From NCBI GenBank assembly GCA_944321015.1, contig CALUJS010000001.1, forward strand, positions 62,001 through 126,000: DNA of 64,000 nucleotides. Reading direction: 5' to 3'. Made by a program: the position numbers and the translations under genes. This document shows, in pieces, positions 1 through 64,000 of this stretch. Position 1 is the stretch's first letter. Each line of letters begins with the position of its first letter. The notes under the pieces are model-generated. The model saw only the letters and a list, made by a program, of their open reading frames with translations, was not told where the DNA came from and did no database searches. The stretch is from an uncultured Phocaeicola sp. (GTDB lineage Bacteria; Bacteroidota; Bacteroidia; Bacteroidales; Bacteroidaceae).

Positions 1-175
1 TGATGAGCGCAATGACCTTATAGTCCATCCCCCAGTAGACCAGACCTTCGAAAGTGGCCGCCGACAGCGGTTTGCGAAAGGCATACATGCTCATGTAGGT
101 GATGAGAGCAGCGGCTATGCACAGGGTATTGAAACGAATCCCGTTGGTTGCTGTTTGTACGTTTGTTTGTGTCAT
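1..175 (-). CDS. DUF5690-family membrane protein (5' part only)
   Basis: Only the first 58 codons are inside the window; the gene continues past base 1. The visible N-terminus begins MTQTNVQTATNG, then a hydrophobic segment leading into YMSMYAFRKPLSAATFEG and YWGMDYKVIALI. This matches my recollection of the start of the DUF5690 multi-pass membrane family (MFS-like, characteristic MYAFRKP motif after the first helix). It lies 12 bases downstream of the alcohol dehydrogenase on the same strand, so the two are probably co-transcribed. In Bacteroidetes such proteins neighbour phosphonate-catabolism genes, so a transport role for a phosphonate or its product is possible. That role is inference; the family call rests on a short stretch. 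Confidence 0.75.
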   Translation of the reverse strand, partial: MTQTNVQTATNGIRFNTLCIAAALITYMSMYAFRKPLSAATFEGLVYWGMDYKVIALI

Positions 176-187
176 ATTGTAAAATTT

Positions 188-1249
188 TTATCCGTTTGTC
201 CGTATGCCCACGCGGAAGGGGTTGTGCTCGATGGCGTAGCGGAATGCCTCCTCGGCGCGGTCGAGCGGGAAGCCGTCGTAGATGAGTTCTCCGATGGGGT
301 ATTTCTGCCAGCATCGGCCGACAAAGGCCACCGCCTCGCGGAAGTCGTCGCCGTTGTAGTTGTGCAGGCCTCGGATGGTGCCCAGGCGGCGGATGAGCCT
401 TTCAGAATCAATCTTCACCTTCTCCTGCGGACACACGCCGCCCACCCACACGGCCACGCCGCCTATGCCCAGCGCGTCAACGGTGGCCTCCATCGAGCCT
501 ACACGCCCGCTGTAGTCTATCGTCACGTCGGCCTGCAAGCCTCGCAGCGCCTCGTCGTCGGGCAAGTGGGTTGCAGTGGCGCCGAAGCGTCCGGCCATGG
601 CCAGCCGTTCGCGGTTGATGTCGATGGCGATTATCTCGTCCGCACCGCGCTCCTTGCAGAGGGCGCAGGCCACGATGCCCAGCATCCCGATGCCCCAAAT
701 TGCCACCCGGCGGCCCCGCAACTCGCCCGCTAAACGTAAAGAACCTACAACGGTAGAAATGGCGCAGTTGATAATGGAGCCGACCGGCAAGGGAACAGAC
801 TCATCCAATGGCAATATGGGCGTATGCTTGCGCAACAGCGTGTATTCGGCCAAACCGCCGTGGAGTGTCGAATCCGGAGTGAGGCGCTCGTGCCCATATT
901 TGAACAGGTCGGGCGACTTCTGCGGAATGCCCCGGCGCGAAAGTTCCGTCGAAGGGTCGGCCGCATAAATGGTCCACGTCACCCGTTCGCCCACATGCAG
1001 GGGCTTGCCGTCGGCATCCGCCGCGCCCGGACCGATGGCGGCCACGCGCCCCACGATTTCATGCCCCAGAATGGTGGGCGATTTCTCGATGCGTTTACCT
1101 AGGTAGGTACTGATGTCGCTGCGGCAGAGCGTGGCGTATTCATTCTTCACCAACACCTCGCCTTCTTTCAGGGTCGGGATGTCGCACGTCTCCACTTGCA
1201 GCGGAGTGCCGGCTTCCCGGAACACGACGATTTTGCTTTTTGTTGCCAT
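188..1249 (-). CDS. Zinc-type alcohol dehydrogenase, phosphonate-catabolism-associated (TIGR03366-like)
   Basis: A 353-residue medium-chain dehydrogenase. The N-terminal GroES-like half shows TLCRSDISTYLGKR (catalytic-zinc Cys) and PTILGHEIVGRV (zinc His/Glu). The Rossmann half carries IWGIGMLGIVACALCKERGA for NAD(P) binding and an acidic residue in IAIDINRER. The wording around LCRSD, GHEIVGRV and LFKYGHE resembles the dehydrogenase family linked to 2-aminoethylphosphonate degradation. The lobe between about residues 85 and 110 lacks the four cysteines that bind structural zinc in classical members. I chose the ATG before ATKSK because an AAGGA stands seven bases upstream; the frame is open further up, so a start at 1264 is possible. 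The substrate is not established. Confidence 0.85.
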   Translation of the reverse strand: MATKSKIVVFREAGTPLQVETCDIPTLKEGEVLVKNEYATLCRSDISTYLGKRIEKSPTILGHEIVGRVAAIGPGAADADGKPLHVGERVTWTIYAADPSTELSRRGIPQKSPDLFKYGHERLTPDSTLHGGLAEYTLLRKHTPILPLDESVPLPVGSIINCAISTVVGSLRLAGELRGRRVAIWGIGMLGIVACALCKERGADEIIAIDINRERLAMAGRFGATATHLPDDEALRGLQADVTIDYSGRVGSMEATVDALGIGGVAVWVGGVCPQEKVKIDSERLIRRLGTIRGLHNYNGDDFREAVAFVGRCWQKYPIGELIYDGFPLDRAEEAFRYAIEHNPFRVGIRTNG

Positions 1250-1485
1250 TGTTTTTTCCTTCATTGTTGATGGCGCAAAGTTCTGCATTCCGGATGAGGC
1301 GGAAAATGAATATCCATGAATCATTCATGAATAACCGGGCCGCTTTGATGAATTAACATACATGTATCACCGTCGTAACGGAGTTGTAGTATAAAAGAAA
1401 ATAATTAACGCAGGTTTGTTTCTTGAAATCCGATGCCTCCTCCTCTGCAATCTGCATGAACAGGGCGTTTCGGGCTTTATGTGCA

Positions 1486-1573
1486 TCGGGCGTGAGCGGA
1501 GATATGGTCGCTCGTGAGCGGGAACGTCGCGGCTCCCGGCTGTGCATATGCTCGCTCGTGCCGGTCTGTAATG
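1486..1573. repeat. 22-bp-period dyad array, locus 1
   Basis: Degenerate tandem units lie in the divergent gap between the dehydrogenase and the gene at 1728. ATATGG starts at 1502 and ATATGC at 1546, exactly 44 bases apart, with a decayed ACGTCG core at 1524 between them. The 16-base linkers resemble TCGCTCGTGAGCGGGA, itself a near-perfect inverted repeat. The same unit recurs at 21058, 36852, 54319 and 60244. The rest of the 1250-1727 gap shows only a -7-like element at 1695. Confidence 0.75.
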
Positions 1574-1694
1574 AGCGCGGCGGAATGTGCTGCCGATGGT
1601 AAACAGGTGCGACATTGAATGCCCGTGCCGCGTTCATTTGTTAAAAAAGTAGTTAATCCTTGTCGCTCACTTATACCCGGCGGGGAAAAGACCC

Positions 1695-1702
1695 TAACTT
1701 TG
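1695..1702 (+). promoter_or_regulatory. Bacteroides-type -7 element
   Basis: TAACTTTG fits the Bacteroidetes primary-sigma consensus TAnnTTTG and sits 26 bases before the ATG of the gene at 1728. I see no TTG or TTTG at the expected -33 distance, so this is a moderate call. Confidence 0.5.
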
Positions 1703-1727
1703 TGGAGTTTCTAAGCCATGCAGAGAT

Positions 1728-2642
1728 ATGACAGAGCAAAAGCAATTGACGGATATTTACGAACGGTTGGGACAGTTGAGGCGCGAGGGAGTGAAGATGA
1801 AAGACATTGCTCTTTTTACAGGTGTGTCGCCCAGCGTGTTGTCGGCTCTCTATGCCACGGTGCTGCCCACGTTTGCTGCGCAGGTCGGAGAAAAAGGCTT
1901 CGACAAGGCGTTGGACGAAGCGCTGTCGCAGGTCAATAACCTGTCGCGCAAACGGCTCTTCGGGCTGCTCGACGACCTTCACGCACGCCTGCAAGAGCTG
2001 CTGGAAAGATTCTCGTCTTCCACGCCCGGCAAGATGCATCCGTTTCTCAACTTTCTGCGGGAGGCCACAGCCGCTTCGGTCGGCAAACTGGGCAATCTGA
2101 AAGGCATCTACATGTCGTACAGCTGTTCTTCGTCGGTCCGTGCCCTGAAAGCCGAGCCGTTCTACTTCGCTCTGTCGGACGACGGGCGCAGCCTTGTTGT
2201 GGGACGCAAGAGCATCCACGGCTCCATTCGCGAGGGGATAGGCATCGTTCAGGAACGGCAAATCATGTATATCCTGTTCAATGCTTTTCGCGAGCCGGAT
2301 ATGTCGCTTGTCACCGTCTATCTGCAACTGCCTTTCTTGGAGAACATCCGCTATCTGCGCGGACTGTATCTCGTGCCCGACTACAACAAAAACCCCATCG
2401 CGCGGCGCATTGTGCTCGTGAAGCTCGGCAACGACTGTTCGCCGGAGGCTTTCGAACGGGTCGAGGCAGGCATTATCATGCAGGAACAGTTTACCGAAGA
2501 ACAAGAGCGGATATTCGACTATACGTGCAACCGCACCGATTATATCAAGATGTGTACCCTTCCTTCGCCCAAGCTGGACTTGCGCGATTTGCAGGCCGAA
2601 AAGAAGCTGCTCGACGCCGAGGCCGAAGAGTTTGAACAGTGA
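1728..2642 (+). CDS. Conserved-looking cytoplasmic protein, function unknown
   Basis: 304 residues, no signal peptide and no membrane segment. I do not recognise the family. Residues about 20-50 (KMKDIALFTGVSPSVLSALYATVLP) read like a helix-turn-helix recognition segment, followed around residues 85-110 by an amphipathic helical stretch (RKRLFGLLDDLHARLQELLERF region). The remainder is mixed and ends in an acidic helical tail. A DNA-binding or regulatory role is possible from the N-terminus alone. It has its own -7-like element and is followed after 120 bases by dnaE on the same strand. That gap includes a weak inverted repeat (GATGAAGAG / CTCTTCGTC) and no gene. Confidence 0.7.
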   Translation: MTEQKQLTDIYERLGQLRREGVKMKDIALFTGVSPSVLSALYATVLPTFAAQVGEKGFDKALDEALSQVNNLSRKRLFGLLDDLHARLQELLERFSSSTPGKMHPFLNFLREATAASVGKLGNLKGIYMSYSCSSSVRALKAEPFYFALSDDGRSLVVGRKSIHGSIREGIGIVQERQIMYILFNAFREPDMSLVTVYLQLPFLENIRYLRGLYLVPDYNKNPIARRIVLVKLGNDCSPEAFERVEAGIIMQEQFTEEQERIFDYTCNRTDYIKMCTLPSPKLDLRDLQAEKKLLDAEAEEFEQ

Positions 2643-2762
2643 GTGTTCATAACTATTTGCCCGCAAGTTTGGCAGTTTCGCCGGGCGGAAGTAATTTTAT
2701 CGCCCGAGCGGATGAAGAGTCCGGCGAGCGGCTCTTCGTCACTTAATACTCCTAATTATATT

Positions 2763-5700
2763 ATGCAAGATTTTGTTCATTTACACGTTCACAGTCAATA
2801 CTCCATCCTCGACGGGCAGGCCAGCATACAGCGCCTGGTCGACAAGGCAATGGCCGACGGCATGCGGGGCCTGGCCCTGACCGACCATGGCAACATGTTC
2901 GGCGTGAAGGAGTTCTATAACTATGTCAACAAGAAGAACGGAAAGACCAAGGACGAGATAAAGGCGCTGAAAAAGCGCATTGCGGCCTTGGAAGGAGGGA
3001 CGGAGATCGTCGAAAACCCCGAGGCCGAGTTGGCCGACTGCAAGACGAAGCTGGCCGAAGCCGGGCAACGCCTTTTCAAGCCCATCATCGGCTGTGAGAT
3101 GTACGTAGCCCACCGCCGGCTGACCGACAAGGAAGGCAAGGCCGACCAAGGCGGCTATCACCTCATCGTGCTGGCCAAGAACCTCAAGGGCTATCACAAC
3201 CTTATCAAGCTGGTGTCCAAGGCATGGACGGAGGGATTCTACATGCGTCCGCGCACCGACCGCGTGGAGCTGGAGAAATATCGCGAGGGATTGATTGTCT
3301 GTTCGGCCTGTCTGGGCGGCGAGGTGCCCCGCATGATTCGCGACGGACGTTACGAGGCGGCCGAAGAAGCCGTGCAATGGTACAAGCGCGTGTTTGGCGA
3401 CGACTATTATCTGGAGTTGCAACTTCATAAGGCCACCGTCCCCCGTGCCAATCACGAGACCTATCCCTTGCAGCTGGAAGTCAACAAATATCTGAAGGAA
3501 TACAGCCGAAAGTACGGCGTCAAGCTGGTCTGCACCAACGACGTGCACTTTGTTGACGAGGAGAATGCCGAGGCCCACGACCGCCTGATATGCCTCAGCA
3601 CCAGCAAGGATTTGGATGACCCGAACCGCATGCTCTACTCCAAGCAGGAGTGGCTCAAGACGCGGGCCGAGATGAATGAGATTTTTGCCGATGTGCCCGA
3701 AGCGTTGACGAACACGGTCGACATCTGCAACCAAGTGGAGTTTTACTCCATCGACCATGCCCCCATCATGCCGACGTTTGCCATTCCCGAAGATTTCGGC
3801 ACGGAGGAGGAGTATCGGCGCAAATACACCGAGGAAGACCTTTTCAACGAGTTTACGCGCAACGAACACGGCGAGGTGGTCATGAGCGAAAGCGACGCCA
3901 GGGCCAAAATTGAGAAGCTGGGCGGATATGACAAGCTCTACCGCATCAAACTCGAAGCCGACTATCTGGCCAAGCTGACCTTCGACGGCGCCAAGTCGCG
4001 CTATGGCGACCCGCTGTCCGACGAGGTGCGCGACCGCCTGGTGTTCGAGCTGCACATCATGAAGACGATGGGTTTCCCGGGATACTTCCTCATCGTGCAG
4101 GACTTCATTGCCGCCGCGCGCGAGAAACTGGGCGTGTCCGTCGGTCCGGGTCGTGGCTCCGCCGCCGGTTCGGCCGTGGCCTATTGCCTGGGCATCACAA
4201 AGATAGACCCCATACGCTACGACCTGCTGTTTGAGCGTTTCCTGAATCCCGACCGTATCTCCCTGCCCGATATCGATGTCGACTTCGACGATGACGGGCG
4301 TGGCGCCGTGCTTCGCTGGGTGACCGACAAGTACGGTCAGGAGAAGGTGGCCCACATCATCACCTATGGCACCATGGCTACCAAGCTGGCCATCAAGGAC
4401 GTGGCGCGCGTGCAGAAACTGCCTTTGGCGGAATCGAACCGGCTCTGCAAGCTCGTGCCCGACAAGATACCCGACAAGAAGGTTAACCTGACCAACGCCA
4501 TCGAGTATGTGCCGGAGTTGCGCGAGGCCGAAGCCTCGAACGACCCCGTCCTGCGCGACACAATCAAGTATGCGCGGATGCTCGAAGGCAACGTGCGCAA
4601 TACCGGCGTACATGCCTGCGGAACCATAATCTGCCGCGACGACATCACCGACTGGGTGCCCGTCAGCACCGCCGACGACAAGGACACGGGCGAGAAGATA
4701 CTCGTAACCCAGTATGAAGGCTCCGTCATCGAAGAGACGGGACTTATCAAGATGGACTTTCTCGGCCTGAAAACCCTGTCCATCATCAAGGAAGCGGTGG
4801 AGAACATCCGCATCAGTCTGGGCCTGAAAATCGACATTGACGCCATCGACATCAACGATGCCGAGACCTACAAACTTTATAGCGAGGGGCGCACCATCGG
4901 TACGTTCCAGTTTGAATCGCCCGGAATGCAGAAGTACTTGCGCGAGCTCCAGCCCACCACTTTCGAGGACCTCATCGCCATGAACGCCCTCTATCGTCCC
5001 GGCCCCATGGACTACATTCCCGACTTCATCGACCGCAAGCACGGACGGAAGCCTATCGAGTACGACATTCCCATCATGGAGAAATATCTGAAGGACACCT
5101 ACGGCATCACGGTCTATCAGGAGCAGGTGATGCTTCTGTCGCGCCTCTTGGCCGACTTTACCCGTGGCGAGAGCGATGCCCTGCGTAAGGCGATGGGAAA
5201 GAAGTTGCGCGACAAACTGGACCACATGAAGCCCAAATTCATCGAGGGCGGACGCAAGAACGGACACGACCCCGTCGTGCTGGAGAAGATATGGGCCGAC
5301 TGGGAGAAGTTCGCCTCCTATGCGTTCAACAAGTCGCACGCCACGTGTTATTCGTGGGTGGCCTATCAGACGGCTTATCTCAAAGCCCACTATCCGTCGC
5401 AATACATGGCGGCGAACTTGAGCCGCAACATCTCGCGCATCGACGAAATCACGAAGCTGATGGACGAGTGCAAGGTCATGGGCGTGCAGGTGCTCGGCCC
5501 TGACGTGAACGAGAGTATCCTGAAGTTCTCGGTCAACCGCGGCGGAGACATCCGTTTCGGGTTGGGTGCCGTGAAGGGCGTGGGCGAGAATGCCGTGCAG
5601 GCCATCATCGACGAACGGCGGAAGAACGGCCCTTACCTTAATATATATGACTTCGTGCAGCGCGTGAACCTGCTGGCATGCAACCGAAAGAATATTGAGA

Positions 5701-6560
5701 ATCTGGCCATGGCCGGCGCTTTCGACTCCCTGCCCGGCGTGAAGCGCGAAATGTTCTTTGCCAAGAACGCCAAGGACGAGACCTTCACCGAGCAGCTCAT
5801 ACGTTACGGGTCAAGATATCAGGCCGACAAGGCTGCGGCTCTCAATTCGCTCTTTGGCGGAGAGAACCAGATTGAGATTGCCACGCCCGAATATCCGCAG
5901 TTCGAGCCGTGGACCACGTTGTTCCGGTTGGAACGCGAGCGCGAACTGGTGGGCATTTACATATCGGCCCACCCGCTCGACGAATACGCCGTCATTCTGG
6001 AGAACGTGTGCAACACCCACATGGCCGACCTTGCCAACAAGGCCGACTTGGTCAACCGCGACTTGGTGATGGGCGGCATCGTGACCGACGTGCGCCGTGG
6101 AAGCACCCGCATGGACAAACCCTATGGCATTGTGAAGATTGAGGACTATTCCGGCAGCGGGGAGATTGCTTTCTTTGGCAACGACTGGCTTACGTGGTCG
6201 AAATATCTGGAGCCTAACTATTTCCTGTTCATCAAGGCGAAATGCGTGCCCCGGCAGTGGAAGCCCGACGAATACGACCTCAAAGTCGGCTCCATCGAAC
6301 TGCTTCCGGACGTGAAGGAGAAACTCATCGAGAAAGTGACTATCACGACTCCGCTGACAGCGTTGAATGACGAGCTGATAACCGACATCTCTTCGTTGGC
6401 CAGAAAATATCCCGGCGAGACCGAACTGCATTTCTGCGTGACCGACGCGGAAGGCAACATGCGCATCACAATGAAAGCGCGGAAAGTTAAAATATCTGTT
6501 AAGCGGGACTTTATTGCTTACATAAAGAGCCGTCCGGAGTTGGAATTCAAAATTAATTAA
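2763..6560 (+). CDS. dnaE: DNA polymerase III subunit alpha
   Basis: The replicative polymerase catalytic subunit, 1265 residues. It opens with the PHP domain (HLHVHSQYSILDG), then ALTDHGNM. The polymerase core shows GPGRGSAAGSAVAYCLGIT and, near residue 501, PDIDVDFDDDGR, which holds the catalytic aspartates. YRPGPMDYIPDFI and the tandem HhH/OB region follow. Residues about 55-95 form a lysine- and glutamate-rich insertion inside the PHP domain. The frame is open upstream to 2643, but the ATG at 2763 gives MQDFVHLHVHSQ, the usual family start, so I chose it. trxA follows 37 bases downstream with its own promoter. Confidence 0.98.
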   Translation: MQDFVHLHVHSQYSILDGQASIQRLVDKAMADGMRGLALTDHGNMFGVKEFYNYVNKKNGKTKDEIKALKKRIAALEGGTEIVENPEAELADCKTKLAEAGQRLFKPIIGCEMYVAHRRLTDKEGKADQGGYHLIVLAKNLKGYHNLIKLVSKAWTEGFYMRPRTDRVELEKYREGLIVCSACLGGEVPRMIRDGRYEAAEEAVQWYKRVFGDDYYLELQLHKATVPRANHETYPLQLEVNKYLKEYSRKYGVKLVCTNDVHFVDEENAEAHDRLICLSTSKDLDDPNRMLYSKQEWLKTRAEMNEIFADVPEALTNTVDICNQVEFYSIDHAPIMPTFAIPEDFGTEEEYRRKYTEEDLFNEFTRNEHGEVVMSESDARAKIEKLGGYDKLYRIKLEADYLAKLTFDGAKSRYGDPLSDEVRDRLVFELHIMKTMGFPGYFLIVQDFIAAAREKLGVSVGPGRGSAAGSAVAYCLGITKIDPIRYDLLFERFLNPDRISLPDIDVDFDDDGRGAVLRWVTDKYGQEKVAHIITYGTMATKLAIKDVARVQKLPLAESNRLCKLVPDKIPDKKVNLTNAIEYVPELREAEASNDPVLRDTIKYARMLEGNVRNTGVHACGTIICRDDITDWVPVSTADDKDTGEKILVTQYEGSVIEETGLIKMDFLGLKTLSIIKEAVENIRISLGLKIDIDAIDINDAETYKLYSEGRTIGTFQFESPGMQKYLRELQPTTFEDLIAMNALYRPGPMDYIPDFIDRKHGRKPIEYDIPIMEKYLKDTYGITVYQEQVMLLSRLLADFTRGESDALRKAMGKKLRDKLDHMKPKFIEGGRKNGHDPVVLEKIWADWEKFASYAFNKSHATCYSWVAYQTAYLKAHYPSQYMAANLSRNISRIDEITKLMDECKVMGVQVLGPDVNESILKFSVNRGGDIRFGLGAVKGVGENAVQAIIDERRKNGPYLNIYDFVQRVNLLACNRKNIENLAMAGAFDSLPGVKREMFFAKNAKDETFTEQLIRYGSRYQADKAAALNSLFGGENQIEIATPEYPQFEPWTTLFRLERERELVGIYISAHPLDEYAVILENVCNTHMADLANKADLVNRDLVMGGIVTDVRRGSTRMDKPYGIVKIEDYSGSGEIAFFGNDWLTWSKYLEPNYFLFIKAKCVPRQWKPDEYDLKVGSIELLPDVKEKLIEKVTITTPLTALNDELITDISSLARKYPGETELHFCVTDAEGNMRITMKARKVKISVKRDFIAYIKSRPELEFKIN

Positions 6561-6568
6561 TATCTTTG
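6539..6568 (+). promoter_or_regulatory. trxA promoter
   Basis: TTGG at 6539-6542 and TATCTTTG at 6561-6568 fit the Bacteroides -33/-7 pair with 22 bases between first positions. It overlaps the last codons of dnaE and would start transcription about 25 bases before the trxA ATG, so trxA can be expressed independently of dnaE. Confidence 0.8.
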
Positions 6569-6597
6569 CCTCAGTTTCAATCTTAAAAACGTATATT

Positions 6598-6912
6598 ATG
6601 GCACTTGAAATTACTGACGCGAACTTTGACGAGCTGGTTGCATCCGGCAAACCGGTTGTAGTGGATTTTTGGGCTACATGGTGTGGTCCTTGCAAAAAGA
6701 TTGCTCCCGAAATCGAAGCTTTGGCTAAAGAATATGAAGGTCAGGCAATCATTGGCAAATGCGACGTCGACTCCAACGACGGGTTGACCGGCAAATTTGG
6801 TGTGCGCAACATCCCCACCGTATTGTTCATCAAGAACGGTGAAGTGGTTGACAAACAAGTGGGCGCAGCTCCGAAATCGACTTTCGAGGATAAGCTCAAA
6901 GCTATTCTCTGA
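6598..6912 (+). CDS. trxA: Thioredoxin
   Basis: A 104-residue cytoplasmic thioredoxin with no signal peptide. The active site WCGPCK lies at residues 28-33 and the cis-proline loop is in RNIPTVLFIKNG. It reduces protein disulfides using electrons from thioredoxin reductase. The length and motif spacing are standard. It has its own upstream promoter and is followed by a strong terminator hairpin, so it is probably a single-gene transcript. It is distinct from the exported thioredoxin-fold proteins at 16048, 41010, 42201, 43421 and 55621. Confidence 0.97.
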   Translation: MALEITDANFDELVASGKPVVVDFWATWCGPCKKIAPEIEALAKEYEGQAIIGKCDVDSNDGLTGKFGVRNIPTVLFIKNGEVVDKQVGAAPKSTFEDKLKAIL

Positions 6913-6929
6913 GCGTGAAGAAAAATCGT

Positions 6930-6981
6930 ATCCGCTTTCGTCTCCCGCTGTGTGGCATGAGGACGAAAGCGGATATTTTTT
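6930..6981 (+). terminator. Intrinsic terminator after trxA
   Basis: A perfect 13-bp stem (ATCCGCTTTCGTC at 6930 with its complement at 6962-6974), a 19-base loop, then a run of T. Confidence 0.9.
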
Positions 6982-7003
6982 AACCAGCAAAAAGGCAGAC
7001 ATT

Positions 7004-7336
7004 ATGGCTACAGACGAATTTGCGCCGGAAGACCTGGACGACGAGAAAACCGTTGAGTTCATCAAAAACTACCTTCCGCAAGACTTGAAAGATAAGTTCT
7101 CCGACGACGAACTGTATTACTTCCTCGACGTCATCTCCGATTACTACACCACCAGCGGCTGTCTGGACGTGCAGCCCGACGGCGACGGCTACATCGAGAT
7201 TGACCAGGACGCCATTGTGGACTATATCGTGAAGGAGGCCCGCAAGGACAAGATTGGAGATTACGCTCCCGAAGACATCTTGTTCGTGGTGCAGGGCGAG
7301 ATGGAATACGGCAACTCCCTCGGGCAAGTGGAGTAA
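7004..7336 (+). CDS. Small acidic protein, function unknown
   Basis: 110 residues, strongly acidic (opens MATDEFAPEDLDDEK), no signal peptide or membrane segment. I do not recognise a named domain. The frame extends upstream into the trxA region, but the ATG at 7004 follows the trxA terminator and an A-rich stretch (AACCAGCAAAAAGGCAG), which suits initiation here. The middle (DELYYFLDVISDYYTTSG) and C-terminus (DAIVDYIVKEARKDKIGDY) look like paired helices. I recall similar proteins near dnaE/trxA in other Bacteroidales, always unnamed. A terminator-like hairpin follows 37 bases downstream. Confidence 0.85.
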   Translation: MATDEFAPEDLDDEKTVEFIKNYLPQDLKDKFSDDELYYFLDVISDYYTTSGCLDVQPDGDGYIEIDQDAIVDYIVKEARKDKIGDYAPEDILFVVQGEMEYGNSLGQVE

Positions 7337-7372
7337 GCGTTGCGCTTGCGCGGGGCAGGTTGTTCCCGCCGG

Positions 7373-7424
7373 AATGCGGGCATTGCAGAACCGACAGACG
7401 TTCTGTGGTGCCCGCATTGTTTTG
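7373..7424 (+). terminator. Terminator-like hairpin
   Basis: AATGCGGGCA at 7373 pairs perfectly with TGCCCGCATT at 7409-7418. An inner CAGAAC/GTTCTG stem extends it, and a short T-rich tail follows. Confidence 0.75.
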
Positions 7425-7469
7425 ATATGGCCTCCCGCCCGAATGAGGCAGGGAGTGTCCGCTAAATCT

Positions 7470-7532
7470 TATGTCAGACTTAAGAATTTCTATGTCTGAC
7501 GTAGAAATTTCTATGTCTGACATAGAAAATGC
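7470..7532. repeat. 21-bp-period dyad array upstream of fecR of system A
   Basis: Three tandem 21-bp units begin at 7470, 7491 and 7512, each starting TATGTC. Two kinds of dyad alternate: GAAATTTC across unit joints, and TATGTC-T-GACATA within the third unit. Because 21 is divisible by 3, both strands read as seven-residue repeats (SDVEISM-like). It lies between a terminator and the fecR start, so I treat it as non-coding. Confidence 0.8.
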
Positions 7533-7679
7533 TGTGGCAAGATGCAGTGATACAGCTCGATATACTCTGCTTCCCGCGTCGGGTGCATGTTGCCTCTTCC
7601 TGATTTTCCGAATAATTTTTCGCCTTTGCACTACCCCATTTGTTTCCTTCGGCTGTTATATCTACAGTTACGGAATGTT

Positions 7680-8840
7680 ATGAAAGAAAAAAACTGGCAT
7701 ATTATCTGCTTGTTGTCACGTTGGCTGACGGGCAACGCATCGGCCGATGAGGAACAGGAGTTGAAGGCTTGGCGGGCGGAGAGTGCACGCCACCGGCGGT
7801 TGTGGCAAGAAGTCACCCGGGCGGGAGCCTATGAGGAGGAAGAGAAAAAGTTGGCTTCTTTTCCGGCCGACGAACGTTGGGCACACGTCCGGAAGCGTCT
7901 GCGGGGTTCAGGCATGTTCGGTTACTTCGGTAATAAATATTTGCGCTACGCAGCCGCGTTTCTTGTGACGGCCGGACTCGTCGCGGGGGCATGGTATGCC
8001 GTCGGACTCCGGTCCGGCGGGGAACAACTGTCGGCCTGCAACATCCGGGCCGGAGTCAGCTCGGCAGAGCTTGTGCTGGGCAACCGGCAGACCATCACCT
8101 TGTCGACCGATAATCAGTGTATCTACAATGAATTGCAAGGCATCAGCATCTTGCAGTCCTCCGGCAGCTTGCGTTATCGGGCTGACGGGAATTTGCCCGA
8201 TACGCTTGTTTACAACCAAGTCCGTACATTTACCGGCATGGAATATCAGATAGTTCTGGCAGAAGGCACTCACATCTATCTGAACGCCGAGAGTCGTTTG
8301 ACCTATCCCGTGTTTTTCCAGTCGGCGGAACGAAATGTTTCCTTCGAGGGGGAAGGCTATTTTCAGGTTGCCAAAGACGCGGAACATCCGTTTGTCATCC
8401 GGCTGGGTGATGCCGCGTTGCGCGTGTTGGGGACATCGTTCAACCTGCGTGCTTATGCCGATGAACCACAGATACAAATCACGTTGGAAGAAGGCGTGCT
8501 CGAGATGAACAACTGCCGCATTTATCCGGGTGAACAACTGATTTATGACAAAGAGTCGCATACGGTCATCACGCGCTCCGTCAATCCCAAAGAGTTCGTG
8601 GCCTGGCATGAGGGATATTTCCTGTTTCGCAACGAACGCCTGGAGGACATCCTTCATTATCTGGCCCGCTGGTATGACTTTACTTACACCTTTACCGACG
8701 AGGCTGCAAAGAACATACGCATCGGCGCTTACTTTGAACGCTATAATTCCATGCAGCCCATTCTGAACATGCTGCAACGCACGGAGCTCGTAACCTTTAC
8801 GGTAAAAGACCGGACAATAGAGTTTTCTTCAAATCCGTGA
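7680..8840 (+). CDS. FecR-family anti-sigma factor (system A)
   Basis: 386 residues. The N-terminal cytoplasmic part (DEEQELKAWRAES) is the sigma-binding region. A single membrane helix follows (about 83-105, AAAFLVTAGLVAGAWYAVGL), then a periplasmic FecR domain (EGTHIYLNAESRLTYP, EGEGYFQV, LGTSFNLRAY) and a C-terminal DUF4974-like segment (LARWYDFTYTF to TVKDRTIEF). By family precedent it senses a loaded TonB-dependent transporter through the STN domain and controls an ECF sigma factor. It is the first gene of system A, but no sigma gene precedes it; the nearest is at 17207, beyond the operon. The ATG follows a 21-bp-period repeat array by about 150 bases. Confidence 0.92.
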   Translation: MKEKNWHIICLLSRWLTGNASADEEQELKAWRAESARHRRLWQEVTRAGAYEEEEKKLASFPADERWAHVRKRLRGSGMFGYFGNKYLRYAAAFLVTAGLVAGAWYAVGLRSGGEQLSACNIRAGVSSAELVLGNRQTITLSTDNQCIYNELQGISILQSSGSLRYRADGNLPDTLVYNQVRTFTGMEYQIVLAEGTHIYLNAESRLTYPVFFQSAERNVSFEGEGYFQVAKDAEHPFVIRLGDAALRVLGTSFNLRAYADEPQIQITLEEGVLEMNNCRIYPGEQLIYDKESHTVITRSVNPKEFVAWHEGYFLFRNERLEDILHYLARWYDFTYTFTDEAAKNIRIGAYFERYNSMQPILNMLQRTELVTFTVKDRTIEFSSNP

Positions 8841-8905
8841 CCTTTCATCTGTAAACTCTGCAAGAGAGAATAAACCATAATATTAACACTATTAACAGAA
8901 ACATT

Positions 8906-9328
8906 ATGTTACAAAAGAATCAGAGAGAAAAAGTTACCTTTGGTAATCTTTTGGCTTCATCCGACGACATGCTTTCCAGGAGCTTGAAGCGATGTTGTAT
9001 TGCGGTAGGTTGCTGCATGTTCAGTCTGAACGTGCTGGCACAAAGCGACCAACACATCACCTTGCATCTTACCGACGCATCACTGGAGCAGGTTATCTGG
9101 GAAATCCGGCAAAAGACCGGACTGGTATTCATGTATGGGACGACCGACATTCAGGCTGTCAAAGGTCTGACCCTGCATGAGACAAACAAACCGATTAATG
9201 AGATTCTGGACAAATGTCTGAAGGGCACCAATCTCACTTATGAGATTTCCGGAAAGGAAATCATCATCAAGCAAATTCTCCCCCCCCCTCAAAAAAAGGA
9301 CCATCAGCGGCCTTGTAGTCGATGCTAA
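8906..9328 (+). CDS. SusC-family transporter, N-terminal STN part (frame broken)
   Basis: This frame encodes the true N-terminus of the SusC at 9240: a signal peptide (RSLKRCCIAVGCCMFSLNVLAQ) and an STN/secretin-TonB N-domain (residues about 50-130, ITLHLTDASLEQVIWEIRQ, ending YEISGKEIIIKQ). It then enters a run of nine C and seven A at 9280-9297 and terminates out of frame with the rest. Removing one base in either run would join it to SGLVVDANGLPLPG in the next frame. It is either a genuine off-state or slippage-dependent gene, or an assembly indel. The STN domain is the part that signals to FecR, which is encoded 65 bases upstream. Confidence 0.8.
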   Translation: MLQKNQREKVTFGNLLASSDDMLSRSLKRCCIAVGCCMFSLNVLAQSDQHITLHLTDASLEQVIWEIRQKTGLVFMYGTTDIQAVKGLTLHETNKPINEILDKCLKGTNLTYEISGKEIIIKQILPPPQKKDHQRPCSRC

Positions 9329-12293
9329 CGGCCTTCCGCTGCCCGGTGTCAGTGTGCGGTTGAAGGACACCGCCGTTGGTACCACGACCAATGCTGATGG
9401 CGAATATACCATCCAGGTCAGCGGGAAGTATCCGACGCTTGTCTATTCATTTATAGGAATGGAGAGCAAGGAAATGCCGGTGCGCGGCAACAACAAGCTG
9501 AACGTTACGTTGAACGAAAACTCCCAGACGCTGCAGGACGTGGTCGTCACCGGTATCTTCCGCAAGACAAAGGAACTAGCTACCGGGGCTTCGATTACGG
9601 TGACCGGAGATGAGCTGAAGTCTGTCGGAAACGCCAACATTCTGCAAAGCCTGCGCACCTTGGACCCGTCTTTCAAGATACTCGACAACAACATAGCAGG
9701 TTCCAACCCCAATGTCCTTCCCAACGTAGAGCTGCGAGGCGCCAACAGCATATCTGACCTTGACGCCGATTACAACGGCAATCCCAACCAGCCCTTGTTC
9801 ATTCTTGACGGTTTTGAGACAACCTTGCAGCGTGTCATAGACCTTGACCCCAACCGTGTCGAGAGCATCTCCATCCTGAAGGATGCTTCGGCGGCGGCCC
9901 TTTACGGCTCGCGTTCGGCCAACGGCGTTATCGTCATCGAAACAAAGGCGCCTGAAATGGGTCGCATCCGCGTTTCCTATACCGGCGACTATGCCGTCAA
10001 CGCGCCCGACCTGACGGACTATCATTTGCTGAACGCCGAGCAGAAACTGCAACTGCAATTGGACGCCGGGCATTTTGACATCAAGGAGAATCAAACCAAT
10101 TCGGCTCTACAAGAAAAACTCGACTATTACAACCGCCTGCTGACCAATGTAAGGAGCGGAGTGAACACTTATTGGTTGTCAAAGCCGTTGCAGACGGCAT
10201 TCGAGCAGCGCCACACGCTTTATGTGGAAGGCGGAGACGAGCATTTGCGTTACAGCGTGAACGTCAGTGGCAAGTTGGCTCCCGGCGTGATGAAAGGTTC
10301 GGAAAGAAACACTTACAGCGGTGGCGTGGTGCTCTCTTACCGCACTAACAACCTCTTGATAAAGAATGATCTGCAGGTGGAATATGTGGAGGCTGAAAAC
10401 TCGCCCTACGGGGACTTCTCACAATACGCCAAGCTCAATCCTTACTTCAAGCCTTATGGAGACAACGGGAAAGCCACAGCCCTCTTTGACGAAGAAATGC
10501 CGTCCGACTTTAAAAGCGGAGTCTACAGGAATCCGCTGTATGACGCCCAACTGAATAATGTGGACAAAGAAAACGGACTGAGCTTTACCAATAACTTCTC
10601 GGTGGAATGGAACATATTGAAGACGCTCACCCTGTTGGGACGTTTCAGCATCAGCAAAGGGTATAGCCACAGCGAAGTATTCACTTCGGCCAAGAACTCA
10701 AAATACGTGAATATGGGCGACCCGGTGAGCGACCCCGAAAACTACCTGTTGCGCGGCGAATTTGAGCTGGGCGACGGCAACAGTTACAGCGTCAGCGGAG
10801 ACTTGAACCTGCGTTATGCGCAAAACTTTGGCAAGCATATGCTGTATGTGGTCGGCGGCGTCAACATGTCAGAATCAAACTCGCACTCCACGCTCATTCA
10901 GGCACAGGGCTTTCCCAACGACAAGATGAATGACATCAGTTTTGCCAAGCAATATTACAAGGATGAACGTCCGACGGCCAGCTATGACATCAAGCGTCTG
11001 GTCGGCGTATTGGCCACGGCCAACTATTCTTATGATTCCAAGTATTTGCTTGACTTTTCGTTGAAAGTCGACGGCTCATCCAATTTTGGCAGCAACAACA
11101 AGTTCACGCCGGTCTGGTCGGTCGGTGCGGGCTGGAACATGCACAAGGAAAAGTTCTTTGCCGACATGGGCAACCGCGTCTCCTTGCTCAAGTTGCGCGC
11201 ATCCTATGGCGTTCAGGCGTCACAGAACTTCTCTCCGTTCCAGGCCATGCAGATGTATAAATATGACGTTGACCACCAATACAACGGAATCATTCCTACC
11301 GTCATCAACACAATGGGAAACGCCGACCTGCAATGGCAGAAAACCAAGACATGGAATGTCGGCCTTGAAGTCGGATTGTGGAATGACCGTTTGGTCCTGA
11401 TAGCCGACTTATACCGGAGGAACACATCCAACCTGCTTTCGCCTGTCACGATCGCTCCTTCTACCGGATTCACGACCTATACGGCCAACATCGGCAGCAC
11501 GGAAAATAGAGGTGTGGAGGCTTCGGCACGCTTTGCCGTCATTCGCGACCGTCTGCATGACCTGACGTGGAACCTGAATCTGTCGGTCAGCCACAACAGC
11601 AACAAAATCACGGACATAAACAATGCCATGCAGGAACACAACAACTCGACCTTGGCTTCAAACACCAATTCGAGCACGCCGCCGAAGCTGTACATTGAGG
11701 GAAATTCCATGAGTGCGATTTATACGGCCAACTCGTTGGGCATCGATCCGGCTACCGGAAAAGAAATGTTCCTCAACCGTTTTGGCAAAGTGACTTACAC
11801 ATGGGATTCACAAGACCTGATTGTGGCGGGCGACACGGAGCCGAACATGGAAGGCATCATTGGTTCTTCCGTCATCTGGAAAGACTTCACCCTGGGAGTG
11901 AACTTGCGTTACAAACTGGGCGGACAGACTTATAATCAGACATTGGTCGACCGTGTGGAGAACGCCAATCTCTATGACAACGTGGATGTGCGTGTCTATG
12001 AGAAACGTTGGCAGCAACCGGGCGACAGGACTTTCTACAAAGACGTGAAGGATACGGAAATCACTCGTGCCACCAGCCGTTTTGTCCAAGACGAGAATGT
12101 CCTTTCGCTGGAGTCAGTCAGCTTGTCCTACAACCTGACTTCTCCCAAGATATTGAATGCCCTGCATGCCGAACGCATCCGCATAAACGGATACCTGAAT
12201 GACGTATTCCGCTGGTCTACCGTCAAGCAGGAGCGAGGGCTTTCCTATCCTTTTGCCAACCGCTTTGCGCTTTCTGTCAATTTAACATTTTAA
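9240..12293 (+). CDS. SusC/RagA-family TonB-dependent transporter, main part (system A)
   Basis: The main body of the system A outer-membrane transporter. Real homology begins near 9300 with the carboxypeptidase-like domain (ISGLVVDANGLPLPGVSVRLKDTAVGTTT). The plug follows (LQDVVVTGIFRKTKELATGASITVTG, ILDGFETTLQRVIDLDPNRVESISILKDASAAALYGSRSANGVIVIETK), then a beta-barrel ending with an aromatic FALSVNLTF. The ATG at 9240 is only the first in this frame and lies inside the STN-coding part, so it is unlikely to be the natural start. Fully joined to 8906 the protein would be about 1130 residues, normal for the family. susD follows 11 bases downstream. Confidence 0.88.
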   Translation: MRFPERKSSSSKFSPPLKKRTISGLVVDANGLPLPGVSVRLKDTAVGTTTNADGEYTIQVSGKYPTLVYSFIGMESKEMPVRGNNKLNVTLNENSQTLQDVVVTGIFRKTKELATGASITVTGDELKSVGNANILQSLRTLDPSFKILDNNIAGSNPNVLPNVELRGANSISDLDADYNGNPNQPLFILDGFETTLQRVIDLDPNRVESISILKDASAAALYGSRSANGVIVIETKAPEMGRIRVSYTGDYAVNAPDLTDYHLLNAEQKLQLQLDAGHFDIKENQTNSALQEKLDYYNRLLTNVRSGVNTYWLSKPLQTAFEQRHTLYVEGGDEHLRYSVNVSGKLAPGVMKGSERNTYSGGVVLSYRTNNLLIKNDLQVEYVEAENSPYGDFSQYAKLNPYFKPYGDNGKATALFDEEMPSDFKSGVYRNPLYDAQLNNVDKENGLSFTNNFSVEWNILKTLTLLGRFSISKGYSHSEVFTSAKNSKYVNMGDPVSDPENYLLRGEFELGDGNSYSVSGDLNLRYAQNFGKHMLYVVGGVNMSESNSHSTLIQAQGFPNDKMNDISFAKQYYKDERPTASYDIKRLVGVLATANYSYDSKYLLDFSLKVDGSSNFGSNNKFTPVWSVGAGWNMHKEKFFADMGNRVSLLKLRASYGVQASQNFSPFQAMQMYKYDVDHQYNGIIPTVINTMGNADLQWQKTKTWNVGLEVGLWNDRLVLIADLYRRNTSNLLSPVTIAPSTGFTTYTANIGSTENRGVEASARFAVIRDRLHDLTWNLNLSVSHNSNKITDINNAMQEHNNSTLASNTNSSTPPKLYIEGNSMSAIYTANSLGIDPATGKEMFLNRFGKVTYTWDSQDLIVAGDTEPNMEGIIGSSVIWKDFTLGVNLRYKLGGQTYNQTLVDRVENANLYDNVDVRVYEKRWQQPGDRTFYKDVKDTEITRATSRFVQDENVLSLESVSLSYNLTSPKILNALHAERIRINGYLNDVFRWSTVKQERGLSYPFANRFALSVNLTF
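9280..9297 (+). repeat. C9 and A7 homopolymer tracts at the frameshift in susC
   Basis: Nine C at 9280-9288, then TC, then seven A at 9291-9297, exactly where the reading frame of susC breaks. It falls at the junction between the STN and carboxypeptidase-like domains. The susC of system D has a G9 tract at the equivalent junction. Confidence 0.9.
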
Positions 12294-12304
12294 ATCCAAC
12301 GAAT

Positions 12305-13768
12305 ATGAAAACCACTTTAATTTCTCATATATGTAAACTCGGCATCCTGTCACTCTGTTTGGGAATGGCTTCTTGCAACGACTGGCTTGATGTCCAATCG
12401 AAGGTTGATATTAAAGAAACCGATGTCTTTGCTGACGAGTCGGGCTTTTGGGACTCTTTGGCAGGCGTCTATTCCTCCATGGGCAGCACGAGCCTGTATG
12501 GCAGCGCGCTGACGATGAGCACGCTTGATATTCTGGCCGGATATTATGACATCCAATATGGACAAGTTACCGAAGGGGTCTACAACCTGTCACGCTACAA
12601 TTACCTTAGCACGTTGTCACGCCCCACGTTTGATGCCATCTGGGAAGACATGTATAATGCCATAGCCAATGACAACAATGTCCTGAAACATCTGGAAGAA
12701 GCCGACAAGGACATTTTCGAGGAAGGACATTATGATTTAATCAAAGGCGAGGCGCTTGCTCTTAGGGCTTACCTGCATTTTGACTTGCTTCGCATGTTCG
12801 GAAAGGCCTATTGGATGGATCCCGATGCCGTTGCCATCCCTTATGTCAAGCGATTCGGCAAGGATGCTACGCCCCGGAGTACCGTCAGCGAAGTCATCGA
12901 GTTGGCTTTGGATGATTGCCGGGCCGCCGTCGAATGTCTGAAAAACGACCCCGTGCAAGACTCAAGCTTTGAGACAGACAACATTTATCTGCTCTATCGC
13001 ACCAACCGGCTCAACCTCTATGCGGTACAGGCATTGATGGCCCGCATCTATCTGTATCGTGGCACGGAGGCTGATCGGGCGGAAGCTCTGAAATTGGCCG
13101 ACTACCTGATTGACGATGTAGGGACTTTCGACCTTGTGATGTCCAGTTACATGTCGACCAACCGCATCCTGTCCGGCGAAACGCTTTTCACCCTTTACAA
13201 AGATGATTTGTCGGAAGTCTATGAAAGCAACTTCTTATATTCGTATGATTCATACGGCAATCTCATTTGGACAGGCAAGTTGGCCACAAGAAGGGCGGAC
13301 ATCAACGAGATGTTCAACACGGCACAATGGGGAGAATCCAAAGACGGGCGTCTGGCCAAGCTGATGGTCAACGCGGGAGGATATTATTTCTCTACCAAAT
13401 ACGAACAGCGTGATGGCGACGTGCAGCCGGCCAAATGCCGCATTCCTCTGATTCGGCTGGCCGAGATGTATTACATATCGGCGGAATGTACCGACGATTT
13501 GGATAAGGCCACCGACCGATTGGCCGATATTTGGCGTGCAAGAGGTTATGGGTTGCCAGATTTGGGAATCGAGACCAAGGAGGATGTCTTGCAGTTCATA
13601 GCCGATGATTATCGGCGAGATTTCTATGCCGAAGGACAACTCTTTTATTTCTACAAACGCAACGGCTATACCTCTATCCCGGGAAGTACCGTAGACATAA
13701 GCGGCAAGCTGGAGAGCGTATACGTATTCCCCATACCCGAAGATGAAGACGATTTTGGAATCCAGTAA
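12305..13768 (+). CDS. SusD/RagB-family outer-membrane lipoprotein (system A)
   Basis: 487 residues with a lipoprotein signal (LGMASC, then NDWLDV), so it should be anchored at the outer membrane over the SusC barrel as the ligand-capture lid. Family landmarks are KGEALALRAYLHFDLLRMFG in the TPR region and IPLIRLAEMYYISAEC near the C-terminal third, ending FYKRNGYTSIPGS and VFPIPEDEDDFGIQ. It starts 11 bases after susC and is followed 14 bases later by the DUF4843 lipoprotein. The ligand is unknown; no carbohydrate-active enzyme is in the operon. Confidence 0.95.
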   Translation: MKTTLISHICKLGILSLCLGMASCNDWLDVQSKVDIKETDVFADESGFWDSLAGVYSSMGSTSLYGSALTMSTLDILAGYYDIQYGQVTEGVYNLSRYNYLSTLSRPTFDAIWEDMYNAIANDNNVLKHLEEADKDIFEEGHYDLIKGEALALRAYLHFDLLRMFGKAYWMDPDAVAIPYVKRFGKDATPRSTVSEVIELALDDCRAAVECLKNDPVQDSSFETDNIYLLYRTNRLNLYAVQALMARIYLYRGTEADRAEALKLADYLIDDVGTFDLVMSSYMSTNRILSGETLFTLYKDDLSEVYESNFLYSYDSYGNLIWTGKLATRRADINEMFNTAQWGESKDGRLAKLMVNAGGYYFSTKYEQRDGDVQPAKCRIPLIRLAEMYYISAECTDDLDKATDRLADIWRARGYGLPDLGIETKEDVLQFIADDYRRDFYAEGQLFYFYKRNGYTSIPGSTVDISGKLESVYVFPIPEDEDDFGIQ

Positions 13769-13782
13769 AAAAACGCAGACCT

Positions 13783-14499
13783 ATGAAAAAAACAATATAC
13801 CTGATTGGCATGATGGTTTGCCTGCTTGTGGCAGCCTCATGCGAGAAAGAAGAAAGATATGACTATCGCGGCGGCAACCAGATTTATTTTGCCAATGAAG
13901 AAGACAGCATGACGTATTCCTTTGCCATACAGAAAAGCTCTGTTCGGGAAGATGTCGTGGAAATACCCGTTGCCATTTCCGGACTGGCCGCCGATGAAGA
14001 CCGTGTGGTTCGGGTGGCTGTCGTCGCGGAAACGACTACGGCCATAGAGGGCGATGCCCAATCGGGAGGACACTTCCGGCTGGATGAAACCGTGTTGAGG
14101 CAAGGAGAAATCACGACCAACATTCCCGTTACCGTCTATCGGCAGGATGACTTGAAGAACAAAGAAGTGGTGGTGTGCCTGCAGCTGGTGTGTGAAGGGA
14201 CATTTCTTGGCGACATGGTGGAAGACAAGCTGGCCTATAAGCTCAAGATAAATGACATCCTCTCCATGCCTGCCAATTGGAACAGCTACATCCGTCACTA
14301 CTTTGGCGAGTACGGCCCCGTGAAATATCAATTTATCATTGATACTCTCGGCATTGCCGAGTTTCCTGAAAGCGGCCCCGATGCCGTGTCGAAGGCAGAA
14401 ATGGGCTATTACAAGGATAAACTGCGCAATGCCTTGATTGCTTACGAGAAGGAAAACGGTTATCTATATGAAGAAGGAAACGTCAGAGTAACTTTTTAA
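13783..14499 (+). CDS. DUF4843-type lipoprotein (system A)
   Basis: 238 residues with a lipobox (LLVAASC) followed by acidic EKEERYDY, which suits a surface-exposed lipoprotein in Bacteroidetes. A beta-rich N-terminal part (QIYFANEEDSMTYSFAI, EIPVAISGLAADEDRVVRV) is followed by a compact C-terminal part with NWNSYIRHYFGEYGPVKYQ. The same two-part pattern recurs at 46388 and 61790, always directly after susD and before the PKD-like lipoprotein. DUF4843 has no established function. I infer an accessory role in ligand capture on the cell surface. Confidence 0.85.
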   Translation: MKKTIYLIGMMVCLLVAASCEKEERYDYRGGNQIYFANEEDSMTYSFAIQKSSVREDVVEIPVAISGLAADEDRVVRVAVVAETTTAIEGDAQSGGHFRLDETVLRQGEITTNIPVTVYRQDDLKNKEVVVCLQLVCEGTFLGDMVEDKLAYKLKINDILSMPANWNSYIRHYFGEYGPVKYQFIIDTLGIAEFPESGPDAVSKAEMGYYKDKLRNALIAYEKENGYLYEEGNVRVTF

Positions 14500-14513
14500 T
14501 CATTTACGCAGCA

Positions 14514-16031
14514 ATGAAAACGCTTAAATACAATATTCCCGGCCTATGCCTGGCCGCTTGCAGCCTGTTGGCTCAGTCTTGTTATGAAGACAAAGGCAAT
14601 TACGATTATACCGACGTAGGAAGCATCGTCATCGAACAGCCGTCGGATGTCCTTGAAAGCAAGGTGTTGCAGTCTGCCATGCAGGATGAACTGCTCCATG
14701 TTGTTCCGGTCATCCACTTCAACGGTGTTGACGAGTCAAATGTGTCCTATGTGTGGGATTATGTCGTCCAGACCGTGCAGAACCCTGAGTTTACGGTGTT
14801 GTCGACCGAGCGGGAACTGAATGTCACCTGCAATCTTGCAGCCGACAAATACGATTTGCGCTTTAAGGCGACCAATAATGTAACCGGCATAAGCGCCTAC
14901 GCTTACTATCAGCTGACGGTCATGTCCGTCACTACACGGTGTGTGTTGCTGCTGTGCGAAGTGGGCGACAATGAGTTTGACATATCTTCAAGCTCCATCT
15001 CTGTCGGTGGTTCCGTCGGCGAGCACCTGTACAGCCAACGGAATGAGGGCAAAAGGATACCCAACGCGACCAAGCTCGTCTATTGGAATAACATACACAG
15101 TGACCAATTCCTGTGGGCGTTGCAAAGCGACGGAGGCCAGACTTTAAGTCCTTTTGACCTTACTTATCAGGGCGAAGCCACGGATTGGTTCTTTGAAGTG
15201 CCGTCCGCCATCCGTCCGACCAATATCTACGGTGACGTGAACGGCGACGCCTATTTCATCCTGTCCGATGGAGGCATTTACGTTGTCAACAATGAGGACG
15301 CGCCTCCCTTCAAGGCCGGTATCCGCCAGCCGGCGCCCGATGACTTGGATTACCATGTGGAAGCTGCCTGCAACGTGGCCAACCGCAAGGCGCGCGTATA
15401 TGCTTTCTGGGATTCAAAGAACGGACGCTTCCTGCGCTGGGACAAAAACAACGGATGCCTGGCTTTGTTTGATGCCGTTGATACGTCGTTGCCTGAAAAT
15501 GCAGACAGTTTTGACCCCAACAAACTGCAAGGCTATGTCCCGTTGTTCCTTGGCGACGGTGTGGATGGTAAATCATACAACCTGTTCAAAGGTGATGACG
15601 GGCATATGCATCTCTTTCTCTTTACCGGAACCGGCAATAACATAGTCCCGTCCGAGCACCGCGTTCTGCCAGATGAAATGCAACTGGACAAGGCTTCCTG
15701 CATCTGGGCCCATCGCTACACCGATGTCATCTATTATGCCATAGGCAATAAGATTTATGTGTATGAACCCAATGTGCCGGTTAATCCCTATCATTTGGTT
15801 TATACGGACGAAGACCCGAATATGTGTTTCATCGAGATGTACAATTACAGCCAGTATGATCATAACATCTTTGCTGCGGGAAATAGTGGAAATGACGGTT
15901 ACTTGTATAACATTTCCATCGAAGAGTCCGGTGACGTGTCTCTTCCCGAGGATGATGAAGATGAAGTAATCACCCGCAACGGGCCGTTCGAGCGTATCGT
16001 GGATATCGAATATTTGTTGAAGGATTATTAA
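14514..16031 (+). CDS. PKD-like-family lipoprotein (system A)
   Basis: 505 residues. The lipobox is LLAQSC and the mature N-terminus begins CYEDKGNYDY, nearly identical to CYEDKGNYSY at 44669 and CVEDKGSYDY at 62534. One or two Ig/PKD-like strands come first (VVPVIHFNGVDESNVSYVWDYV). A longer beta-rich region follows that reads like a propeller or repeated-sheet domain (VLLLCEVGDNEFDISS, YFILSDGGIYVVNNE, YAIGNKIYVYEPN). Family members are uncharacterised as far as I know. It lies 14 bases after the DUF4843 gene and 16 bases before the TlpA-like gene, in one operon. A surface-binding role is inference. Confidence 0.85.
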   Translation: MKTLKYNIPGLCLAACSLLAQSCYEDKGNYDYTDVGSIVIEQPSDVLESKVLQSAMQDELLHVVPVIHFNGVDESNVSYVWDYVVQTVQNPEFTVLSTERELNVTCNLAADKYDLRFKATNNVTGISAYAYYQLTVMSVTTRCVLLLCEVGDNEFDISSSSISVGGSVGEHLYSQRNEGKRIPNATKLVYWNNIHSDQFLWALQSDGGQTLSPFDLTYQGEATDWFFEVPSAIRPTNIYGDVNGDAYFILSDGGIYVVNNEDAPPFKAGIRQPAPDDLDYHVEAACNVANRKARVYAFWDSKNGRFLRWDKNNGCLALFDAVDTSLPENADSFDPNKLQGYVPLFLGDGVDGKSYNLFKGDDGHMHLFLFTGTGNNIVPSEHRVLPDEMQLDKASCIWAHRYTDVIYYAIGNKIYVYEPNVPVNPYHLVYTDEDPNMCFIEMYNYSQYDHNIFAAGNSGNDGYLYNISIEESGDVSLPEDDEDEVITRNGPFERIVDIEYLLKDY

Positions 16032-16047
16032 TCAGGCTATATCCGTT

Positions 16048-17064
16048 ATGAGATACTTGCTTCTGTTGTTGTTGATTGTGCCGGGCTTTTGTCCGGCACA
16101 AATCAAATGCAAGCTCAACATTGAGCTTTGCGGTATGTCGCCCAGAGAAATCCAGATAGTCGACGCGACGGTTGATTATCGTTATCATGGCATTTACTTG
16201 CCTTTTGAGTCCGATACGCTCAGCTACACGCTTGAGAGCCGGGAACCGCGTATGTATCAGATTGTATTCTATACGACGAATCCGCACTGTTGGTATTTTG
16301 TGCCCGTCATGAGCGAGAACGCTTCGCTTTCCATTCAAATCCGTCCGGATAAGACCTACACCATAAAAGGAGGAAAGCTGAATGATGAATATCAGGCATA
16401 CTTGAAAGCCGGAAAAGACAAAGTGGGTCTGGAGAAATACACCTATAAATACGATTGGTTCGAGGACAAAATGGACGAAGTCTACTACTACACCGTCATC
16501 TGGGAGCTGCAGCGTTGCCAGTTGTATAAGGAGCAACCAGACAACGCCTGCCATGACGCCTATCGACAGCTGGCTGCCGTTTTCCCCACTCATGCCTACA
16601 CGCAGCTGGGGCGTATGCTTCTGGATGGTTTCGGCACGATTCATCCGGGCGGCCGCTACATCGACGTTGAAGCCCCCGACCTCGACGGAAAGCCTGTCAG
16701 GCTGTCTTCGCTCATCCGGGGAAAGCTCGCATTGGTTGATTTATGGGCTTCCTGGTGCAGCCCCTGCAGAGCCAAATCGAAGTTAATGCTTCCCATTTAT
16801 GAGCAATACAAGGACAAGGGTTTTACTGTTGTGGGTATTGCACGCGAATTCAAGGATACCCGGGCGCTGCGCAAAGCCGTTGCATTGGACGGCTATCCCT
16901 GGACACAATTGGTGGAACTCGATGACAAGCAAAAGATTTGGACAAAATACATGCTGGGCAATGCCGGAGGAGGATTGTTCCTAATCGATCCGCATGGGAC
17001 GATCATTGCCATCAACCCCACGCCGGAGCAGGTGCTGGAGGCCGTCAGGGAACATTGCCGATAG
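16048..17064 (+). CDS. TlpA-like exported thioredoxin-fold protein with DUF4369-type N-terminus (system A)
   Basis: 338 residues. It has a signal peptide (RYLLLLLLIVPGFCPAQ) without a clear lipobox, an N-terminal beta domain of the DUF4369 type (IKCKLNIELCGMSPREIQIV), a helical linker and a C-terminal AhpC/TSA-TlpA-like domain. The active site WASWCSPCRA lies near residues 234-242. It should act as a periplasmic or envelope disulfide reductase; the redox partner is unknown. It is the last gene of the system A operon and is followed by a strong terminator. Exported thioredoxins also accompany systems C and D, so the association is not accidental. Confidence 0.88.
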   Translation: MRYLLLLLLIVPGFCPAQIKCKLNIELCGMSPREIQIVDATVDYRYHGIYLPFESDTLSYTLESREPRMYQIVFYTTNPHCWYFVPVMSENASLSIQIRPDKTYTIKGGKLNDEYQAYLKAGKDKVGLEKYTYKYDWFEDKMDEVYYYTVIWELQRCQLYKEQPDNACHDAYRQLAAVFPTHAYTQLGRMLLDGFGTIHPGGRYIDVEAPDLDGKPVRLSSLIRGKLALVDLWASWCSPCRAKSKLMLPIYEQYKDKGFTVVGIAREFKDTRALRKAVALDGYPWTQLVELDDKQKIWTKYMLGNAGGGLFLIDPHGTIIAINPTPEQVLEAVREHCR

Positions 17065-17108
17065 ATGAAACGTCAAGCGTGGGCTCATTGACATCATGGC
17101 CCGCACGT

Positions 17109-17147
17109 CTCCGGCATGCCGCATCTGTCAGTATGCCGGAGATTTTT
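17109..17147 (+). terminator. Intrinsic terminator ending the system A operon
   Basis: CTCCGGCAT at 17109-17117 pairs perfectly with ATGCCGGAG at 17133-17141, followed by ATTTTTCC. It separates the TlpA-like gene from the sigma gene at 17207. Confidence 0.88.
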
Positions 17148-17170
17148 CCAAGAACTTGGCGGTTTGTACC

Positions 17171-17201
17171 TTTGTTCCCTGAATAAGTTTTACTATTTTT
17201 G
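17171..17201 (+). promoter_or_regulatory. Promoter of the ECF sigma gene, near-leaderless
   Basis: TTTG at 17171-17174 and TATTTTTG at 17194-17201 match the Bacteroides -33/-7 consensus. The ATG at 17207 is only five bases beyond the -7 element, so the transcript should start at or just before the start codon. Confidence 0.8.
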
Positions 17202-17206
17202 TCGTC

Positions 17207-17770
17207 ATGGAACAGTTGGTAAACGACATACGGAATGGTAATATTCGGGCTTTCAAACAATTGTTTGAAGACTATTATCCCATCCTTTGCGTGTATTCCC
17301 AACAATACATCACCGATCCGGAGTCATGTAAGGACATAGCCCAAGAGGTTTTGCTCACTTATTGGGAACGTCGGAAGAATTTCAATGAAATACACCAACT
17401 CAAGAGCTTTCTCTACACGGCAACCAGGAATCGTTGTCTAAACTGGCTCAAACACGCCACATTCATTGACGAGGAATTTGAAAAGACCCGCAATATTTCC
17501 GATGAAGATGTTTTTGAGGAGGAAATCATGCGTCAGGAGACTTTTCTGTTGGTACGCAAGGCCATTGCGACGCTTCCTCCTCAAATGCAACGCATCGTGA
17601 AACTTTACATGGCAGGCAAGCATAATCAGGAAATCGCGGAAATCCTGCAGATATCCGAAGGCACGGTACACTCGCTCAAGAAGACCGCTTACAAGAAGTT
17701 GCGCGCCATACTGAAGGAGGAATTCTTCCTGCTGATCATTCTGCTTCACCATATTAACCGGTTGACCTGA
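17207..17770 (+). CDS. ECF-type RNA polymerase sigma factor (system A side)
   Basis: 187 residues. Region 2 shows FKQLFEDYYPILCVYSQQYI and DIAQEVLLTYWERRKNF. Region 4 shows LPPQMQRIVKLYMAGKHNQEIAEILQ with the helix-turn-helix ISEGTVHSLKKTAYKKL. The hydrophobic tail FFLLIILLHHINRLT is common in Bacteroidetes ECF sigma factors paired with FecR. It lies downstream of the system A operon after a terminator, with its own primary-sigma promoter, instead of directly before fecR as is usual. I infer that it partners the FecR at 7680, but this needs testing because the fecR of system D also lacks a neighbouring sigma gene. Confidence 0.93.
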   Translation: MEQLVNDIRNGNIRAFKQLFEDYYPILCVYSQQYITDPESCKDIAQEVLLTYWERRKNFNEIHQLKSFLYTATRNRCLNWLKHATFIDEEFEKTRNISDEDVFEEEIMRQETFLLVRKAIATLPPQMQRIVKLYMAGKHNQEIAEILQISEGTVHSLKKTAYKKLRAILKEEFFLLIILLHHINRLT

Positions 17771-17786
17771 CGTCGGGTGAAGGCAT

Positions 17787-17817
17787 CCGGCCTTCGTCTC
17801 GGCACGGGCCGGTTTTT
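17787..17817 (+). terminator. Terminator after the ECF sigma gene
   Basis: A CCGGCC / GGGCCGG stem with a 13-base loop followed by TTTTT. It abuts the stop of the converging small membrane protein gene. Confidence 0.65.
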
Positions 17818-18029
17818 CAGGGAATCTGCCGGAAGAAAAATACCGCCAACACGACCAGCACCACGCCCAACAGGCCGTAGCACCAGCGGGCACGCCGACG
17901 GCCGAGGCTGCGCACGATGAAGCGCGTGTTTTGGGCCGTGAAAAACCATTCCCAGTCCAGCACGGCGGCCAGTACCGACACGACGCCCGCCAATGCAAAC
18001 AGGGTAATGATGAAATAATGCGCTTCCAT
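17817..18029 (-). CDS. Small two-helix membrane protein, Imm17-like
   Basis: 70 residues with two membrane helices (about 5-25 and 48-66) separated by WEWFFTAQNTRFIVRSLGRRRARW. This layout and the WFF..NTRFIVR..GR.RAR wording resemble proteins annotated as immunity protein 17. The label was assigned from toxin-immunity loci, but many Bacteroidales members stand alone, as here: no toxin-like gene adjoins it. It starts four bases after the tsaE stop and is probably translated with tsaE. A real immunity function is doubtful from context. Confidence 0.7.
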   Translation of the reverse strand: MEAHYFIITLFALAGVVSVLAAVLDWEWFFTAQNTRFIVRSLGRRRARWCYGLLGVVLVVLAVFFFRQIP

Positions 18030-18033
18030 CGGT

Positions 18034-18450
18034 TTACACGTTCATGCCGACCACGCGCGAGCCGTCCTCTTTCTCCTCGATGCTCACCTTCACGGCATCC
18101 GTCGGGAGCAGTTCCTCCACCAGTTCCGGCCACTCGATGAAACACAGGGCGCCGCTGTAGAAATAATCTTCGTAGCCCATGTCGTAAACCTCTTCCAGCT
18201 TCTTGATGCGGTAGAAGTCGAAGTGGTAAATCAGTTCGCCGCTGTCTGAACGATATTCGTTGACAATGGCAAACGTGGGCGAGTTGATGACATCCGTCAC
18301 GCCCAGACATTCACACACGGCCTTGATGAAAGTGGTTTTCCCGGCGCCCATCTTGCCATAGAAAGCAAAAACGGTGTTGTCGCCCATGGCTGCCACAAAC
18401 TCGCGGGCAGCCTCGTTGATATTGTCCAATGATGTGATTTTGATTTCCAT
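18034..18450 (-). CDS. tsaE: tRNA t6A37 biosynthesis ATPase TsaE
   Basis: 138 residues, full length for the family. Walker A is [30 protein letters not shown] and FIEWPE are the standard TsaE motifs. It works with TsaB and TsaD to make threonylcarbamoyladenosine at position 37 of ANN-decoding tRNAs. It sits in a minus-strand run after aroA, an unnamed membrane protein and a metal ABC permease, 12 bases after the permease stop. Confidence 0.96.
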
Positions 18451-18462
18451 AATAATCGTATG

Positions 18463-19275
18463 TTATCGGTTTGTCAATCGTGAGAATTGTTTCCCCACCT
18501 TGCACACGGCATAGATGAGGATGGAAAAGAATATGATGGAAGCCCCCGAGGGGACATTGTAGCGATAGGAGAGCAGCAGGCCGCCCAGGCAGCTTATCCA
18601 GGCAATGACGACCGACAGCCCGATGATGTGGCGGAAACTGTTGGTGAACAGGTTGGCCGTCATCTGCGGGATGGTGAGCAGCGAGATGGCCAGCACGATG
18701 CCCACCATGCGAAGGCAGGCCACGATGGTGAGCGCGATGAGCATCATCAGGCCGTATTCGATGACCGTCACGGGCAGGCCCTGGGAGCGGGCAAACTCGC
18801 GGTCGAACGCCGTGTAGACGATGGGCCGCAGGAACAGGGTGAAGACGAGGCCGAGCACGACCGAAAGCGCGGCCAGCACCAGGATGTCGGCCCGTGTGAT
18901 GGTAAGTATGTTGCCAAACAGGTACGAGGAGAGGTCGGGAGCGAAACCGGGGGCCAGAAAGCTGAAGATGATGCCTATGGCCATGCCGAAGGTCCAGAAC
19001 ACGGCGATGGCCGAGTCCTCGCGCATGTCGCGCCGTTTGCTAAGCCACTCCACGCCGAAGGCCGAGAGCACAGAGAAGATGGCTGCGCCCAGGATGGGCG
19101 AGATGCCGGCGTAGACGCCCAGGCCTATGCCGCCAAACGAGGCGTGTGTGATGCCGCCGCTGATGAATACCAGCCGGCGTGTCACGATGTACGTGCCGAT
19201 GATGCCGCAGGCAATGCCGGCAAAGAGGCTGCCCAGCAGGGCGTTCTGAAAGAAAGCGTATTGCAGGATGTCCAT
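18463..19275 (-). CDS. Metal ABC transporter permease (ZnuB/MntB family)
   Basis: 270 residues with seven or eight hydrophobic segments. FISGGITHASFGGIGLGVYAG and VGIVLAISLLTIPQMTANL are hallmarks of the ABC-3 permease family that imports zinc, manganese or iron. The frame extends to a TTG at 19284, but the ATG at 19275 gives MDILQYAFFQNALLG, the usual family start, five bases after the preceding stop. No ATPase or metal-binding protein gene is adjacent; those partners must be encoded elsewhere. The metal cannot be told from sequence. Confidence 0.92.
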   Translation of the reverse strand: MDILQYAFFQNALLGSLFAGIACGIIGTYIVTRRLVFISGGITHASFGGIGLGVYAGISPILGAAIFSVLSAFGVEWLSKRRDMREDSAIAVFWTFGMAIGIIFSFLAPGFAPDLSSYLFGNILTITRADILVLAALSVVLGLVFTLFLRPIVYTAFDREFARSQGLPVTVIEYGLMMLIALTIVACLRMVGIVLAISLLTIPQMTANLFTNSFRHIIGLSVVIAWISCLGGLLLSYRYNVPSGASIIFFSILIYAVCKVGKQFSRLTNR

Positions 19276-19280
19276 GGTGT

Positions 19281-19721
19281 TCAACTGTTTTTTTGTTGTT
19301 GTGCGTCTGTCGTGCGCAGCTCTTCCACGATGAGGATGACTTCGGGCTTGAGCGCGTCGGGCAGCGCGATGCCGCGCAGTTCCAGACTGCGCACCCAGCC
19401 CGGCACGTCGTCTTCGCGCATGGTGTAGAGCACCTCGCGGAAGGCCTCGGTCTGTTCGTCGGTATAGGCGTTCGAGGAAGTACCCCGATAGGCGTCCAGC
19501 TCCTCGTCATCGTAATATTCCGCTTTCGGCTGTACGCCGGCCAGCAGGCTGCGACGTTCACATACGGCGTGCCGGCCGCAGCAGGAGCCGTCGGCGGGTC
19601 GGGGAGGCGATTGCGGCTCCTCCGCCTGTGTCGGCTTGCGTCCCTGCCACATGTGTCCGGCATAGACCACGATGCCCAAGGCCGCGAGCAGACCAATCAG
19701 CAGCAGACAGAGTTCCATCAT
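19281..19721 (-). CDS. Membrane-anchored protein with a CCG-H-x-x-C motif, function unknown
   Basis: 146 residues. One N-terminal helix (MMELCLLLIGLLAALGIVVYAG) is followed by a proline-rich linker, then SCCGRHAVCERRSLL, an acidic EYYDDEELDAY and a C-terminal helical domain (FREVLYTMREDDVPGWVRSLELRGIALPD). The three cysteines and histidine could bind a metal, which would fit the neighbouring metal permease, but this is inference. I recall the family only as unnamed in Bacteroidales. Its start overlaps the aroA stop as ATGA, and its stop overlaps a TTG of the permease frame, so translation is likely coupled. Confidence 0.8.
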   Translation of the reverse strand: MMELCLLLIGLLAALGIVVYAGHMWQGRKPTQAEEPQSPPRPADGSCCGRHAVCERRSLLAGVQPKAEYYDDEELDAYRGTSSNAYTDEQTEAFREVLYTMREDDVPGWVRSLELRGIALPDALKPEVILIVEELRTTDAQQQKNS

Positions 19722-20956
19722 AGCGGCGTGCAGATGAATCCGGCCTGCGACAAGTCGTCCCAATAGCGCGGATAGGATTTGGAAATGACGTGCGGGTCGC
19801 GCAAGACGAGCGGTTGCACGCGGAAGGCCGCCGGGGCAAAGGCCAGCGCCATGCGGTGGTCGTCGTAGGTATCAATCGCGGGGGCGGTGTCGGGCCGGAC
19901 GCATTCGCCGTCCCATGACAGCACGGCGTCGTTTTCCTCGCGCAAGATGTAGCCCAGCTTGCGCATCTCGTTGCGCAAGGCGGCCATGCGGTCGGTCTCT
20001 TTTATCTTCAGGCTTTGCAGGCCCTCGAAACGGAAGGGAATGCCGAGCAGGGCGCAGGTCACCACGAAGGTCTGTGCCAGGTCCGGCTGGTTGGTAAAGT
20101 CGCAGTCCATGCGCCCGATGGTGCGCTCGCATTTCCGCAACACGGCACATCCGTCGGCAAAGGTGGTCGTCACGCCCAGCAGCTCGAACAGGCGGGCCAC
20201 GGCGCTGTCGCCCTGCGGACTGTCGGTCTGCAGGCCGGGCAGGCTGATGACCGCGTCGTCACACAAGGCCGCTATCTCATACCAGTAAGAGGCTGCGCTC
20301 CAGTCGCTTTCCACGTTGAACGCCACCGGACGGTAGGGCTGCGGACTGACACGTAGCGTGGGCGTATTCCCGCTTTCCTCCCAAGCCGCGTCGGCGCCGA
20401 AAGCCTTCATGAGACTGAGCGTCAGGTCGATGTAGGGGCGGGAGATGAGCCGTCCGCTCAGGTGCAGGGTCAGTCCGCCGGACAGCATGGGGCCGATCAT
20501 GAGCAGGGCCGAGATGTATTGCGAGCTGACGTCGCCCGGCAGGGTCACTTTGTTGCCGGTCAGCTCTTTTCCTCTGATGAGCAGTGGGGGGAAGCCTTCG
20601 TTGCCGGCATAAGCGATGTCGGCTCCCAGCGTGCGCAGTGCGTCCACTAGGGGGCGGATGGGGCGTTGCTGCATCCGGGCCGAGCCGGTGAGCAGGCGGG
20701 TTTGTCCGGGGCGGGTGGCAAAGTAGGCGGTCAGGAAACGCATGGCTGTTCCCGCCGCGCCGATGTCGACGGTGTTGTCGGCCGATTGCAGGGCCTGCAC
20801 CATGGCTTGCGTGTCGTCGCAGTCGGACAGGTTGCCGACCGGCATGGCGCTGCGCGACAGGGCGTGAATGATGAGCGCGCGGTTGCAGATGCTCTTCGAC
20901 GACGGCAGCCCGATGGTGGCGCGTATTTGCGTCGGAGCTGTTATTTGTATTTGCAT
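19718..20956 (-). CDS. aroA: 3-phosphoshikimate 1-carboxyvinyltransferase (EPSP synthase)
   Basis: 412 residues, the sixth step of the shikimate pathway, joining phosphoenolpyruvate to shikimate-3-phosphate. It shows GLPSSKSICNRALI near the N-terminus, the GAAGTAMRFL motif, RPIRPLVDALRTLGAD and the C-terminal DDHRMALAFA plus ISKSYPRYWDDL. The frame stays open to 21160 through the upstream repeat array, but MQIQITAPTQIRA at 20956 is the proper start. It heads a minus-strand operon with the genes at 19281, 18463, 18034 and 17817. Confidence 0.96.
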   Translation of the reverse strand: MQIQITAPTQIRATIGLPSSKSICNRALIIHALSRSAMPVGNLSDCDDTQAMVQALQSADNTVDIGAAGTAMRFLTAYFATRPGQTRLLTGSARMQQRPIRPLVDALRTLGADIAYAGNEGFPPLLIRGKELTGNKVTLPGDVSSQYISALLMIGPMLSGGLTLHLSGRLISRPYIDLTLSLMKAFGADAAWEESGNTPTLRVSPQPYRPVAFNVESDWSAASYWYEIAALCDDAVISLPGLQTDSPQGDSAVARLFELLGVTTTFADGCAVLRKCERTIGRMDCDFTNQPDLAQTFVVTCALLGIPFRFEGLQSLKIKETDRMAALRNEMRKLGYILREENDAVLSWDGECVRPDTAPAIDTYDDHRMALAFAPAAFRVQPLVLRDPHVISKSYPRYWDDLSQAGFICTPL

Positions 20957-21057
20957 GATTGACATTCGGTCTATGTGATAATCAATGCTGCAAAAATAGG
21001 AATAAAAAGCGTAGGAAATGACATGTGGGCGCAGATTAGTTTGTCGGCCCCGGGTCG

Positions 21058-21166
21058 ATATTTCATGGAGTTGAGCCGGAATATGGAGGCGTCGGAGCCG
21101 GCATATGGACGCTCGCGGGCCGGGATATGGTCGCTCGTAAGCGTCCATATGGACGGACACGGGCGG
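21058..21166. repeat. 22-bp-period dyad array, locus 2
   Basis: ATATGG stands at 21081, 21103, 21125 and 21147, a strict 22-base period, with a decayed ATATTT at 21058. Linkers include TCGCTCGTAAGCGTCC and ACGCTCGCGGGCCGGG. It lies between the end of the alpha/beta hydrolase and the start of aroA, which it would precede on the minus strand. The rest of the 20957-21277 gap holds nothing I recognise. Confidence 0.9.
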
Positions 21167-21277
21167 TTGCGGAGGAGAGAAATTCCCCGTCCCGGCGGGA
21201 GTAAAAAGAGCAGCCGCACGGCCCGGATTGTGGCGATGCGGCTGCGCATGGAGAATGTTGATGTGTTGTGACGGTGA

Positions 21278-22357
21278 TTATTTCAGGTAAGCGCGATAGA
21301 AGGCTTCGATGCGGTCGAACGGGATTCTTCTCTCGCGATTGTCATACAGGTCGGTGTGGTTGGCGCCGGGAACGATCAGCAGTTCCTTGTTGTCGCCTTT
21401 CAGCCGCTTGTACGTGTCCTCGCTGAAATAGCGCGAGTGGGCCTTCTCGCCGTGGACGAGCAGCACGGCGCTGCGAATCTCGTCGGCATAGGTCAGGATG
21501 GGCATGTTCAGGAATGAAAGCGTCGAAGTCTTGTTCCATCCTCCGTTGGAGTTGAGCGAACGTTTGTGGTAGCCTCGTTTCGTCTTGTAATAGGCGAAAT
21601 AATCTTTCAGGAATTGCGGCGCATCGTCGGGCACGCTGTCGGGCAGACCTCCGGCAAGGGCATACGAGCCGTTGCGGTAATCCTCGGTGCGTTGTGCGTT
21701 GAGCTGTCGGCGCAAGGCGTCGCGGGCGTCGGCATTGTCGGAAGCATCGAAATAGCCGTTGGCATTGACGCGGCTCATGTCATACATGGTAGCGGCCACC
21801 GTGGCCTTGATGCGGGTGTCGACGGCCGCCGCATTGACCGCCATGCCTCCCCAGCCGCAAATGCCGAGGATGCCGATGCGTTCGGGGTCGACGTCCTTGC
21901 GGGTGGAGAGATAGTCCACCGCCGCCGAGAAGTCTTCGGTGTTGATGTCGGGCGAGGCCACATAACGGGGCCGGCCTCCGCTCTCGCCCGTAAACGAGGG
22001 GTCGAAGGCGATGGTCAGGAAACCGCGTTCGGCCAACTCCTGAGCGTACAGGCCCGATGCCTGCTCCTTGACGGCTCCGAACGGTCCGCTCACCGCGATG
22101 GCGGGCAACGGGCCGGTGGCTCCTTTGGGTTTATACAGGTCGGCGGCCAGCGTGATGCCGTAGCGGTTGTGGAAAGTCACTTTGCTGTGTTCCACGTTTT
22201 CACTCGATGGGAACACCTTGTCCCATTCTTGTGTCAGGTTCAGTTTTTCTTCCATAAAGCGTTTGGGATTGATTGGTTCGTTTTGTGCGTGCAGCATGCC
22301 CGTCGCGGGGACGCAGGCAATGAGCAGGGCGCAGATTTTCTTCAGTGTCGTGTTCAT
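21278..22357 (-). CDS. Exported alpha/beta hydrolase with a Cys-type nucleophile elbow
   Basis: 359 residues. The signal peptide is NTTLKKICALLIACVPATGMLHAQ. The alpha/beta-hydrolase fold shows ADLYKPKG, PAIAVSGPFGAVKEQ, AFDPSFTGESGG and the nucleophile elbow GICGWGGMA, where cysteine replaces serine as in dienelactone-hydrolase-like enzymes. The likely acid lies in LLVHGEKAHSRY and the histidine in PGANHTDLYD. It fits the YcjY/DUF1100-type group acting on small esters or similar substrates; the substrate is unknown. The AraC-family gene upstream on the same strand is 88 bases away and separated by a terminator, but may control it. I chose MNTTLKK; a start nine codons upstream lacks support. 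Confidence 0.88.
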   Translation of the reverse strand: MNTTLKKICALLIACVPATGMLHAQNEPINPKRFMEEKLNLTQEWDKVFPSSENVEHSKVTFHNRYGITLAADLYKPKGATGPLPAIAVSGPFGAVKEQASGLYAQELAERGFLTIAFDPSFTGESGGRPRYVASPDINTEDFSAAVDYLSTRKDVDPERIGILGICGWGGMAVNAAAVDTRIKATVAATMYDMSRVNANGYFDASDNADARDALRRQLNAQRTEDYRNGSYALAGGLPDSVPDDAPQFLKDYFAYYKTKRGYHKRSLNSNGGWNKTSTLSFLNMPILTYADEIRSAVLLVHGEKAHSRYFSEDTYKRLKGDNKELLIVPGANHTDLYDNRERRIPFDRIEAFYRAYLK

Positions 22358-22387
22358 GATGATGGGTTTGGGGTTCGGCGGCAAAGG

Positions 22388-22423
22388 TAAAAGAAAAGCC
22401 CCACGGCGGGATTGCCGTGAGGC
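22388..22423 (-). terminator. Intrinsic terminator of the AraC gene
   Basis: On the minus strand GCCTCACGGC pairs with GCCGTGGGGC across a six-base loop (22398-22423), followed by TTTTCTTTT. Confidence 0.88.
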
Positions 22424-22445
22424 TCAAAGTGTTTTGCCCAGAAGC

Positions 22446-23324
22446 TCAATCGGGAATGACGGCCGTAGGCGGCATGCCATATTGTTTCTTGAAGGCCGAC
22501 GAGAAGTGGGAGACGTTTCTGAAGCCGACCCTTGCGCATACGTCCGCAATCCTTCCGCCGCTTTCCCGCATGATGGCGTAGGCGGCCTCCAGCCGTTTGC
22601 GGATGAGCCATTTCTCGGGCGTGAGGTCGCTCACCTTCTTGAAGTCGCGCTTGAAGGTGGCCAGGCTGCGCCCGGTGTAGTGCGCCATTTCTTCCATGGT
22701 GAATTCGTACATGTAATTCCGGTTCATGAAGTCCAGAATGTCGATTTTCCAAGGCTCGTTGAAGTCGAACAGCAGCCGGGCAAACCGCTCGTCGATGTGG
22801 AGCAAGGCCAGCAGTCCTTCTTCCAGTTTCAGGTGCATGAAGTCGTCTTGCGGCTTCACGTCGGGGTCGAAGTAGGGTGTCATGGAGGCAAACAGGCTGG
22901 TGATTTCCGCCGTGTGCGGCAGTTTGACGGCTTCCGCCTTCGGCTTGGGTGCGTCCGATGCCATGCCGTTCGGTTTCAGCTTGGCATGCATCTCGCGCAG
23001 GAACGGACGGGTGAAGCTCAGGAAGATGCCGCAGTAGCGTTCGCCATCGGCCGCGCGTTTGTAGAGGGTGATGTGGTGGTCGCGGGGGATAAACACGCAC
23101 TCTCCTTTGCGCACGTGTATCTGCTCTTTCCCGTTGTCCAGAAGCATTTCGCCGGAATACACGTAGTTCATGGCATATTCGCGCGAGCGGTGGGTGCAGG
23201 CGTCCGTGTCGTCATAGAAGAAGCTGAAGAACACATCGTTGTAGTTGAAGATGACGTGCAGCGGATTGGAAGCCGCCGCCGGGTTCGGGAGTTCTGTGGG
23301 TTTCATAATCGTTGCCGTTTTCAT
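22446..23324 (-). CDS. AraC-family transcriptional regulator
   Basis: 292 residues. The N-terminal cupin-like sensor (YAMNYVYSGEMLLDNGKEQIHVRKGECVFIPRDHHITLYKR) is followed by a C-terminal pair of helix-turn-helix motifs (MEEMAHYTGRSLATFKRDFKK and RIADVCARVGFRNVSHFSSAFKKQYGMPP). It binds DNA and probably responds to a small molecule. I took the ATG at 23324 (MKTATIMKPTEL), just after a TACATTTG -7 element; MKPTEL at 23306 is an alternative, and the longer upstream frame crosses the promoter. The likely targets are itself or the hydrolase gene downstream. Confidence 0.93.
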   Translation of the reverse strand: MKTATIMKPTELPNPAAASNPLHVIFNYNDVFFSFFYDDTDACTHRSREYAMNYVYSGEMLLDNGKEQIHVRKGECVFIPRDHHITLYKRAADGERYCGIFLSFTRPFLREMHAKLKPNGMASDAPKPKAEAVKLPHTAEITSLFASMTPYFDPDVKPQDDFMHLKLEEGLLALLHIDERFARLLFDFNEPWKIDILDFMNRNYMYEFTMEEMAHYTGRSLATFKRDFKKVSDLTPEKWLIRKRLEAAYAIMRESGGRIADVCARVGFRNVSHFSSAFKKQYGMPPTAVIPD

Positions 23325-23336
23325 GCTTAAGTAGCG

Positions 23337-23344
23337 CAAATGTA
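23337..23344 (-). promoter_or_regulatory. -7 element of the AraC gene
   Basis: TACATTTG on the minus strand fits TAnnTTTG and ends 13 bases before the chosen ATG. No convincing -33 TTTG was found. Confidence 0.55.
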
Positions 23345-23579
23345 GGCAAATTTGCGGAATACGGCATGGTGGTTGCCGTCTCTTTCCGTCTTTAGAACGT
23401 TGATTTTGCCATCTCTGGACCTTGAACCGCCGTCGCGACCTGATGCCGGCAAGTGGAATTGCAGGTGGTCTGTCGGTCTGCCTCGGGCCTTTATCGGAAG
23501 CATGAATATCAATTAGACGGGCGAAAGTGCGCGTCTTTCTCATTTTTTCCCTATATTCGCGCCAACTAACCGATGTATC

Positions 23580-25619
23580 ATGAGTACGAAACCATCAACC
23601 TATCGGGATTGGCTCTATAAGGGAGTCATCTATTTGGCGGCGGTAATCCTTATCGTGTCGTTCATGCCGAGCGACGGGAAGTTCAATTATCAGTACGACA
23701 AGGGCAAGCCTTGGCGCTACGGTCAGCTGGTGGCCAAATTTGATTTCCCGATATACAAGGACGAGGCTGTGGTGAAGCAGGAGGAGGACAGCGTGCTGAA
23801 GCGTTTTCAGCCCTACTATGTGTTAGACCCGATGGTGGGCGGACAGCAAATGTTGAGGCTGAATGCCGACGAGGGACATGCTTTCCGTCTGCCCAACAGC
23901 CAATATCTGAAACATGTCGAGCGGACGTTGGAGGAGATTTACCGTGGCGGCGTCATCAGCAATGCGGATGCGGCCCACTTGCAGGAGTGGCACGCCAAGG
24001 AGGTGCAGGTGGTGGAGCAGAACGTGGCAAGTCCGCACTCCGCTTCGTCATTGCTCACTGTCAAGGAGGCCTATGAGCGCTTGATTAACGCCGACACGTT
24101 GCGCTATAGCAAAGCCGTGCTCCAGCAGTGTAATCTGAATGAATACATCGTGCCCAATCTGACGTATGACAAAGCCAAGTCGGAGGCGGCACGCCAGGAG
24201 TTGCTGGGCAGCATATCGGCTGCCGAGGGCATGGTGTTGCGCGAGGAAAAGATAGTCGACCGTGGAGACATCGTGACCGATGAAATCTATAACAAGCTGT
24301 TGTCATACGAGAAGGAGTCCCTCAAGCGCAGTGACACGAGCAGCCAGCAGCGTCTCATCTGGTTGGGGCAGTTCCTGTTCGTGGGCATCTTCATGGGCTC
24401 CATGTTCATCTATCTGGAGCTTTTCCGGCGTGACTATTTCGAGCATAAGCGCAGTCTGTTGCTGCTCATCTCGCTGATGTCCATCTTCCCCATCATTACG
24501 TCGCTCATGGTGACTTACGAGTTCCTCAGCGTCTACATGCTGCCCATCGCCCTGTTGCCCATCAGCGTGCGGGTGTTTATGGATTCGCGCACGGCCTTCA
24601 TGGCCCACACGGTCACCATGCTGATATGCTCTGTCGTCCTGCGCTATCCGTATGACTTCGTCATCCTGCAAAGCATAGCCGGATTGGCGGCCATTCACAG
24701 CCTGCGTGAGTTGTCGCAGCGTTCGCAGCTGTTCCGCACGGCCTTCTTCATTACCTTATTCTATTGCCTCACTTATTTCTCCTATGAGCTGATTACGGAG
24801 AACAGTCTGGACAAGATGAATTGGCCCATGTACTTCAATTTCCTGATTAACGGAGTGCTGTTGCTGTTCACCTATCCTTTCTTGTTCGTGCTGGAGAAGA
24901 TGTTCGGCTTTACTTCCAATGTGACATTGGTCGAACTGTCCAACATCAACCATCCGCTCTTGCGTCAGCTTTCCGAGGTTGCTCCCGGCACCTTCCAGCA
25001 TACCATGCAGGTGGCCAATCTGGCAGCCGAAGCGGCCAACAAAATTGGCGCCAAGAGTCAGTTGGTGCGTACCGGAGCGTTGTATCACGACATAGGCAAG
25101 ATGGGCAATCCCGTGTTTTTCACCGAAAACCAGAACGGAGTGAATCCGCACAAGAACCTGCCCTACGAGCAGAGCGCGCAAATCATCATCAATCATGTGA
25201 CCTACGGATTGAAACTGGCCGAGAAATACAACCTGCCCAAGGTGATACGCGACTTCATCGCCACGCACCACGGGCACGGGAAGACGAAATATTTCTACAT
25301 TTCCTATAAAAACGAACACCCCGACGAACCGGTGGACGAAAGCATCTTTACCTATCCCGGGCCTAACCCCGCGACACGCGAGCAAGCCATCCTGATGATG
25401 GCCGACGCCGTGGAGGCTGCCTCGCACAGTCTGACGGAATATACCGAGGAGAGCATTAACGGACTGGTGGACAAGATAATCGACGGACAGGTGGCCGACG
25501 GCTTCTTCTTGGAGTGTCCCATCACGTTCAGAGACATCACGACCATCAAGGCATTGTTCAAGGAGAAGCTCAAGGCTGTGTATCACACCCGCATCAGCTA
25601 TCCGGAACTGAAGAAATAA
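23580..25619 (+). CDS. PgpH-type membrane HD-domain phosphodiesterase (likely c-di-AMP specific)
   Basis: 679 residues. An N-terminal membrane helix is followed by an extracytoplasmic 7TMR-HDED-type domain (to about residue 250), several membrane helices (about 265-450) and a C-terminal cytoplasmic HD domain: GTFQHTMQVANLAAEAANKIG, GALYHDIGKMGNP, ATHHGHGKT and MMADAVEAASHSL. This architecture is that of PgpH, which hydrolyses cyclic di-AMP in Firmicutes; the substrate in Bacteroidetes is inferred. priA starts 13 bases downstream, so the two are probably co-transcribed. Confidence 0.92.
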   Translation: MSTKPSTYRDWLYKGVIYLAAVILIVSFMPSDGKFNYQYDKGKPWRYGQLVAKFDFPIYKDEAVVKQEEDSVLKRFQPYYVLDPMVGGQQMLRLNADEGHAFRLPNSQYLKHVERTLEEIYRGGVISNADAAHLQEWHAKEVQVVEQNVASPHSASSLLTVKEAYERLINADTLRYSKAVLQQCNLNEYIVPNLTYDKAKSEAARQELLGSISAAEGMVLREEKIVDRGDIVTDEIYNKLLSYEKESLKRSDTSSQQRLIWLGQFLFVGIFMGSMFIYLELFRRDYFEHKRSLLLLISLMSIFPIITSLMVTYEFLSVYMLPIALLPISVRVFMDSRTAFMAHTVTMLICSVVLRYPYDFVILQSIAGLAAIHSLRELSQRSQLFRTAFFITLFYCLTYFSYELITENSLDKMNWPMYFNFLINGVLLLFTYPFLFVLEKMFGFTSNVTLVELSNINHPLLRQLSEVAPGTFQHTMQVANLAAEAANKIGAKSQLVRTGALYHDIGKMGNPVFFTENQNGVNPHKNLPYEQSAQIIINHVTYGLKLAEKYNLPKVIRDFIATHHGHGKTKYFYISYKNEHPDEPVDESIFTYPGPNPATREQAILMMADAVEAASHSLTEYTEESINGLVDKIIDGQVADGFFLECPITFRDITTIKALFKEKLKAVYHTRISYPELKK

Positions 25620-25632
25620 CGGAGACCCGGGA

Positions 25633-28101
25633 ATGAAGCAATACGTCGATGTCATTTTGCCTTTGCCCTTGGCCAATCGCTACACTTATTCCCTGCCTGA
25701 TGCGTTGCAGGGACAGGTGGCGGCGGGCAGCCGCGTGATTGTCCCTTTCGGGCGTAAGAAGTATTATACGGCGTTGGTAGCCAATGTGCACTACTGTCCG
25801 CCCGAGGCCTATGAAACGAAGGATGTGGCCGAGGTGCTTGATGCAAACCCCATTCTGCTGCCCGGACAGTTCCGGCTGTGGGAATGGATTGCCTCGTATT
25901 ACCTGTGTACGTTGGGCGATGTCTATAAGGCGGCCTTGCCTTCGGGCATGAAGCTCGAAAGCGAGACCATCGTGGTGTTGAATCCCGACTTCGAGGCCGA
26001 GGCGCCGCTTACGCCGCGCGAACAGCAGGTGTTGGACGCGCTGGCTTCCGACTCCGAACAGTGCATCACGCAGCTGGAGAAGCGCATTGATGTCTCGCGC
26101 AATCTGCTTCCGGTCATCAACAGCCTGTTGGACAAGGGGGCCATTAGCGTGAAGGAAGAACTTAAGCGCAGTTACCGCCCCAAGACGGAGGCACATGTCG
26201 TCTTGTCCGAAGAATATCGTCACGAAGCCCGTTTGCAGCAACTCTTTGACGAGCTGGCACGTGCGCCCAAGCAACAGGCTTTGCTGATGAAATATCTGGA
26301 GCTGTCGGGCTTTTTCAATGACCGGACCTCCCTGCGCGAGGTGTCGAAGAAGGAACTGCTGGAGCGGGCGGGTTCCAATGCGTCGGTCTGTGCCGCCTTG
26401 ACCGGGAAGGGCATTCTGGAGACTTATCAGTACGAGGTGGGACGGTTGGAGAAGACGGCCGGTCGGGTGGCCGAAGTCAATCCGCTCAATCCTGCCCAGC
26501 AGGAGGCCCACGACGCCATCCTTTCGGTCTTTGCACAGAAAGATGTCTGCCTGTTGCACGGTGTCACGTCCAGCGGCAAGACCGAGATATACATTCACCT
26601 CATCCGCGAGGTTATCCGTTCCGGGCGTCAGGTGCTCTATCTCCTGCCTGAAATTGCGCTCACCACGCAAATCACCGAGCGCCTGCGCCGTGTGTTCGGC
26701 AACCGCATCGGCATCTACCATTCCAAGTTTCCCGATGCCGAGCGTGTGGAGATATGGCAGAAGCAGCTCCGGAGCGGGGAGTGCTACGACATCATCCTGG
26801 GCGTGCGCTCGTCCGTATTCCTGCCGTTTCATCGGCTGGGGTTGGTCATCGTCGACGAGGAGCACGAGGGCACTTACAAGCAGCAGGACCCGGCTCCGCG
26901 CTATCATGCCCGCGACACGGCCATCGTGCTGGCGCGGATGCACGGCGCGAAAGTGTTGCTGGGCACGGCCACTCCGGGCATAGAGAGTTACTACAACGCC
27001 CTCTCCGGGAAGTACGGCCTGGTGGAGCTTGGCGAACGCTACAAGGACATGCAGCTGCCCGACATACGCATTGTGGACATCAAGGAACTGGCACGCAAGA
27101 AGATGATGAACGGCCCGTTCTCGCCCGAACTGCTGGGCGAAATCCGCGGGGCGCTGGAGCGGCACGAGCAGGTCATCCTCTTCCAGAACCGCCGGGGCTT
27201 TGCGCCGATGATTGAGTGCAAGGTCTGCGGATGGGTGCCGCGCTGCAAGAACTGTGACGTCAGCCTCACCTATCACAAGGGGCTGAACCAGCTCACCTGC
27301 CACTATTGCGGAGCCACCTATGCCGTGCCCGCTTCGTGTCCGGCCTGCGGCAGTGTGGAGCTGATGAGCCGCGGATTCGGCACGGAGAAGATTGAGGACG
27401 GCATCAGCCGGATATTTCCCGATGCCCGGGTGGCGCGCATGGACCTGGACACCACGCGCAGCCGTTCGGCCTACGAGCGCATCATCGGCGACTTTCAGGC
27501 CGGGCGCACGCAGATTCTCATCGGCACGCAGATGGTGAGCAAGGGACTGGACTTCGACCATGTGAGCGTGGTCGGAATACTCAATGCCGACACCATGCTG
27601 AACTATCCCGACTTCAGGGCGCACGAGCGGGCCTTCCAGCTGATGGCCCAGGTGGCGGGCCGGGCCGGACGGCGCGACCGTCGCGGGCTGGTGGTGTTGC
27701 AGACCAAGTCGCCCGACCTGCCGATCATCCGTCAGGTGGTGACCAATGACTATGCGCAGATGTTCCGCGAGCAGACGGACGAGCGCCGCCGCTTCGACTA
27801 TCCGCCTTACTGCCGCCTGATATACGTCTACCTGAAGCACCGGCGCGAGGAAGTGGCCGTGGAGGCGGCCGGGACGTTGGCCTCGTGGTTGCGCGCGGCC
27901 TTCGGCGACAAGGTGCTCGGGCCGGACAAACCGCCCGTGGGCCGCATCCAACTGTTGTTCATACGGAAGATTGTGCTGAAAGTGGAGCCTGCCATGTCCG
28001 GCTCGAAGGTGAAGTCCTATCTGCAGGAGGCGCAGCGCCGCCTGCTGGAGCGGGAGAGCTTCCGCTCGCTGGTGGTCTATTATGACGTGGACCCGATGTG
28101 A
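25633..28101 (+). CDS. priA: Primosomal protein N' (replication restart helicase PriA)
   Basis: 822 residues. An N-terminal DNA-binding domain (YTYSLPDALQGQVAAGSRVIVPFG) precedes Walker A GVTSSGKTEIYIH, a DEEH box (IVDEEHEGTYKQQDPAPRYHARD) and GTATPGIESY. The zinc-cysteine cluster is CKVCGWVPRCKNCD with CHYCGATYAVPASCPACG. QMVSKGLDFDHV and QVAGRAGRRDRRG are helicase motifs. It unwinds stalled forks and reloads the replisome. It is longer than the E. coli protein, mostly between the N-terminal domain and the helicase core, as in other Bacteroidetes. Confidence 0.97.
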   Translation: MKQYVDVILPLPLANRYTYSLPDALQGQVAAGSRVIVPFGRKKYYTALVANVHYCPPEAYETKDVAEVLDANPILLPGQFRLWEWIASYYLCTLGDVYKAALPSGMKLESETIVVLNPDFEAEAPLTPREQQVLDALASDSEQCITQLEKRIDVSRNLLPVINSLLDKGAISVKEELKRSYRPKTEAHVVLSEEYRHEARLQQLFDELARAPKQQALLMKYLELSGFFNDRTSLREVSKKELLERAGSNASVCAALTGKGILETYQYEVGRLEKTAGRVAEVNPLNPAQQEAHDAILSVFAQKDVCLLHGVTSSGKTEIYIHLIREVIRSGRQVLYLLPEIALTTQITERLRRVFGNRIGIYHSKFPDAERVEIWQKQLRSGECYDIILGVRSSVFLPFHRLGLVIVDEEHEGTYKQQDPAPRYHARDTAIVLARMHGAKVLLGTATPGIESYYNALSGKYGLVELGERYKDMQLPDIRIVDIKELARKKMMNGPFSPELLGEIRGALERHEQVILFQNRRGFAPMIECKVCGWVPRCKNCDVSLTYHKGLNQLTCHYCGATYAVPASCPACGSVELMSRGFGTEKIEDGISRIFPDARVARMDLDTTRSRSAYERIIGDFQAGRTQILIGTQMVSKGLDFDHVSVVGILNADTMLNYPDFRAHERAFQLMAQVAGRAGRRDRRGLVVLQTKSPDLPIIRQVVTNDYAQMFREQTDERRRFDYPPYCRLIYVYLKHRREEVAVEAAGTLASWLRAAFGDKVLGPDKPPVGRIQLLFIRKIVLKVEPAMSGSKVKSYLQEAQRRLLERESFRSLVVYYDVDPM

Positions 28102-28139
28102 CATCTGCAAGACAAAGAATGAATAAAATACCGAAACAC

Positions 28140-29588
28140 ATGAAGATATTATTTGTATGCCTGGGCAACATCTGCCGCTCGTCGGCCGCAGAGGAAATCA
28201 TGCGGACGCTCGTGCGCCGGGCCGGGCTGGAAGAGGTGATCGAGGTCGACTCGGCCGGCATCCTCGCTTATCATCAGGGCGAGCTGCCCGACCCGCGCAT
28301 GAGGGCGCATGCCGCCCGGCGCGGCTATACGCTGACCCACTGCTCGCGGCCCGTGACGACCGACGACTTCTATGCCTTCGACCTCATCATCGGCATGGAC
28401 GACCGCAATGTGGACGACCTGCGCGAACGCGCTCCCGGAGTGGAGGAAGAGGCGAAGGTCCGCCGCATGGCCGACTATTGCGTCCGTAAGGCGGCTGACT
28501 GCGTGCCCGACCCCTACTATGGCGGGGCATCGGGTTTCGAGAACGTGCTGGACATACTCGAGGATGCCTGCGCCGGACTGCTGGACAAGCTTTCCGCCCC
28601 CACCTATTCGCTGATTGTCCCCGTCTATAACCGCCCCGACGAGGTGGACGAGCTGCTCGACAGCCTGACACGTCAGACGCTGGGAGACTTTGAGGTCATC
28701 GTCGTGGAGGATGGCTCCACCCGGCCCTGCGCCGACGTGGCGGAGCGTTACGCCGGCCGTCTGCACATACGTTATTACGCAAAGCCCAACTCCGGACCCG
28801 GACAGACGCGCAACTACGGCGCCGAACGCGCCCGGGGACGCTACCTCATCGTGCTCGACTCGGACTGCATCCTGCCGCCGGGCTATCTGGCGGCGGTCGA
28901 CGAGGAACTGCGGCGCGACCCGGCGGACGCCTTCGGAGGGCCCGACCGCGCCCATCCGTCGTTCACCCCCGTGCAGAAGGCCATCAACTATGCCATGACC
29001 TCATTCTTCACCACGGGGGGCATCCGCGGGGGACGGAGGCAGATGGAGCGTTTCCATCCGCGCAGCTTCAACATGGGCATCCGAGCCGACGTCTATCGGG
29101 CGCTGGGGGGATTCTCGAAGATGCGCTTCGGCGAGGACATCGACTTCAGCATCCGCATCTTCCGCGCCGGATACCGCTGCCGCCTCTTCCCCGGGGCATG
29201 GGTGTGGCACAAGCGGCGCACGGACCTGCGCAAGTTCTTCCGGCAGGTGCACAACTCGGGCATTGCCCGCATCAATCTCTATAAGAAATATCCCGACTCG
29301 CTGAAGGCGGTCCATCTGCTTCCGGCGGCGTTCACCGTGGGGACGGCCCTGCTGCTGATGGCCGCGCCGTGGTGGCCGTGGAGCCTGACGCCTCTGGCCC
29401 TGTTCGCCCTCATCGTCTGCGCTGACGCGGCGGCTCGGAACCGCAGCCTGCGCATCGGGCTGCTGGCGGTGGCGGCCTCGTTTGTGCAGCTCACGGGCTA
29501 CGGCAGCGGATTCCTGCGCGCCTGGTGGCAGCGTTGCGTGAGGGGACGTGACGAGTTTTCGGCCTTCGACAAGAACTTCTACAAGTGA
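28140..29588 (+). CDS. Fused low-molecular-weight tyrosine phosphatase and family 2 glycosyltransferase
   Basis: 482 residues in one frame. Residues 1-158 are a low-molecular-weight protein tyrosine phosphatase: the P-loop VCLGNICRSSAAE near the start and the general-acid loop PDPYYGG near residue 125. From about residue 162 a GT2 domain begins (YSLIVPVYNRPDEVDELLDSL, VIVVEDGSTRP, VLDSDCILPPGY, GGFSKMRFGEDIDFSIR). Two C-terminal membrane helices end FDKNFYK. In Bacteroides as I recall them these are two separate genes. The join LLDKLSAPTYS has no stop or internal ATG. The frame continues upstream to a GTG at 28098, and an ATG at 28119 is possible; ATG at 28140 gives the standard phosphatase start. 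Confidence 0.85.
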   Translation: MKILFVCLGNICRSSAAEEIMRTLVRRAGLEEVIEVDSAGILAYHQGELPDPRMRAHAARRGYTLTHCSRPVTTDDFYAFDLIIGMDDRNVDDLRERAPGVEEEAKVRRMADYCVRKAADCVPDPYYGGASGFENVLDILEDACAGLLDKLSAPTYSLIVPVYNRPDEVDELLDSLTRQTLGDFEVIVVEDGSTRPCADVAERYAGRLHIRYYAKPNSGPGQTRNYGAERARGRYLIVLDSDCILPPGYLAAVDEELRRDPADAFGGPDRAHPSFTPVQKAINYAMTSFFTTGGIRGGRRQMERFHPRSFNMGIRADVYRALGGFSKMRFGEDIDFSIRIFRAGYRCRLFPGAWVWHKRRTDLRKFFRQVHNSGIARINLYKKYPDSLKAVHLLPAAFTVGTALLLMAAPWWPWSLTPLALFALIVCADAAARNRSLRIGLLAVAASFVQLTGYGSGFLRAWWQRCVRGRDEFSAFDKNFYK

Positions 29589-30280
29589 TGGAGAAGCGGT
29601 TGACCATACAGCAGTGGGCGCCCGACGACCGCCCGCGCGAGAAGATGATGGCCCACGGGGCGGGCGCGCTGAGCGATGCCGAGCTGCTGGCCATCCTCAT
29701 CGGGTCGGGCAGCAGCGACGAGACGGCCGTGGAGCTGATGCGCCGGGTGTTGGCCTCGTGTCGCAACGACCTGGGCGACCTTGGGAAGATGGGGCTGGAG
29801 GAGCTGTGCGCCTTCAAGGGCATCGGCCCGGCCAAGGCGGTTACCATCCTGGCCGCGTCGGAACTGGGGAAGCGGCGCGCGGCGGCCGAGCACGTGCGCG
29901 AACGGGTGTGCGTCGCCTCGTCGAGAGACATCTATGCCTATTTCCACAACAAGCTGTGCGACCTGCCGGTGGAGGAGTGTTGGGTGATGATGCTCAACCA
30001 CGGCCTGAAGGTTGTCGACAGCGTGCGCATCAGCGCGGGGGGACTGACGGGGACGGTGGTCGACGTGCGGCTGGTGTTGCGCGAGGCGTTGCTGCGCCGG
30101 GCTTCGGCCATCGCCCTGTGTCACAATCATCCGTCGGGGAATGTCCGTCCGAGCGCGGACGACGACCGTCTGACGGAGCGTCTGGCGCGGGCGGCTTCCT
30201 GCATGGACATACGGCTGATTGACCACGTGGTCCTGACCGACGGGGCCTATTACAGCTATGCCGACGAGGGGAAGCTCTGA
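29588..30280 (+). CDS. radC: RadC-family JAB/MPN-domain protein
   Basis: 230 residues. An N-terminal UPF0758/HhH region (LSDAELLAILIGSG, GIGPAKAVTILAASELGKR) is followed by the MPN/JAB metalloprotease-like domain with the motif CHNHPSGNVRPSADDDRLT. Once named as DNA repair proteins, RadC family members have no settled function. The ATG overlaps the preceding stop (TGATG), so it is translationally coupled to the phosphatase-glycosyltransferase gene. A GC-rich terminator follows. Confidence 0.93.
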   Translation: MEKRLTIQQWAPDDRPREKMMAHGAGALSDAELLAILIGSGSSDETAVELMRRVLASCRNDLGDLGKMGLEELCAFKGIGPAKAVTILAASELGKRRAAAEHVRERVCVASSRDIYAYFHNKLCDLPVEECWVMMLNHGLKVVDSVRISAGGLTGTVVDVRLVLREALLRRASAIALCHNHPSGNVRPSADDDRLTERLARAASCMDIRLIDHVVLTDGAYYSYADEGKL

Positions 30281-30303
30281 GCGTGCGGCGGTGTCGCAGC
30301 GGT

Positions 30304-30340
30304 GCGGGCCGGGGGATGAGCGACCTCCGGCCCGCGCTGT
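30304..30340 (+). terminator. Terminator-like hairpin after radC
   Basis: GCGGGCCGG at 30304 pairs with CCGGCCCGC ending at 30335, followed by GCTGTTTCC. A strong stem with a weak T tail. Confidence 0.65.
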
Positions 30341-30356
30341 TTCCGGCATGCGCGGT

Positions 30357-30606
30357 TGCCTGCTCCTCGCGTGTGTCTCAGTCAGTAAGGTGTACACATT
30401 ACGTGCCATAAGGTGTACACCTTACGTGGTGAAAGGTGTACACCTTTCTTCGGAAGGCGCAAGTGTGTCCATGCCATCGACAGACGTGTCTCATTGCCTG
30501 CTTCTCACGTGCGTCTCCACCGGAAAGGTATATACCTTACATGGCGAAAGGTATATACCTTACGGGTCATAAGGCATATACCTTTCTACTGAAGGCGCAC
30601 GTCAGT
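30357..30606. repeat. Two-tier 23-bp-period palindrome array
   Basis: Two blocks of three units each. Block one has AAGGTGTACACCTT-type palindromes at 30387, 30410 and 30433. Block two has AAGGTATATACCTT-type palindromes at 30525, 30548 and 30571. The period is exactly 23, and the blocks are 138 bases (6 x 23) apart. Each block is preceded by a related TGCCTGCTCCTCGCGTGTG-like lead and followed by GAAGGCGCA, so the whole cassette is duplicated. It lies in the convergent gap between radC and susD of system B. Confidence 0.92.
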
Positions 30607-30624
30607 CGCGAGGATTGACGGACG

Positions 30625-32082
30625 TCACTTGGAGTTTTGTGTCAACGCGCTGGTCTGCATGGCGCGCAGGGGGAAGGGGAACGTCAGCAGATGCGAGTCG
30701 GGGGCGAGGGTGAACGTGTGGGTCGTGCCCTGACTGTCGACATAGGTCTTGGTGAGCGTCTCGCCCAGTTCGGCCGCGAAGCGGCGCATGTCGAAGAAGT
30801 CGTTGCAGCTGGTCACCAGCTCGCGGCGGCGTTCCTCGCGGACGAAGCGCAAGGCGCTGTCGGCATTGTCGCCCAGGTCGTCGGCCGTCAGGGGCACGTA
30901 GTCGAGCAGCCGCTTCTCGCGCAGGGCGTTCAGATAGTCGGCCGTGAGGGTGCGGTCGCCTTGGCGGGCATAGCATTCGGCGATGATGAGGTAGACCTCG
31001 GAGAGGCGCATGCCGGCTTCGTTGAGCTTGATGTTGGTGCCATACATGAAGGCCACGCTGCCCTCTTCGGCGGTGGGTCGCTGGGCCATGTTCCAGGAGA
31101 AGACGCCCCGGTAGCGCACGTCGCGCTGCTTGTCGTAGAGGTCGGCAGTGGCCTTGTTGAGCATCGTGGCATTGAACACGGCGTTCATGGGCTGATAGAG
31201 GAGGTTTTCGGGGTCATCGTGTCCGTGCATGCCGTTCATGAGCACCATGCCGTATATCCAGTCCTGCGAGAGGTCGGTGCCCGCGCCGAAGGAGTTGTCG
31301 GCCGTCTCCTGGAGCCATGCGGGCATGTCCCAGAGGCGGTGGTTGCCGTGCTTGAGCGCTTCGAGTGCGGCCTCGAGGGCGTCGGTGTATTGGCGCATGT
31401 AGAGCATCACCTTGGCCTTGAAGGCATATCCGAAGGCTTTGTCGGGGCGGTAGGTGTTGAGGGCCTGTTCGGGCAGGTCGGGGATGGCCTCGTCGATGTC
31501 GCGGCAGATGAGGGCGTAGGCGTCGGCCACGGTGCCCTGCGTGCTTTCGGCTTCGAGGTCGAACTCCGTGTGGATGATGATGCCGCGGTCGGTTTCGGCG
31601 GTTTCGGGGTCATAGGGCTTGGCGAAGGTGTTGACGAGCCAGAAGTAGTTGTAGGCTCGCATCACCTTGGCCTGTGCTGTGGCCAGGCGTTTGTCGCTCG
31701 CGGGTCCTTCGGCGTCGCCGATGTTGTCGATGATGATGTTGTAGCGGCTGATGCGGGCGTAGCAGTTGTTGTAGAGCTGCGACTCTCCGGCGTCGTCGTC
31801 CATGTATTGTGCGCGGTCGACGCTTTCGTCCCAGAAGTAGGATGAGGAGATGAGCGGGAAGGAGTATCCGTCGAGCTGGCTTCGGTCGTAGTAGGTCACG
31901 ACGTTGGCCAGATAGCCGAATTCGGAGCCGGTGTAGGTTGGCATTTCCTCTTCAAGCAGTCCCAGATAGTCGTCGGTGGTGTTGAGCACGGCTTCCCCCT
32001 TGGGCGTGATGTCCAGATAATTGTCGCAAGCCGCGAAGGCTGTCAGGAGGTAGATTCCGGTAAGTAGTTTATTGAGTTTCAT
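30625..32082 (-). CDS. SusD/RagB-family outer-membrane lipoprotein (system B)
   Basis: 485 residues. The lipoprotein signal is LLTAFAAC followed by DNYLDITPKGEAV. Family landmarks are AKVMRAYNYFWLVNTFAKPYD, AFGYAFKAKVMLYMRQY and MRLSEVYLIIAECYARQG, ending with an LLTFPFPLRAMQ segment. It is the last gene of system B; no DUF4843, PKD-like or thioredoxin gene follows. Its sequence is clearly different from the SusD proteins of systems A, C and D (LD-I-TPKGE instead of SDWLDV-type start), so the ligand class may differ. The ligand is unknown. Confidence 0.95.
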   Translation of the reverse strand: MKLNKLLTGIYLLTAFAACDNYLDITPKGEAVLNTTDDYLGLLEEEMPTYTGSEFGYLANVVTYYDRSQLDGYSFPLISSSYFWDESVDRAQYMDDDAGESQLYNNCYARISRYNIIIDNIGDAEGPASDKRLATAQAKVMRAYNYFWLVNTFAKPYDPETAETDRGIIIHTEFDLEAESTQGTVADAYALICRDIDEAIPDLPEQALNTYRPDKAFGYAFKAKVMLYMRQYTDALEAALEALKHGNHRLWDMPAWLQETADNSFGAGTDLSQDWIYGMVLMNGMHGHDDPENLLYQPMNAVFNATMLNKATADLYDKQRDVRYRGVFSWNMAQRPTAEEGSVAFMYGTNIKLNEAGMRLSEVYLIIAECYARQGDRTLTADYLNALREKRLLDYVPLTADDLGDNADSALRFVREERRRELVTSCNDFFDMRRFAAELGETLTKTYVDSQGTTHTFTLAPDSHLLTFPFPLRAMQTSALTQNSK

Positions 32083-32098
32083 GAGATGTCGGTATTGG

Positions 32099-35000
32099 TT
32101 AGAAGTTTACGGTGAGTCCCAGCATGTAACTGGTTAGTTGGGTATAGGTGCGGCTTCCCTGGTTGGCGTCGAAGCGTTCGGGGTCGATGGCGTTTCCGCA
32201 GGCCGCCCAGTAGAACGGGTTGTCCACCTGGGCGTGGAGGCGTACGTTCTGCAGTCCCCACGGTGCAATGAGCCGTGTGGGCAGGTCGTATGAGAGGCCG
32301 ATGTTGCGCACCTTGAGGAACGAGGCGCTGAGGATGTGTGCGTCGGCATATTTCCACTGTTGGTTGCGGAAGTTCTCGTATCCTTCGTGTGAGCCCATGC
32401 GGGGGATGTCGGTGTCGGTGTTCTGGGGTGTCCAGCGTCGCGCGATGTCTTCGTGTATGCCTCCCACGGCGGTCCCGCTGGTGCGGTCGAACAGGTTGCG
32501 GTAGAGCGGTGTGACCTCGTCGCGCAGCGAGTGCCCGGTGTAGTACACTATCTTGGTGTAGAACGAGAGCGACTTCCATCCCAGGTCGATGCTGAGCGCG
32601 CCTTGCCATTTCGGTGTGAGCTGTCCCTTGGCCACGAGGGCGGCAATGTTGTCCACGTTGACATTGCTGACCACTTCGCCCTTCTCGTTGTAGACCGAGG
32701 GGTCTCCGTTGGCATCCAGCCCGGCATAGCGGTAGGCGTATATGGTGCCATAAGCGTCGCCTTTCAGATAGTTGTTGTAGGGGTCGGTCAGCATGTCCGT
32801 CGCGCTGGAGGGCGTGTATCCCACTTCTTCGATGGTGTTCTTGTTGAATGAGGTTGTGAGCGTGGTGTTCAGCCGCCAGTCTCCGCGTTGCAGCCAGTCG
32901 TAGGACAAGGTGGCCTCGAAGCCCACGTTCTTCATGGCTCCGTTGTTGACACGGGCGGTAGCGAATCCGGTCGAGGGGTCGAGCGTCTTGTTGGCCAGCA
33001 GGTCGGAGCTGTATCGGCGATATGCCTCCATGCTTCCGTTGAGCCGTCCCCACAGGGCGAAGTCTATGCCGAAGTTGAAGGTCGAGGTCTTTTCCCAGCG
33101 CAGCAGGCGGTTGGGCGGTGTGAGGATGCTGGTGATTTGCGCGTTGGTGACGCTCGATGTCGAATAGTTGCCGATGAGGAACGGCGAGGAGTTCTGGTCC
33201 ACGTTTCCGGTGATGCCGTAGGTCATGCGCAGCTTCAGCATGTCCACCCATGTGAAGGCTTTCATGAATGTTTCGTTGCTGACGTTCCAGCTCACGCCTG
33301 CCGACCACAGCGGACGGTAGCGATATTTCGGGTCGGTGCCGAACAGGTCGGCCTGTTCCACGCGCACGCTGGCATTGACGGAGTAGAGATTATTATAGGT
33401 ATAGCCGGCATTGGCATAGGCTGACACATAGCGGTGCATCATGTCGGTGACTGTCAGCAGTTCCGACCTGTTGCGTACGCCGGAGTAGAGTTGGCCGATG
33501 ACTCCGTCCTGGGTGAGCGTGGCCCAGTCGACTTGTGTGTTCGTAAGCTTGCGGTTGTCGTAGCCGTAGCGTTCGCCGGCCGTGTTCGATGATTTGTCCT
33601 GACGTATTTCGCCGCCGATGAGCGCCACAAGGTCGTGTTTGTCGCCGAACGTGCGTTGGTAATTCAGCTGGGCACGGAGGTTCATGTTCTCGTAGCGTTG
33701 GCTGAGCGACTGCTGGTGGCCGCCGTCGGGTATGTTGTAGACGAATTGGCCGTATTGGTCCGTAGATGCAAATTCATTGATGAGGCTGCGCATCGTGTAC
33801 GAGTCGGCTTCGTCATACAGTTCCTGGTCGCGCCGTGTGTCTTCATATTGGAACTTGATGCCCAAATCCAGTCCTTTGGCCAGTTTGAAGTCGGCATGGG
33901 CAAAGATACGCAGATAGAGGTCTTTGGTGTCTTGCACATTGTGTGTGCTTTCCTCCACGGCATTGTATCGCATGGACTTCAGCCCGTCGGTTTGTTCCAG
34001 TTCCTGTGAGCGGTAATAGTTGTACGGATACTGATATACATAGTTCCCGTCCTCGTCATAAATCTGTTCGTAGGGGAGGAACGAATTCATGCCGTATCCC
34101 ATTTGTGCCACTTCGTAGTTGGCGTAGCTCACGTTGGAGCCGTAAGTAAAGCGGAACCAGTCAGTGAAGTCGATGGCGCTCTTCAGGTAGAGCGAGATTT
34201 TATTGTTGTCGGCATATTTTTCGGTTTCGTTCGTGCCTTCGTAGCGGGCGGAGAAGAACGTGTTGATGTGGTCGCCTCCCTTGCTGACCGACAGGTTGTA
34301 GTCCTGGCGGAATTGCAGGCGTTGCAGCTTGTCACGGTATTCCTTGGCGTAATTGTTTTGCCGCAGGACGTTGAGCTGATTGTCCAGCTCGGTTTGCGTG
34401 AGGTTCCCCCGATAGAGCTCGTAGTATAGCCGCTCAACACGGCTCAATGCTCCGAAGTTGCTGTTGCTTATGTCGTTTCGTCCGTCAAAGTAGACGCCCG
34501 GGTCTTGCATGTAGGTGGGGTCGGTCAGGAGCCATTCCTGCTCGTAGTCGATGATGTCTCCGGTGGAGGCATAGTGCATGTAGTTCAGCGACGGGCGCGG
34601 AGTGAAATAGAAGTTGGCCGACGCGCTGACCCGTGTCTTGTTGTCTTTGGCCGCCTTGGTGGTCACTACGATGACACCGTTGGACGCACGTACGCCGTAG
34701 AGCGAGGTGGAGGCGGCGTCTTTCAACACGGTGATGCTTTCGATGTCGTTCGGGTTGAGGGTGTCAAGGCTTTGGTTGACCACCTGGCCGTCGAGTACGA
34801 GCAGCGGGGTGGAACCCGTGGCAAAGGACGATATGCCGCGGATGCTTACGTCCGAACCGTAAGAGCTCAGGCCGGTCACCATGCCTTCCAGCTTGTCGGT
34901 CAACGTGGGGGCTTGGGTCTTGGCCAGCTTCTCGCTGTTGATGATGACGGCGGAGCCGGTGTTGCGTTCGCGCGAGATGGTCTGATAACCGGTGGTGACC

Positions 35001-35623
35001 ACTTCGTTCAGCATGGTGGCGTCGTCCTCAAGAACCACGGTCAAATCCTTGGCCCGCGCATTGACCACGATGTCGCGTGTCTTCATGCCGATGTAGGACA
35101 CGCTCAGCACGTCGCCGATGCGGGCCCGGATGCTGTAATGTCCGTCAATGTCGGTCACGGCTCCTGTCGTGGAACCCTTCACCCGGATGGTGGCGCCTAT
35201 GAGTGGTTCGCCGTTTTCGTCCACCACGGTACCTTTCCAGGTGGTCGGCCCGTTGTCTTGTCCGGCCTGTCGTCCGGTGATGAGCACATAGTCGTTTTTC
35301 AATTCATACGTCAGGCCGGACTGGCGGCAGACCGTGGTCAGCGCGTCAGTCAGCGAGGCATCGGTGAGATTCAGGCTTATGCGCAACGAAGGGTCGATGT
35401 TGTCTTCGCGATACATCACGTTTACGCCGCTTTGACGTGCAATCTCATCCAGTGCCGTGCGCACGGTGATTTGTTCCTGCCGGAGGGTTACGGGGCGGGT
35501 GTCGTCCAGGTCGATACTCCAGGCACAAGTGGCTGATGCAAAGGCCAGCAGCAATGCAGAGAAGCGTTTGCTCATGCAGGGCATTGTGCCGCGTTGTGGT
35601 TTTCTTGGTTCATAGACTTTCAT
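32099..35623 (-). CDS. SusC/RagA-family TonB-dependent transporter (system B)
   Basis: 1174 residues. Signal peptide ([18 protein letters not shown]), STN domain (about 40-118, [23 protein letters not shown] to [12 protein letters not shown]), carboxypeptidase-like domain ([24 protein letters not shown]), plug ([69 protein letters not shown]) and a beta-barrel ending YMLGLTVNF. The STN domain signals to the FecR encoded 16 bases upstream. Unlike the susC genes of A and D, the STN/carboxypeptidase-like junction has no homopolymer tract. susD follows after 16 bases. Confidence 0.95.
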   Translation of the reverse strand: [1174 protein letters not shown]

Positions 35624-35639
35624 ACTTGTCTGAATTCAA

Positions 35640-36809
35640 TTAATTATGGTTTGATGATTGTTTTTCTTGTATGAGAATGCTTCCGTCGGCCTGTTTGCGG
35701 AAGGTGAGACGGCCCACGTGCTGCAACAGTTCAAGGGTATAGCCCAGTTCGCGGTTGCGGTAGATGCTTCCGGCCAGACGGATGTCGGCTATGTGTGTGC
35801 CGGCGCAGCGGATGTCTACGTCATACCATCGCGAAAGGAGTTGGGCTATGTCGCCGAGCGTTGTGTCCTTGAAGTGGAAAACGCCCGTGACCCATGACGT
35901 GTAGAGAGCCGTGTTGACGGTGCGTATTTCCGGACGGGAAGTCGGGCTTTCCACCTGTGCTTGTTCTCCCGGTTTCAACAGAACGTCGTGTCCTTGGTTG
36001 CCTATCTTCACGCTGCCTTTGACCAACGTCGTTACAACGTTTTTTCCCTCATAGGCTTCCACATTGAAGATTGTGCCCAGCACGTTGATGCGGCAGCGCG
36101 AGGTGACGACCTCGAACGGAGTGTACCCCGGCCGGACCTCAAAATAGGCTTCACCATCCAGTTCCACGCGGCGTGTGCCGTCGAAGTTTGCCGGATAACG
36201 CAGGCTTGAGGCCGCATTCAGATGAACCTGTGTGCCGTCGGACAAGACCAGGCGGTAACTGCCTCCGGTCGGGACGCGTATCTGATGGTAGACTGGCGTG
36301 GAAGTGGCCTGATTGTCCGTGCTGTAAGCCAATATGCCCGCGCCGTCCTGGGAGAGCGCTGCGCCATTGTCGTTCAGGCGCAGCGTGTTGTCCTTGCCGA
36401 GGGCTATCTCCTGCCCGTCGGAAAGGGTGAGGATGGCCGTTGTGTCGGTCCGGTTGGGGAACAGCTCGGCCAAGGATGCCGTGTCGGTCTGTCCGTAGTC
36501 CAGCGGTTTCCAGTAGAGCCAGGTGCCGAGCCCTATCAGCAGGGCCAGTCCGGCCGCGACAAGCATCCATCCTGCCGGGCGGCGTACGGAAGGGGTCATG
36601 CGGCGTTGCAGCCGTCGCCATGCCCGCTCTTCGTCCAGATGTTTCAGTTGGAAAAGCACCCGTCCTAAGGTTTCGGCTTCGCGCCAATGGCGGAATGCTT
36701 CTGCGTCTTGGGGCGAAGAGGACAATCGGCGGCGCAATTCGTCGGCTTCCTTGCGGGTGAGCGTGCCTTCGGAATATTTGGCAAGCAATGTTTCTATGTC
36801 TGTTTTCAT
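35640..36809 (-). CDS. FecR-family anti-sigma factor (system B)
   Basis: 389 residues. The cytoplasmic N-terminus is TDIETLLAKYSEGTLTRKEADELRR, with one membrane helix near residues 78-98 (WMLVAAGLALLIGLGTWLYW). The FecR domain shows VPTGGSYRLVLSDGTQVHLNAASSLRYP, ELDGEAYFEV and VLGTIFNVEAY; a DUF4974-like end follows (LLSRWYDVDIRC, RLTFRKQADGSILIQ). It pairs naturally with the ECF sigma at 37079 and the STN of the SusC at 32099. A 270-base gap with a 22-bp-period array separates it from the sigma gene, so it may have its own promoter. Confidence 0.95.
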   Translation of the reverse strand: MKTDIETLLAKYSEGTLTRKEADELRRRLSSSPQDAEAFRHWREAETLGRVLFQLKHLDEERAWRRLQRRMTPSVRRPAGWMLVAAGLALLIGLGTWLYWKPLDYGQTDTASLAELFPNRTDTTAILTLSDGQEIALGKDNTLRLNDNGAALSQDGAGILAYSTDNQATSTPVYHQIRVPTGGSYRLVLSDGTQVHLNAASSLRYPANFDGTRRVELDGEAYFEVRPGYTPFEVVTSRCRINVLGTIFNVEAYEGKNVVTTLVKGSVKIGNQGHDVLLKPGEQAQVESPTSRPEIRTVNTALYTSWVTGVFHFKDTTLGDIAQLLSRWYDVDIRCAGTHIADIRLAGSIYRNRELGYTLELLQHVGRLTFRKQADGSILIQEKQSSNHN

Positions 36810-36851
36810 ATCGGTGTGTTTATTTCCAATCGGTCATCGGTTTGAGGGGCA

Positions 36852-36965
36852 ATATGTTCAGGCGTAAGCGTCCATATGCCCGGCCGCGAGCGGATATATC
36901 CCCGCTCATGAGCCTCCATATCTTCCGTCGGGTAAGGTCGTATGACCGTTCGGGTTTATATCTCT
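36852..36965. repeat. 22-bp-period dyad array, locus 3
   Basis: Units are in strict phase at 36852 (ATATGT), 36874 (ATATGC), 36896 (ATATCC), 36918 (ATATCT) and 36940 (GTATGA), then a slipped ATAT at 36958. Linkers include CCGCTCATGAGCCTCC and CCGGCCGCGAGCGGAT. It lies between the ECF sigma gene and fecR of system B, upstream of fecR. The 36966-37078 remainder is A/T-rich with a small CCCGTTACGGG inverted repeat. Confidence 0.85.
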
Positions 36966-37078
36966 GCCTGCCCGGATTTTCGGGAGGCTTTCTATTTATA
37001 TATTCCCGTTACGGGGAAAATGTACTATAACGAGGAATGCTTTTTTTGCAAAAGATGAGAAAAAAAGTGAGAATCCTG

Positions 37079-37684
37079 TCAGCCCAAGAGTAATAGGAAG
37101 AGCAACATTTTATCGCCCAAGCGTTTGCGGAGGATGGTCAGGGCATAGACGTAATGATTGCGCACGGTGTGGACGGAGATGCCCATTTGTTGCGCCACTT
37201 CTTTGTGGGACAGGTTTTGGAAGATGATGCGTTGCAGCACTTCGCGCGAGCGTTCGGGCAGCGCTTCGACGGCTTGTGTCAGTTTGCGGTTGATGTTGTC
37301 GCGATCTTGTTCACTGTCGGCCAGCAGTTCGTCCATCAGGCTGTCGGTTACGTGTTCCAGGTCGACAAAAAAGTAACGTTGGCTTTCCTCCATCCGTTTG
37401 AGGGCGGCTTTTGTCACTGCTCCGAACAGGTAGGAGCGCGCGGAGCCTTCAAAAGGTTTGCCCTTGTGGTTGCGCCATAGGGAAATGAATACCGACTGCA
37501 CGATGTCTTCAATATCGTCGTAGGAGAGCAGGTAACGTGTGGCGTAGAGGCACAGGGATTTATAGTAGTGGTCAAATGCCAGACGCAGGCAAGTCTCGTC
37601 GCCTTGTTGCAGCAAGGCGACGATTTTTCCGTCGATGGCAGACGGTTGTCGGCATTCGGAATGTTTGAGCGTGTCGTCGGGCAT
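37079..37684 (-). CDS. ECF-type RNA polymerase sigma factor (system B)
   Basis: 201 residues. Region 2 shows LRLAFDHYYKSLCLYATRYL and DIEDIVQSVFISLWRNHKGK. Region 4 shows LPERSREVLQRIIFQNLSHKEVAQQMG with the recognition helix ISVHTVRNHYVYALTILRKRL. The hydrophobic tail is MLLFLLLLG. It directs RNA polymerase to system B promoters when released by FecR. It starts 28 bases after the DUF4476 gene stop on the same strand, so it is probably the second gene of that transcript. Confidence 0.95.
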   Translation of the reverse strand: MPDDTLKHSECRQPSAIDGKIVALLQQGDETCLRLAFDHYYKSLCLYATRYLLSYDDIEDIVQSVFISLWRNHKGKPFEGSARSYLFGAVTKAALKRMEESQRYFFVDLEHVTDSLMDELLADSEQDRDNINRKLTQAVEALPERSREVLQRIIFQNLSHKEVAQQMGISVHTVRNHYVYALTILRKRLGDKMLLFLLLLG

Positions 37685-37712
37685 TGGCAGGCAGTGTGAG
37701 GAATGGATGTTC

Positions 37713-38144
37713 TTATCGTCGCGGGCGAAGCATGTCCCGCGCTTTGTCGCGATTGGAAGCGAACGAAAATTCGTCCAGAATGATGCTTATGTTTTCGGGG
37801 TCTGCGATGCGTCCGCCGATGAGCTGCACGATGTCCAGGCGTTCGTCGTCGAAGTCGGCCAGCTTGTCCATCAGGCGGACACATTGGGCGCAAGTGACAT
37901 GACGCTCCAGCAGGGCGGCCTCGAGCAGGCGCATGCGGTCATCGTTGAACGACACTTCCCGGGCCAGCTCGATGATGCGTTCCGTGGCGTGCGTGCTCAA
38001 TGTCGGCATCCGGTCGTGGCGGGGAGGCCGGCCGGCGGCAGCATGTTCCGTGGAGGAGGGTGGGAGAACATGGTCGTGTCGGTCGGCTTGCAGAGACGTT
38101 GACATGCCAATCAGGCAACAGGCGGCAAGGATAAATGTTTTCAT
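37713..38144 (-). CDS. Exported DUF4476-domain protein
   Basis: 143 residues with a signal peptide (KTFILAACCLIGMSTSLQA). A histidine- and proline-rich linker is followed by an all-helical domain of about 90 residues (ATERIIELAREVSFNDDRMRLLEAALLERHVTCAQCVRLMDKLADFDDERLDIVQ). Its repeated F-x-DDxR/K-L-x-hh pattern is that of DUF4476. The function of that family is unknown. It lies immediately upstream of the ECF sigma of system B and may be its operon partner. Confidence 0.8.
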   Translation of the reverse strand: MKTFILAACCLIGMSTSLQADRHDHVLPPSSTEHAAAGRPPRHDRMPTLSTHATERIIELAREVSFNDDRMRLLEAALLERHVTCAQCVRLMDKLADFDDERLDIVQLIGGRIADPENISIILDEFSFASNRDKARDMLRPRR

Positions 38145-38203
38145 TGGGCGATGTGTAATGACGTGAGTTTGATGTAAGATGAGAGTTATTCGTTTGAGAA
38201 CTA

Positions 38204-38395
38204 ATGAACTGGCGACAAAAGCACTGGGCTTGTTGTAGCACTAGAGCGATTACCGCCACGTTCCCGGAGGCTAAAGGTACGGAGATTTATTGTATGGCGG
38301 ATGATTTTTGTCGGGAATTTGCCGAAGTGCGGGAAAATATAGGGTTGACGCCGGAAGGCCAATGTGCGATTTGGGGTGAAGACAAGAAGCCGTAA
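38204..38395 (+). pseudogene. Fragment resembling the N-terminus of a transposase
   Basis: A short frame whose later half reads TEIYCMADDFCREFAEVRENIGL, like the opening of IS982-type and related Bacteroidetes transposases (TEIFC..DDFC..F pattern), before a stop 30 codons on. No DDE domain, terminal repeats or target duplication were seen, and the upstream half does not look coding. It is probably a decayed insertion-sequence remnant. The 38145-38555 stretch otherwise holds only hairpins, at 38401-38433 and 38510-38541. Confidence 0.45.
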
Positions 38396-38433
38396 AACAA
38401 GAACGAGCTGCATCGTGACGGTGCAACTCGTTC
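38395..38433 (-). terminator. Terminator for the small-peptide transcript
   Basis: On the minus strand GAACGAGTTGCA pairs with TGCAGCTCGTTC across a nine-base loop (38401-38433), followed by TTGTTTTA. It would end a transcript started near 38727. Confidence 0.65.
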
Positions 38434-38555
38434 CCTATATTCCCAAATGTTTTTTAATCTTTTGAAAACAGCTTGCTCTGCGATTTTTAAGAGCTTCCTG
38501 TTTTTTACTTTTCCCGGTGAGCTGAGCTCACTCCGGGAAGTTTGCAATCTCGCTT

Positions 38556-38648
38556 TTACTTCTTAACGTTAGTCTGTACTACAGCGATAACACTCAAAAC
38601 AGTGAATACTGCTACAATAGCTAACAAAATAGAAATTTGTGCTGTCAT
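38556..38648 (-). CDS. 30-residue single-helix membrane peptide
   Basis: A complete ATG-to-TAA frame of 30 residues: a polar start (MTAQIS), a hydrophobic helix of about 19 residues (ILLAIVAVFTVLSVIAVVQ) and a basic tail (TNVKK). It is too small for routine gene finding. Support comes from context: a canonical -33/-7 promoter 80-110 bases upstream, an A/T-rich ribosome-entry region (TTTAATTTATTAAGATT) and a terminator downstream. It forms a self-contained unit of about 330 bases, markedly more A/T-rich than its neighbours. I do not recognise it. It could be a regulatory membrane peptide, a toxin-like peptide, or the coding part of a dual-function RNA, as its 3' half is rich in hairpins. Confidence 0.65.
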   Translation of the reverse strand: MTAQISILLAIVAVFTVLSVIAVVQTNVKK

Positions 38649-38732
38649 AATCTTAATAAATTAAATCTTTTTACCTTTACTAATTATCCTATCTACTTGT
38701 TATCCTTGTAACTCATCATCTGAATTACGCTG

Positions 38733-38762
38733 CAAAGATAGGCGGTTTTGGGTTGATGTCAA
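38733..38762 (-). promoter_or_regulatory. Promoter of the 30-residue peptide gene
   Basis: On the minus strand TTGACA (38762-38757) and TATCTTTG (38740-38733), with the same 22-base spacing between first positions as the trxA promoter. The predicted start is near 38727, giving a leader of about 80 bases. Confidence 0.75.
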
Positions 38763-38886
38763 TAGAAAACATGTTTTAAAGCATAAAAACGGCCGTTTTC
38801 TTGATGTAGGTCAATAAAAGCCGTCTAAATGTAGCATGAATGAAATGTCAGGATAATTGTAGGAAAACCGGACGGTCGGTTGCGGA

Positions 38887-38939
38887 CAAAAAAAGCAGGC
38901 GGAAGAACGATGCCTGTCCGGATACGTCCTTCCGCCTGC
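38887..38939 (-). terminator. Intrinsic terminator after the aquaporin gene
   Basis: On the minus strand GCAGGCGGAAGGACG pairs with CGTTCTTCCGCCTGC with one mismatch, followed by seven T. Confidence 0.92.
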
Positions 38940-38963
38940 CGTGAGCGTGAGCCCGACGGGCGT

Positions 38964-39647
38964 TTATGCCTGATTGCTTTTCAGTATGCGCCACACGGCT
39001 GCACTCAGGCTGCCGCCCAGCAAGGGAGCGACAATGAAGAGCCAGAGTTGCGCACAGGCCTGTCCGCCGTCGAACAATGCCGGGCCGATGCTGCGTGCGG
39101 GGTTGACCGATGTCCCGGTGATGGGAATGCACACGATGTGGATGAACACCAGTGTAAGACCGATGGCCAGTCCGGCCAGATTGCCTGCGCCTTTCTTTTC
39201 GTCCGTGGCACCCAGCACGACAAGCACGAAGATGAAGGTAAATACCGTCTCGGCCAGGAACGCTTGCCACGTTTCGCCCGAATCGAACGTGTTTGATCCG
39301 GTCATCGTGGGGCCGTCATGGGCTCCGGTGGATACGAGTATGGCCAGAATGAGCGAGCCCAGTATGCCGCCGACCACTTGAAAGAACATGTAGAACATGG
39401 CATCCTTGCTGCCTATGCGGCGGGAAAGCCACATGCCAAGCGTGATGGCCGGATTGATGTGGCAACCGGAGATGTTGCCGATGGTGTAGGCCATGGCCAC
39501 TACGGCCAGACCGAATGCCAACGCGACACCCAGTGTGCCGACACCGGCGCCTACGGTTCCGGCTACGTTACCTGCAAATACGGCGCTGCCGCATCCCATG
39601 AGAACCAGTACCATGGTACCGATCATCTCTGCAAAATACCTTTTCAT
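38964..39647 (-). CDS. aqpZ: Aquaporin Z-type MIP channel
   Basis: 227 residues with six membrane helices and both selectivity loops: SGCHINPAITLG and GTSVNPARSIGPA. The narrow-pore residues of the aquaporin type (histidine before INPA in the first half, ITGTSVNPARS in the second) favour a water channel over a glycerol facilitator. It acts in the inner membrane. MKRYFAEMIGTM is the standard start; two upstream codons remain open. A strong terminator follows. Confidence 0.93.
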   Translation of the reverse strand: MKRYFAEMIGTMVLVLMGCGSAVFAGNVAGTVGAGVGTLGVALAFGLAVVAMAYTIGNISGCHINPAITLGMWLSRRIGSKDAMFYMFFQVVGGILGSLILAILVSTGAHDGPTMTGSNTFDSGETWQAFLAETVFTFIFVLVVLGATDEKKGAGNLAGLAIGLTLVFIHIVCIPITGTSVNPARSIGPALFDGGQACAQLWLFIVAPLLGGSLSAAVWRILKSNQA

Positions 39648-39847
39648 AAGCATCTCATTGTTTTATTTGGTTAAACATTGTTTGGTTGTCGGCATGATGG
39701 AAAAACGTGGCAGTAAGATACGGAGAAAAAACGGGAATACAATGTAAAGCATACAAAAAATCAGTCCAAGCGAAAAAAGAGGCTGCCGGACTAAACTTTT
39801 TGCCTTCCAATCGGTCATATTCAAATGATACTTAAATGCACATACAT

Positions 39848-40894
39848 ATGAAACATCCGATTCTGACAATCGTTGTGGCTGCCGTTCTGCTGGGAGGCGG
39901 CTGTCCGCTTTCGAGCATGGCGCAGACCCCGGACGGGGCTGCCGCATCTTCTTCCCGGTGGGACAATGCGCGGGCTGCGCAATGGGATGCCGATTTTAAG
40001 GTGGTGGACATACCTTCCAAAGTCGACGGGAGGCCACAGAAAGCCTATTTGTACAAGGCGCCCGAACAGGGAAAGCCGCTCATCGTGAGCCTGCACACCT
40101 GGAGTGGAGACTATCGCCAGGGCGATCCTTTGGCTGCCGTAGCCAAATCGAAGGGATATAACTACATTCATCCCGACTTTCAGGGAGCCAACACGCGCCC
40201 TGAGGCCATGGGCAGCGCCGTTGCCGTGGCCAACATTCAGGAAGCCATAGAGTTTGCCGTGAAAGCTACGGAGGCCGACCCCAAGGAGGTGCATGTCGTC
40301 GGGGTGTCGGGCGGAGGCATGGCCGCCTTGCTTGCCTACATGAACGTGACGTGTCCCGTGAAATCCTTTTCGGCCTGGGCGCCCATAGCCGACCTGGAGG
40401 CATGGTATTGGGAGTCGAAGGCCCGTGGCAACAAGTATGCCGACCACATTCTCAAGGCCACTTCGTCGGAAGGGACGACGCTCAATGTGGCCGAGGCCCG
40501 CAAGCGTTCGCCGCTCTACGGCGTGATTCCCCGCAAACAGCGGCGCACGTCGCAGCTTTTCATCTACGAAGGAGTGCACGACGGCTATACAGGTTCCGTG
40601 CCCGTGACTCACGCCATCAACATGTACAACCGCGTAGTGGGCGATTGGAAGTATGGTCTGGGCACTGTCGAGGCGGCCAACCGCAAGGCTGCCGTCTATG
40701 CCGACCTGGTGTCGGAGGATGAGATCATCCGCTTGCTGACCCTTCGCAACAATCCGAAAGCGAATCCGGAAGAGAAGATAGGCGACCGGCAGATACTGTT
40801 GCGACGCGAGGCGTCCAACACGCGCCTGGTGATATTTGAGGGGACGCACGAGATGCTTCCCTGCGCGCTCGACCTGATACCTGTCGGGCGGTAA
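39848..40894 (+). CDS. Exported alpha/beta hydrolase (prolyl-oligopeptidase/esterase-like)
   Basis: 348 residues with a signal peptide (HPILTIVVAAVLLGGGCPLSSMAQ, cleavage near AQ; a lipobox at LGGGC is possible). It shows KAYLYKAPEQGKPLIVSLHTWSGDY, the nucleophile elbow GVSGGGMAALLA (Ser, near residue 155), IYEGVHDGYTGSVP for the acid and EGTHEMLP for the histidine. It is a serine hydrolase of the S9/esterase type; the substrate is unknown. It stands alone, with a bidirectional terminator between it and system C. It differs from the hydrolase at 21278, which has a cysteine nucleophile. Confidence 0.88.
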   Translation: MKHPILTIVVAAVLLGGGCPLSSMAQTPDGAAASSSRWDNARAAQWDADFKVVDIPSKVDGRPQKAYLYKAPEQGKPLIVSLHTWSGDYRQGDPLAAVAKSKGYNYIHPDFQGANTRPEAMGSAVAVANIQEAIEFAVKATEADPKEVHVVGVSGGGMAALLAYMNVTCPVKSFSAWAPIADLEAWYWESKARGNKYADHILKATSSEGTTLNVAEARKRSPLYGVIPRKQRRTSQLFIYEGVHDGYTGSVPVTHAINMYNRVVGDWKYGLGTVEAANRKAAVYADLVSEDEIIRLLTLRNNPKANPEEKIGDRQILLRREASNTRLVIFEGTHEMLPCALDLIPVGR

Positions 40895-40927
40895 GGTTGT
40901 CCCGCCTTTCGGGCCGATGAAAGAAAT

Positions 40928-40966
40928 GCGCCCCGCCAAAAGCTTGCAGGCTTCCTGGCGGGGCGC
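40928..40966. terminator. Bidirectional terminator between converging genes
   Basis: A perfect 11-bp stem, GCGCCCCGCCA at 40928-40938 with its complement at 40956-40966, between the stop of the hydrolase (plus) and that of the last system C gene (minus). The minus side has ATTTCTTTC and the plus side GTTGTG. Confidence 0.85.
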
Positions 40967-41009
40967 GTTGTGTATGAACAGGATGAGTGATTTGTGTGAA
41001 GTTGCGGCG

Positions 41010-42164
41010 TTATTTGCCCAACAGCTCTTTGACCTTTTGAATCATCAGATCGCCGCGCAGGTCAATCGCGATGAGCTTGCCTTCGGGGTCGAGCAGGAAC
41101 GTTTTGGGGATGGCCGACACACCGAGGTCGCGGGCGGCGGGCGAATTCCAGCCGTAGAGGTCGGACACGTGCACCCAGTCGGGCAGGTTCATGCCCATGG
41201 TGGGGATGGCGTCGGTCCAGGCCTTCTTTTTGTTGTCGAGCGAGAAGCTGACGATGACGAACTTGTCTTTCACGCCACGCGTTTCGTTGTAGAGCTTGAT
41301 GACGTAGGGAATCTCTCTGCGGCAGGGTCCGCACCACGAGGCCCAGAAGTCCAGCAACACGTACTTACCACGGAAGTCTTTCAGCGTAAGGCGCTTGCCG
41401 TCGGTCGTGGGCATGGCAATGTTGGGCAGTTCGGAGCCGATGCCGATGTTTTTGGCCAGCACGGCGTTGGAGAAGGCTTCGTTGTAGGGTGTGCCGTCAA
41501 GCGCGGGGCTGATGGCCTGGCGCAGTTCGTTGGCCTCGTCGGCCGAGAGGGCGTAGAGCAGCTCTTTCTGCATCATGAGCGGAGCCAGCGGCGAATCGTT
41601 GTGTTCGAGCAAGAAGCGCAGGCGGTCCAGGTGGGTGCGTGTCTTGGCTTCTCCGCCAATGCGGCGGCGCACTTCCATGCCTTCATTGGAATCGACCCAC
41701 TCCGCGCCGCGCTGTTCGGCAAACGCGTTGATGGAGTCGAGCTGCATGCGGGTGCATTCAGCTCCCACGGCCCGGTAGGCCATGTAGAGGTCGTTGGTTT
41801 TCGTGCCCGAGGCCATCCCGCCCGAGGGAAAGGCCGCGTCCAGGCCGAGCTTGACGGTGCCCGGCTCGACGAAGAACGCGCAGCTGCCGTTGTCGAAGCC
41901 CGTGAGCAGGTAGATTTCAGGGCCGTTATAGTCGGTGAGCGCATGGCGGAGCGTGAAGGTGTTGCCGCTGACTTGTGCCGAGTCGACGACGGTCAGGTTT
42001 TCCATTTCGTCCATCCGGCTGAGGTAGACCTTCTCGATGGGCTTCTCCTCGTAGCGCATTTTGTTGTTGCTGAATGTGCCTTCGATGGTGCACACCTGCT
42101 GGGCGAACGCCGTCGAGGCGGCGCAGCAGCATGTCAGGCATGCGAGCAATAGTTTCTGTGACAT
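41010..42164 (-). CDS. TlpA-like exported thioredoxin-fold protein with DUF4369-type N-terminus (system C, third of three)
   Basis: 384 residues. A signal peptide (QKLLLACLTCCCAASTAFAQ) and DUF4369-like beta domain (VCTIEGTFSNNK, FTLRHALTDYNGPEIYLLTGFDNGSCAFFVEPG) precede a helical linker and a C-terminal TlpA-like domain. The active site FWASWCGPCRREIP lies near residues 273-286 and the cis-proline is in VSAIPKTFLLDPEG. It is predicted to be a periplasmic or envelope thiol-disulfide oxidoreductase. Last gene of the system C operon, starting 36 bases after the stop of the cysteine-less paralogue at 42201. The active site is complete, in contrast to that neighbour. Confidence 0.9.
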   Translation of the reverse strand: MSQKLLLACLTCCCAASTAFAQQVCTIEGTFSNNKMRYEEKPIEKVYLSRMDEMENLTVVDSAQVSGNTFTLRHALTDYNGPEIYLLTGFDNGSCAFFVEPGTVKLGLDAAFPSGGMASGTKTNDLYMAYRAVGAECTRMQLDSINAFAEQRGAEWVDSNEGMEVRRRIGGEAKTRTHLDRLRFLLEHNDSPLAPLMMQKELLYALSADEANELRQAISPALDGTPYNEAFSNAVLAKNIGIGSELPNIAMPTTDGKRLTLKDFRGKYVLLDFWASWCGPCRREIPYVIKLYNETRGVKDKFVIVSFSLDNKKKAWTDAIPTMGMNLPDWVHVSDLYGWNSPAARDLGVSAIPKTFLLDPEGKLIAIDLRGDLMIQKVKELLGK

Positions 42165-42200
42165 AAGTTTCTGGTATGGTGTGTTTAAATACTTGTTCGT

Positions 42201-43355
42201 TTATTCGTAGGATTCGATGCCTGCGGCGATGCGGGTGACTTTCTTCACCAAAGCGTCGCCTTGCAGCTCCAGGGCGATGATGCGTCCCGTGGGGTTGATG
42301 AGCACGGTGTAAGGGAGTTTCTTCACCTTGTAGATTTGGGCGGCTTTCGAGTTCATCCCCATCAGGGCCGAGGCGTTGTGCCAGTCGGCTTCCGTCATGC
42401 CCAAGCGGGCGATGGCATCAGTCCAAGCCTTGCTGTCGGTGTCGAGCGAATAGCTCAGCACGGCGAAGCGGCCAAACTCGCGTGCGGCCTCCAGGGCCTT
42501 TTTCACATGGGCCACTTCGGCCACGGACGCGTCGTCGGCAGACGACCAGAAGTTGACAATCAGGTATTTGCCTTGCAGGTCAGCCGAGGAGAGGCGTTCG
42601 CCTTCGGGCGTCAGGCCCACAACGACCGGCGCGTCTACGCCCGACCTCATGTCGTCGCCCTGGGCGAAGCTGCGCATCTCCTGATAGAGCGGATGGTTGC
42701 GCACCGGGGCCGGAAGGGCTGCCAGCACGTCGCGCTGCAGGGTGTAGGGCGAGAAGAAATCGCGGGCGTATTCGTCGACAAGCCACACGGCAATGGGTTC
42801 GTACATGTTGCCCACGATGAAGTCGAGCACGTCGAGGCGGGCCAGCTCTTCTTGCTGTTTGCGGGCGGCGTCGACGTAGCGTTTCGTCAGGGCGGGGTCG
42901 GCCTTCACCTCGGCCGGCAGAGAGGCTTCGTAGGCTTTCACCTTCTCGGCAGCCTCTGTCAGGCTGCGGGCTTCCAGCTCCTTCACGCTGTTGTACACCT
43001 CGTTGTTGTGCGAACCGGTCACGCGGGCTTTTTCGGGCGCCCGGGCGTCGATGTCCGTCACGTTGAGGGCGGCTGCATCGAGGAAGAAGGGCAGTTCGCC
43101 TCCGTCGGGGAAGCCCGTCAGGCAGACTTTCTCCACACCGGCAGGCACGGTGCCTTCGAAGGTGAACTTGCCGCGTTTCACTTTTGCCGAGTCGAGTTTA
43201 AGGGTGCGGCCCATTTCGTCTTCGTAGGAGAGGAAGAGTTGCTTCACGCTCTTGCGCGAGTCGGCCGTCAGTTCTCCCGTCAGGGTATAGGTGTTTTGGG
43301 CGTAAGCGCCGAGACCCATGCCGCAGGCCAGGAGCAGTAGAGTAAATGTTTTCAT
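42201..43355 (-). CDS. TlpA-like exported protein with the redox cysteines lost (system C, second of three)
   Basis: 384 residues with a signal peptide (KTFTLLLLACGMGLGAYAQ), DUF4369-like N-terminal domain (YTLTGELTADSRKSVKQLFLSY, FTFEGTVPAGVEKVCLTGFPDGGELPFFLDAAAL) and a TlpA-like fold. At the active-site position (residues 270-276) it reads W-S-S-A-D-D-A instead of W-A-S-W-C-G-P-C. The rest is well kept, including GKYLIVNFW, SYSLDTDSKAWTDAI and a cis-proline at KKLPYTVLINPTGRIIALEL. It cannot do CXXC chemistry, so it is probably a structural or binding paralogue. The frame is intact and the paralogues on both sides retain WCGPC, so the loss looks like specialisation rather than gene decay. 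Confidence 0.9.
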   Translation of the reverse strand: MKTFTLLLLACGMGLGAYAQNTYTLTGELTADSRKSVKQLFLSYEDEMGRTLKLDSAKVKRGKFTFEGTVPAGVEKVCLTGFPDGGELPFFLDAAALNVTDIDARAPEKARVTGSHNNEVYNSVKELEARSLTEAAEKVKAYEASLPAEVKADPALTKRYVDAARKQQEELARLDVLDFIVGNMYEPIAVWLVDEYARDFFSPYTLQRDVLAALPAPVRNHPLYQEMRSFAQGDDMRSGVDAPVVVGLTPEGERLSSADLQGKYLIVNFWSSADDASVAEVAHVKKALEAAREFGRFAVLSYSLDTDSKAWTDAIARLGMTEADWHNASALMGMNSKAAQIYKVKKLPYTVLINPTGRIIALELQGDALVKKVTRIAAGIESYE

Positions 43356-43420
43356 AAAGAGAGAGTGGTTTAGATGATGTGTGTAAGTTGCTAATCGTGT
43401 TTAATCTTTGTCTGCGTGGC

Positions 43421-44530
43421 TCACTTGTCGAGCTGCTGGGCGATGAATTGCTTCAGGGCGTCGCCGCGAAGCTCGGTGGCGATGATGCGGCCCGAGGCGT
43501 CGATGACGAACATGGCCGGCACCACGCTGATGCCGTAAAGGCTGGCCACGGGGCATTTCCACCCTTTGAGCGACGACACCTGAATCCATGGCAGGCCGTC
43601 TTTGGCCACGGCGTCGGTCCAGCGCTGCTTGTCGGTGTCGAGCGACACGCCGATGATTTCCAGTCCCTTGTCTTTGTAGGCCGCATAGATTTCCTTCAGC
43701 TTGGGGTTGTTCAGGCGGCAAGGTCCGCACCACGAGGCCCAGAAGTCCACTATCTTGAGCTTGGCCGGCACCTGGCTCAGGGTGACGGGCTTGCCTTCGG
43801 GCGTTTCGAGGGTGAAGTCGGGCGCGGGGTTGCCCTTGGTGGCAGCGGCCAGGCGGTCGGCGCGCTGGGCCATCATGCGGCCATAGATGCTTTGGCGCGC
43901 GCCGTTGCCCAAGCGGTCGTACTGCTGGCGGATGGCCTCGGGCGGCAGTTCGCGTTGGCAGACGTAGGTGTAGCCGATGTAGGCATTCAGGATGTCGTCT
44001 CGCGAGGCAAGAAAGCGGCTCACCTGCGCGTTGCTCTCGCGGGTGTAGGCTTCGAGGCGCTTGTTGGCCTCGCTGGCGCTGCGGAATTTCGACTGGGCGC
44101 GCAGTTCGTTGAAGGCGCGCTGCATCGAGTCGCGGCGGGCTGTGATGTCGGCCAGCTGGGCCTGATAGTCCAGCCAGTCGGCCTGCAGGCCCTCGCCACG
44201 GATGTACGAGCCGGGGCCGTTCACCAAGTGGGCTTCGTAGGTTTTGCCCGGTTCGGCAAAAAAGAAGAAGCCGCCGCTGTAGTTTTCGAGCATGATTTGT
44301 GCGCCCGTAGGCTCGCTCAGCGTGCCTTCGAGGGTGAAGCCCGAGGCGGCGTCGAAGTCGGCCGTGGCAATGGTGTCGGTTTCAGTCTCCGAGGTGGGTA
44401 CTATCAGGAGCAGGCGGCCGGCGTCGACGCCTTCCACCGTGCCGGTGATTTTCACGGGCTGTTGGGCGTGCAGGCACAGGCCGCCTCCGAGTGCGGCCAT
44501 GCACAACAGGGTGTGTAGGTAGTGTTGCAT
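43421..44530 (-). CDS. TlpA-like exported thioredoxin-fold protein with DUF4369-type N-terminus (system C, first of three)
   Basis: 369 residues. Signal peptide (YLHTLLCMAALGGGLCLHAQ), DUF4369 domain (VKITGTVEGVDAGRLLLIVPTSE, GFTLEGTLSEPTGAQIMLENYSGGFFFFAEPGKTYEAHLV), helical linker and C-terminal TlpA domain. The active site FWASWCGPCRLNNPKLKEIY lies near residues 262-281 and the cis-proline is in ISVVPAMFVIDASGRIIATEL. It is predicted to reduce or rearrange disulfides in the envelope. The 138-base gap to the PKD-like gene upstream contains a perfect small hairpin at 44596. Next gene on the strand is the cysteine-less paralogue. Confidence 0.9.
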   Translation of the reverse strand: MQHYLHTLLCMAALGGGLCLHAQQPVKITGTVEGVDAGRLLLIVPTSETETDTIATADFDAASGFTLEGTLSEPTGAQIMLENYSGGFFFFAEPGKTYEAHLVNGPGSYIRGEGLQADWLDYQAQLADITARRDSMQRAFNELRAQSKFRSASEANKRLEAYTRESNAQVSRFLASRDDILNAYIGYTYVCQRELPPEAIRQQYDRLGNGARQSIYGRMMAQRADRLAAATKGNPAPDFTLETPEGKPVTLSQVPAKLKIVDFWASWCGPCRLNNPKLKEIYAAYKDKGLEIIGVSLDTDKQRWTDAVAKDGLPWIQVSSLKGWKCPVASLYGISVVPAMFVIDASGRIIATELRGDALKQFIAQQLDK

Positions 44531-44595
44531 GATTGGGTTTTTAGTTTAGGTGTGTGGGTGATGTTGTTTCTCCGTCTAAAAGTAGGTGTTATCAA

Positions 44596-44614
44596 CCGGA
44601 AGGGACGCTTCCGG
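44596..44614. other. Intercistronic hairpin within the system C operon
   Basis: CCGGAAG at 44596-44602 and CTTCCGG at 44608-44614 form a perfect 7-bp stem with a five-base loop. On the plus strand it is followed by T runs, but the operon is read on the minus strand, where A runs come first and no U tail follows. A wider stem (GAAGGGACGC / GCGTCCCTTC) can also form around it. It may mark an mRNA processing or stability site between the lipoprotein and thioredoxin genes. Confidence 0.6.
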
Positions 44615-44668
44615 CGCGGTTTTTTATGCTTTTTTACCGTGCTTTTGCGTCCCTTCGGGATGGTGGGT

Positions 44669-46354
44669 TTACTCTATCGAGTATTGCAGTTCGTTGCAGA
44701 ATTGCAGGTCGACAATGTTGTCGAAGCCTTCGTAGAGCTGTTGTTCGTAGTCTTGGTCTACGTCGCCTGCCGTGGTCAGCTTGATGTCGGCCACTGCACC
44801 TTCGCTGCCCCGGTTCATGCCGATGTAGAGGTAGAGGTAGGCGTTGCCCCAATAGTAATAGTTCTCATTTTGGCGGAACTTCAGCACGCTGATTTCGTAG
44901 CCTGCGGGCGCTTCGTAAATGATTTCCTTGTCGCCATTTTGCAGGTTGTAGCGATAGACCGTAGAACCGTCGGCATAGAAGAAGTAGTCGAGCGAGTAGG
45001 TACCTTGGTAAACCACCGGCGTGTTCGGTTCAATCAGAACGTCGGGCATGCTGATGGTGTCGGCCTCGAATGCGCTTGTAGTTTCGGGGTCATCGGCCCG
45101 GGCCGACTTTTCGTCTTTGCCCCCGCCTGAAGGCGTGAGTTTGCACATCAGGTTGCGTTGGTTTACGGGGTCGTAGAAGATGAAGCGTGTTTCGGTGTTC
45201 ATGCCGTAGCCGTAGCTGTCGAAATTGTTTACATAAGCATAAACAGGCTTCATGCCACGCAGTACATCCAAGATGCGGCTGTCGACGTGGCTGTCTTGTA
45301 CGGAACCGGAAAAGCTAAAGCTTTCTCTTGGGTCATCTTCAAATTTACCGCTAAATCCCGGATCATTATTATAATGAATGAAGCGGTTGTTTTGTTCATC
45401 CCAGAACACATAGCCATCATTTGTAATTGTACCTACGTGTACTTTATATTGATCGGGAGTGAGGTGGCTGTTTGTATTCGTCGTGTTTTCGGCCGGTTCA
45501 AAGAAGCGGAAGAAGTCACGTGCGACATAGAAACGGCCGTCTTGGCTGACTACGGCACGATACCCCATGCTACCAGGCGATAAGTTGAGGAAGGCCTGAG
45601 GAACAAATATGTCCGCCGTGCCCGATACGGGTGGCATCACATAGTAGGTGTCGCGTTTCCGTTTCAAGCCAAAGGGGTTGTAGACTTCGGCTGTACCGTC
45701 GGTTTTGAACACCACTAACTCAGCTCCGGCCCGATAGTCGCAGCGGAAGCCAAGAACACGTGCGTTCTTGAACGGTTCGCCCAGTGTGGGGTCGGTGTTG
45801 GCGCGAGCAAAGGCGTCGAGCGTGATGGTCGGTTCTTCGCCCAAAATCTCCACATTGCCCAGCCGCATGTTGGTGGCGGCGTTGCCATGCAGCACAAAGA
45901 GGCTGTTGGTGTACCAGTCTCGCGTGCGCACTCTCAGGCTGGTGAAGTAGGAAATGTCGGTCTTGCTGTCGCGTATCTCGAGGATGACGTTGTAAACCAC
46001 ATCGCCGTTGTTCGGAATCAGTACCTCCATGTAGCCCGGCGTGCGCAGGGTGTCCTGCACGTTCTGGCCGTTCCATGTGTAGGTGCGGTACCAATAGTAT
46101 TCCATCTCTTCGGCCAGTTCGGGCGAGGAAAATATGGGGTTCGCCGTAACGCGCTCGGTTGTGGTGTCGGCCTCTCCGGTCTTGACGAAGTCGATGCCCC
46201 ACCCGCTGAAGTTGCTGTAGGCTTCGGGGGTGAAACTGATGGTGTCGACACTGTTTACGCCATCGAAGTGGTAGCTGTAGTTGCCCTTGTCTTCGTAGCA
46301 GCTGCCCAAGGAGAGCGCACCCAAGGCGAGCAGGGCTGATAATATTTTTCTCAT
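44669..46354 (-). CDS. PKD-like-family lipoprotein (system C)
   Basis: 561 residues. The lipobox is ALSLGSC, and the mature N-terminus is CYEDKGNYSYHFDGVNSVDTISF, sharing the CxEDKG(N/S)Y signature with the proteins at 14514 and 62534. A PKD/Ig-like region (MEYYWYRTYTWNGQNVQ) is followed by beta-rich repeats (SLFVLHGNAATNMRLGNVEI, GYVFWDEQNNRFIHYNNDPG, STVYRYNLQNGDKEIIYEAP). The frame is open nine codons upstream, but ATG at 46354 gives a proper signal peptide. Predicted to be surface-anchored; ligand unknown. Gene order susD, DUF4843-like, PKD-like matches systems A and D. Confidence 0.86.
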   Translation of the reverse strand: MRKILSALLALGALSLGSCYEDKGNYSYHFDGVNSVDTISFTPEAYSNFSGWGIDFVKTGEADTTTERVTANPIFSSPELAEEMEYYWYRTYTWNGQNVQDTLRTPGYMEVLIPNNGDVVYNVILEIRDSKTDISYFTSLRVRTRDWYTNSLFVLHGNAATNMRLGNVEILGEEPTITLDAFARANTDPTLGEPFKNARVLGFRCDYRAGAELVVFKTDGTAEVYNPFGLKRKRDTYYVMPPVSGTADIFVPQAFLNLSPGSMGYRAVVSQDGRFYVARDFFRFFEPAENTTNTNSHLTPDQYKVHVGTITNDGYVFWDEQNNRFIHYNNDPGFSGKFEDDPRESFSFSGSVQDSHVDSRILDVLRGMKPVYAYVNNFDSYGYGMNTETRFIFYDPVNQRNLMCKLTPSGGGKDEKSARADDPETTSAFEADTISMPDVLIEPNTPVVYQGTYSLDYFFYADGSTVYRYNLQNGDKEIIYEAPAGYEISVLKFRQNENYYYWGNAYLYLYIGMNRGSEGAVADIKLTTAGDVDQDYEQQLYEGFDNIVDLQFCNELQYSIE

Positions 46355-46387
46355 GTTGTTGTGTCGTTTGTTAGGTTTCAAATCGGT

Positions 46388-47749
46388 TTATTTGTCGTCC
46401 TTGCCGCCTCCCTGGCTGTCATCGGGGAAGGTGATGGTGGCCGGGAAGGTGAAGTCGTAGGCGCCGGGGTTCTCGTTGAGTTTTTCAACGCAGGTGTCGT
46501 GGCAGTACTGGATGATTTGCTTGGCCATGTCAGGCGAGAGATACCAGTCCCATGTGTTGCCGCCCATGAGGTCACTCACCACGGGGAACATGTAGGTCAG
46601 CGTGAAGGCGTCGCCCACTGTTTCGGACAGCGTTTCAATCATGAAGCGATATTTCGCCTCGGAGTATGCTCCGTAATAATCTTCAATGAAGATGCCCGTG
46701 GGGGTACCACCCGGAGGCGTGGTTGAGGAAACATTGGCCCAATAGTAGGGCTCCACGATTTCGTATTCGTCCATCAGTTCGGGCAGGAGGGGCACATTGA
46801 ACTGCTGGCTGGCATATACAAGCGAGGAGCCCATCTGGTATTGCTGGTTGTAGTACAACATCATGGCGTTGACGGCTTTCTTGTTCACCTCGGTCATGTT
46901 TTCTTCCGTAGAGGCAAACTCGTCGGCTTCGGTCGATGTGGTGATGCCGAAGGCGGTGCAATAGTAGCAGAATGTAGTCATGCTGTAGGGGCCCATGTAG
47001 CGGTCTTGCAGTTCACTCCAATAGTAGGGTTGCTCGTAAGTGCCGTTCCATCCGCTCAGGTTGATGATGGGGATTTCTACCACCTTCTCGGCGTCGGGGT
47101 TCTCTTGGTAGTAGGTGCGCAGCGAGTCGACGGCCATCGTGTTGTATCGTTCGGCGTTGTACGAGTCTTCGTAGAAGTTGTTGATGCCGGTCACCTTGGC
47201 CAGGAAGATGTGTTTCTCCGGTGTCCATTCGCCGTATTGGTAAGACACGTTGACCCATGCGGCGGGCTGGGAATAGCTGTCTTCCACGTAGATGGTGAAT
47301 CCGGCTTGTTCCGTCACGCCGGAGCCGATTTGGCTTTCCGACGATTCGCCGTCGACCGACAGGTGCACGGCATAGGTGGTGTTGGTCTGTGCGGGGCGCA
47401 GGGCTTTTACTTCGATTTCAATCTCGGTTTCCCCGGCGGGTACAACGATTTCGGGTATTTCCACCTCGGCCAGTTCGTAAGACTCTACGGCCTCGGCTTT
47501 CAGCACCACGCGGCGGTCTTGCTCGGAAAGGTAGCCCAGGGTCTTCAGCTTCACGGGCACGGTCAGGAACTCCGGATCCTCTACAATGTAGTTGGCGAAG
47601 TTCACCGAGGTCTCGAAGGAGTTTTCGTCGTCGGGGTCGTAGTCGAAGTAAATGCCGTCGGAGCCGGCAGCGTAGAACGGTACTTCGTTTTTATTGCACG
47701 AAGCCAGACATGCGGCGGCCAACGCCAGGAAGATATGTAACTTTTTCAT
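46388..47749 (-). CDS. DUF4843-like lipoprotein, enlarged (system C)
   Basis: 453 residues, about twice the size of the counterparts in A and D. The lipobox is ALAAACLASC. The N-terminal half (GIYFDYDPDDENSFETSVNFANYIVEDPEFLTVPVKLKTLGYLSEQDRRVVLKAEAVE) matches the DUF4843 beta pattern. The C-terminal part YWANVSSTTPP to YYGAYSEAKYRFMIETL matches the compact W-x(n)-FGEY-x-KY-F domain. Between them is an extra section rich in tyrosine and tryptophan (YYWSELQDRYMGPYSMTTFCYYCTAFG), possibly a ligand-binding insertion. ATG at 47755, two codons upstream, is equally possible. It starts 49 bases after the susD stop. Confidence 0.82.
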   Translation of the reverse strand: MKKLHIFLALAAACLASCNKNEVPFYAAGSDGIYFDYDPDDENSFETSVNFANYIVEDPEFLTVPVKLKTLGYLSEQDRRVVLKAEAVESYELAEVEIPEIVVPAGETEIEIEVKALRPAQTNTTYAVHLSVDGESSESQIGSGVTEQAGFTIYVEDSYSQPAAWVNVSYQYGEWTPEKHIFLAKVTGINNFYEDSYNAERYNTMAVDSLRTYYQENPDAEKVVEIPIINLSGWNGTYEQPYYWSELQDRYMGPYSMTTFCYYCTAFGITTSTEADEFASTEENMTEVNKKAVNAMMLYYNQQYQMGSSLVYASQQFNVPLLPELMDEYEIVEPYYWANVSSTTPPGGTPTGIFIEDYYGAYSEAKYRFMIETLSETVGDAFTLTYMFPVVSDLMGGNTWDWYLSPDMAKQIIQYCHDTCVEKLNENPGAYDFTFPATITFPDDSQGGGKDDK

Positions 47750-47798
47750 GTTCATTGTTGTGCGTTTTAGTTAAAGTTCGTTGTGTGTGGTTGCGGCG

Positions 47799-49238
47799 TC
47801 ATTCCTCGCCGGTGGCAGTGTCTTCGCCGTCGGTCATGCTGTCGGTCCAGCCGTATTCGCGTTCGGCGTCGGGCAGCGGGAAGATGTATTGCGCCTCCGT
47901 CATGTTGCTGAGCGGACAGTTGAGGAAAGTAGGGCAGGCAAAGCGCTTCAGGAAGTGGAAGTACTGGCCTTCGGCATAGAAGTCTTTACGGTATTCCAGG
48001 TTGAGTGCGTCGATGCGGCTTTGCTCGGTGTTGAAGCTCAGGTCGTTGGAGCGCGAGATGCCTCTCTTCTGGCGCACCTCGTTGATATACTGTGCTGCCT
48101 GGTCGAGCGGAGCCGACTCGCAGCAGATGTAGTACATCTCCGACAGGCGGATGAGGGGGATTTCCTCTTCGTCGTTCTTGATGTATTTGCGAGAGATGGC
48201 CACGTCTTCATCATCATAAAACAGGAAGCCTTCGCCACGGCGGGCACGCATGTCGTTGTTGCCCACACCGTTGGTCTCGAAGATTTCGGCCAGTTTCGAC
48301 TGGGCCAGTGAGAGCTGGGTGTTGAAGGTCGGCCCTTCGGCCCAGTAGGAGTTGAGGTTCTCCTCCATCTCGTAGATGTTGATGGCAAAGAGCGTTTCGC
48401 CAAACAGAGCCGGGCTGGTGCGGCAGTTGTCCACCAGGCCAAGGCCGCAGTCGTTGATAACCTCTTCGGCATAGGCCATGGCCGAGGCATGGTCGCCGCG
48501 ATAGTTGCAAACGCGGGCCATGAGGGCCGTCACGGCGTAGTAGTTGAGGCGGAAGCGGCGTTCGTTGTCCTCGAGCGATGTGCCTTGCTCGAACGAGAGC
48601 AGGGTGCGTGCTTGGGACAGGTCGGCCATGATGCGGGTCACCACCTCGTTGGCTGGCAGCAGGGGCTGACGGCTGGCGTCGGCCACCGTGCGATAGGGGA
48701 TAGACGCCTCCGTAGAGTCGGTGGCGTAAATCGGTCCCCACAGACGCAGCAGGTCGAAGTGCAGGAAGCCGCGCAGGGCAAGGGCTTCGCCGCGCATCAT
48801 GTCCCGTGTTTCCTGAGAGTTGATGACGCGCTCGCCGTTGCGGTCGAGCCAGCTCATGAAGTTGTTGGCGTTGGCAATGAGGTTGTACGACGAACTCCAC
48901 ATGTTGGCCATGACACCTTTCGAGTTGTAGGTGTTGTTCTCGGTCGTGTAGTCGAAGATGACAGCGGGGGAAACGTCCTGTCCGCCTTCTCCGGGAGTGC
49001 GGTCGTAGAATTGTACCATGCGGTCCAGCTGGCCGTAGGTGAAGTTCGCGCCGTAGGAGTTTTGGTTGGTCATGCCGATGTAGATGCCGGCCAATGCGCT
49101 CTGGAAACCGCTTTCGGTCTCAAACAAGTCTTCTGCCTTGATGTCGGTGCTCGGCGTAATGTCGAACCAGTCGGAGCAGGAGCAGAACAAGGCCGTAGCC
49201 GCCGCGCAGAAGACGATATGCAGTTTGTTGTGTTTCAT
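47799..49238 (-). CDS. SusD/RagB-family outer-membrane lipoprotein (system C)
   Basis: 479 residues. The lipoprotein signal is TALFCSC followed by SDWFDITPSTDIK. It shows MRGEALALRGFLHFDLLRLWGPIYATDS, LNYYAVTALMARVCNYRGD and IPLIRLSEMYYICCESAPLDQ, and ends YIFPLPDAEREYGW plus a short acidic tail. It is the lid of the SusC encoded 31 bases upstream. The start SDWxD-V/I and overall wording are closer to the SusD of A and D than to that of B, consistent with A, C and D forming one family of systems. Confidence 0.95.
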   Translation of the reverse strand: MKHNKLHIVFCAAATALFCSCSDWFDITPSTDIKAEDLFETESGFQSALAGIYIGMTNQNSYGANFTYGQLDRMVQFYDRTPGEGGQDVSPAVIFDYTTENNTYNSKGVMANMWSSSYNLIANANNFMSWLDRNGERVINSQETRDMMRGEALALRGFLHFDLLRLWGPIYATDSTEASIPYRTVADASRQPLLPANEVVTRIMADLSQARTLLSFEQGTSLEDNERRFRLNYYAVTALMARVCNYRGDHASAMAYAEEVINDCGLGLVDNCRTSPALFGETLFAINIYEMEENLNSYWAEGPTFNTQLSLAQSKLAEIFETNGVGNNDMRARRGEGFLFYDDEDVAISRKYIKNDEEEIPLIRLSEMYYICCESAPLDQAAQYINEVRQKRGISRSNDLSFNTEQSRIDALNLEYRKDFYAEGQYFHFLKRFACPTFLNCPLSNMTEAQYIFPLPDAEREYGWTDSMTDGEDTATGEE

Positions 49239-49269
49239 AATTGCGAATCGTATGTTGTTGGTTGTGCTG

Positions 49270-52200
49270 TTATTTGAAGATGATGGAGAGGCTCATCGTG
49301 TAGGAACGTGCAAACGGGTAGTCGAGACCGCGTTCCATCTCGATGGTCGACCAGCGTGCCAAGTCCGACGTGTTGAAGTTGAGGTTCAGGGCACTGATGC
49401 TGCACTTGCGCAGGAACTTGTACTTGTCGTCGCGGAAGCGGTAGCCCACCGAGATGCTCGACATGGCAAGCTCGTTGTCGTCCATGATGAAGCGGCTGCT
49501 TTGCGGCGTTTGCGAGCCTTCGCGGTTGAGTGCCTTGTAGCGTGCCACGTCGCCCGGTTCGAGCCAGCGGTAGGTCAGGGCGCGGCGGTCGGTGTTGTAG
49601 GCCACGCTGCGGTTCTCCAGCTTGTCGACCAGAGTAGAGTTGTAGGCAATGCCGCCCCACTTGTAGGTCATGTTGAGCGTGAAGGAGAAGTCGCCCCAGT
49701 TGAACGACGAGTTGATGGCTCCGCTCACCTTGGGGTTGGTGTCGCCCACGGGCACTTTGTCGAGCGCGTCCCAAACGAAGGTCTTCTCGCCGTTGCGCTT
49801 CAGGTACACCTCCTGGCCCGACGAGGGGTCGATGCCCAGCGACTGCACGGTGTAGAGCGTGGTCGTGGAGTGCCCTTCCTGATAGATGGGCAGGGGAGCG
49901 TCCTTGCTGGCCAGTTGCTTTTCGTTGAGCTTCTGGAGCTGGTTGGAGATTTTGCGGATGACGTTCTTGTTGTGGTTGGCATTCGCTCCGATAGTCCAGA
50001 ATATCTGGCGGCGCAGGTCTTGGAAGGCAATCACGTTCATCGAGAGGTCGAAGCCTTTGTTCTGCAACTCGCCGGCGTTGAGCATTTGCGATGCGAATCC
50101 GGTAGAGGGAGCAAGGTCGTAGTTCACGAGCATCTCGTTGGTGATGTTGTTATAGTAGTTGAAGGTCATGTTGATGCGGTTGCGCCAGAATCCCAGCTCG
50201 AGGCCGAGGCTGAGGTTGTCGACCGTCGACCAGCTCAGGTTGGAGTTGGGAAGTCCTTGCAAGAGGGCACCCACCATCGGGAACGACTCGTAGGGCACCA
50301 TCGAGTTGCTGAACGAGTAGAACTCAATGGCTTGGTAGGGGTCGTAGTTCTGCGAACCGGTCACACCGTAGGAGGCGCGCAGCACGAGGTTCGACACGCG
50401 GCCCTGAAGCCACTTCTCGCGGTGGGCGTTCCAGCGCACGCCGGCCGACCAGAACGGTTGCATGCGGTTTTCCGAGCCGAAGCGCGACGACATGTCGGCA
50501 CGCACGTTGAAGTCGAAGGAGTAGATGTTGTCGTAGCTGTAAGAGAACTGCCCCGTCAGACCCATGGCACGCGAGGTCTCTTCCGTACCGCTGGGGCGGT
50601 TGGCCATGTCGTAGCCGAAGATGAAGTCGCTCATGTGCTCGTCGGGGAAGCCCGTGGCACTCAGGTTGACGCTGTTGTTCGTGTCTTCATTCACCGTCCA
50701 GTTACCAAAGAGGCTGACGAGATGTTTGTTCATCTGCCAGTTGTAGTTGATGCCCAAGTCGCTCGACCACGAGGTCAGGTCGCCGGTGCTCTTGTCGTAG
50801 CTGCCTCGGCGGGTTACGTCTTGCTGTTCGTCGAACTTCGTCAGGTCGGCCGGATAGAAGACGTCGGACTGCACCATGCCCCGGGTGTACGACAGGCGGG
50901 CCGTGAGGCGCAGGTTGTGCAGCAGCATATACTCGGCGTTGAACTGTGCGGCAATGTTCAGGTTGTTGGTCTCGTTGCGTGCATCAAACTGTGCGTCGTA
51001 GAGCGGGTTGTAGATGGTCTGGCCCGATACGCCCGCACCAAGACCCTTCGTGTCGAGAATCTTGTCGTATCCGCCGTCGGCGTTCTTCATCTGATAGTAG
51101 GGGTTGGCCTTCGAATACTCGGCAAACGAGCCGTAGGGCGAGTTCTCGCCTTTGGTCTCGGTCAGGGTGATGTCGGCGCCTACGATCAGGTTGTTTTTGT
51201 TGTACGACATGTTCAGGTTGATGCCCTTCGTGTTGTTCGACGAGCCTTTCATCACACCCGGAGTCATACCGGCGTTCACGCCCAGCGTGTAGCGGAACAC
51301 GTCCGTACCACCGGCAGCCGTCAGCGAGTGGGTCTGTACGAAGGCCGTGCGCAGCGGCTGCGAGAGCCAGTAGGTGTTTACGCCCGCCAGCACATTGCGC
51401 TTGTAGCGGTTGTAAAGGTTCATCTCGGTGATGTTGTTGGGGTTGTAGATGCCGGCCATCCACTCCAGTTGGAGTTTCTCTTCGGCATTACAGAGGTTGT
51501 AGTCGGTCAGGTCGGGAACCTGGATGATGAAGTTGCCGCTATACGACACCGACAGGGCACCGTCGGGGGCTACCTTCGATTCCACAACGATGACACCGTT
51601 GGCAGCCTTCGAACCATAGACAGCCGTGGCTGCCGCGTCTTTCAATATGGTGATGCTCTCCACGCGCTCCGGGTCGAGGCTCAGGATGCGGGTGATGGGC
51701 ACGGTGAAACCGTCGAGCACAAACAACGGCACGTTGGGGCGGCTCGACACGTTGTCGAGCATCAGCTCCATGTTGCTGGCACTGGTGTTCAGGTTGCTGG
51801 CACTGGTGTTCAGGTTGCCAAGGCTCTGGTCGCCTCGGATTTGGAAGTCCATCTGGGCGTTGGGGTCGGAACCGGCGGCGTTGTTTTCCACAATGCGGAA
51901 GCTGGGGTCGTAGAACTGCAGACCGCGCAGGATGTTCGTCGGGCTCACGCGGCGCAGCTCGTCGCCCTTCACGGTGACGTAGTTTCCGGTGAAGCTGTTC
52001 TTGCTTCGCTTGCTGATACCGGTCACCACCACCTGGTCCATGTCTACCGAGTTGGCCTTGAGGGTGATTTCCAGGTTGCTTTCCGGGCGGAGAATCTGCA
52101 TCGACTGGGTTTTGTAGCCGATGTACGACACTTTGATGGACTGTTTGCGCGGCACGTTGAGCGAGAACTTGCCGTCGGCGTTGGTCACACAGCCCATGCC

Positions 52201-52668
52201 CGTGCTGTTGCCGTTGTCGTCGACAATCACGATGGTGGCGCCTATGAGCACGTCGTCGATGTCGGAACCGCGCACAATGCCGTTAATGAGCATCATGGTG
52301 CTTTCCTTCGGGCCTTGCGTGGCGGGCTCGATGTAGATGTTGCGGCCCGGTTCGTAGCGCAGTTGCACGTTTTGGTCTTTGAGCAGGTCGCGCAGAATCT
52401 GGTCGATTGTCTTGTTGCTTTCGTTGACGGTCGTCGGGCGGTCGATGCCAAGCAGGGTGACACCATCCATGTTGATGTTCACCTTGGCCATTTCGGCCAC
52501 CTGTTCGATGATTTTGCTCAGGGGTTCGTTGCTGATGCGTACACTGATTTTTTCGTTTCTGTAGGCCCTGTCCTGATTGATGTTCTGTGCCCACACGGAA
52601 TCTGTCAGACCCATGCTGGTGCAGAGACACAAGCTCAGGATGGGAACAAACCTTTTAAATTTTCTCAT
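49270..52668 (-). CDS. SusC/RagA-family TonB-dependent transporter (system C)
   Basis: 1132 residues. Signal peptide (VPILSLCLCTSMGLTDSVWAQ), STN domain (about 40-117, ISVRISNEPLSKIIEQVAEMAKVNINMDG), carboxypeptidase-like domain (LINGIVRGSDIDDVLIGATIVIVDDNG), plug (DQVVVTGISKRSKNSFTGNYVTVKG, FVLDGFTVPITRILSLDPERVESITILKDAAATAVYGSKAANGVIVVESK) and barrel ending YTMSLSIIFK. The plug contains a perfect in-frame duplication of LNTSASN. The STN implies FecR signalling, yet no fecR or sigma gene lies in this operon; it may be read by the FecR of another system. Confidence 0.95.
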   Translation of the reverse strand: MRKFKRFVPILSLCLCTSMGLTDSVWAQNINQDRAYRNEKISVRISNEPLSKIIEQVAEMAKVNINMDGVTLLGIDRPTTVNESNKTIDQILRDLLKDQNVQLRYEPGRNIYIEPATQGPKESTMMLINGIVRGSDIDDVLIGATIVIVDDNGNSTGMGCVTNADGKFSLNVPRKQSIKVSYIGYKTQSMQILRPESNLEITLKANSVDMDQVVVTGISKRSKNSFTGNYVTVKGDELRRVSPTNILRGLQFYDPSFRIVENNAAGSDPNAQMDFQIRGDQSLGNLNTSASNLNTSASNMELMLDNVSSRPNVPLFVLDGFTVPITRILSLDPERVESITILKDAAATAVYGSKAANGVIVVESKVAPDGALSVSYSGNFIIQVPDLTDYNLCNAEEKLQLEWMAGIYNPNNITEMNLYNRYKRNVLAGVNTYWLSQPLRTAFVQTHSLTAAGGTDVFRYTLGVNAGMTPGVMKGSSNNTKGINLNMSYNKNNLIVGADITLTETKGENSPYGSFAEYSKANPYYQMKNADGGYDKILDTKGLGAGVSGQTIYNPLYDAQFDARNETNNLNIAAQFNAEYMLLHNLRLTARLSYTRGMVQSDVFYPADLTKFDEQQDVTRRGSYDKSTGDLTSWSSDLGINYNWQMNKHLVSLFGNWTVNEDTNNSVNLSATGFPDEHMSDFIFGYDMANRPSGTEETSRAMGLTGQFSYSYDNIYSFDFNVRADMSSRFGSENRMQPFWSAGVRWNAHREKWLQGRVSNLVLRASYGVTGSQNYDPYQAIEFYSFSNSMVPYESFPMVGALLQGLPNSNLSWSTVDNLSLGLELGFWRNRINMTFNYYNNITNEMLVNYDLAPSTGFASQMLNAGELQNKGFDLSMNVIAFQDLRRQIFWTIGANANHNKNVIRKISNQLQKLNEKQLASKDAPLPIYQEGHSTTTLYTVQSLGIDPSSGQEVYLKRNGEKTFVWDALDKVPVGDTNPKVSGAINSSFNWGDFSFTLNMTYKWGGIAYNSTLVDKLENRSVAYNTDRRALTYRWLEPGDVARYKALNREGSQTPQSSRFIMDDNELAMSSISVGYRFRDDKYKFLRKCSISALNLNFNTSDLARWSTIEMERGLDYPFARSYTMSLSIIFK
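51772..51813 (-). repeat. Perfect 21-bp tandem duplication inside susC of system C
   Basis: Two identical 21-base units (51772-51792 and 51793-51813) encode LNTSASN twice, near residues 285-299 in the plug domain. A further partial copy (GTTGCC) follows. The exact identity at nucleotide level suggests recent slippage. Confidence 0.92.
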
Positions 52669-52711
52669 CTCTCAGAGTGTTTTAAAGTGGTTAATGATTC
52701 GATGATTGTTG

Positions 52712-53695
52712 TTATTGCAGGAGCGATTCGAGAATGGCCACGTACTCCTTGTCGAGATTGTACTTCTCTTTGTACTCCTTCAGATAGGGGTCGATTTTCT
52801 CTATCTCCTTGCCGTTGCGGATGTAGTTCGACATAATCAGGAACAGAATGGCGTCGCGCTGGTTGCCGTCGTAAAACGAAACAATCTCCTTGTATAAATC
52901 CTCCAGCTGGCGCGGGCGGGTGTAGGTCTTGCCTGCGGCGTGCGCCTCTTTGGTGCGCTGGTAGAAGCAGTAGAGCACAAGAAACTCGCTGTAGGGCATG
53001 CAACGGAGCGAGGCTTTGTCGCTGCGCGGCTGGTAGCCGTCTACCACTGTCCAGTAGTCGCCTATGCCCTGCTTCTCGATGGGCACGTGGCGCGTGTCGG
53101 CATACAGCGGCGGATATTCCACATACGAGCCGTAGACAATGCCCTCGTATTCGGCACGGAGGTAGTTCAGAAATTCGGGCGAGCATCCGTCTTCTTCTAA
53201 GGCGATGAGCTTGTTTACCTTGTCCATAAACGTGTGCGAGTCGCGGAAGCGGTCGGCGGGTTTGGTGTCGATGGCTATGCAGGCCAGCAGCTGAGTTTTG
53301 TAGCGCATGGCGAGCTGGATGTCGCGGATGTCGCGGCGCAGGGTGTTCTGGCGCACGGCACGCTCCGTGCCGCTTATTTCCACTTGCTCGGGGCGTCCGT
53401 CCTGCCCGTAGCGGATTACGGCGTGCAGGCTGTCGCCCGGTTGCAGAATGAACTGCTCGCGGCCGTTCACCAGCATGGTTACCAGGCGGTCGGTATCGAA
53501 GCTGTAGGTGTGGTTCTCGCCCGGATTGGTGTGAAACTCGGCGCGCACCATAGGTGTCTGCACGCAATCATAATAAATCATCTCTCCCCTGTAATCGTAT
53601 ATCTGGCAACTCAGGGTGGTCTTCATCTTCTCTCCTGCACGAGCCGACAGGAAGGGCATGATGAGGCAAAGGAGCAAAAAGAGTTTTTTGTCCAT
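52712..53695 (-). CDS. Exported DUF4369-like protein without a thioredoxin domain (system C)
   Basis: 327 residues with a signal peptide (KKLFLLLCLIMPFLSARA). The N-terminal beta region resembles the DUF4369-type domain seen at 41010-44530 (MKTTLSCQIYDYRGEMIYYDCV, LVTMLVNGREQFILQPGDSLHAVIRYG). A long helical part ends KYNLDKEYVAILESLLQ. It stops where TlpA-like relatives would continue into the thioredoxin fold, so it looks like the N-terminal two-thirds of such a protein, ending cleanly. I do not recognise a named family for the whole. It is the first gene of system C, 43 bases before susC, and the 776-base gap to the divergent fecR of system D lies upstream. Confidence 0.78.
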   Translation of the reverse strand: MDKKLFLLLCLIMPFLSARAGEKMKTTLSCQIYDYRGEMIYYDCVQTPMVRAEFHTNPGENHTYSFDTDRLVTMLVNGREQFILQPGDSLHAVIRYGQDGRPEQVEISGTERAVRQNTLRRDIRDIQLAMRYKTQLLACIAIDTKPADRFRDSHTFMDKVNKLIALEEDGCSPEFLNYLRAEYEGIVYGSYVEYPPLYADTRHVPIEKQGIGDYWTVVDGYQPRSDKASLRCMPYSEFLVLYCFYQRTKEAHAAGKTYTRPRQLEDLYKEIVSFYDGNQRDAILFLIMSNYIRNGKEIEKIDPYLKEYKEKYNLDKEYVAILESLLQ

Positions 53696-53933
53696 GGAAT
53701 AATAGTTTTAGTGTGAAAAAATATGGATAGGTTTAGATTCGGGTCGGATGTCCGGCAGATGGCTTATGGACACGACGTTCGGCTCCGGTTGTCGCAGACA
53801 GCGGAGTTCGTGTATTTTGTCAGAAAAAGTGTTGGGCAGAGATGACGGTCGTGTCGACCGGTTGCCTTGCGGCGGTGTGGGAAGGAAAATGCGGGATACG
53901 GGGTTCCGGTGTGAGAGGACTAACTGATTTTTA

Positions 53934-53942
53934 CCCCCCCCC
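53934..53942. repeat. C9/G9 homopolymer tract in the system C leader region
   Basis: Nine C on the plus strand. Read on the minus strand, in the direction of system C, it is G9 followed by TAAAAA, the same eight-to-fifteen base context as the G9 tract inside susC of system D (G9 then TAAAAAAG). It lies about 240 bases before the first gene of system C. Confidence 0.85.
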
Positions 53943-54135
53943 ATGTGGCTTGCAATGCGTTGATTCATAGTTTGATGCTGACTATGAACAAGGCTTGTTG
54001 CGGGCCGATAGGTTGTGTGGTTCGTTGTTTCCATTAACTAGCGTTGTTTTGTTTGTGCTTCCGTGAAGTCGGCAGATTGCCGTTCGTCGGTTGTCAGTTC
54101 TTGTGTTTGTCTGAGTTTTTGATTCTAACGGCTCA

Positions 54136-54143
54136 AAGGTATA
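54136..54143 (-). promoter_or_regulatory. Possible system C promoter -7 element
   Basis: TACCTTTG on the minus strand fits TAnnTTTG, with a TTTG about four bases further upstream than ideal. It would give a leader of roughly 430 bases before the gene at 53695, including the G9 tract. Confidence 0.4.
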
Positions 54144-54318
54144 TATATAATTGAAAAGATTGGCAAAATTTGTTGGGAAAATATAAGGGGTGGGGCAACT
54201 TTTAACATTTTGCTTCCCGCTCCCGGTGCATATGGGGCCAAATTGCTATGTGGAGTGAGCAAAATGGAGGTTTAAAGTTTTCCCTCTCGAGGGGATACAC
54301 GTGCGCCTTTGAGCGTCC

Positions 54319-54398
54319 ATATTGTCGCTTGCGAGCGACCATATTCCCGCTCGTGAGCGCGGATATGTCCGCTCACGGGCGTCCATATTCGCGCGTTC
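54319..54398. repeat. 22-bp-period dyad array, locus 4
   Basis: ATATTG at 54319, ATATTC at 54341, ATATGT at 54363 and ATATTC at 54385, in strict 22-base phase. Linkers TCGCTTGCGAGCGACC, CCGCTCGTGAGCGCGG and CCGCTCACGGGCGTCC are near-perfect inverted repeats. The array ends about 75 bases before the fecR start of system D. Confidence 0.9.
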
Positions 54399-54471
54399 GG
54401 AGAAAAAAAGTGCCCCTTGCGATGGTACGATACGGCTCGTCGGTTGTTATACAGGAAAACATCAGAAAACA

Positions 54472-55602
54472 ATGAATCGAGAAAGATTGGCTTATTTGTT
54501 GCTCATGCATCGCCTGCATCGTTTGTCGGACGACGAGGCCGGCGAACTGCGCCGCTGGCTTGACGAGTCGCCCCGTCACGAGGCATGGATGAAGAAGGCG
54601 CTCGACGCGGAACGCATGGCCCGTTCCCGCCGTGTGAGCGGTCTGTTTGACGAGGAACGTGCGTGGCAGCGGCTTGCCGTCCGCATGAAAGCCTCGCGGC
54701 GGCGGAGCTTCGTGGCGCGCCGTTGGACGGCGGTGGCCGCGGCCGTGTCGCTCCTGCTGCTTCTGGGCGGCGGTTATTGGCTGAGCGGTCTCTATCGGAA
54801 TGCCGCCGGCCGGACGACCGTTGCCGATGTGCCCGAAATCTATGCCGCGAAAGGGGACATCACCCTGAGTTGCAACGGACTGGAGAAGGCGTTGGACAGC
54901 AAGGAATATGCCGTGACCGACACGAACCTCATCCCGGCAAACGCTCAGGCTGCCGACGAGATGTTGACCATCAGCGTGGCACGCGGCAATTCGTTCCGAG
55001 TCATTCTGGACGACAGCACCGAGGTTTGCCTGAACTCCGACACTAAAATCAGCTTCCCCCGGCGGTTTGACGACAAGAGCCGCGATGTCACCTTGTGGTA
55101 CGGCGAGGCTTATTTCCGGGTGACGCGGCAGGAGGCGCGTCCGTTCCTGGTGCATGTGCAAGGCTCCACCATCAAGGTGCTCGGCACCACGTTCAATGTC
55201 AATGCCTATGCCGACGAGCGACAGCTGGCCACCACGCTGGTGGAAGGCTCGGTGGCGTTCCGCTCCAGGAACAACCGGGACTTCCTGCTGGAACCGGGCA
55301 TGCAGAGCCGCATGGACCTGCAGACCGGCGACACGCAGATAGAACATGTCGACACCTCGCTCTATACGTCGTGGATAAAGGGGCGGTTCATCTTCCAGTC
55401 CATGGACCTGACGGCCATCATGCGGCAGATAGAACGCTGGTATGACGTGACGGCCGACTATCGGACGGAGGTGACGGACCAATACCACTTCCGCGGCATG
55501 ATTGATCGCGACCTGAGCCTGCAGCAGGTGCTCGACATCCTGGAACAGGTGACCGACCTGACTTTCACGCTCGACGAACGGACAATAATCATTTCCAAAT
55601 AA
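54472..55602 (+). CDS. FecR-family anti-sigma factor (system D)
   Basis: 376 residues. The cytoplasmic part (LAYLLLMHRLHRLSDDEAGELRRWLDESPRHEAWMKK) is followed by a membrane helix near 85-104 (TAVAAAVSLLLLLGGGYWL). The FecR domain shows VARGNSFRVILDDSTEVCLNSDTKISFP, WYGEAYFRVTRQEARPF and VLGTTFNVNAYA; the DUF4974-like end shows IERWYDVTADY, LQQVLDILEQVTDLTFTLDERTIIISK. The frame runs upstream through the repeat array to 54322, but ATG at 54472 follows an A-rich stretch and gives the usual N-terminus. It is first in system D. No sigma gene accompanies it in the window. Confidence 0.93.
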   Translation: MNRERLAYLLLMHRLHRLSDDEAGELRRWLDESPRHEAWMKKALDAERMARSRRVSGLFDEERAWQRLAVRMKASRRRSFVARRWTAVAAAVSLLLLLGGGYWLSGLYRNAAGRTTVADVPEIYAAKGDITLSCNGLEKALDSKEYAVTDTNLIPANAQAADEMLTISVARGNSFRVILDDSTEVCLNSDTKISFPRRFDDKSRDVTLWYGEAYFRVTRQEARPFLVHVQGSTIKVLGTTFNVNAYADERQLATTLVEGSVAFRSRNNRDFLLEPGMQSRMDLQTGDTQIEHVDTSLYTSWIKGRFIFQSMDLTAIMRQIERWYDVTADYRTEVTDQYHFRGMIDRDLSLQQVLDILEQVTDLTFTLDERTIIISK

Positions 55603-55620
55603 CACTAAAACCTTCAAACA

Positions 55621-56772
55621 ATGAAACAAGTCTCAGAGAGGAATCTCTTTCAGCGGGGAGCGTTGTGTCTCCTGCTGGCAGGACTGATGCTTGTCGGATA
55701 CACCATGCCGCTCCAAGCGCAAAACCGACGCATCCGGTTCGAAAAACAATCGTGGGAAAAGTGCCTGAAGAAAGCGCGCAAACAGGACAAGCTGGTGTTC
55801 TTGGACTGCTACACGCAATGGTGCGGTTTCTGCAAGGCGCTCGACCAATACATCTTCACGATGGACACCGTGGCCGACTTCTTCAACGGCCGCTTCGTCA
55901 ACGTACAAATGGACATGGAGAAAGGCATAGGGCCGGAATTGTGCGAGAAATACAATGTCCGGGCATACCCCACACTGCTCTTTGTTGACGGCGACGGCAA
56001 TCTGGTGGATTCGTGGGAAGGATACGCTGCTCCCGCCGAGTTGTTTGCCGTCGGCAACCGGGCCATGGACGCGGAACATAGTCTCATCGCCCTGACCAGG
56101 AAATATGAGGCAGGCGAACGCCAACCTGCATTCCTGGAAGAGTACATGAGTGCCCTGAAACGCTCCACGTGGAGCAAGCGTTGCCGGGAAATCATGCAGG
56201 CCGACGTCGCGTCATTGAGTGACAACGAGTTCTGCACGCCGGCCGTGTGGTCGCTCCTGAAGAACAACACCGACACCGGCTTTGATCTGTTGAAAGACCG
56301 TGTTGCCGCCAATCGGGAGCGGTTCGACAGCATGGTGGGAGAACAAGAAGTGGACAGCATCCTCGACAAGTCATTTACAGAGTATACGGCATCTGCCATG
56401 ACGCAGGCGTGGCGTCATCAGATGGATACGGCCAAGGTGCAACAGGTGGCCGGGTTCCTGCAGGCTCACCGCCTGCCCTATGCCGGAGAATATCTGGCCA
56501 CGCTCTACACGGCCCGGGCGCTAAACCGGTCGGACTACAAGGAAGTGGTGCGGACCATGAGGGAAGCGTTGAAATATAACTTCATGCGGCTGTCCGCCCT
56601 CGACGAATACATCAATACGCCGCTGCGCGCATTGGCTTCCATCGACGACATGGAGATACGCCGTGAGGCTGCCGCATTGGTTAAGAGCATTCCGCCGTCG
56701 TTCATCCGCCCGCGCAAGAAAGCCATGTATGACTGCACTTATGATATGCTGATGGGAGAAACAAAGAAATAA
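55621..56772 (+). CDS. Exported thioredoxin-like protein (system D)
   Basis: 383 residues. After a signal peptide (ALCLLLAGLMLVGYTMPLQAQ) a thioredoxin domain comes first: LVFLDCYTQWCGFCKALDQYIF with the CXXC at about residues 67-71 and the cis-proline in VRAYPTLLFVDGDGN. A helical C-terminal domain of about 220 residues follows. This is the reverse order from the TlpA-like proteins of A and C, where the redox domain is last, and it lies before susC instead of after the lipoproteins. So exported thioredoxins have joined these systems more than once. It starts 18 bases after fecR and is followed 33 bases later by susC. Confidence 0.9.
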   Translation: MKQVSERNLFQRGALCLLLAGLMLVGYTMPLQAQNRRIRFEKQSWEKCLKKARKQDKLVFLDCYTQWCGFCKALDQYIFTMDTVADFFNGRFVNVQMDMEKGIGPELCEKYNVRAYPTLLFVDGDGNLVDSWEGYAAPAELFAVGNRAMDAEHSLIALTRKYEAGERQPAFLEEYMSALKRSTWSKRCREIMQADVASLSDNEFCTPAVWSLLKNNTDTGFDLLKDRVAANRERFDSMVGEQEVDSILDKSFTEYTASAMTQAWRHQMDTAKVQQVAGFLQAHRLPYAGEYLATLYTARALNRSDYKEVVRTMREALKYNFMRLSALDEYINTPLRALASIDDMEIRREAAALVKSIPPSFIRPRKKAMYDCTYDMLMGETKK

Positions 56773-56805
56773 CACTTTCATGTAACATTAAACACTTTTA
56801 TTGCT

Positions 56806-59800
56806 ATGACAAAAAGAAAAGATGGCACGTATCAGCCCCGATGCCGGAGACTGACGGCTGCCATTGGTAGAGAAGAGATGAAGAGGTTCTTTTGTCTGGT
56901 AGCCTTCTGCGGCTTGTCAGCCGTCGGAGCACAGGCTTCAGCCCAGCAAAAGATTACCTTGTCTGTGAAAAACGTAACGGTAGAGACCGCCTTGAACAAG
57001 GCCGAGGCTGTCTTGGGACAAAGCTTCTTTGTCAACCGTCAGGCCGTGAATATGAACCGCCGGGTGAGCCTGGACCTGAACGAGGCCACGCTCGACCGTC
57101 TGGTGGAAGAGCTGTTCGGTGAAGGATTCACTTACAAAGTGGTGAACAACATCATCGTAATATCCAAGGGGGGGGGTAAAAAAGTCCCTGTGAATCAGCC
57201 ACAACAGCAAGAGGTGACCATGACCGGAACCGTGGTGGATGAGGACGGCATGCCCATCCCCGGAGTGTCCGTGGTGCTGAAAGGAACCGACACGGGCGTG
57301 ATGACCGACGTCGACGGCCGTTTCACGTTGAAAGTGCCGTCGGCACATGCGGGAAAGAACATGTTGACATTCTCCTTCGTCGGCATGAAGAAGACTGAAA
57401 TGACCTATAAGGGGAAACCGCTCCGCGTCACGCTCGAGGAGGATGTGGCCACGCTGGGCGACGTGGTGGTCAACGGATACTTCCAGCAGGCAAAGAACAG
57501 CTTCACCGGAGCGGCGCGCACCATCACACAGGAAGAGCTGCAACAGGGAAGCAACCAAAACATCCTTTCGGCCCTGCAGAACATCGACCCCTCATTCATG
57601 AAGATTGAGAACAACGCCATGGGCTCCAACCCGAACGTTGTCCCCGATTTCCAGATTCGCGGTTCCAGCAGCATATCGTCCATGGAAAGCGAATACGACA
57701 ACAACCCGAACATGCCGGTCTTCATCGTCGACGGCTTTGAGATGTCGGCCGAGAAAGTGTTCGACATGGACCCTTATCGTGTGGCCTCCATCACGTTGCT
57801 GAAGGACGCCGCAGCTACGGCCATCTACGGTTCGCGCGCTTCAAACGGCGTGGTGGTCATCACCACCAATGTGCCCACGAACGGCAAGCTCCAGGTGAGC
57901 TACAACGTGGATGCATCGGTCTACATGGCCGACTTGAGCGACTACAACCTCTGCAACGCCTGGGAGAAGCTGGAAGTGGAACGCCTGGCAGGCATGTACA
58001 ACTCCACCAGCACGGAACTCCAAATCCAGTTGAACGAGAAATACAGCGAAAAGCTGGCCAACATACGCAAGGGATATGACACCTATTGGCTGGACAAACC
58101 CATCGACAAGTCGGCCATCGGACAGAAACACTCCCTTCGCCTGGATGGCGGTACGGACAACATCCGCTATGCCGTGGAGCTGAACTACAGCGACACGCCG
58201 GGCGTCATGAAGGAGTCGGGCCGCAAGCGCATGGGCATAGGGGTCGACCTGCAATACATCTACAAGAACATCACCTTCAAGAACAGCCTGACCTATTCGG
58301 ACGTCACGGCCACCAACTCGCCCTACGGCTCGTTCAGCGAATATGCCACGCTGAACCCCTATGTGCGCTACAAGGACGACGACGGCAACTACATCTATCT
58401 GGTCGACGAGTTTACCCCTGCCGGCATCGCGGCCTACTATCCGTCGTACAACCCGCTCTATAACACCACCCTCAACACCAAGGACGAAAGCAGCTACAGC
58501 GACCTGACCAACAACTTCGGCATCGACTGGACCATCATCGAGGGACTGCGCCTGAAGGGAAACTTCTCCTTTACCCACCAACACACCGACGCCGATGTCT
58601 TCAAACCGGCCAAACACACCGACTTTGCCGAATACAGCTCGGACGACCTCGACCGTCGCGGTTCCTACACCGGCACACGCGGCGAGGTGTTCAACATCGA
58701 TGCCAATGTGGTGCTGACCTACTTCTGGCAGAAGGACAAGCACGTGCTGAACAGCAACCTGGGATGGAACATGCAGCAGAACACGAGCAAGACGTTTACC
58801 GTTGTCACCGAAGGGTTCCCCAACGAGAATCTGGACTACATCAGCTTCGCCACACAGTATGAGAAGGACGGCGCGCCATCCGGCGACGAATACACCTCGC
58901 GCCTGGTGGGTTTCCTCGGCAACCTCAACTACAGCTACGACGAGAAATACCTCCTCGACCTCTCTTTCCGCGAAGACGCATCCTCGCGCTTCGGAGCGGA
59001 CAACCGCTGGGCGCCGTTCTGGTCGGCCGGTGCGGGATGGAACCTGCAGAACGAGCGTTTTCTGGAGGATGTTTCCTGGATTGACCGCCTGAAGCTGCGC
59101 GTGTCCTACGGTCTGACGGGTAGTCAGGACTACAACCCCTATCAGGCCATCACGACCTACAAATACATGACGGGCGAACGCTATCATCAGGCCGTGGGCG
59201 CCGTGGTCATGGCCATGGGCAACGAGAGCTTGGGCTGGCAGCGCACCACGCAATGGAACTACGGTCTCGACTTCGACCTGTGGAACAACCGCGTGAACGT
59301 GACCGCCAACTACTACATCAAGAACTCCAAAGACGTGCTCACCGCCGTCACCCTGCCGCCTTCGTTGGGCTTCGGCTCCTACATGGACAATCTGGGCGAG
59401 GTGGAAAACCGGGGTTACGAGCTGAATGCCCGCGTGGCCCTCATCGAGAACCGTGCGAACAACCTCTATTGGAGCGTCAACGCCACCGTGCTCCACAACA
59501 CCAACAAGCTGAAGAAGATATCCAACGCCCTGAAGGCCTATAACGAAGAGCAGGACGAGGACACCATGGACGGCACCTCGGCCAGCGGCTCCAACCGCCC
59601 GAAGGTGCGCTACATCGAAGGCCAGTCCATGAACGCCATCTGGGTGAACCAGTCGCTCGGCGTGGACCCCGCGACCGGCAACGAACTCTTCCTGGCCAAG
59701 AACGGCGACATCGTGACCGAATGGAGCGCCGACAACTATGTCATCGGCGGTACCACCGACCCCGACATCGAAGGAACGTTCGGCACGAACTTCAGCTGGA

Positions 59801-60228
59801 AAGGCTTCCAACTGAACATGATTTTCCGCTACAGCTACGGCGCCCAGGTCTACAACCAGACCATGGTCGACAAGGTGCAGGATGCCGACCTGCGTTACAA
59901 CGTCGATCGCCGCGTGTTCCTCGACCGCTGGCAGAAGCCGGGCGACCAGGTGATGTTTACCAAATACGGCAACGGCTACGGAGCCAACGTGGGCCACATC
60001 ACCAAGCCGACTTCGCGCTTCATCGAGGACAACAACTACCTCGACCTGGCCACGCTCAACCTCTCCTACGAGTTCAACATGCCGTGGATGAAGCGCATCG
60101 GACTGAAGCGCCTGAAAGCGACTTTCTACATGAACGACGTGTTCCACGCCTCGACCGTGAAGCAGGAGCGCGGTACCGATTATCCCTATGCGCGTAACTT
60201 CAGCATCGGTCTGCAAGCCCGCTTCTGA
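56806..60228 (+). CDS. SusC/RagA-family TonB-dependent transporter (system D)
   Basis: 1140 residues. Signal peptide (KRFFCLVAFCGLSAVGAQASAQ), STN domain (about 48-123, ITLSVKNVTVETALNKAEAVLGQSFFVNRQ), then ISKGGGKKVP encoded by a G9 tract. The carboxypeptidase-like domain (MTGTVVDEDGMPIPGVSVVLKGTDTGVMTD) and plug (GDVVVNGYFQQAKNSFTGAARTIT, FIVDGFEMSAEKVFDMDPYRVASITLLKDAAATAIYGSRASNGVVVITT) precede a barrel ending FSIGLQARF. The frame is intact through the G9 tract. I keep the ATG at 56806, giving a long basic N-terminus as in system A; ATG at 56878 is the alternative. susD is 136 bases downstream, unusually far. Confidence 0.95.
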   Translation: MTKRKDGTYQPRCRRLTAAIGREEMKRFFCLVAFCGLSAVGAQASAQQKITLSVKNVTVETALNKAEAVLGQSFFVNRQAVNMNRRVSLDLNEATLDRLVEELFGEGFTYKVVNNIIVISKGGGKKVPVNQPQQQEVTMTGTVVDEDGMPIPGVSVVLKGTDTGVMTDVDGRFTLKVPSAHAGKNMLTFSFVGMKKTEMTYKGKPLRVTLEEDVATLGDVVVNGYFQQAKNSFTGAARTITQEELQQGSNQNILSALQNIDPSFMKIENNAMGSNPNVVPDFQIRGSSSISSMESEYDNNPNMPVFIVDGFEMSAEKVFDMDPYRVASITLLKDAAATAIYGSRASNGVVVITTNVPTNGKLQVSYNVDASVYMADLSDYNLCNAWEKLEVERLAGMYNSTSTELQIQLNEKYSEKLANIRKGYDTYWLDKPIDKSAIGQKHSLRLDGGTDNIRYAVELNYSDTPGVMKESGRKRMGIGVDLQYIYKNITFKNSLTYSDVTATNSPYGSFSEYATLNPYVRYKDDDGNYIYLVDEFTPAGIAAYYPSYNPLYNTTLNTKDESSYSDLTNNFGIDWTIIEGLRLKGNFSFTHQHTDADVFKPAKHTDFAEYSSDDLDRRGSYTGTRGEVFNIDANVVLTYFWQKDKHVLNSNLGWNMQQNTSKTFTVVTEGFPNENLDYISFATQYEKDGAPSGDEYTSRLVGFLGNLNYSYDEKYLLDLSFREDASSRFGADNRWAPFWSAGAGWNLQNERFLEDVSWIDRLKLRVSYGLTGSQDYNPYQAITTYKYMTGERYHQAVGAVVMAMGNESLGWQRTTQWNYGLDFDLWNNRVNVTANYYIKNSKDVLTAVTLPPSLGFGSYMDNLGEVENRGYELNARVALIENRANNLYWSVNATVLHNTNKLKKISNALKAYNEEQDEDTMDGTSASGSNRPKVRYIEGQSMNAIWVNQSLGVDPATGNELFLAKNGDIVTEWSADNYVIGGTTDPDIEGTFGTNFSWKGFQLNMIFRYSYGAQVYNQTMVDKVQDADLRYNVDRRVFLDRWQKPGDQVMFTKYGNGYGANVGHITKPTSRFIEDNNYLDLATLNLSYEFNMPWMKRIGLKRLKATFYMNDVFHASTVKQERGTDYPYARNFSIGLQARF
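57168..57176 (+). repeat. G9 tract inside susC of system D
   Basis: Nine G in frame (encoding GGG), followed by TAAAAAAG, at the STN/carboxypeptidase-like junction. Gain or loss of one base would truncate the protein after the STN domain, as is seen in system A. Confidence 0.9.
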
Positions 60229-60229
60229 G

Positions 60230-60315
60230 CGTTTCGAGCGTCAATATGGCGGCTCGGACGCGGACATATGGACGGACGCAAGCGCGCATATGCCCGCTCG
60301 AACGGCCCGCATGAT
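60230..60315. repeat. 22-bp-period dyad array, locus 5, between susC and susD of system D
   Basis: ATATGG at 60244 and 60266 and ATATGC at 60288, in strict 22-base phase, with a decayed next core at 60310. Linkers include CGGCTCGGACGCGGAC and ACGGACGCAAGCGCGC. It starts two bases after the susC stop and fills most of the 136-base intercistronic gap. Confidence 0.85.
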
Positions 60316-60364
60316 GACTGTTAACCCGCACACAACAAACCATTTATCAAAACATAAACGAACA

Positions 60365-61783
60365 ATGAAGAATCTACACACAATAATGGCAGCCGGACTG
60401 ACTTCCCTGCTCGCCTTCACCGCATGCAGCGACTGGCTCGACGTGAATCCCAAGTCGCAGGTCAAGGGCGACGTGCTGTTTGAGAATGAATCCGGCTTCC
60501 GCGACGCCCTCATCGGAACCTATACCCTGCTGGGCGGCACCGACCTCTACGGAGGCAACGAGACGATGGGCCTCATGGACATCCTCGCACAGAGCTATTC
60601 CGAAGTGGGGACCACGCTGGAAGAGGCCCCCAAGTACAACTACGACAACAGCACGGTGGAAACCCGCATCAACGCCATCTGGAGCGGCAACTACAATGCC
60701 ATTGCCAACTGCAACTACATGCTCGACGTCATCGACGAGAAGCAGGACATCTTCAGCACCGGCGTCTATGAGGCGGTGAAGGGCGAGGCCCTGGCCCTGC
60801 GCGCCTACCTCCACTTCGACCTGCTGCGCGCCTTTGCGCCTTCCTACAAGGCGGGAGCCGACCGCGAGGCCATCCCCTACGTCGACCACGTGTCGAAGAC
60901 GCCCATCGCGCAGTCCACGGTGAGCGAGCTGGTCGACATCCTGATAGCCGACGTCGAGGAAGCCCGCGAACTGATTAAGCCCTTCGACCCCATAGGCCCG
61001 GCCTACGACAGCTATTCGGAGACCGGCTACGAGGACGAGGACTTCATCCAGGACGACGGCTTCTGGCTCTACCGCAAGTCGCGCATGAACTATTACGGCA
61101 TGACCGCCCTGCTGGCCCGCATGTATCTCTACAAGGAAGACATGATCAACGCCCTGGCTTGTGCCAAGGAGGTGATTGACTGCGGCAAGTTCGCGCTCAT
61201 CACCGAGGACCAGGTGAAAGGCCAGCTGACCATGGCCGAATACATGGACCGCAACGAATACATCTCGTCCGTCTATGTCTATGACATGGACGAGGGCCGT
61301 TCCGACCGCTATTTCAAGGAAGATGCCGGCGACGCGGAGTGCTACATCGGCGACGCGCGCCGTTCCGACCTCTTCGGCACGCCGGGCGTGGACATCGACT
61401 GGCGCAATCAGGAAGGATTCGTGCTCAAGGAAGGGGAATCCAAGCAGTACGTCGGCAAATACATGAGCACCAACCGCATCCCCCTGCTGAAGCTCTCCGA
61501 GATGTATCTCATCGCCGCCGAAGCCTCGGGCGACAAGAGCTACGTGCAGACCCTGCGCGACCATCGCGGCTACATGAACTATCCGCTCGACGACGATTGC
61601 GACCTGGCCGAGGAGATAAAGAACGAGTACCGCAAGGAGTTCCTGGCCGAGGGACAGCTCTTCTATTTCTACAAGCGCATGAACTATGAGGACATCCCTT
61701 ATTCTTCCGTGAAAATGACCGAGAGCGTTTACGTATTACCTATGCCGGACGACGAGCTGGAGTTCGGCGACATTAAAAGATGA
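60365..61783 (+). CDS. SusD/RagB-family outer-membrane lipoprotein (system D)
   Basis: 472 residues. The lipoprotein signal is LLAFTAC followed by SDWLDVNPKSQVKGDVLFENESGF. It shows KGEALALRAYLHFDLLRAFAPSY, MNYYGMTALLARMYLYKEDM and IPLLKLSEMYLIAAEASGDK, ending YVLPMPDDELEFG. The frame is open upstream through the repeat array, but ATG at 60365 follows AACGAACA and begins the signal peptide. The wording is close to the SusD of system A. Next gene starts six bases downstream. Confidence 0.95.
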   Translation: MKNLHTIMAAGLTSLLAFTACSDWLDVNPKSQVKGDVLFENESGFRDALIGTYTLLGGTDLYGGNETMGLMDILAQSYSEVGTTLEEAPKYNYDNSTVETRINAIWSGNYNAIANCNYMLDVIDEKQDIFSTGVYEAVKGEALALRAYLHFDLLRAFAPSYKAGADREAIPYVDHVSKTPIAQSTVSELVDILIADVEEARELIKPFDPIGPAYDSYSETGYEDEDFIQDDGFWLYRKSRMNYYGMTALLARMYLYKEDMINALACAKEVIDCGKFALITEDQVKGQLTMAEYMDRNEYISSVYVYDMDEGRSDRYFKEDAGDAECYIGDARRSDLFGTPGVDIDWRNQEGFVLKEGESKQYVGKYMSTNRIPLLKLSEMYLIAAEASGDKSYVQTLRDHRGYMNYPLDDDCDLAEEIKNEYRKEFLAEGQLFYFYKRMNYEDIPYSSVKMTESVYVLPMPDDELEFGDIKR

Positions 61784-61789
61784 CACACG

Positions 61790-62494
61790 ATGAAAACAAA
61801 ACTGACCATATTCCTCTGCACGCTCCTGTGCTGCTGGGCCTGCAAGGACAACCCCGATTTTCAATTCCTGGGACATGACGCCGTCTACTTCCAGGTGAGC
61901 AGCGACTGGGAAGAGACCGTCGACAGTCTCAACTACACCTTTGCCGGAAAGGGCACCGACGTGGATGTCGTCTACCTCCGGGTGAATCTGGAAGGCAACA
62001 CCGCGCCTCGCGACCGCGAAGTGCGCGTGGTGGTGGACGAAGCAAAGACCGATGCCGAGGCCGGCCTGCACTACGAGGCGCTGGACGATGTCTATTACCT
62101 CCCGGCCGACTCGGTGTATCTGAAGCTCCCCATCACCGTGTACAACAAAGACAACACGCTGGAGAACCGCCGCGTGACGCTGGCCCTGCAGCTGGAGCCG
62201 ACCGCCGACCTGGAGCTGGGCATCACGGAACGCACCTCCGTGCGCGTGCTCATCAGCAACATCCTCACCAAGCCGTCCTATTGGGATTCGGTCATCAAGT
62301 ATTACTTCGGCGAATATTCGCGCACCAAGCACGAGCTGTGCATCGAGCAGCTTGGGCAGGATTTCCCCGAAACGTCTTCCGAGTTCTATGGCAGCCTCAC
62401 CTATTGGCAGGTTTCCGGCCAATACATGAGCAATTACTTCGAGGAGAATTACCCCGTACGTGATGAAAACGGCAAAATCATCGAGCCGTGGTAA
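61790..62494 (+). CDS. DUF4843-type lipoprotein (system D)
   Basis: 234 residues. The lipobox is LCCWAC followed by KDNPDFQFLGHDAVYFQVSSDWEETVDSLNYTFAGK. A beta-rich N-terminal part (VYLRVNLEGNTAPRDREVRVVVDEAKTDAEAGLHYEAL) leads to the compact end YWDSVIKYYFGEYSRTKHELCIEQLG, aligning by eye with NWNSYIRHYFGEYGPVKYQ at 13783. The function is unknown. It starts six bases after susD and precedes the PKD-like gene by 39 bases, the order seen in A and C. Confidence 0.86.
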   Translation: MKTKLTIFLCTLLCCWACKDNPDFQFLGHDAVYFQVSSDWEETVDSLNYTFAGKGTDVDVVYLRVNLEGNTAPRDREVRVVVDEAKTDAEAGLHYEALDDVYYLPADSVYLKLPITVYNKDNTLENRRVTLALQLEPTADLELGITERTSVRVLISNILTKPSYWDSVIKYYFGEYSRTKHELCIEQLGQDFPETSSEFYGSLTYWQVSGQYMSNYFEENYPVRDENGKIIEPW

Positions 62495-62533
62495 CACGTC
62501 GACACGCTTTATATACCTATTATTATAGCAGAC

Positions 62534-64000
62534 ATGATTATGAAGAAATACATCTATATCGCCATGTTGCTCTGCGTCGGGATGCTGGGTGCATGCGTTG
62601 AAGACAAAGGCTCGTATGACTACATCGAGCTGAACGACCTCACCATCGAGCCGCTGGAGGAGTCGTACACCGTGGAGCAATTCACCAACCTGCAAATCCC
62701 GACCACCATCACGGCCCGTGACGGCGCGTTCAATCCGGACGGATATGACTACAAGTGGATTATCTATTCCCAGCACAATAATCAGTTTAAGACGGACACT
62801 ATCTCAACCGAGAAAGACTTGGACGCCGAAGTGACCAGCATCCCCGGCAACTACCGCCTCTATTATGAGGTGAAGGACAAGGAGACGGATGTAATCTACA
62901 CCCAGAATGCCGCGCTGGAGGTCATCAATTCCTATTCCAAGGGCATGATGATATTGAGCCGTGTGGGCGATGATGCCAACCTGGCCTTTGTCAACGTAAT
63001 CGACAACGTGATTGAGGATGCCTACCAGAAGGTCAACGGCGAGCCGGCCGGAAAGAATCCCGTGGGCATACGCTATGTGGCGGGCATGCTTTCCAGTGCC
63101 GAGAAGATGGTGGTCATTATGACCGACGACGAACGCGGCGGTACCGTGGTGGCTCCGCTTGACCTGTCGTATGTGATGGACTTTGGCGACTTGTTCTATT
63201 TCCCGCCTGAAAACATCAAGCCGCAGGCTTTCGGCACGCATGATTATTCGGCTTTTGAGTATGCCATCTGTGATGGGAGCATCTATACGCGCAAAGTTTT
63301 GGGAACAGAAGGCTATGCCCAATACGGCGTGCGAATCAAGGGCGAGTATGACTACATTGCGCCGTTTGATTTCTTTAAAGTAGGAAGCAATCCCCAGGTG
63401 GCTTATTTCTATGACCAGGGACGGGAGCGGTTTGTCAGCATGTCTGTGCCCTTGCAGGGCGAGTCGGTCATCCCCTTGGTTGACCAAGGCGGAGCGTTCA
63501 ATCCTAACAACGTGGCCATGCAGATGTTGTGGGGCGGTCTTTTCGGAAGTGCGTCTGCGATGAACAATGGCCGTGCCGTGATGGAAGACGATGGAGGAAA
63601 ACGTTACACTATTTCTTTCACTATCTCTTCCGATGACGATGGAAATGCCTTGTTGCAGCCGCAGTACAAATATGAAATCACGGCGGAAGGCATTGATGAG
63701 GCTACCAGCTTCACCACCTCGCAGAGCGCGAACTTCCTCTATTACTCCACGGGTAACAAAATCGTCTGCGTCAGCTTCTCCACGAACAATCAGATGAACG
63801 TGTACGAGTTCCCCGAAGGGCAGCAGGTGGACTACATCGAGTGCGACCAGAAAGGCAATGCCAACGAGCTGTGGGTGGGCTTGAGCGACGGCTCCGCCAC
63901 GGCCAAATCGGGCACGGTGGTCGTGCTGACCATGAGCACCGACGGCTCGCTCACCGAGAGCCGCCGCTACGAAAACATCTGCGGACAAGTAGTTGACTTT
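62534..64000 (+). CDS. PKD-like-family lipoprotein (system D, 3' end outside the window)
   Basis: At least 489 codons, open to the last base. The lipobox is VGMLGAC and the mature start CVEDKGSYDYIELNDLTIEP carries the signature shared with 14514 and 44669. A PKD/Ig-like strand region (YDYKWIIYSQHNNQFKTDTIS) is followed by beta repeats (GMMILSRVGDDANLAFVNVIDN, FEYAICDGSIYTRKV, YYSTGNKIVCVSFSTNNQMNVYEFPEG). An in-frame ATG two codons later (62540) may be the real start. Whether a thioredoxin gene follows, as in A and C, cannot be seen. Confidence 0.85.
   Translation, partial: MIMKKYIYIAMLLCVGMLGACVEDKGSYDYIELNDLTIEPLEESYTVEQFTNLQIPTTITARDGAFNPDGYDYKWIIYSQHNNQFKTDTISTEKDLDAEVTSIPGNYRLYYEVKDKETDVIYTQNAALEVINSYSKGMMILSRVGDDANLAFVNVIDNVIEDAYQKVNGEPAGKNPVGIRYVAGMLSSAEKMVVIMTDDERGGTVVAPLDLSYVMDFGDLFYFPPENIKPQAFGTHDYSAFEYAICDGSIYTRKVLGTEGYAQYGVRIKGEYDYIAPFDFFKVGSNPQVAYFYDQGRERFVSMSVPLQGESVIPLVDQGGAFNPNNVAMQMLWGGLFGSASAMNNGRAVMEDDGGKRYTISFTISSDDDGNALLQPQYKYEITAEGIDEATSFTTSQSANFLYYSTGNKIVCVSFSTNNQMNVYEFPEGQQVDYIECDQKGNANELWVGLSDGSATAKSGTVVVLTMSTDGSLTESRRYENICGQVVDF

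Follow-up and report, generated by a model that had tools for sequence, protein, structure and literature searches.

Among described elements, the BrickBuilt minisatellite of Porphyromonas gingivalis comes nearest to the array analyzed here. BrickBuilt consists of intergenic 23-nt units in tandem, bounded by a leader and a tail; it is present in 19 copies of up to 22.8 units and carries IS5-like terminal inverted repeats of the GAGACCTTTGCA type (PMC4596501). Its authors note dyad symmetry, raise the possibility of compensatory mutations and report the element only from P. gingivalis and P. gulae, drawing no link to an HU protein; the shortest copy, BrickBuilt_14, measures 84 nt, has no terminal repeats and adjoins PGN_0872, a PF00216 (HU-type) DNA-binding protein (PMC4596501). 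By description, our array is also a 23-nt tandem repeat without spacer between units, intergenic, multi-copy and provided with a leader and a tail, whereas terminal inverted repeats such as those of BrickBuilt are not visible by eye around it. REP/RAYT systems resemble the arrays described below in having intergenic palindromes, some of them cognate copies next to a particular protein's gene and others in trans; RAYT, however, is a transposase-like nuclease, whereas HU-HIG, the protein at issue here, is an HU-fold architectural protein. The matS sites of E. coli, bound by a dedicated protein (MatP), resemble the 22-bp family described below in that many short palindromic sites lie along the chromosome, but each is an isolated 13-bp site and all fall within one macrodomain, whereas the 22-bp family forms four-dyad arrays, present in all of the larger stretches sampled.

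The window, i.e., the whole stretch of 64,000 nucleotides analyzed here, which derives from an uncultured Phocaeicola sp., contains a strand-neutral run of twelve 23-bp-phased dyads at 30364-30639. The run is composed of two six-unit cassettes of 138 bp (30364-30501 and 30502-30639), each containing three AAGGTRTAYACCTT dyads with weaker ACGT-centered dyads on either side; the 23-bp unit consists of a 14-bp core and a 9-bp spacer. Block 1 (30387..30446) comprises three core units AAGGTGTACAC[A/C]TT starting at 30387, 30410 and 30433, and block 2 (30525..30584) comprises AAGGTATATACCTT twice and AAGGCATATACCTT once, starting at 30525, 30548 and 30571. Degenerate units with an ACGT-type center, GGCGCAAGTGTGTC, GACAGACGTGTCTC and TTCTCACGTGCGTC (30456..30515), link the two blocks, and the degenerate units GGCGCACGTCAGTC and GACGGACGTCACTT (30594..30630) trail them. 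The run is intergenic, lying between a radC-family gene on the left (29585..30280, forward strand; PF04002), which is not part of the system, and a convergent SusD-family gene on the right (30625..32082, reverse strand; PF14322 and PF07980), whose stop is touched by the last degenerate unit with an overlap of a few bases.

The initial annotation had described two three-unit blocks offset by exactly 138 bases, and unit positions and sequences agree with this description. The lead and trail sequences, which it took for duplicated flanks, do belong to the cassette duplication but are themselves degenerate dyads that keep the 23-bp phase, a feature it had missed. Four of the six core dyads are perfect, and the first and the last each carry one single-sided change. 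Summed over the 23-bp phase, dyad symmetry of the array reaches z=10 (8 units), compared with a best z of about 5 at any other place or period in the window by the same test. As the two cassettes are identical at only 90 of 138 positions, the cassette duplication must be old. A CRISPR array was rejected because 14-bp cores with 9-bp spacers are not exact repeats with unique spacers of ~30 bp and because radC and susD, with no cas genes, are the neighbors; a protein-coding repeat was rejected because 23 is not divisible by three and the array is not covered by any convincing gene.

A search of the source genome (G000; 2.97 Mb in 105 contigs), whose relatives by sequence are Bacteroidales, for further AAGG arrays with 23-base phase, a check proposed at the outset, found the motif in the window and at one other place only, near 12551-12637 of contig C15. 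There, the array directly follows a Bacteroidetes-type -7 element (TATCTTTGC), a well-established promoter element, and occupies the promoter/5'UTR of an HU-HIG gene (C15:12702; PF18291). The two AAGG blocks of the window align to this array with identities of 0.85 and 0.78, above shuffled maxima of 0.62 and 0.57, respectively. Paired AAGG units were found in none of 60 relatives in a first sample, and scanning 84,980 genomes for a pair of phased units returned 15 loci, the matches comprising seven Bacteroides-labelled MAGs, one Prevotellaceae MAG (with a 22-bp phase) and two chance matches. All seven Bacteroides-labelled MAGs carry the array in the promoter of an HU-HIG gene (the orthologous locus at L027, L028, L035 and L038; L032; L056; L057), together with further copies in trans at varied places. 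At the HU-HIG genes throughout this AAGG clade, about 1-10 bp separate the -7 motif from the start of the array, which thus covers the start site. Moreover, the core type in trans (TATA or GTAC) is generally shared with the array at that genome's own HU-HIG gene, and both types are present in the window array and in L029. A viral origin was rejected, as no viral contig of IMG/VR carries the paired AAGG pattern.

These patterns lead us to favor, as the probable though by no means certain explanation, that the window array comprises cognate DNA sites of the HU-HIG protein C15:12702, with predicted binding that would exert autoregulation in cis and have a regulatory or architectural role in trans. 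HU proteins are usually viewed as non-specific DNA packers, and IHF is a known sequence-specific member of the HU/IHF superfamily. The array-linked proteins belong to the HU-HIG/HU_rel family (PF18291, TIGR01201): they are PF18291 members with an HU/IHF-like fold by profile, and TIGR01201 is matched by 14/14 HU-HIG proteins, with L008 below its cut-off. The profile of the 14 aligned HU-HIG proteins matches structures of HU and of IHF, with IHF beta at E=2e-5; an AlphaFold model (five sequences) is weak, with a pLDDT of 59, and its best PDB neighbors are HU/IHF at an E of about 1e-2. A homodimer of the HU fold would naturally read a dyad. HU-HIG proteins are reportedly strongly expanded in Bacteroidetes and were, according to Burroughs et al. 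in 2017, proposed to recognize invading elements, a role with which the absence of the AAGG pattern from IMG/VR contrasts. Many HU-HIG proteins of the source genome (L087, L088, L091, L092, L094, L095 and L097) end in a shared acidic-glycine tail (GEDGGL), which is absent from the HU-HIG proteins of the AAGG clade.

In the proposed mechanism, an HU-HIG homodimer would recognize each 14-bp dyad and, the dyads being about two helical turns apart, several dimers could assemble side by side. Such an assembly at the protein's own promoter would block the start site and result in autorepression, and trans copies, e.g., the window array between convergent genes, would serve as a regulatory or architectural node. 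Selection for binding would hold the cores, and inter-palindrome recombination would reshuffle the copies through block duplication and inversion in place. As the flanking ACGT-type units that link the two blocks resemble, on moderate evidence, the array upstream of a further HU-HIG paralog (C5:77557), the C15 and C5 paralogs may share the window platform.

The association between HU-HIG genes and tandem arrays extends beyond the AAGG motif. The source genome has 12 HU-HIG genes in addition to two ordinary HU genes, and most of the former carry an array of their own, mostly upstream and differing in sequence (AGATGTACGTCT, CACACGTCT, CCGCACCGAAGGCGACCTGTTCA and others). Across many Bacteroidales families, 83 of 120 HU-HIG genes have a tandem array of period 20-24 bp (identity at least 0.65) within 350 bp, usually of paralog-specific sequence, with best periods of 21 (10 arrays), 22 (39), 23 (28) and 24 (6). 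Arrays with periods of 28-32 and 15-19 accompany 5% and 3% of the HU-HIG genes, and one of eight canonical HU genes has an array of the HU-HIG type. When frequencies were compared in four genomes other than the source genome, arrays accompanied 21/37 HU-HIG genes versus 18/252 control genes (odds ratio 17, p=6e-12), the controls being taken from 100 kb of these genomes picked without regard to arrays. In those stretches, eight of nine arrays have a period of 21-23 or 44. Some of them resemble, by eye, units adjacent to HU-HIG genes of the same genome (G059 and G016). In several genomes HU-HIG genes have no detectable array (0/3 in G164 and 0/2 in G047). Arrays are present in all gene orientations. 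Dyads are enriched in HU-HIG-adjacent arrays (Fisher chi2 322, 164 df) and 19/82 reach p<=0.05 individually, such that dyad symmetry is enriched but not universal among them. HU-HIG proteins that are related tend to have similar array units (Mantel r=0.15, p=0.001), a similarity that could be explained by shared descent of the flanking DNA. Searches of the open literature, with the main HU-HIG paper outside our coverage, turned up nothing connecting HU-HIG genes with tandem arrays, and paralog-specific tandem arrays next to such genes are, to our knowledge, unreported.

To what extent do the arrays of one chromosome correspond to its HU-HIG paralogs? In 464 kb of the source genome, i.e., the window plus 20 stretches not chosen for arrays, all tandem arrays in the period range 15-34 have periods of 21, 22 or 23 bp. 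In a set of 22 arrays, which leaves out one coding repeat and adds the array at 54311, 18 match one specific HU-HIG-adjacent array with identities of 0.72-0.93, above every shuffle: 14 of the 22-bp family, the two AAGG blocks, a 21-bp array and one 23-bp array (L193). Three 22-bp arrays (L199:4117-4196, L202:1963-2245 and L204:3195-3282) match no HU-HIG-adjacent array found. In the window, the arrays match three HU-HIG paralogs. The AAGG blocks (30376 and 30516) correspond to C15, and the strand-neutral 21-bp array TAGAAATTTCTATGTCTGAC at 7460..7541 corresponds to the array 3' of the paralog C14:5661, with an identity of 0.80 versus a shuffled maximum of 0.68. The third paralog, on C20, is matched by two strand-neutral four-unit arrays of the 22-bp family, at 21073..21160 (GAGCGnnCATATGnnCGCTCGC type) and 54311..54398. 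Additional 22-bp-family arrays, again without strand, are a more degenerate one of four units at 36843..36930 and two of about three units at 1487..1557 and 60236..60301. Having a tandem period within 21-24 bp and matching a same-genome HU-HIG-adjacent array, the AAGG array of the window is a candidate member of the proposed HU-HIG-associated class.

The 22-bp family (GAGCGnnCATATGnnCGCTCGC), far more abundant than the AAGG arrays, accounts for 82 arrays in 701 kb of the source genome, 66 of which have exactly four units. None of the 82 lies inside genes as called, the calls being crude, and none was found in reversed or complemented control sequence. Gaps between neighboring arrays average 8.1 kb, with none below 3.4 kb and a CV of 0.53, whereas random intergenic placement gives a CV of 0.81 +- 0.09 and 18.5 gaps under 3.4 kb, with a minimum of 7 in 3000 trials. 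This quasi-regular spacing is a finding that stands by itself. Linking the family to the C20 HU-HIG gene by adjacency alone was rejected as proof; the adjacency is not significant and proves nothing by itself, because the family fills so many intergenic regions (about 40% of those of 120 bp or more). As a tentative extension, which we regard as possible but doubtful, each Bacteroidales HU-HIG paralog might own a private dyad code, recurring at intervals of two helical turns and present at its gene and at chromosomal sites, with at least one family marking the chromosome quasi-regularly (four dyads, a minimum of ~3.5 kb and some hundreds of sites per genome), amounting to sequence-addressed chromatin with several parallel addresses. 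If this were true, HU-HIG proteins of abundant gut bacteria would make up a large and still unexplored group of architectural proteins that recognize specific sequences and whose target codes can be read. The puzzling minisatellites of 21-24 bp, with BrickBuilt perhaps among them, would then be accounted for, and the spaced 22-bp family would offer a direct way of testing how these chromosomes are organized.

The best-surviving alternative, although unlikely in our judgment, is a mobile or MITE-like minisatellite of the BrickBuilt kind, in which proximity to HU-HIG genes would reflect insertion preference or history rather than binding. The arrays are indeed intergenic and multi-copy, the 138-bp cassette was duplicated together with its flanking units, and BrickBuilt provides a precedent, being a 23-nt intergenic repeat that varies in its number of units and shows signs of having moved (PMC4596501). 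However, at the orthologous HU-HIG locus of four species the array, of four units in each, starts 126 bp before the ATG, and across the clade it sits just after the -7 element, a fixed position unexpected for random insertion. The unit number is also constant, as seen in the 22-bp family, and the window array lacks visible IS-type terminal repeats. Mobility and binding are not mutually exclusive.

Sequence comparison at the same orthologous locus bears on whether the dyad itself matters. Cores are 96-100% identical between species, versus 48-93% for spacers (one inverted pair excluded), with third codon positions 78-99% identical. The inverted pair is L027 and L038, from two nearly identical genomes, whose arrays are identical at 64/83 positions in direct orientation and at 82/83 when one is inverted, with flanks identical at 99 and 98 of 100 positions and genes 98% identical; the fast spacer drift apparent in this pair (37% identity) was therefore rejected, the inversion accounting for the difference. 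Because the array has inverted in place, its orientation is immaterial, as would suit sites of a dyad-binding protein. The palindromes themselves were probably the recombining repeats behind the inversion. Consistent with the proposal that the dyad is functional, the cores are conserved while the spacers vary, and the dyads hold a fixed place in the HU-HIG promoter. The symmetric substitution first described in the window is real at pair 6/9, which is complementary in 62/66 core units against 33.7 expected for independence, a figure to which no probability is attached since the units are related copies. The remaining variable pairs show one-sided changes only, and hence core changes are not always symmetric.

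The initial annotation had offered a protein dimer site and an RNA stem side by side. An RNA-level element, with palindromes acting as transcript hairpins in the HU-HIG 5'UTR and at the radC/susD 3' ends, strikes us as improbable, though inter-unit pairing keeps it alive. Folding of either strand is far more favorable than that of shuffles (z -7.4 and -8.9), long hairpins between neighboring units would pair position 6 with 9, and the cis arrays of the AAGG clade are probably transcribed because they lie downstream of the -7 element. Nevertheless, palindromic DNA arrays generally fold well on both strands, and the window array has neither an Rfam family at gathering scores nor, in a search of the region between the convergent genes, a promoter or terminator pattern. 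A single-unit hairpin was rejected as the source of the symmetric change, as it places the covarying pair in its tetraloop, leaving inter-unit hairpins as the possible form. Occupation of all gene orientations, the array inverted in place and the L026 array, which lies upstream of a promoter-like element, likewise speak against an RNA. The protein-dimer reading fits better, because a single-unit hairpin would leave pair 6/9 in its loop and because the array can invert in place.

Equally remote is a neutral minisatellite, in which slippage and hairpin-templated repair would produce perfect palindromes and uniform blocks without selected function. Such a process would explain why the blocks are internally uniform and symmetric change is restricted to one pair, and duplication and inversion were both seen; conserved cores beside drifting spacers, constant unit number and position, the strong HU-HIG association and the 21-23-bp periods of all tandem arrays in the 464 kb argue against it. 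With RNA hairpins, mobility and neutral homogenization as rivals of the proposed HU-HIG binding, some mixture is likely. Homogenization of units, suggested early on for the window, is borne out by core types that are uniform within blocks, by the two core types within L029 and by the array inverted in place, and a functional dyad and homogenization both contribute. At L029 (774-948) the array has eight units, four of TATA type followed by four of GTAC type, against four units at each orthologous locus of two other genomes.
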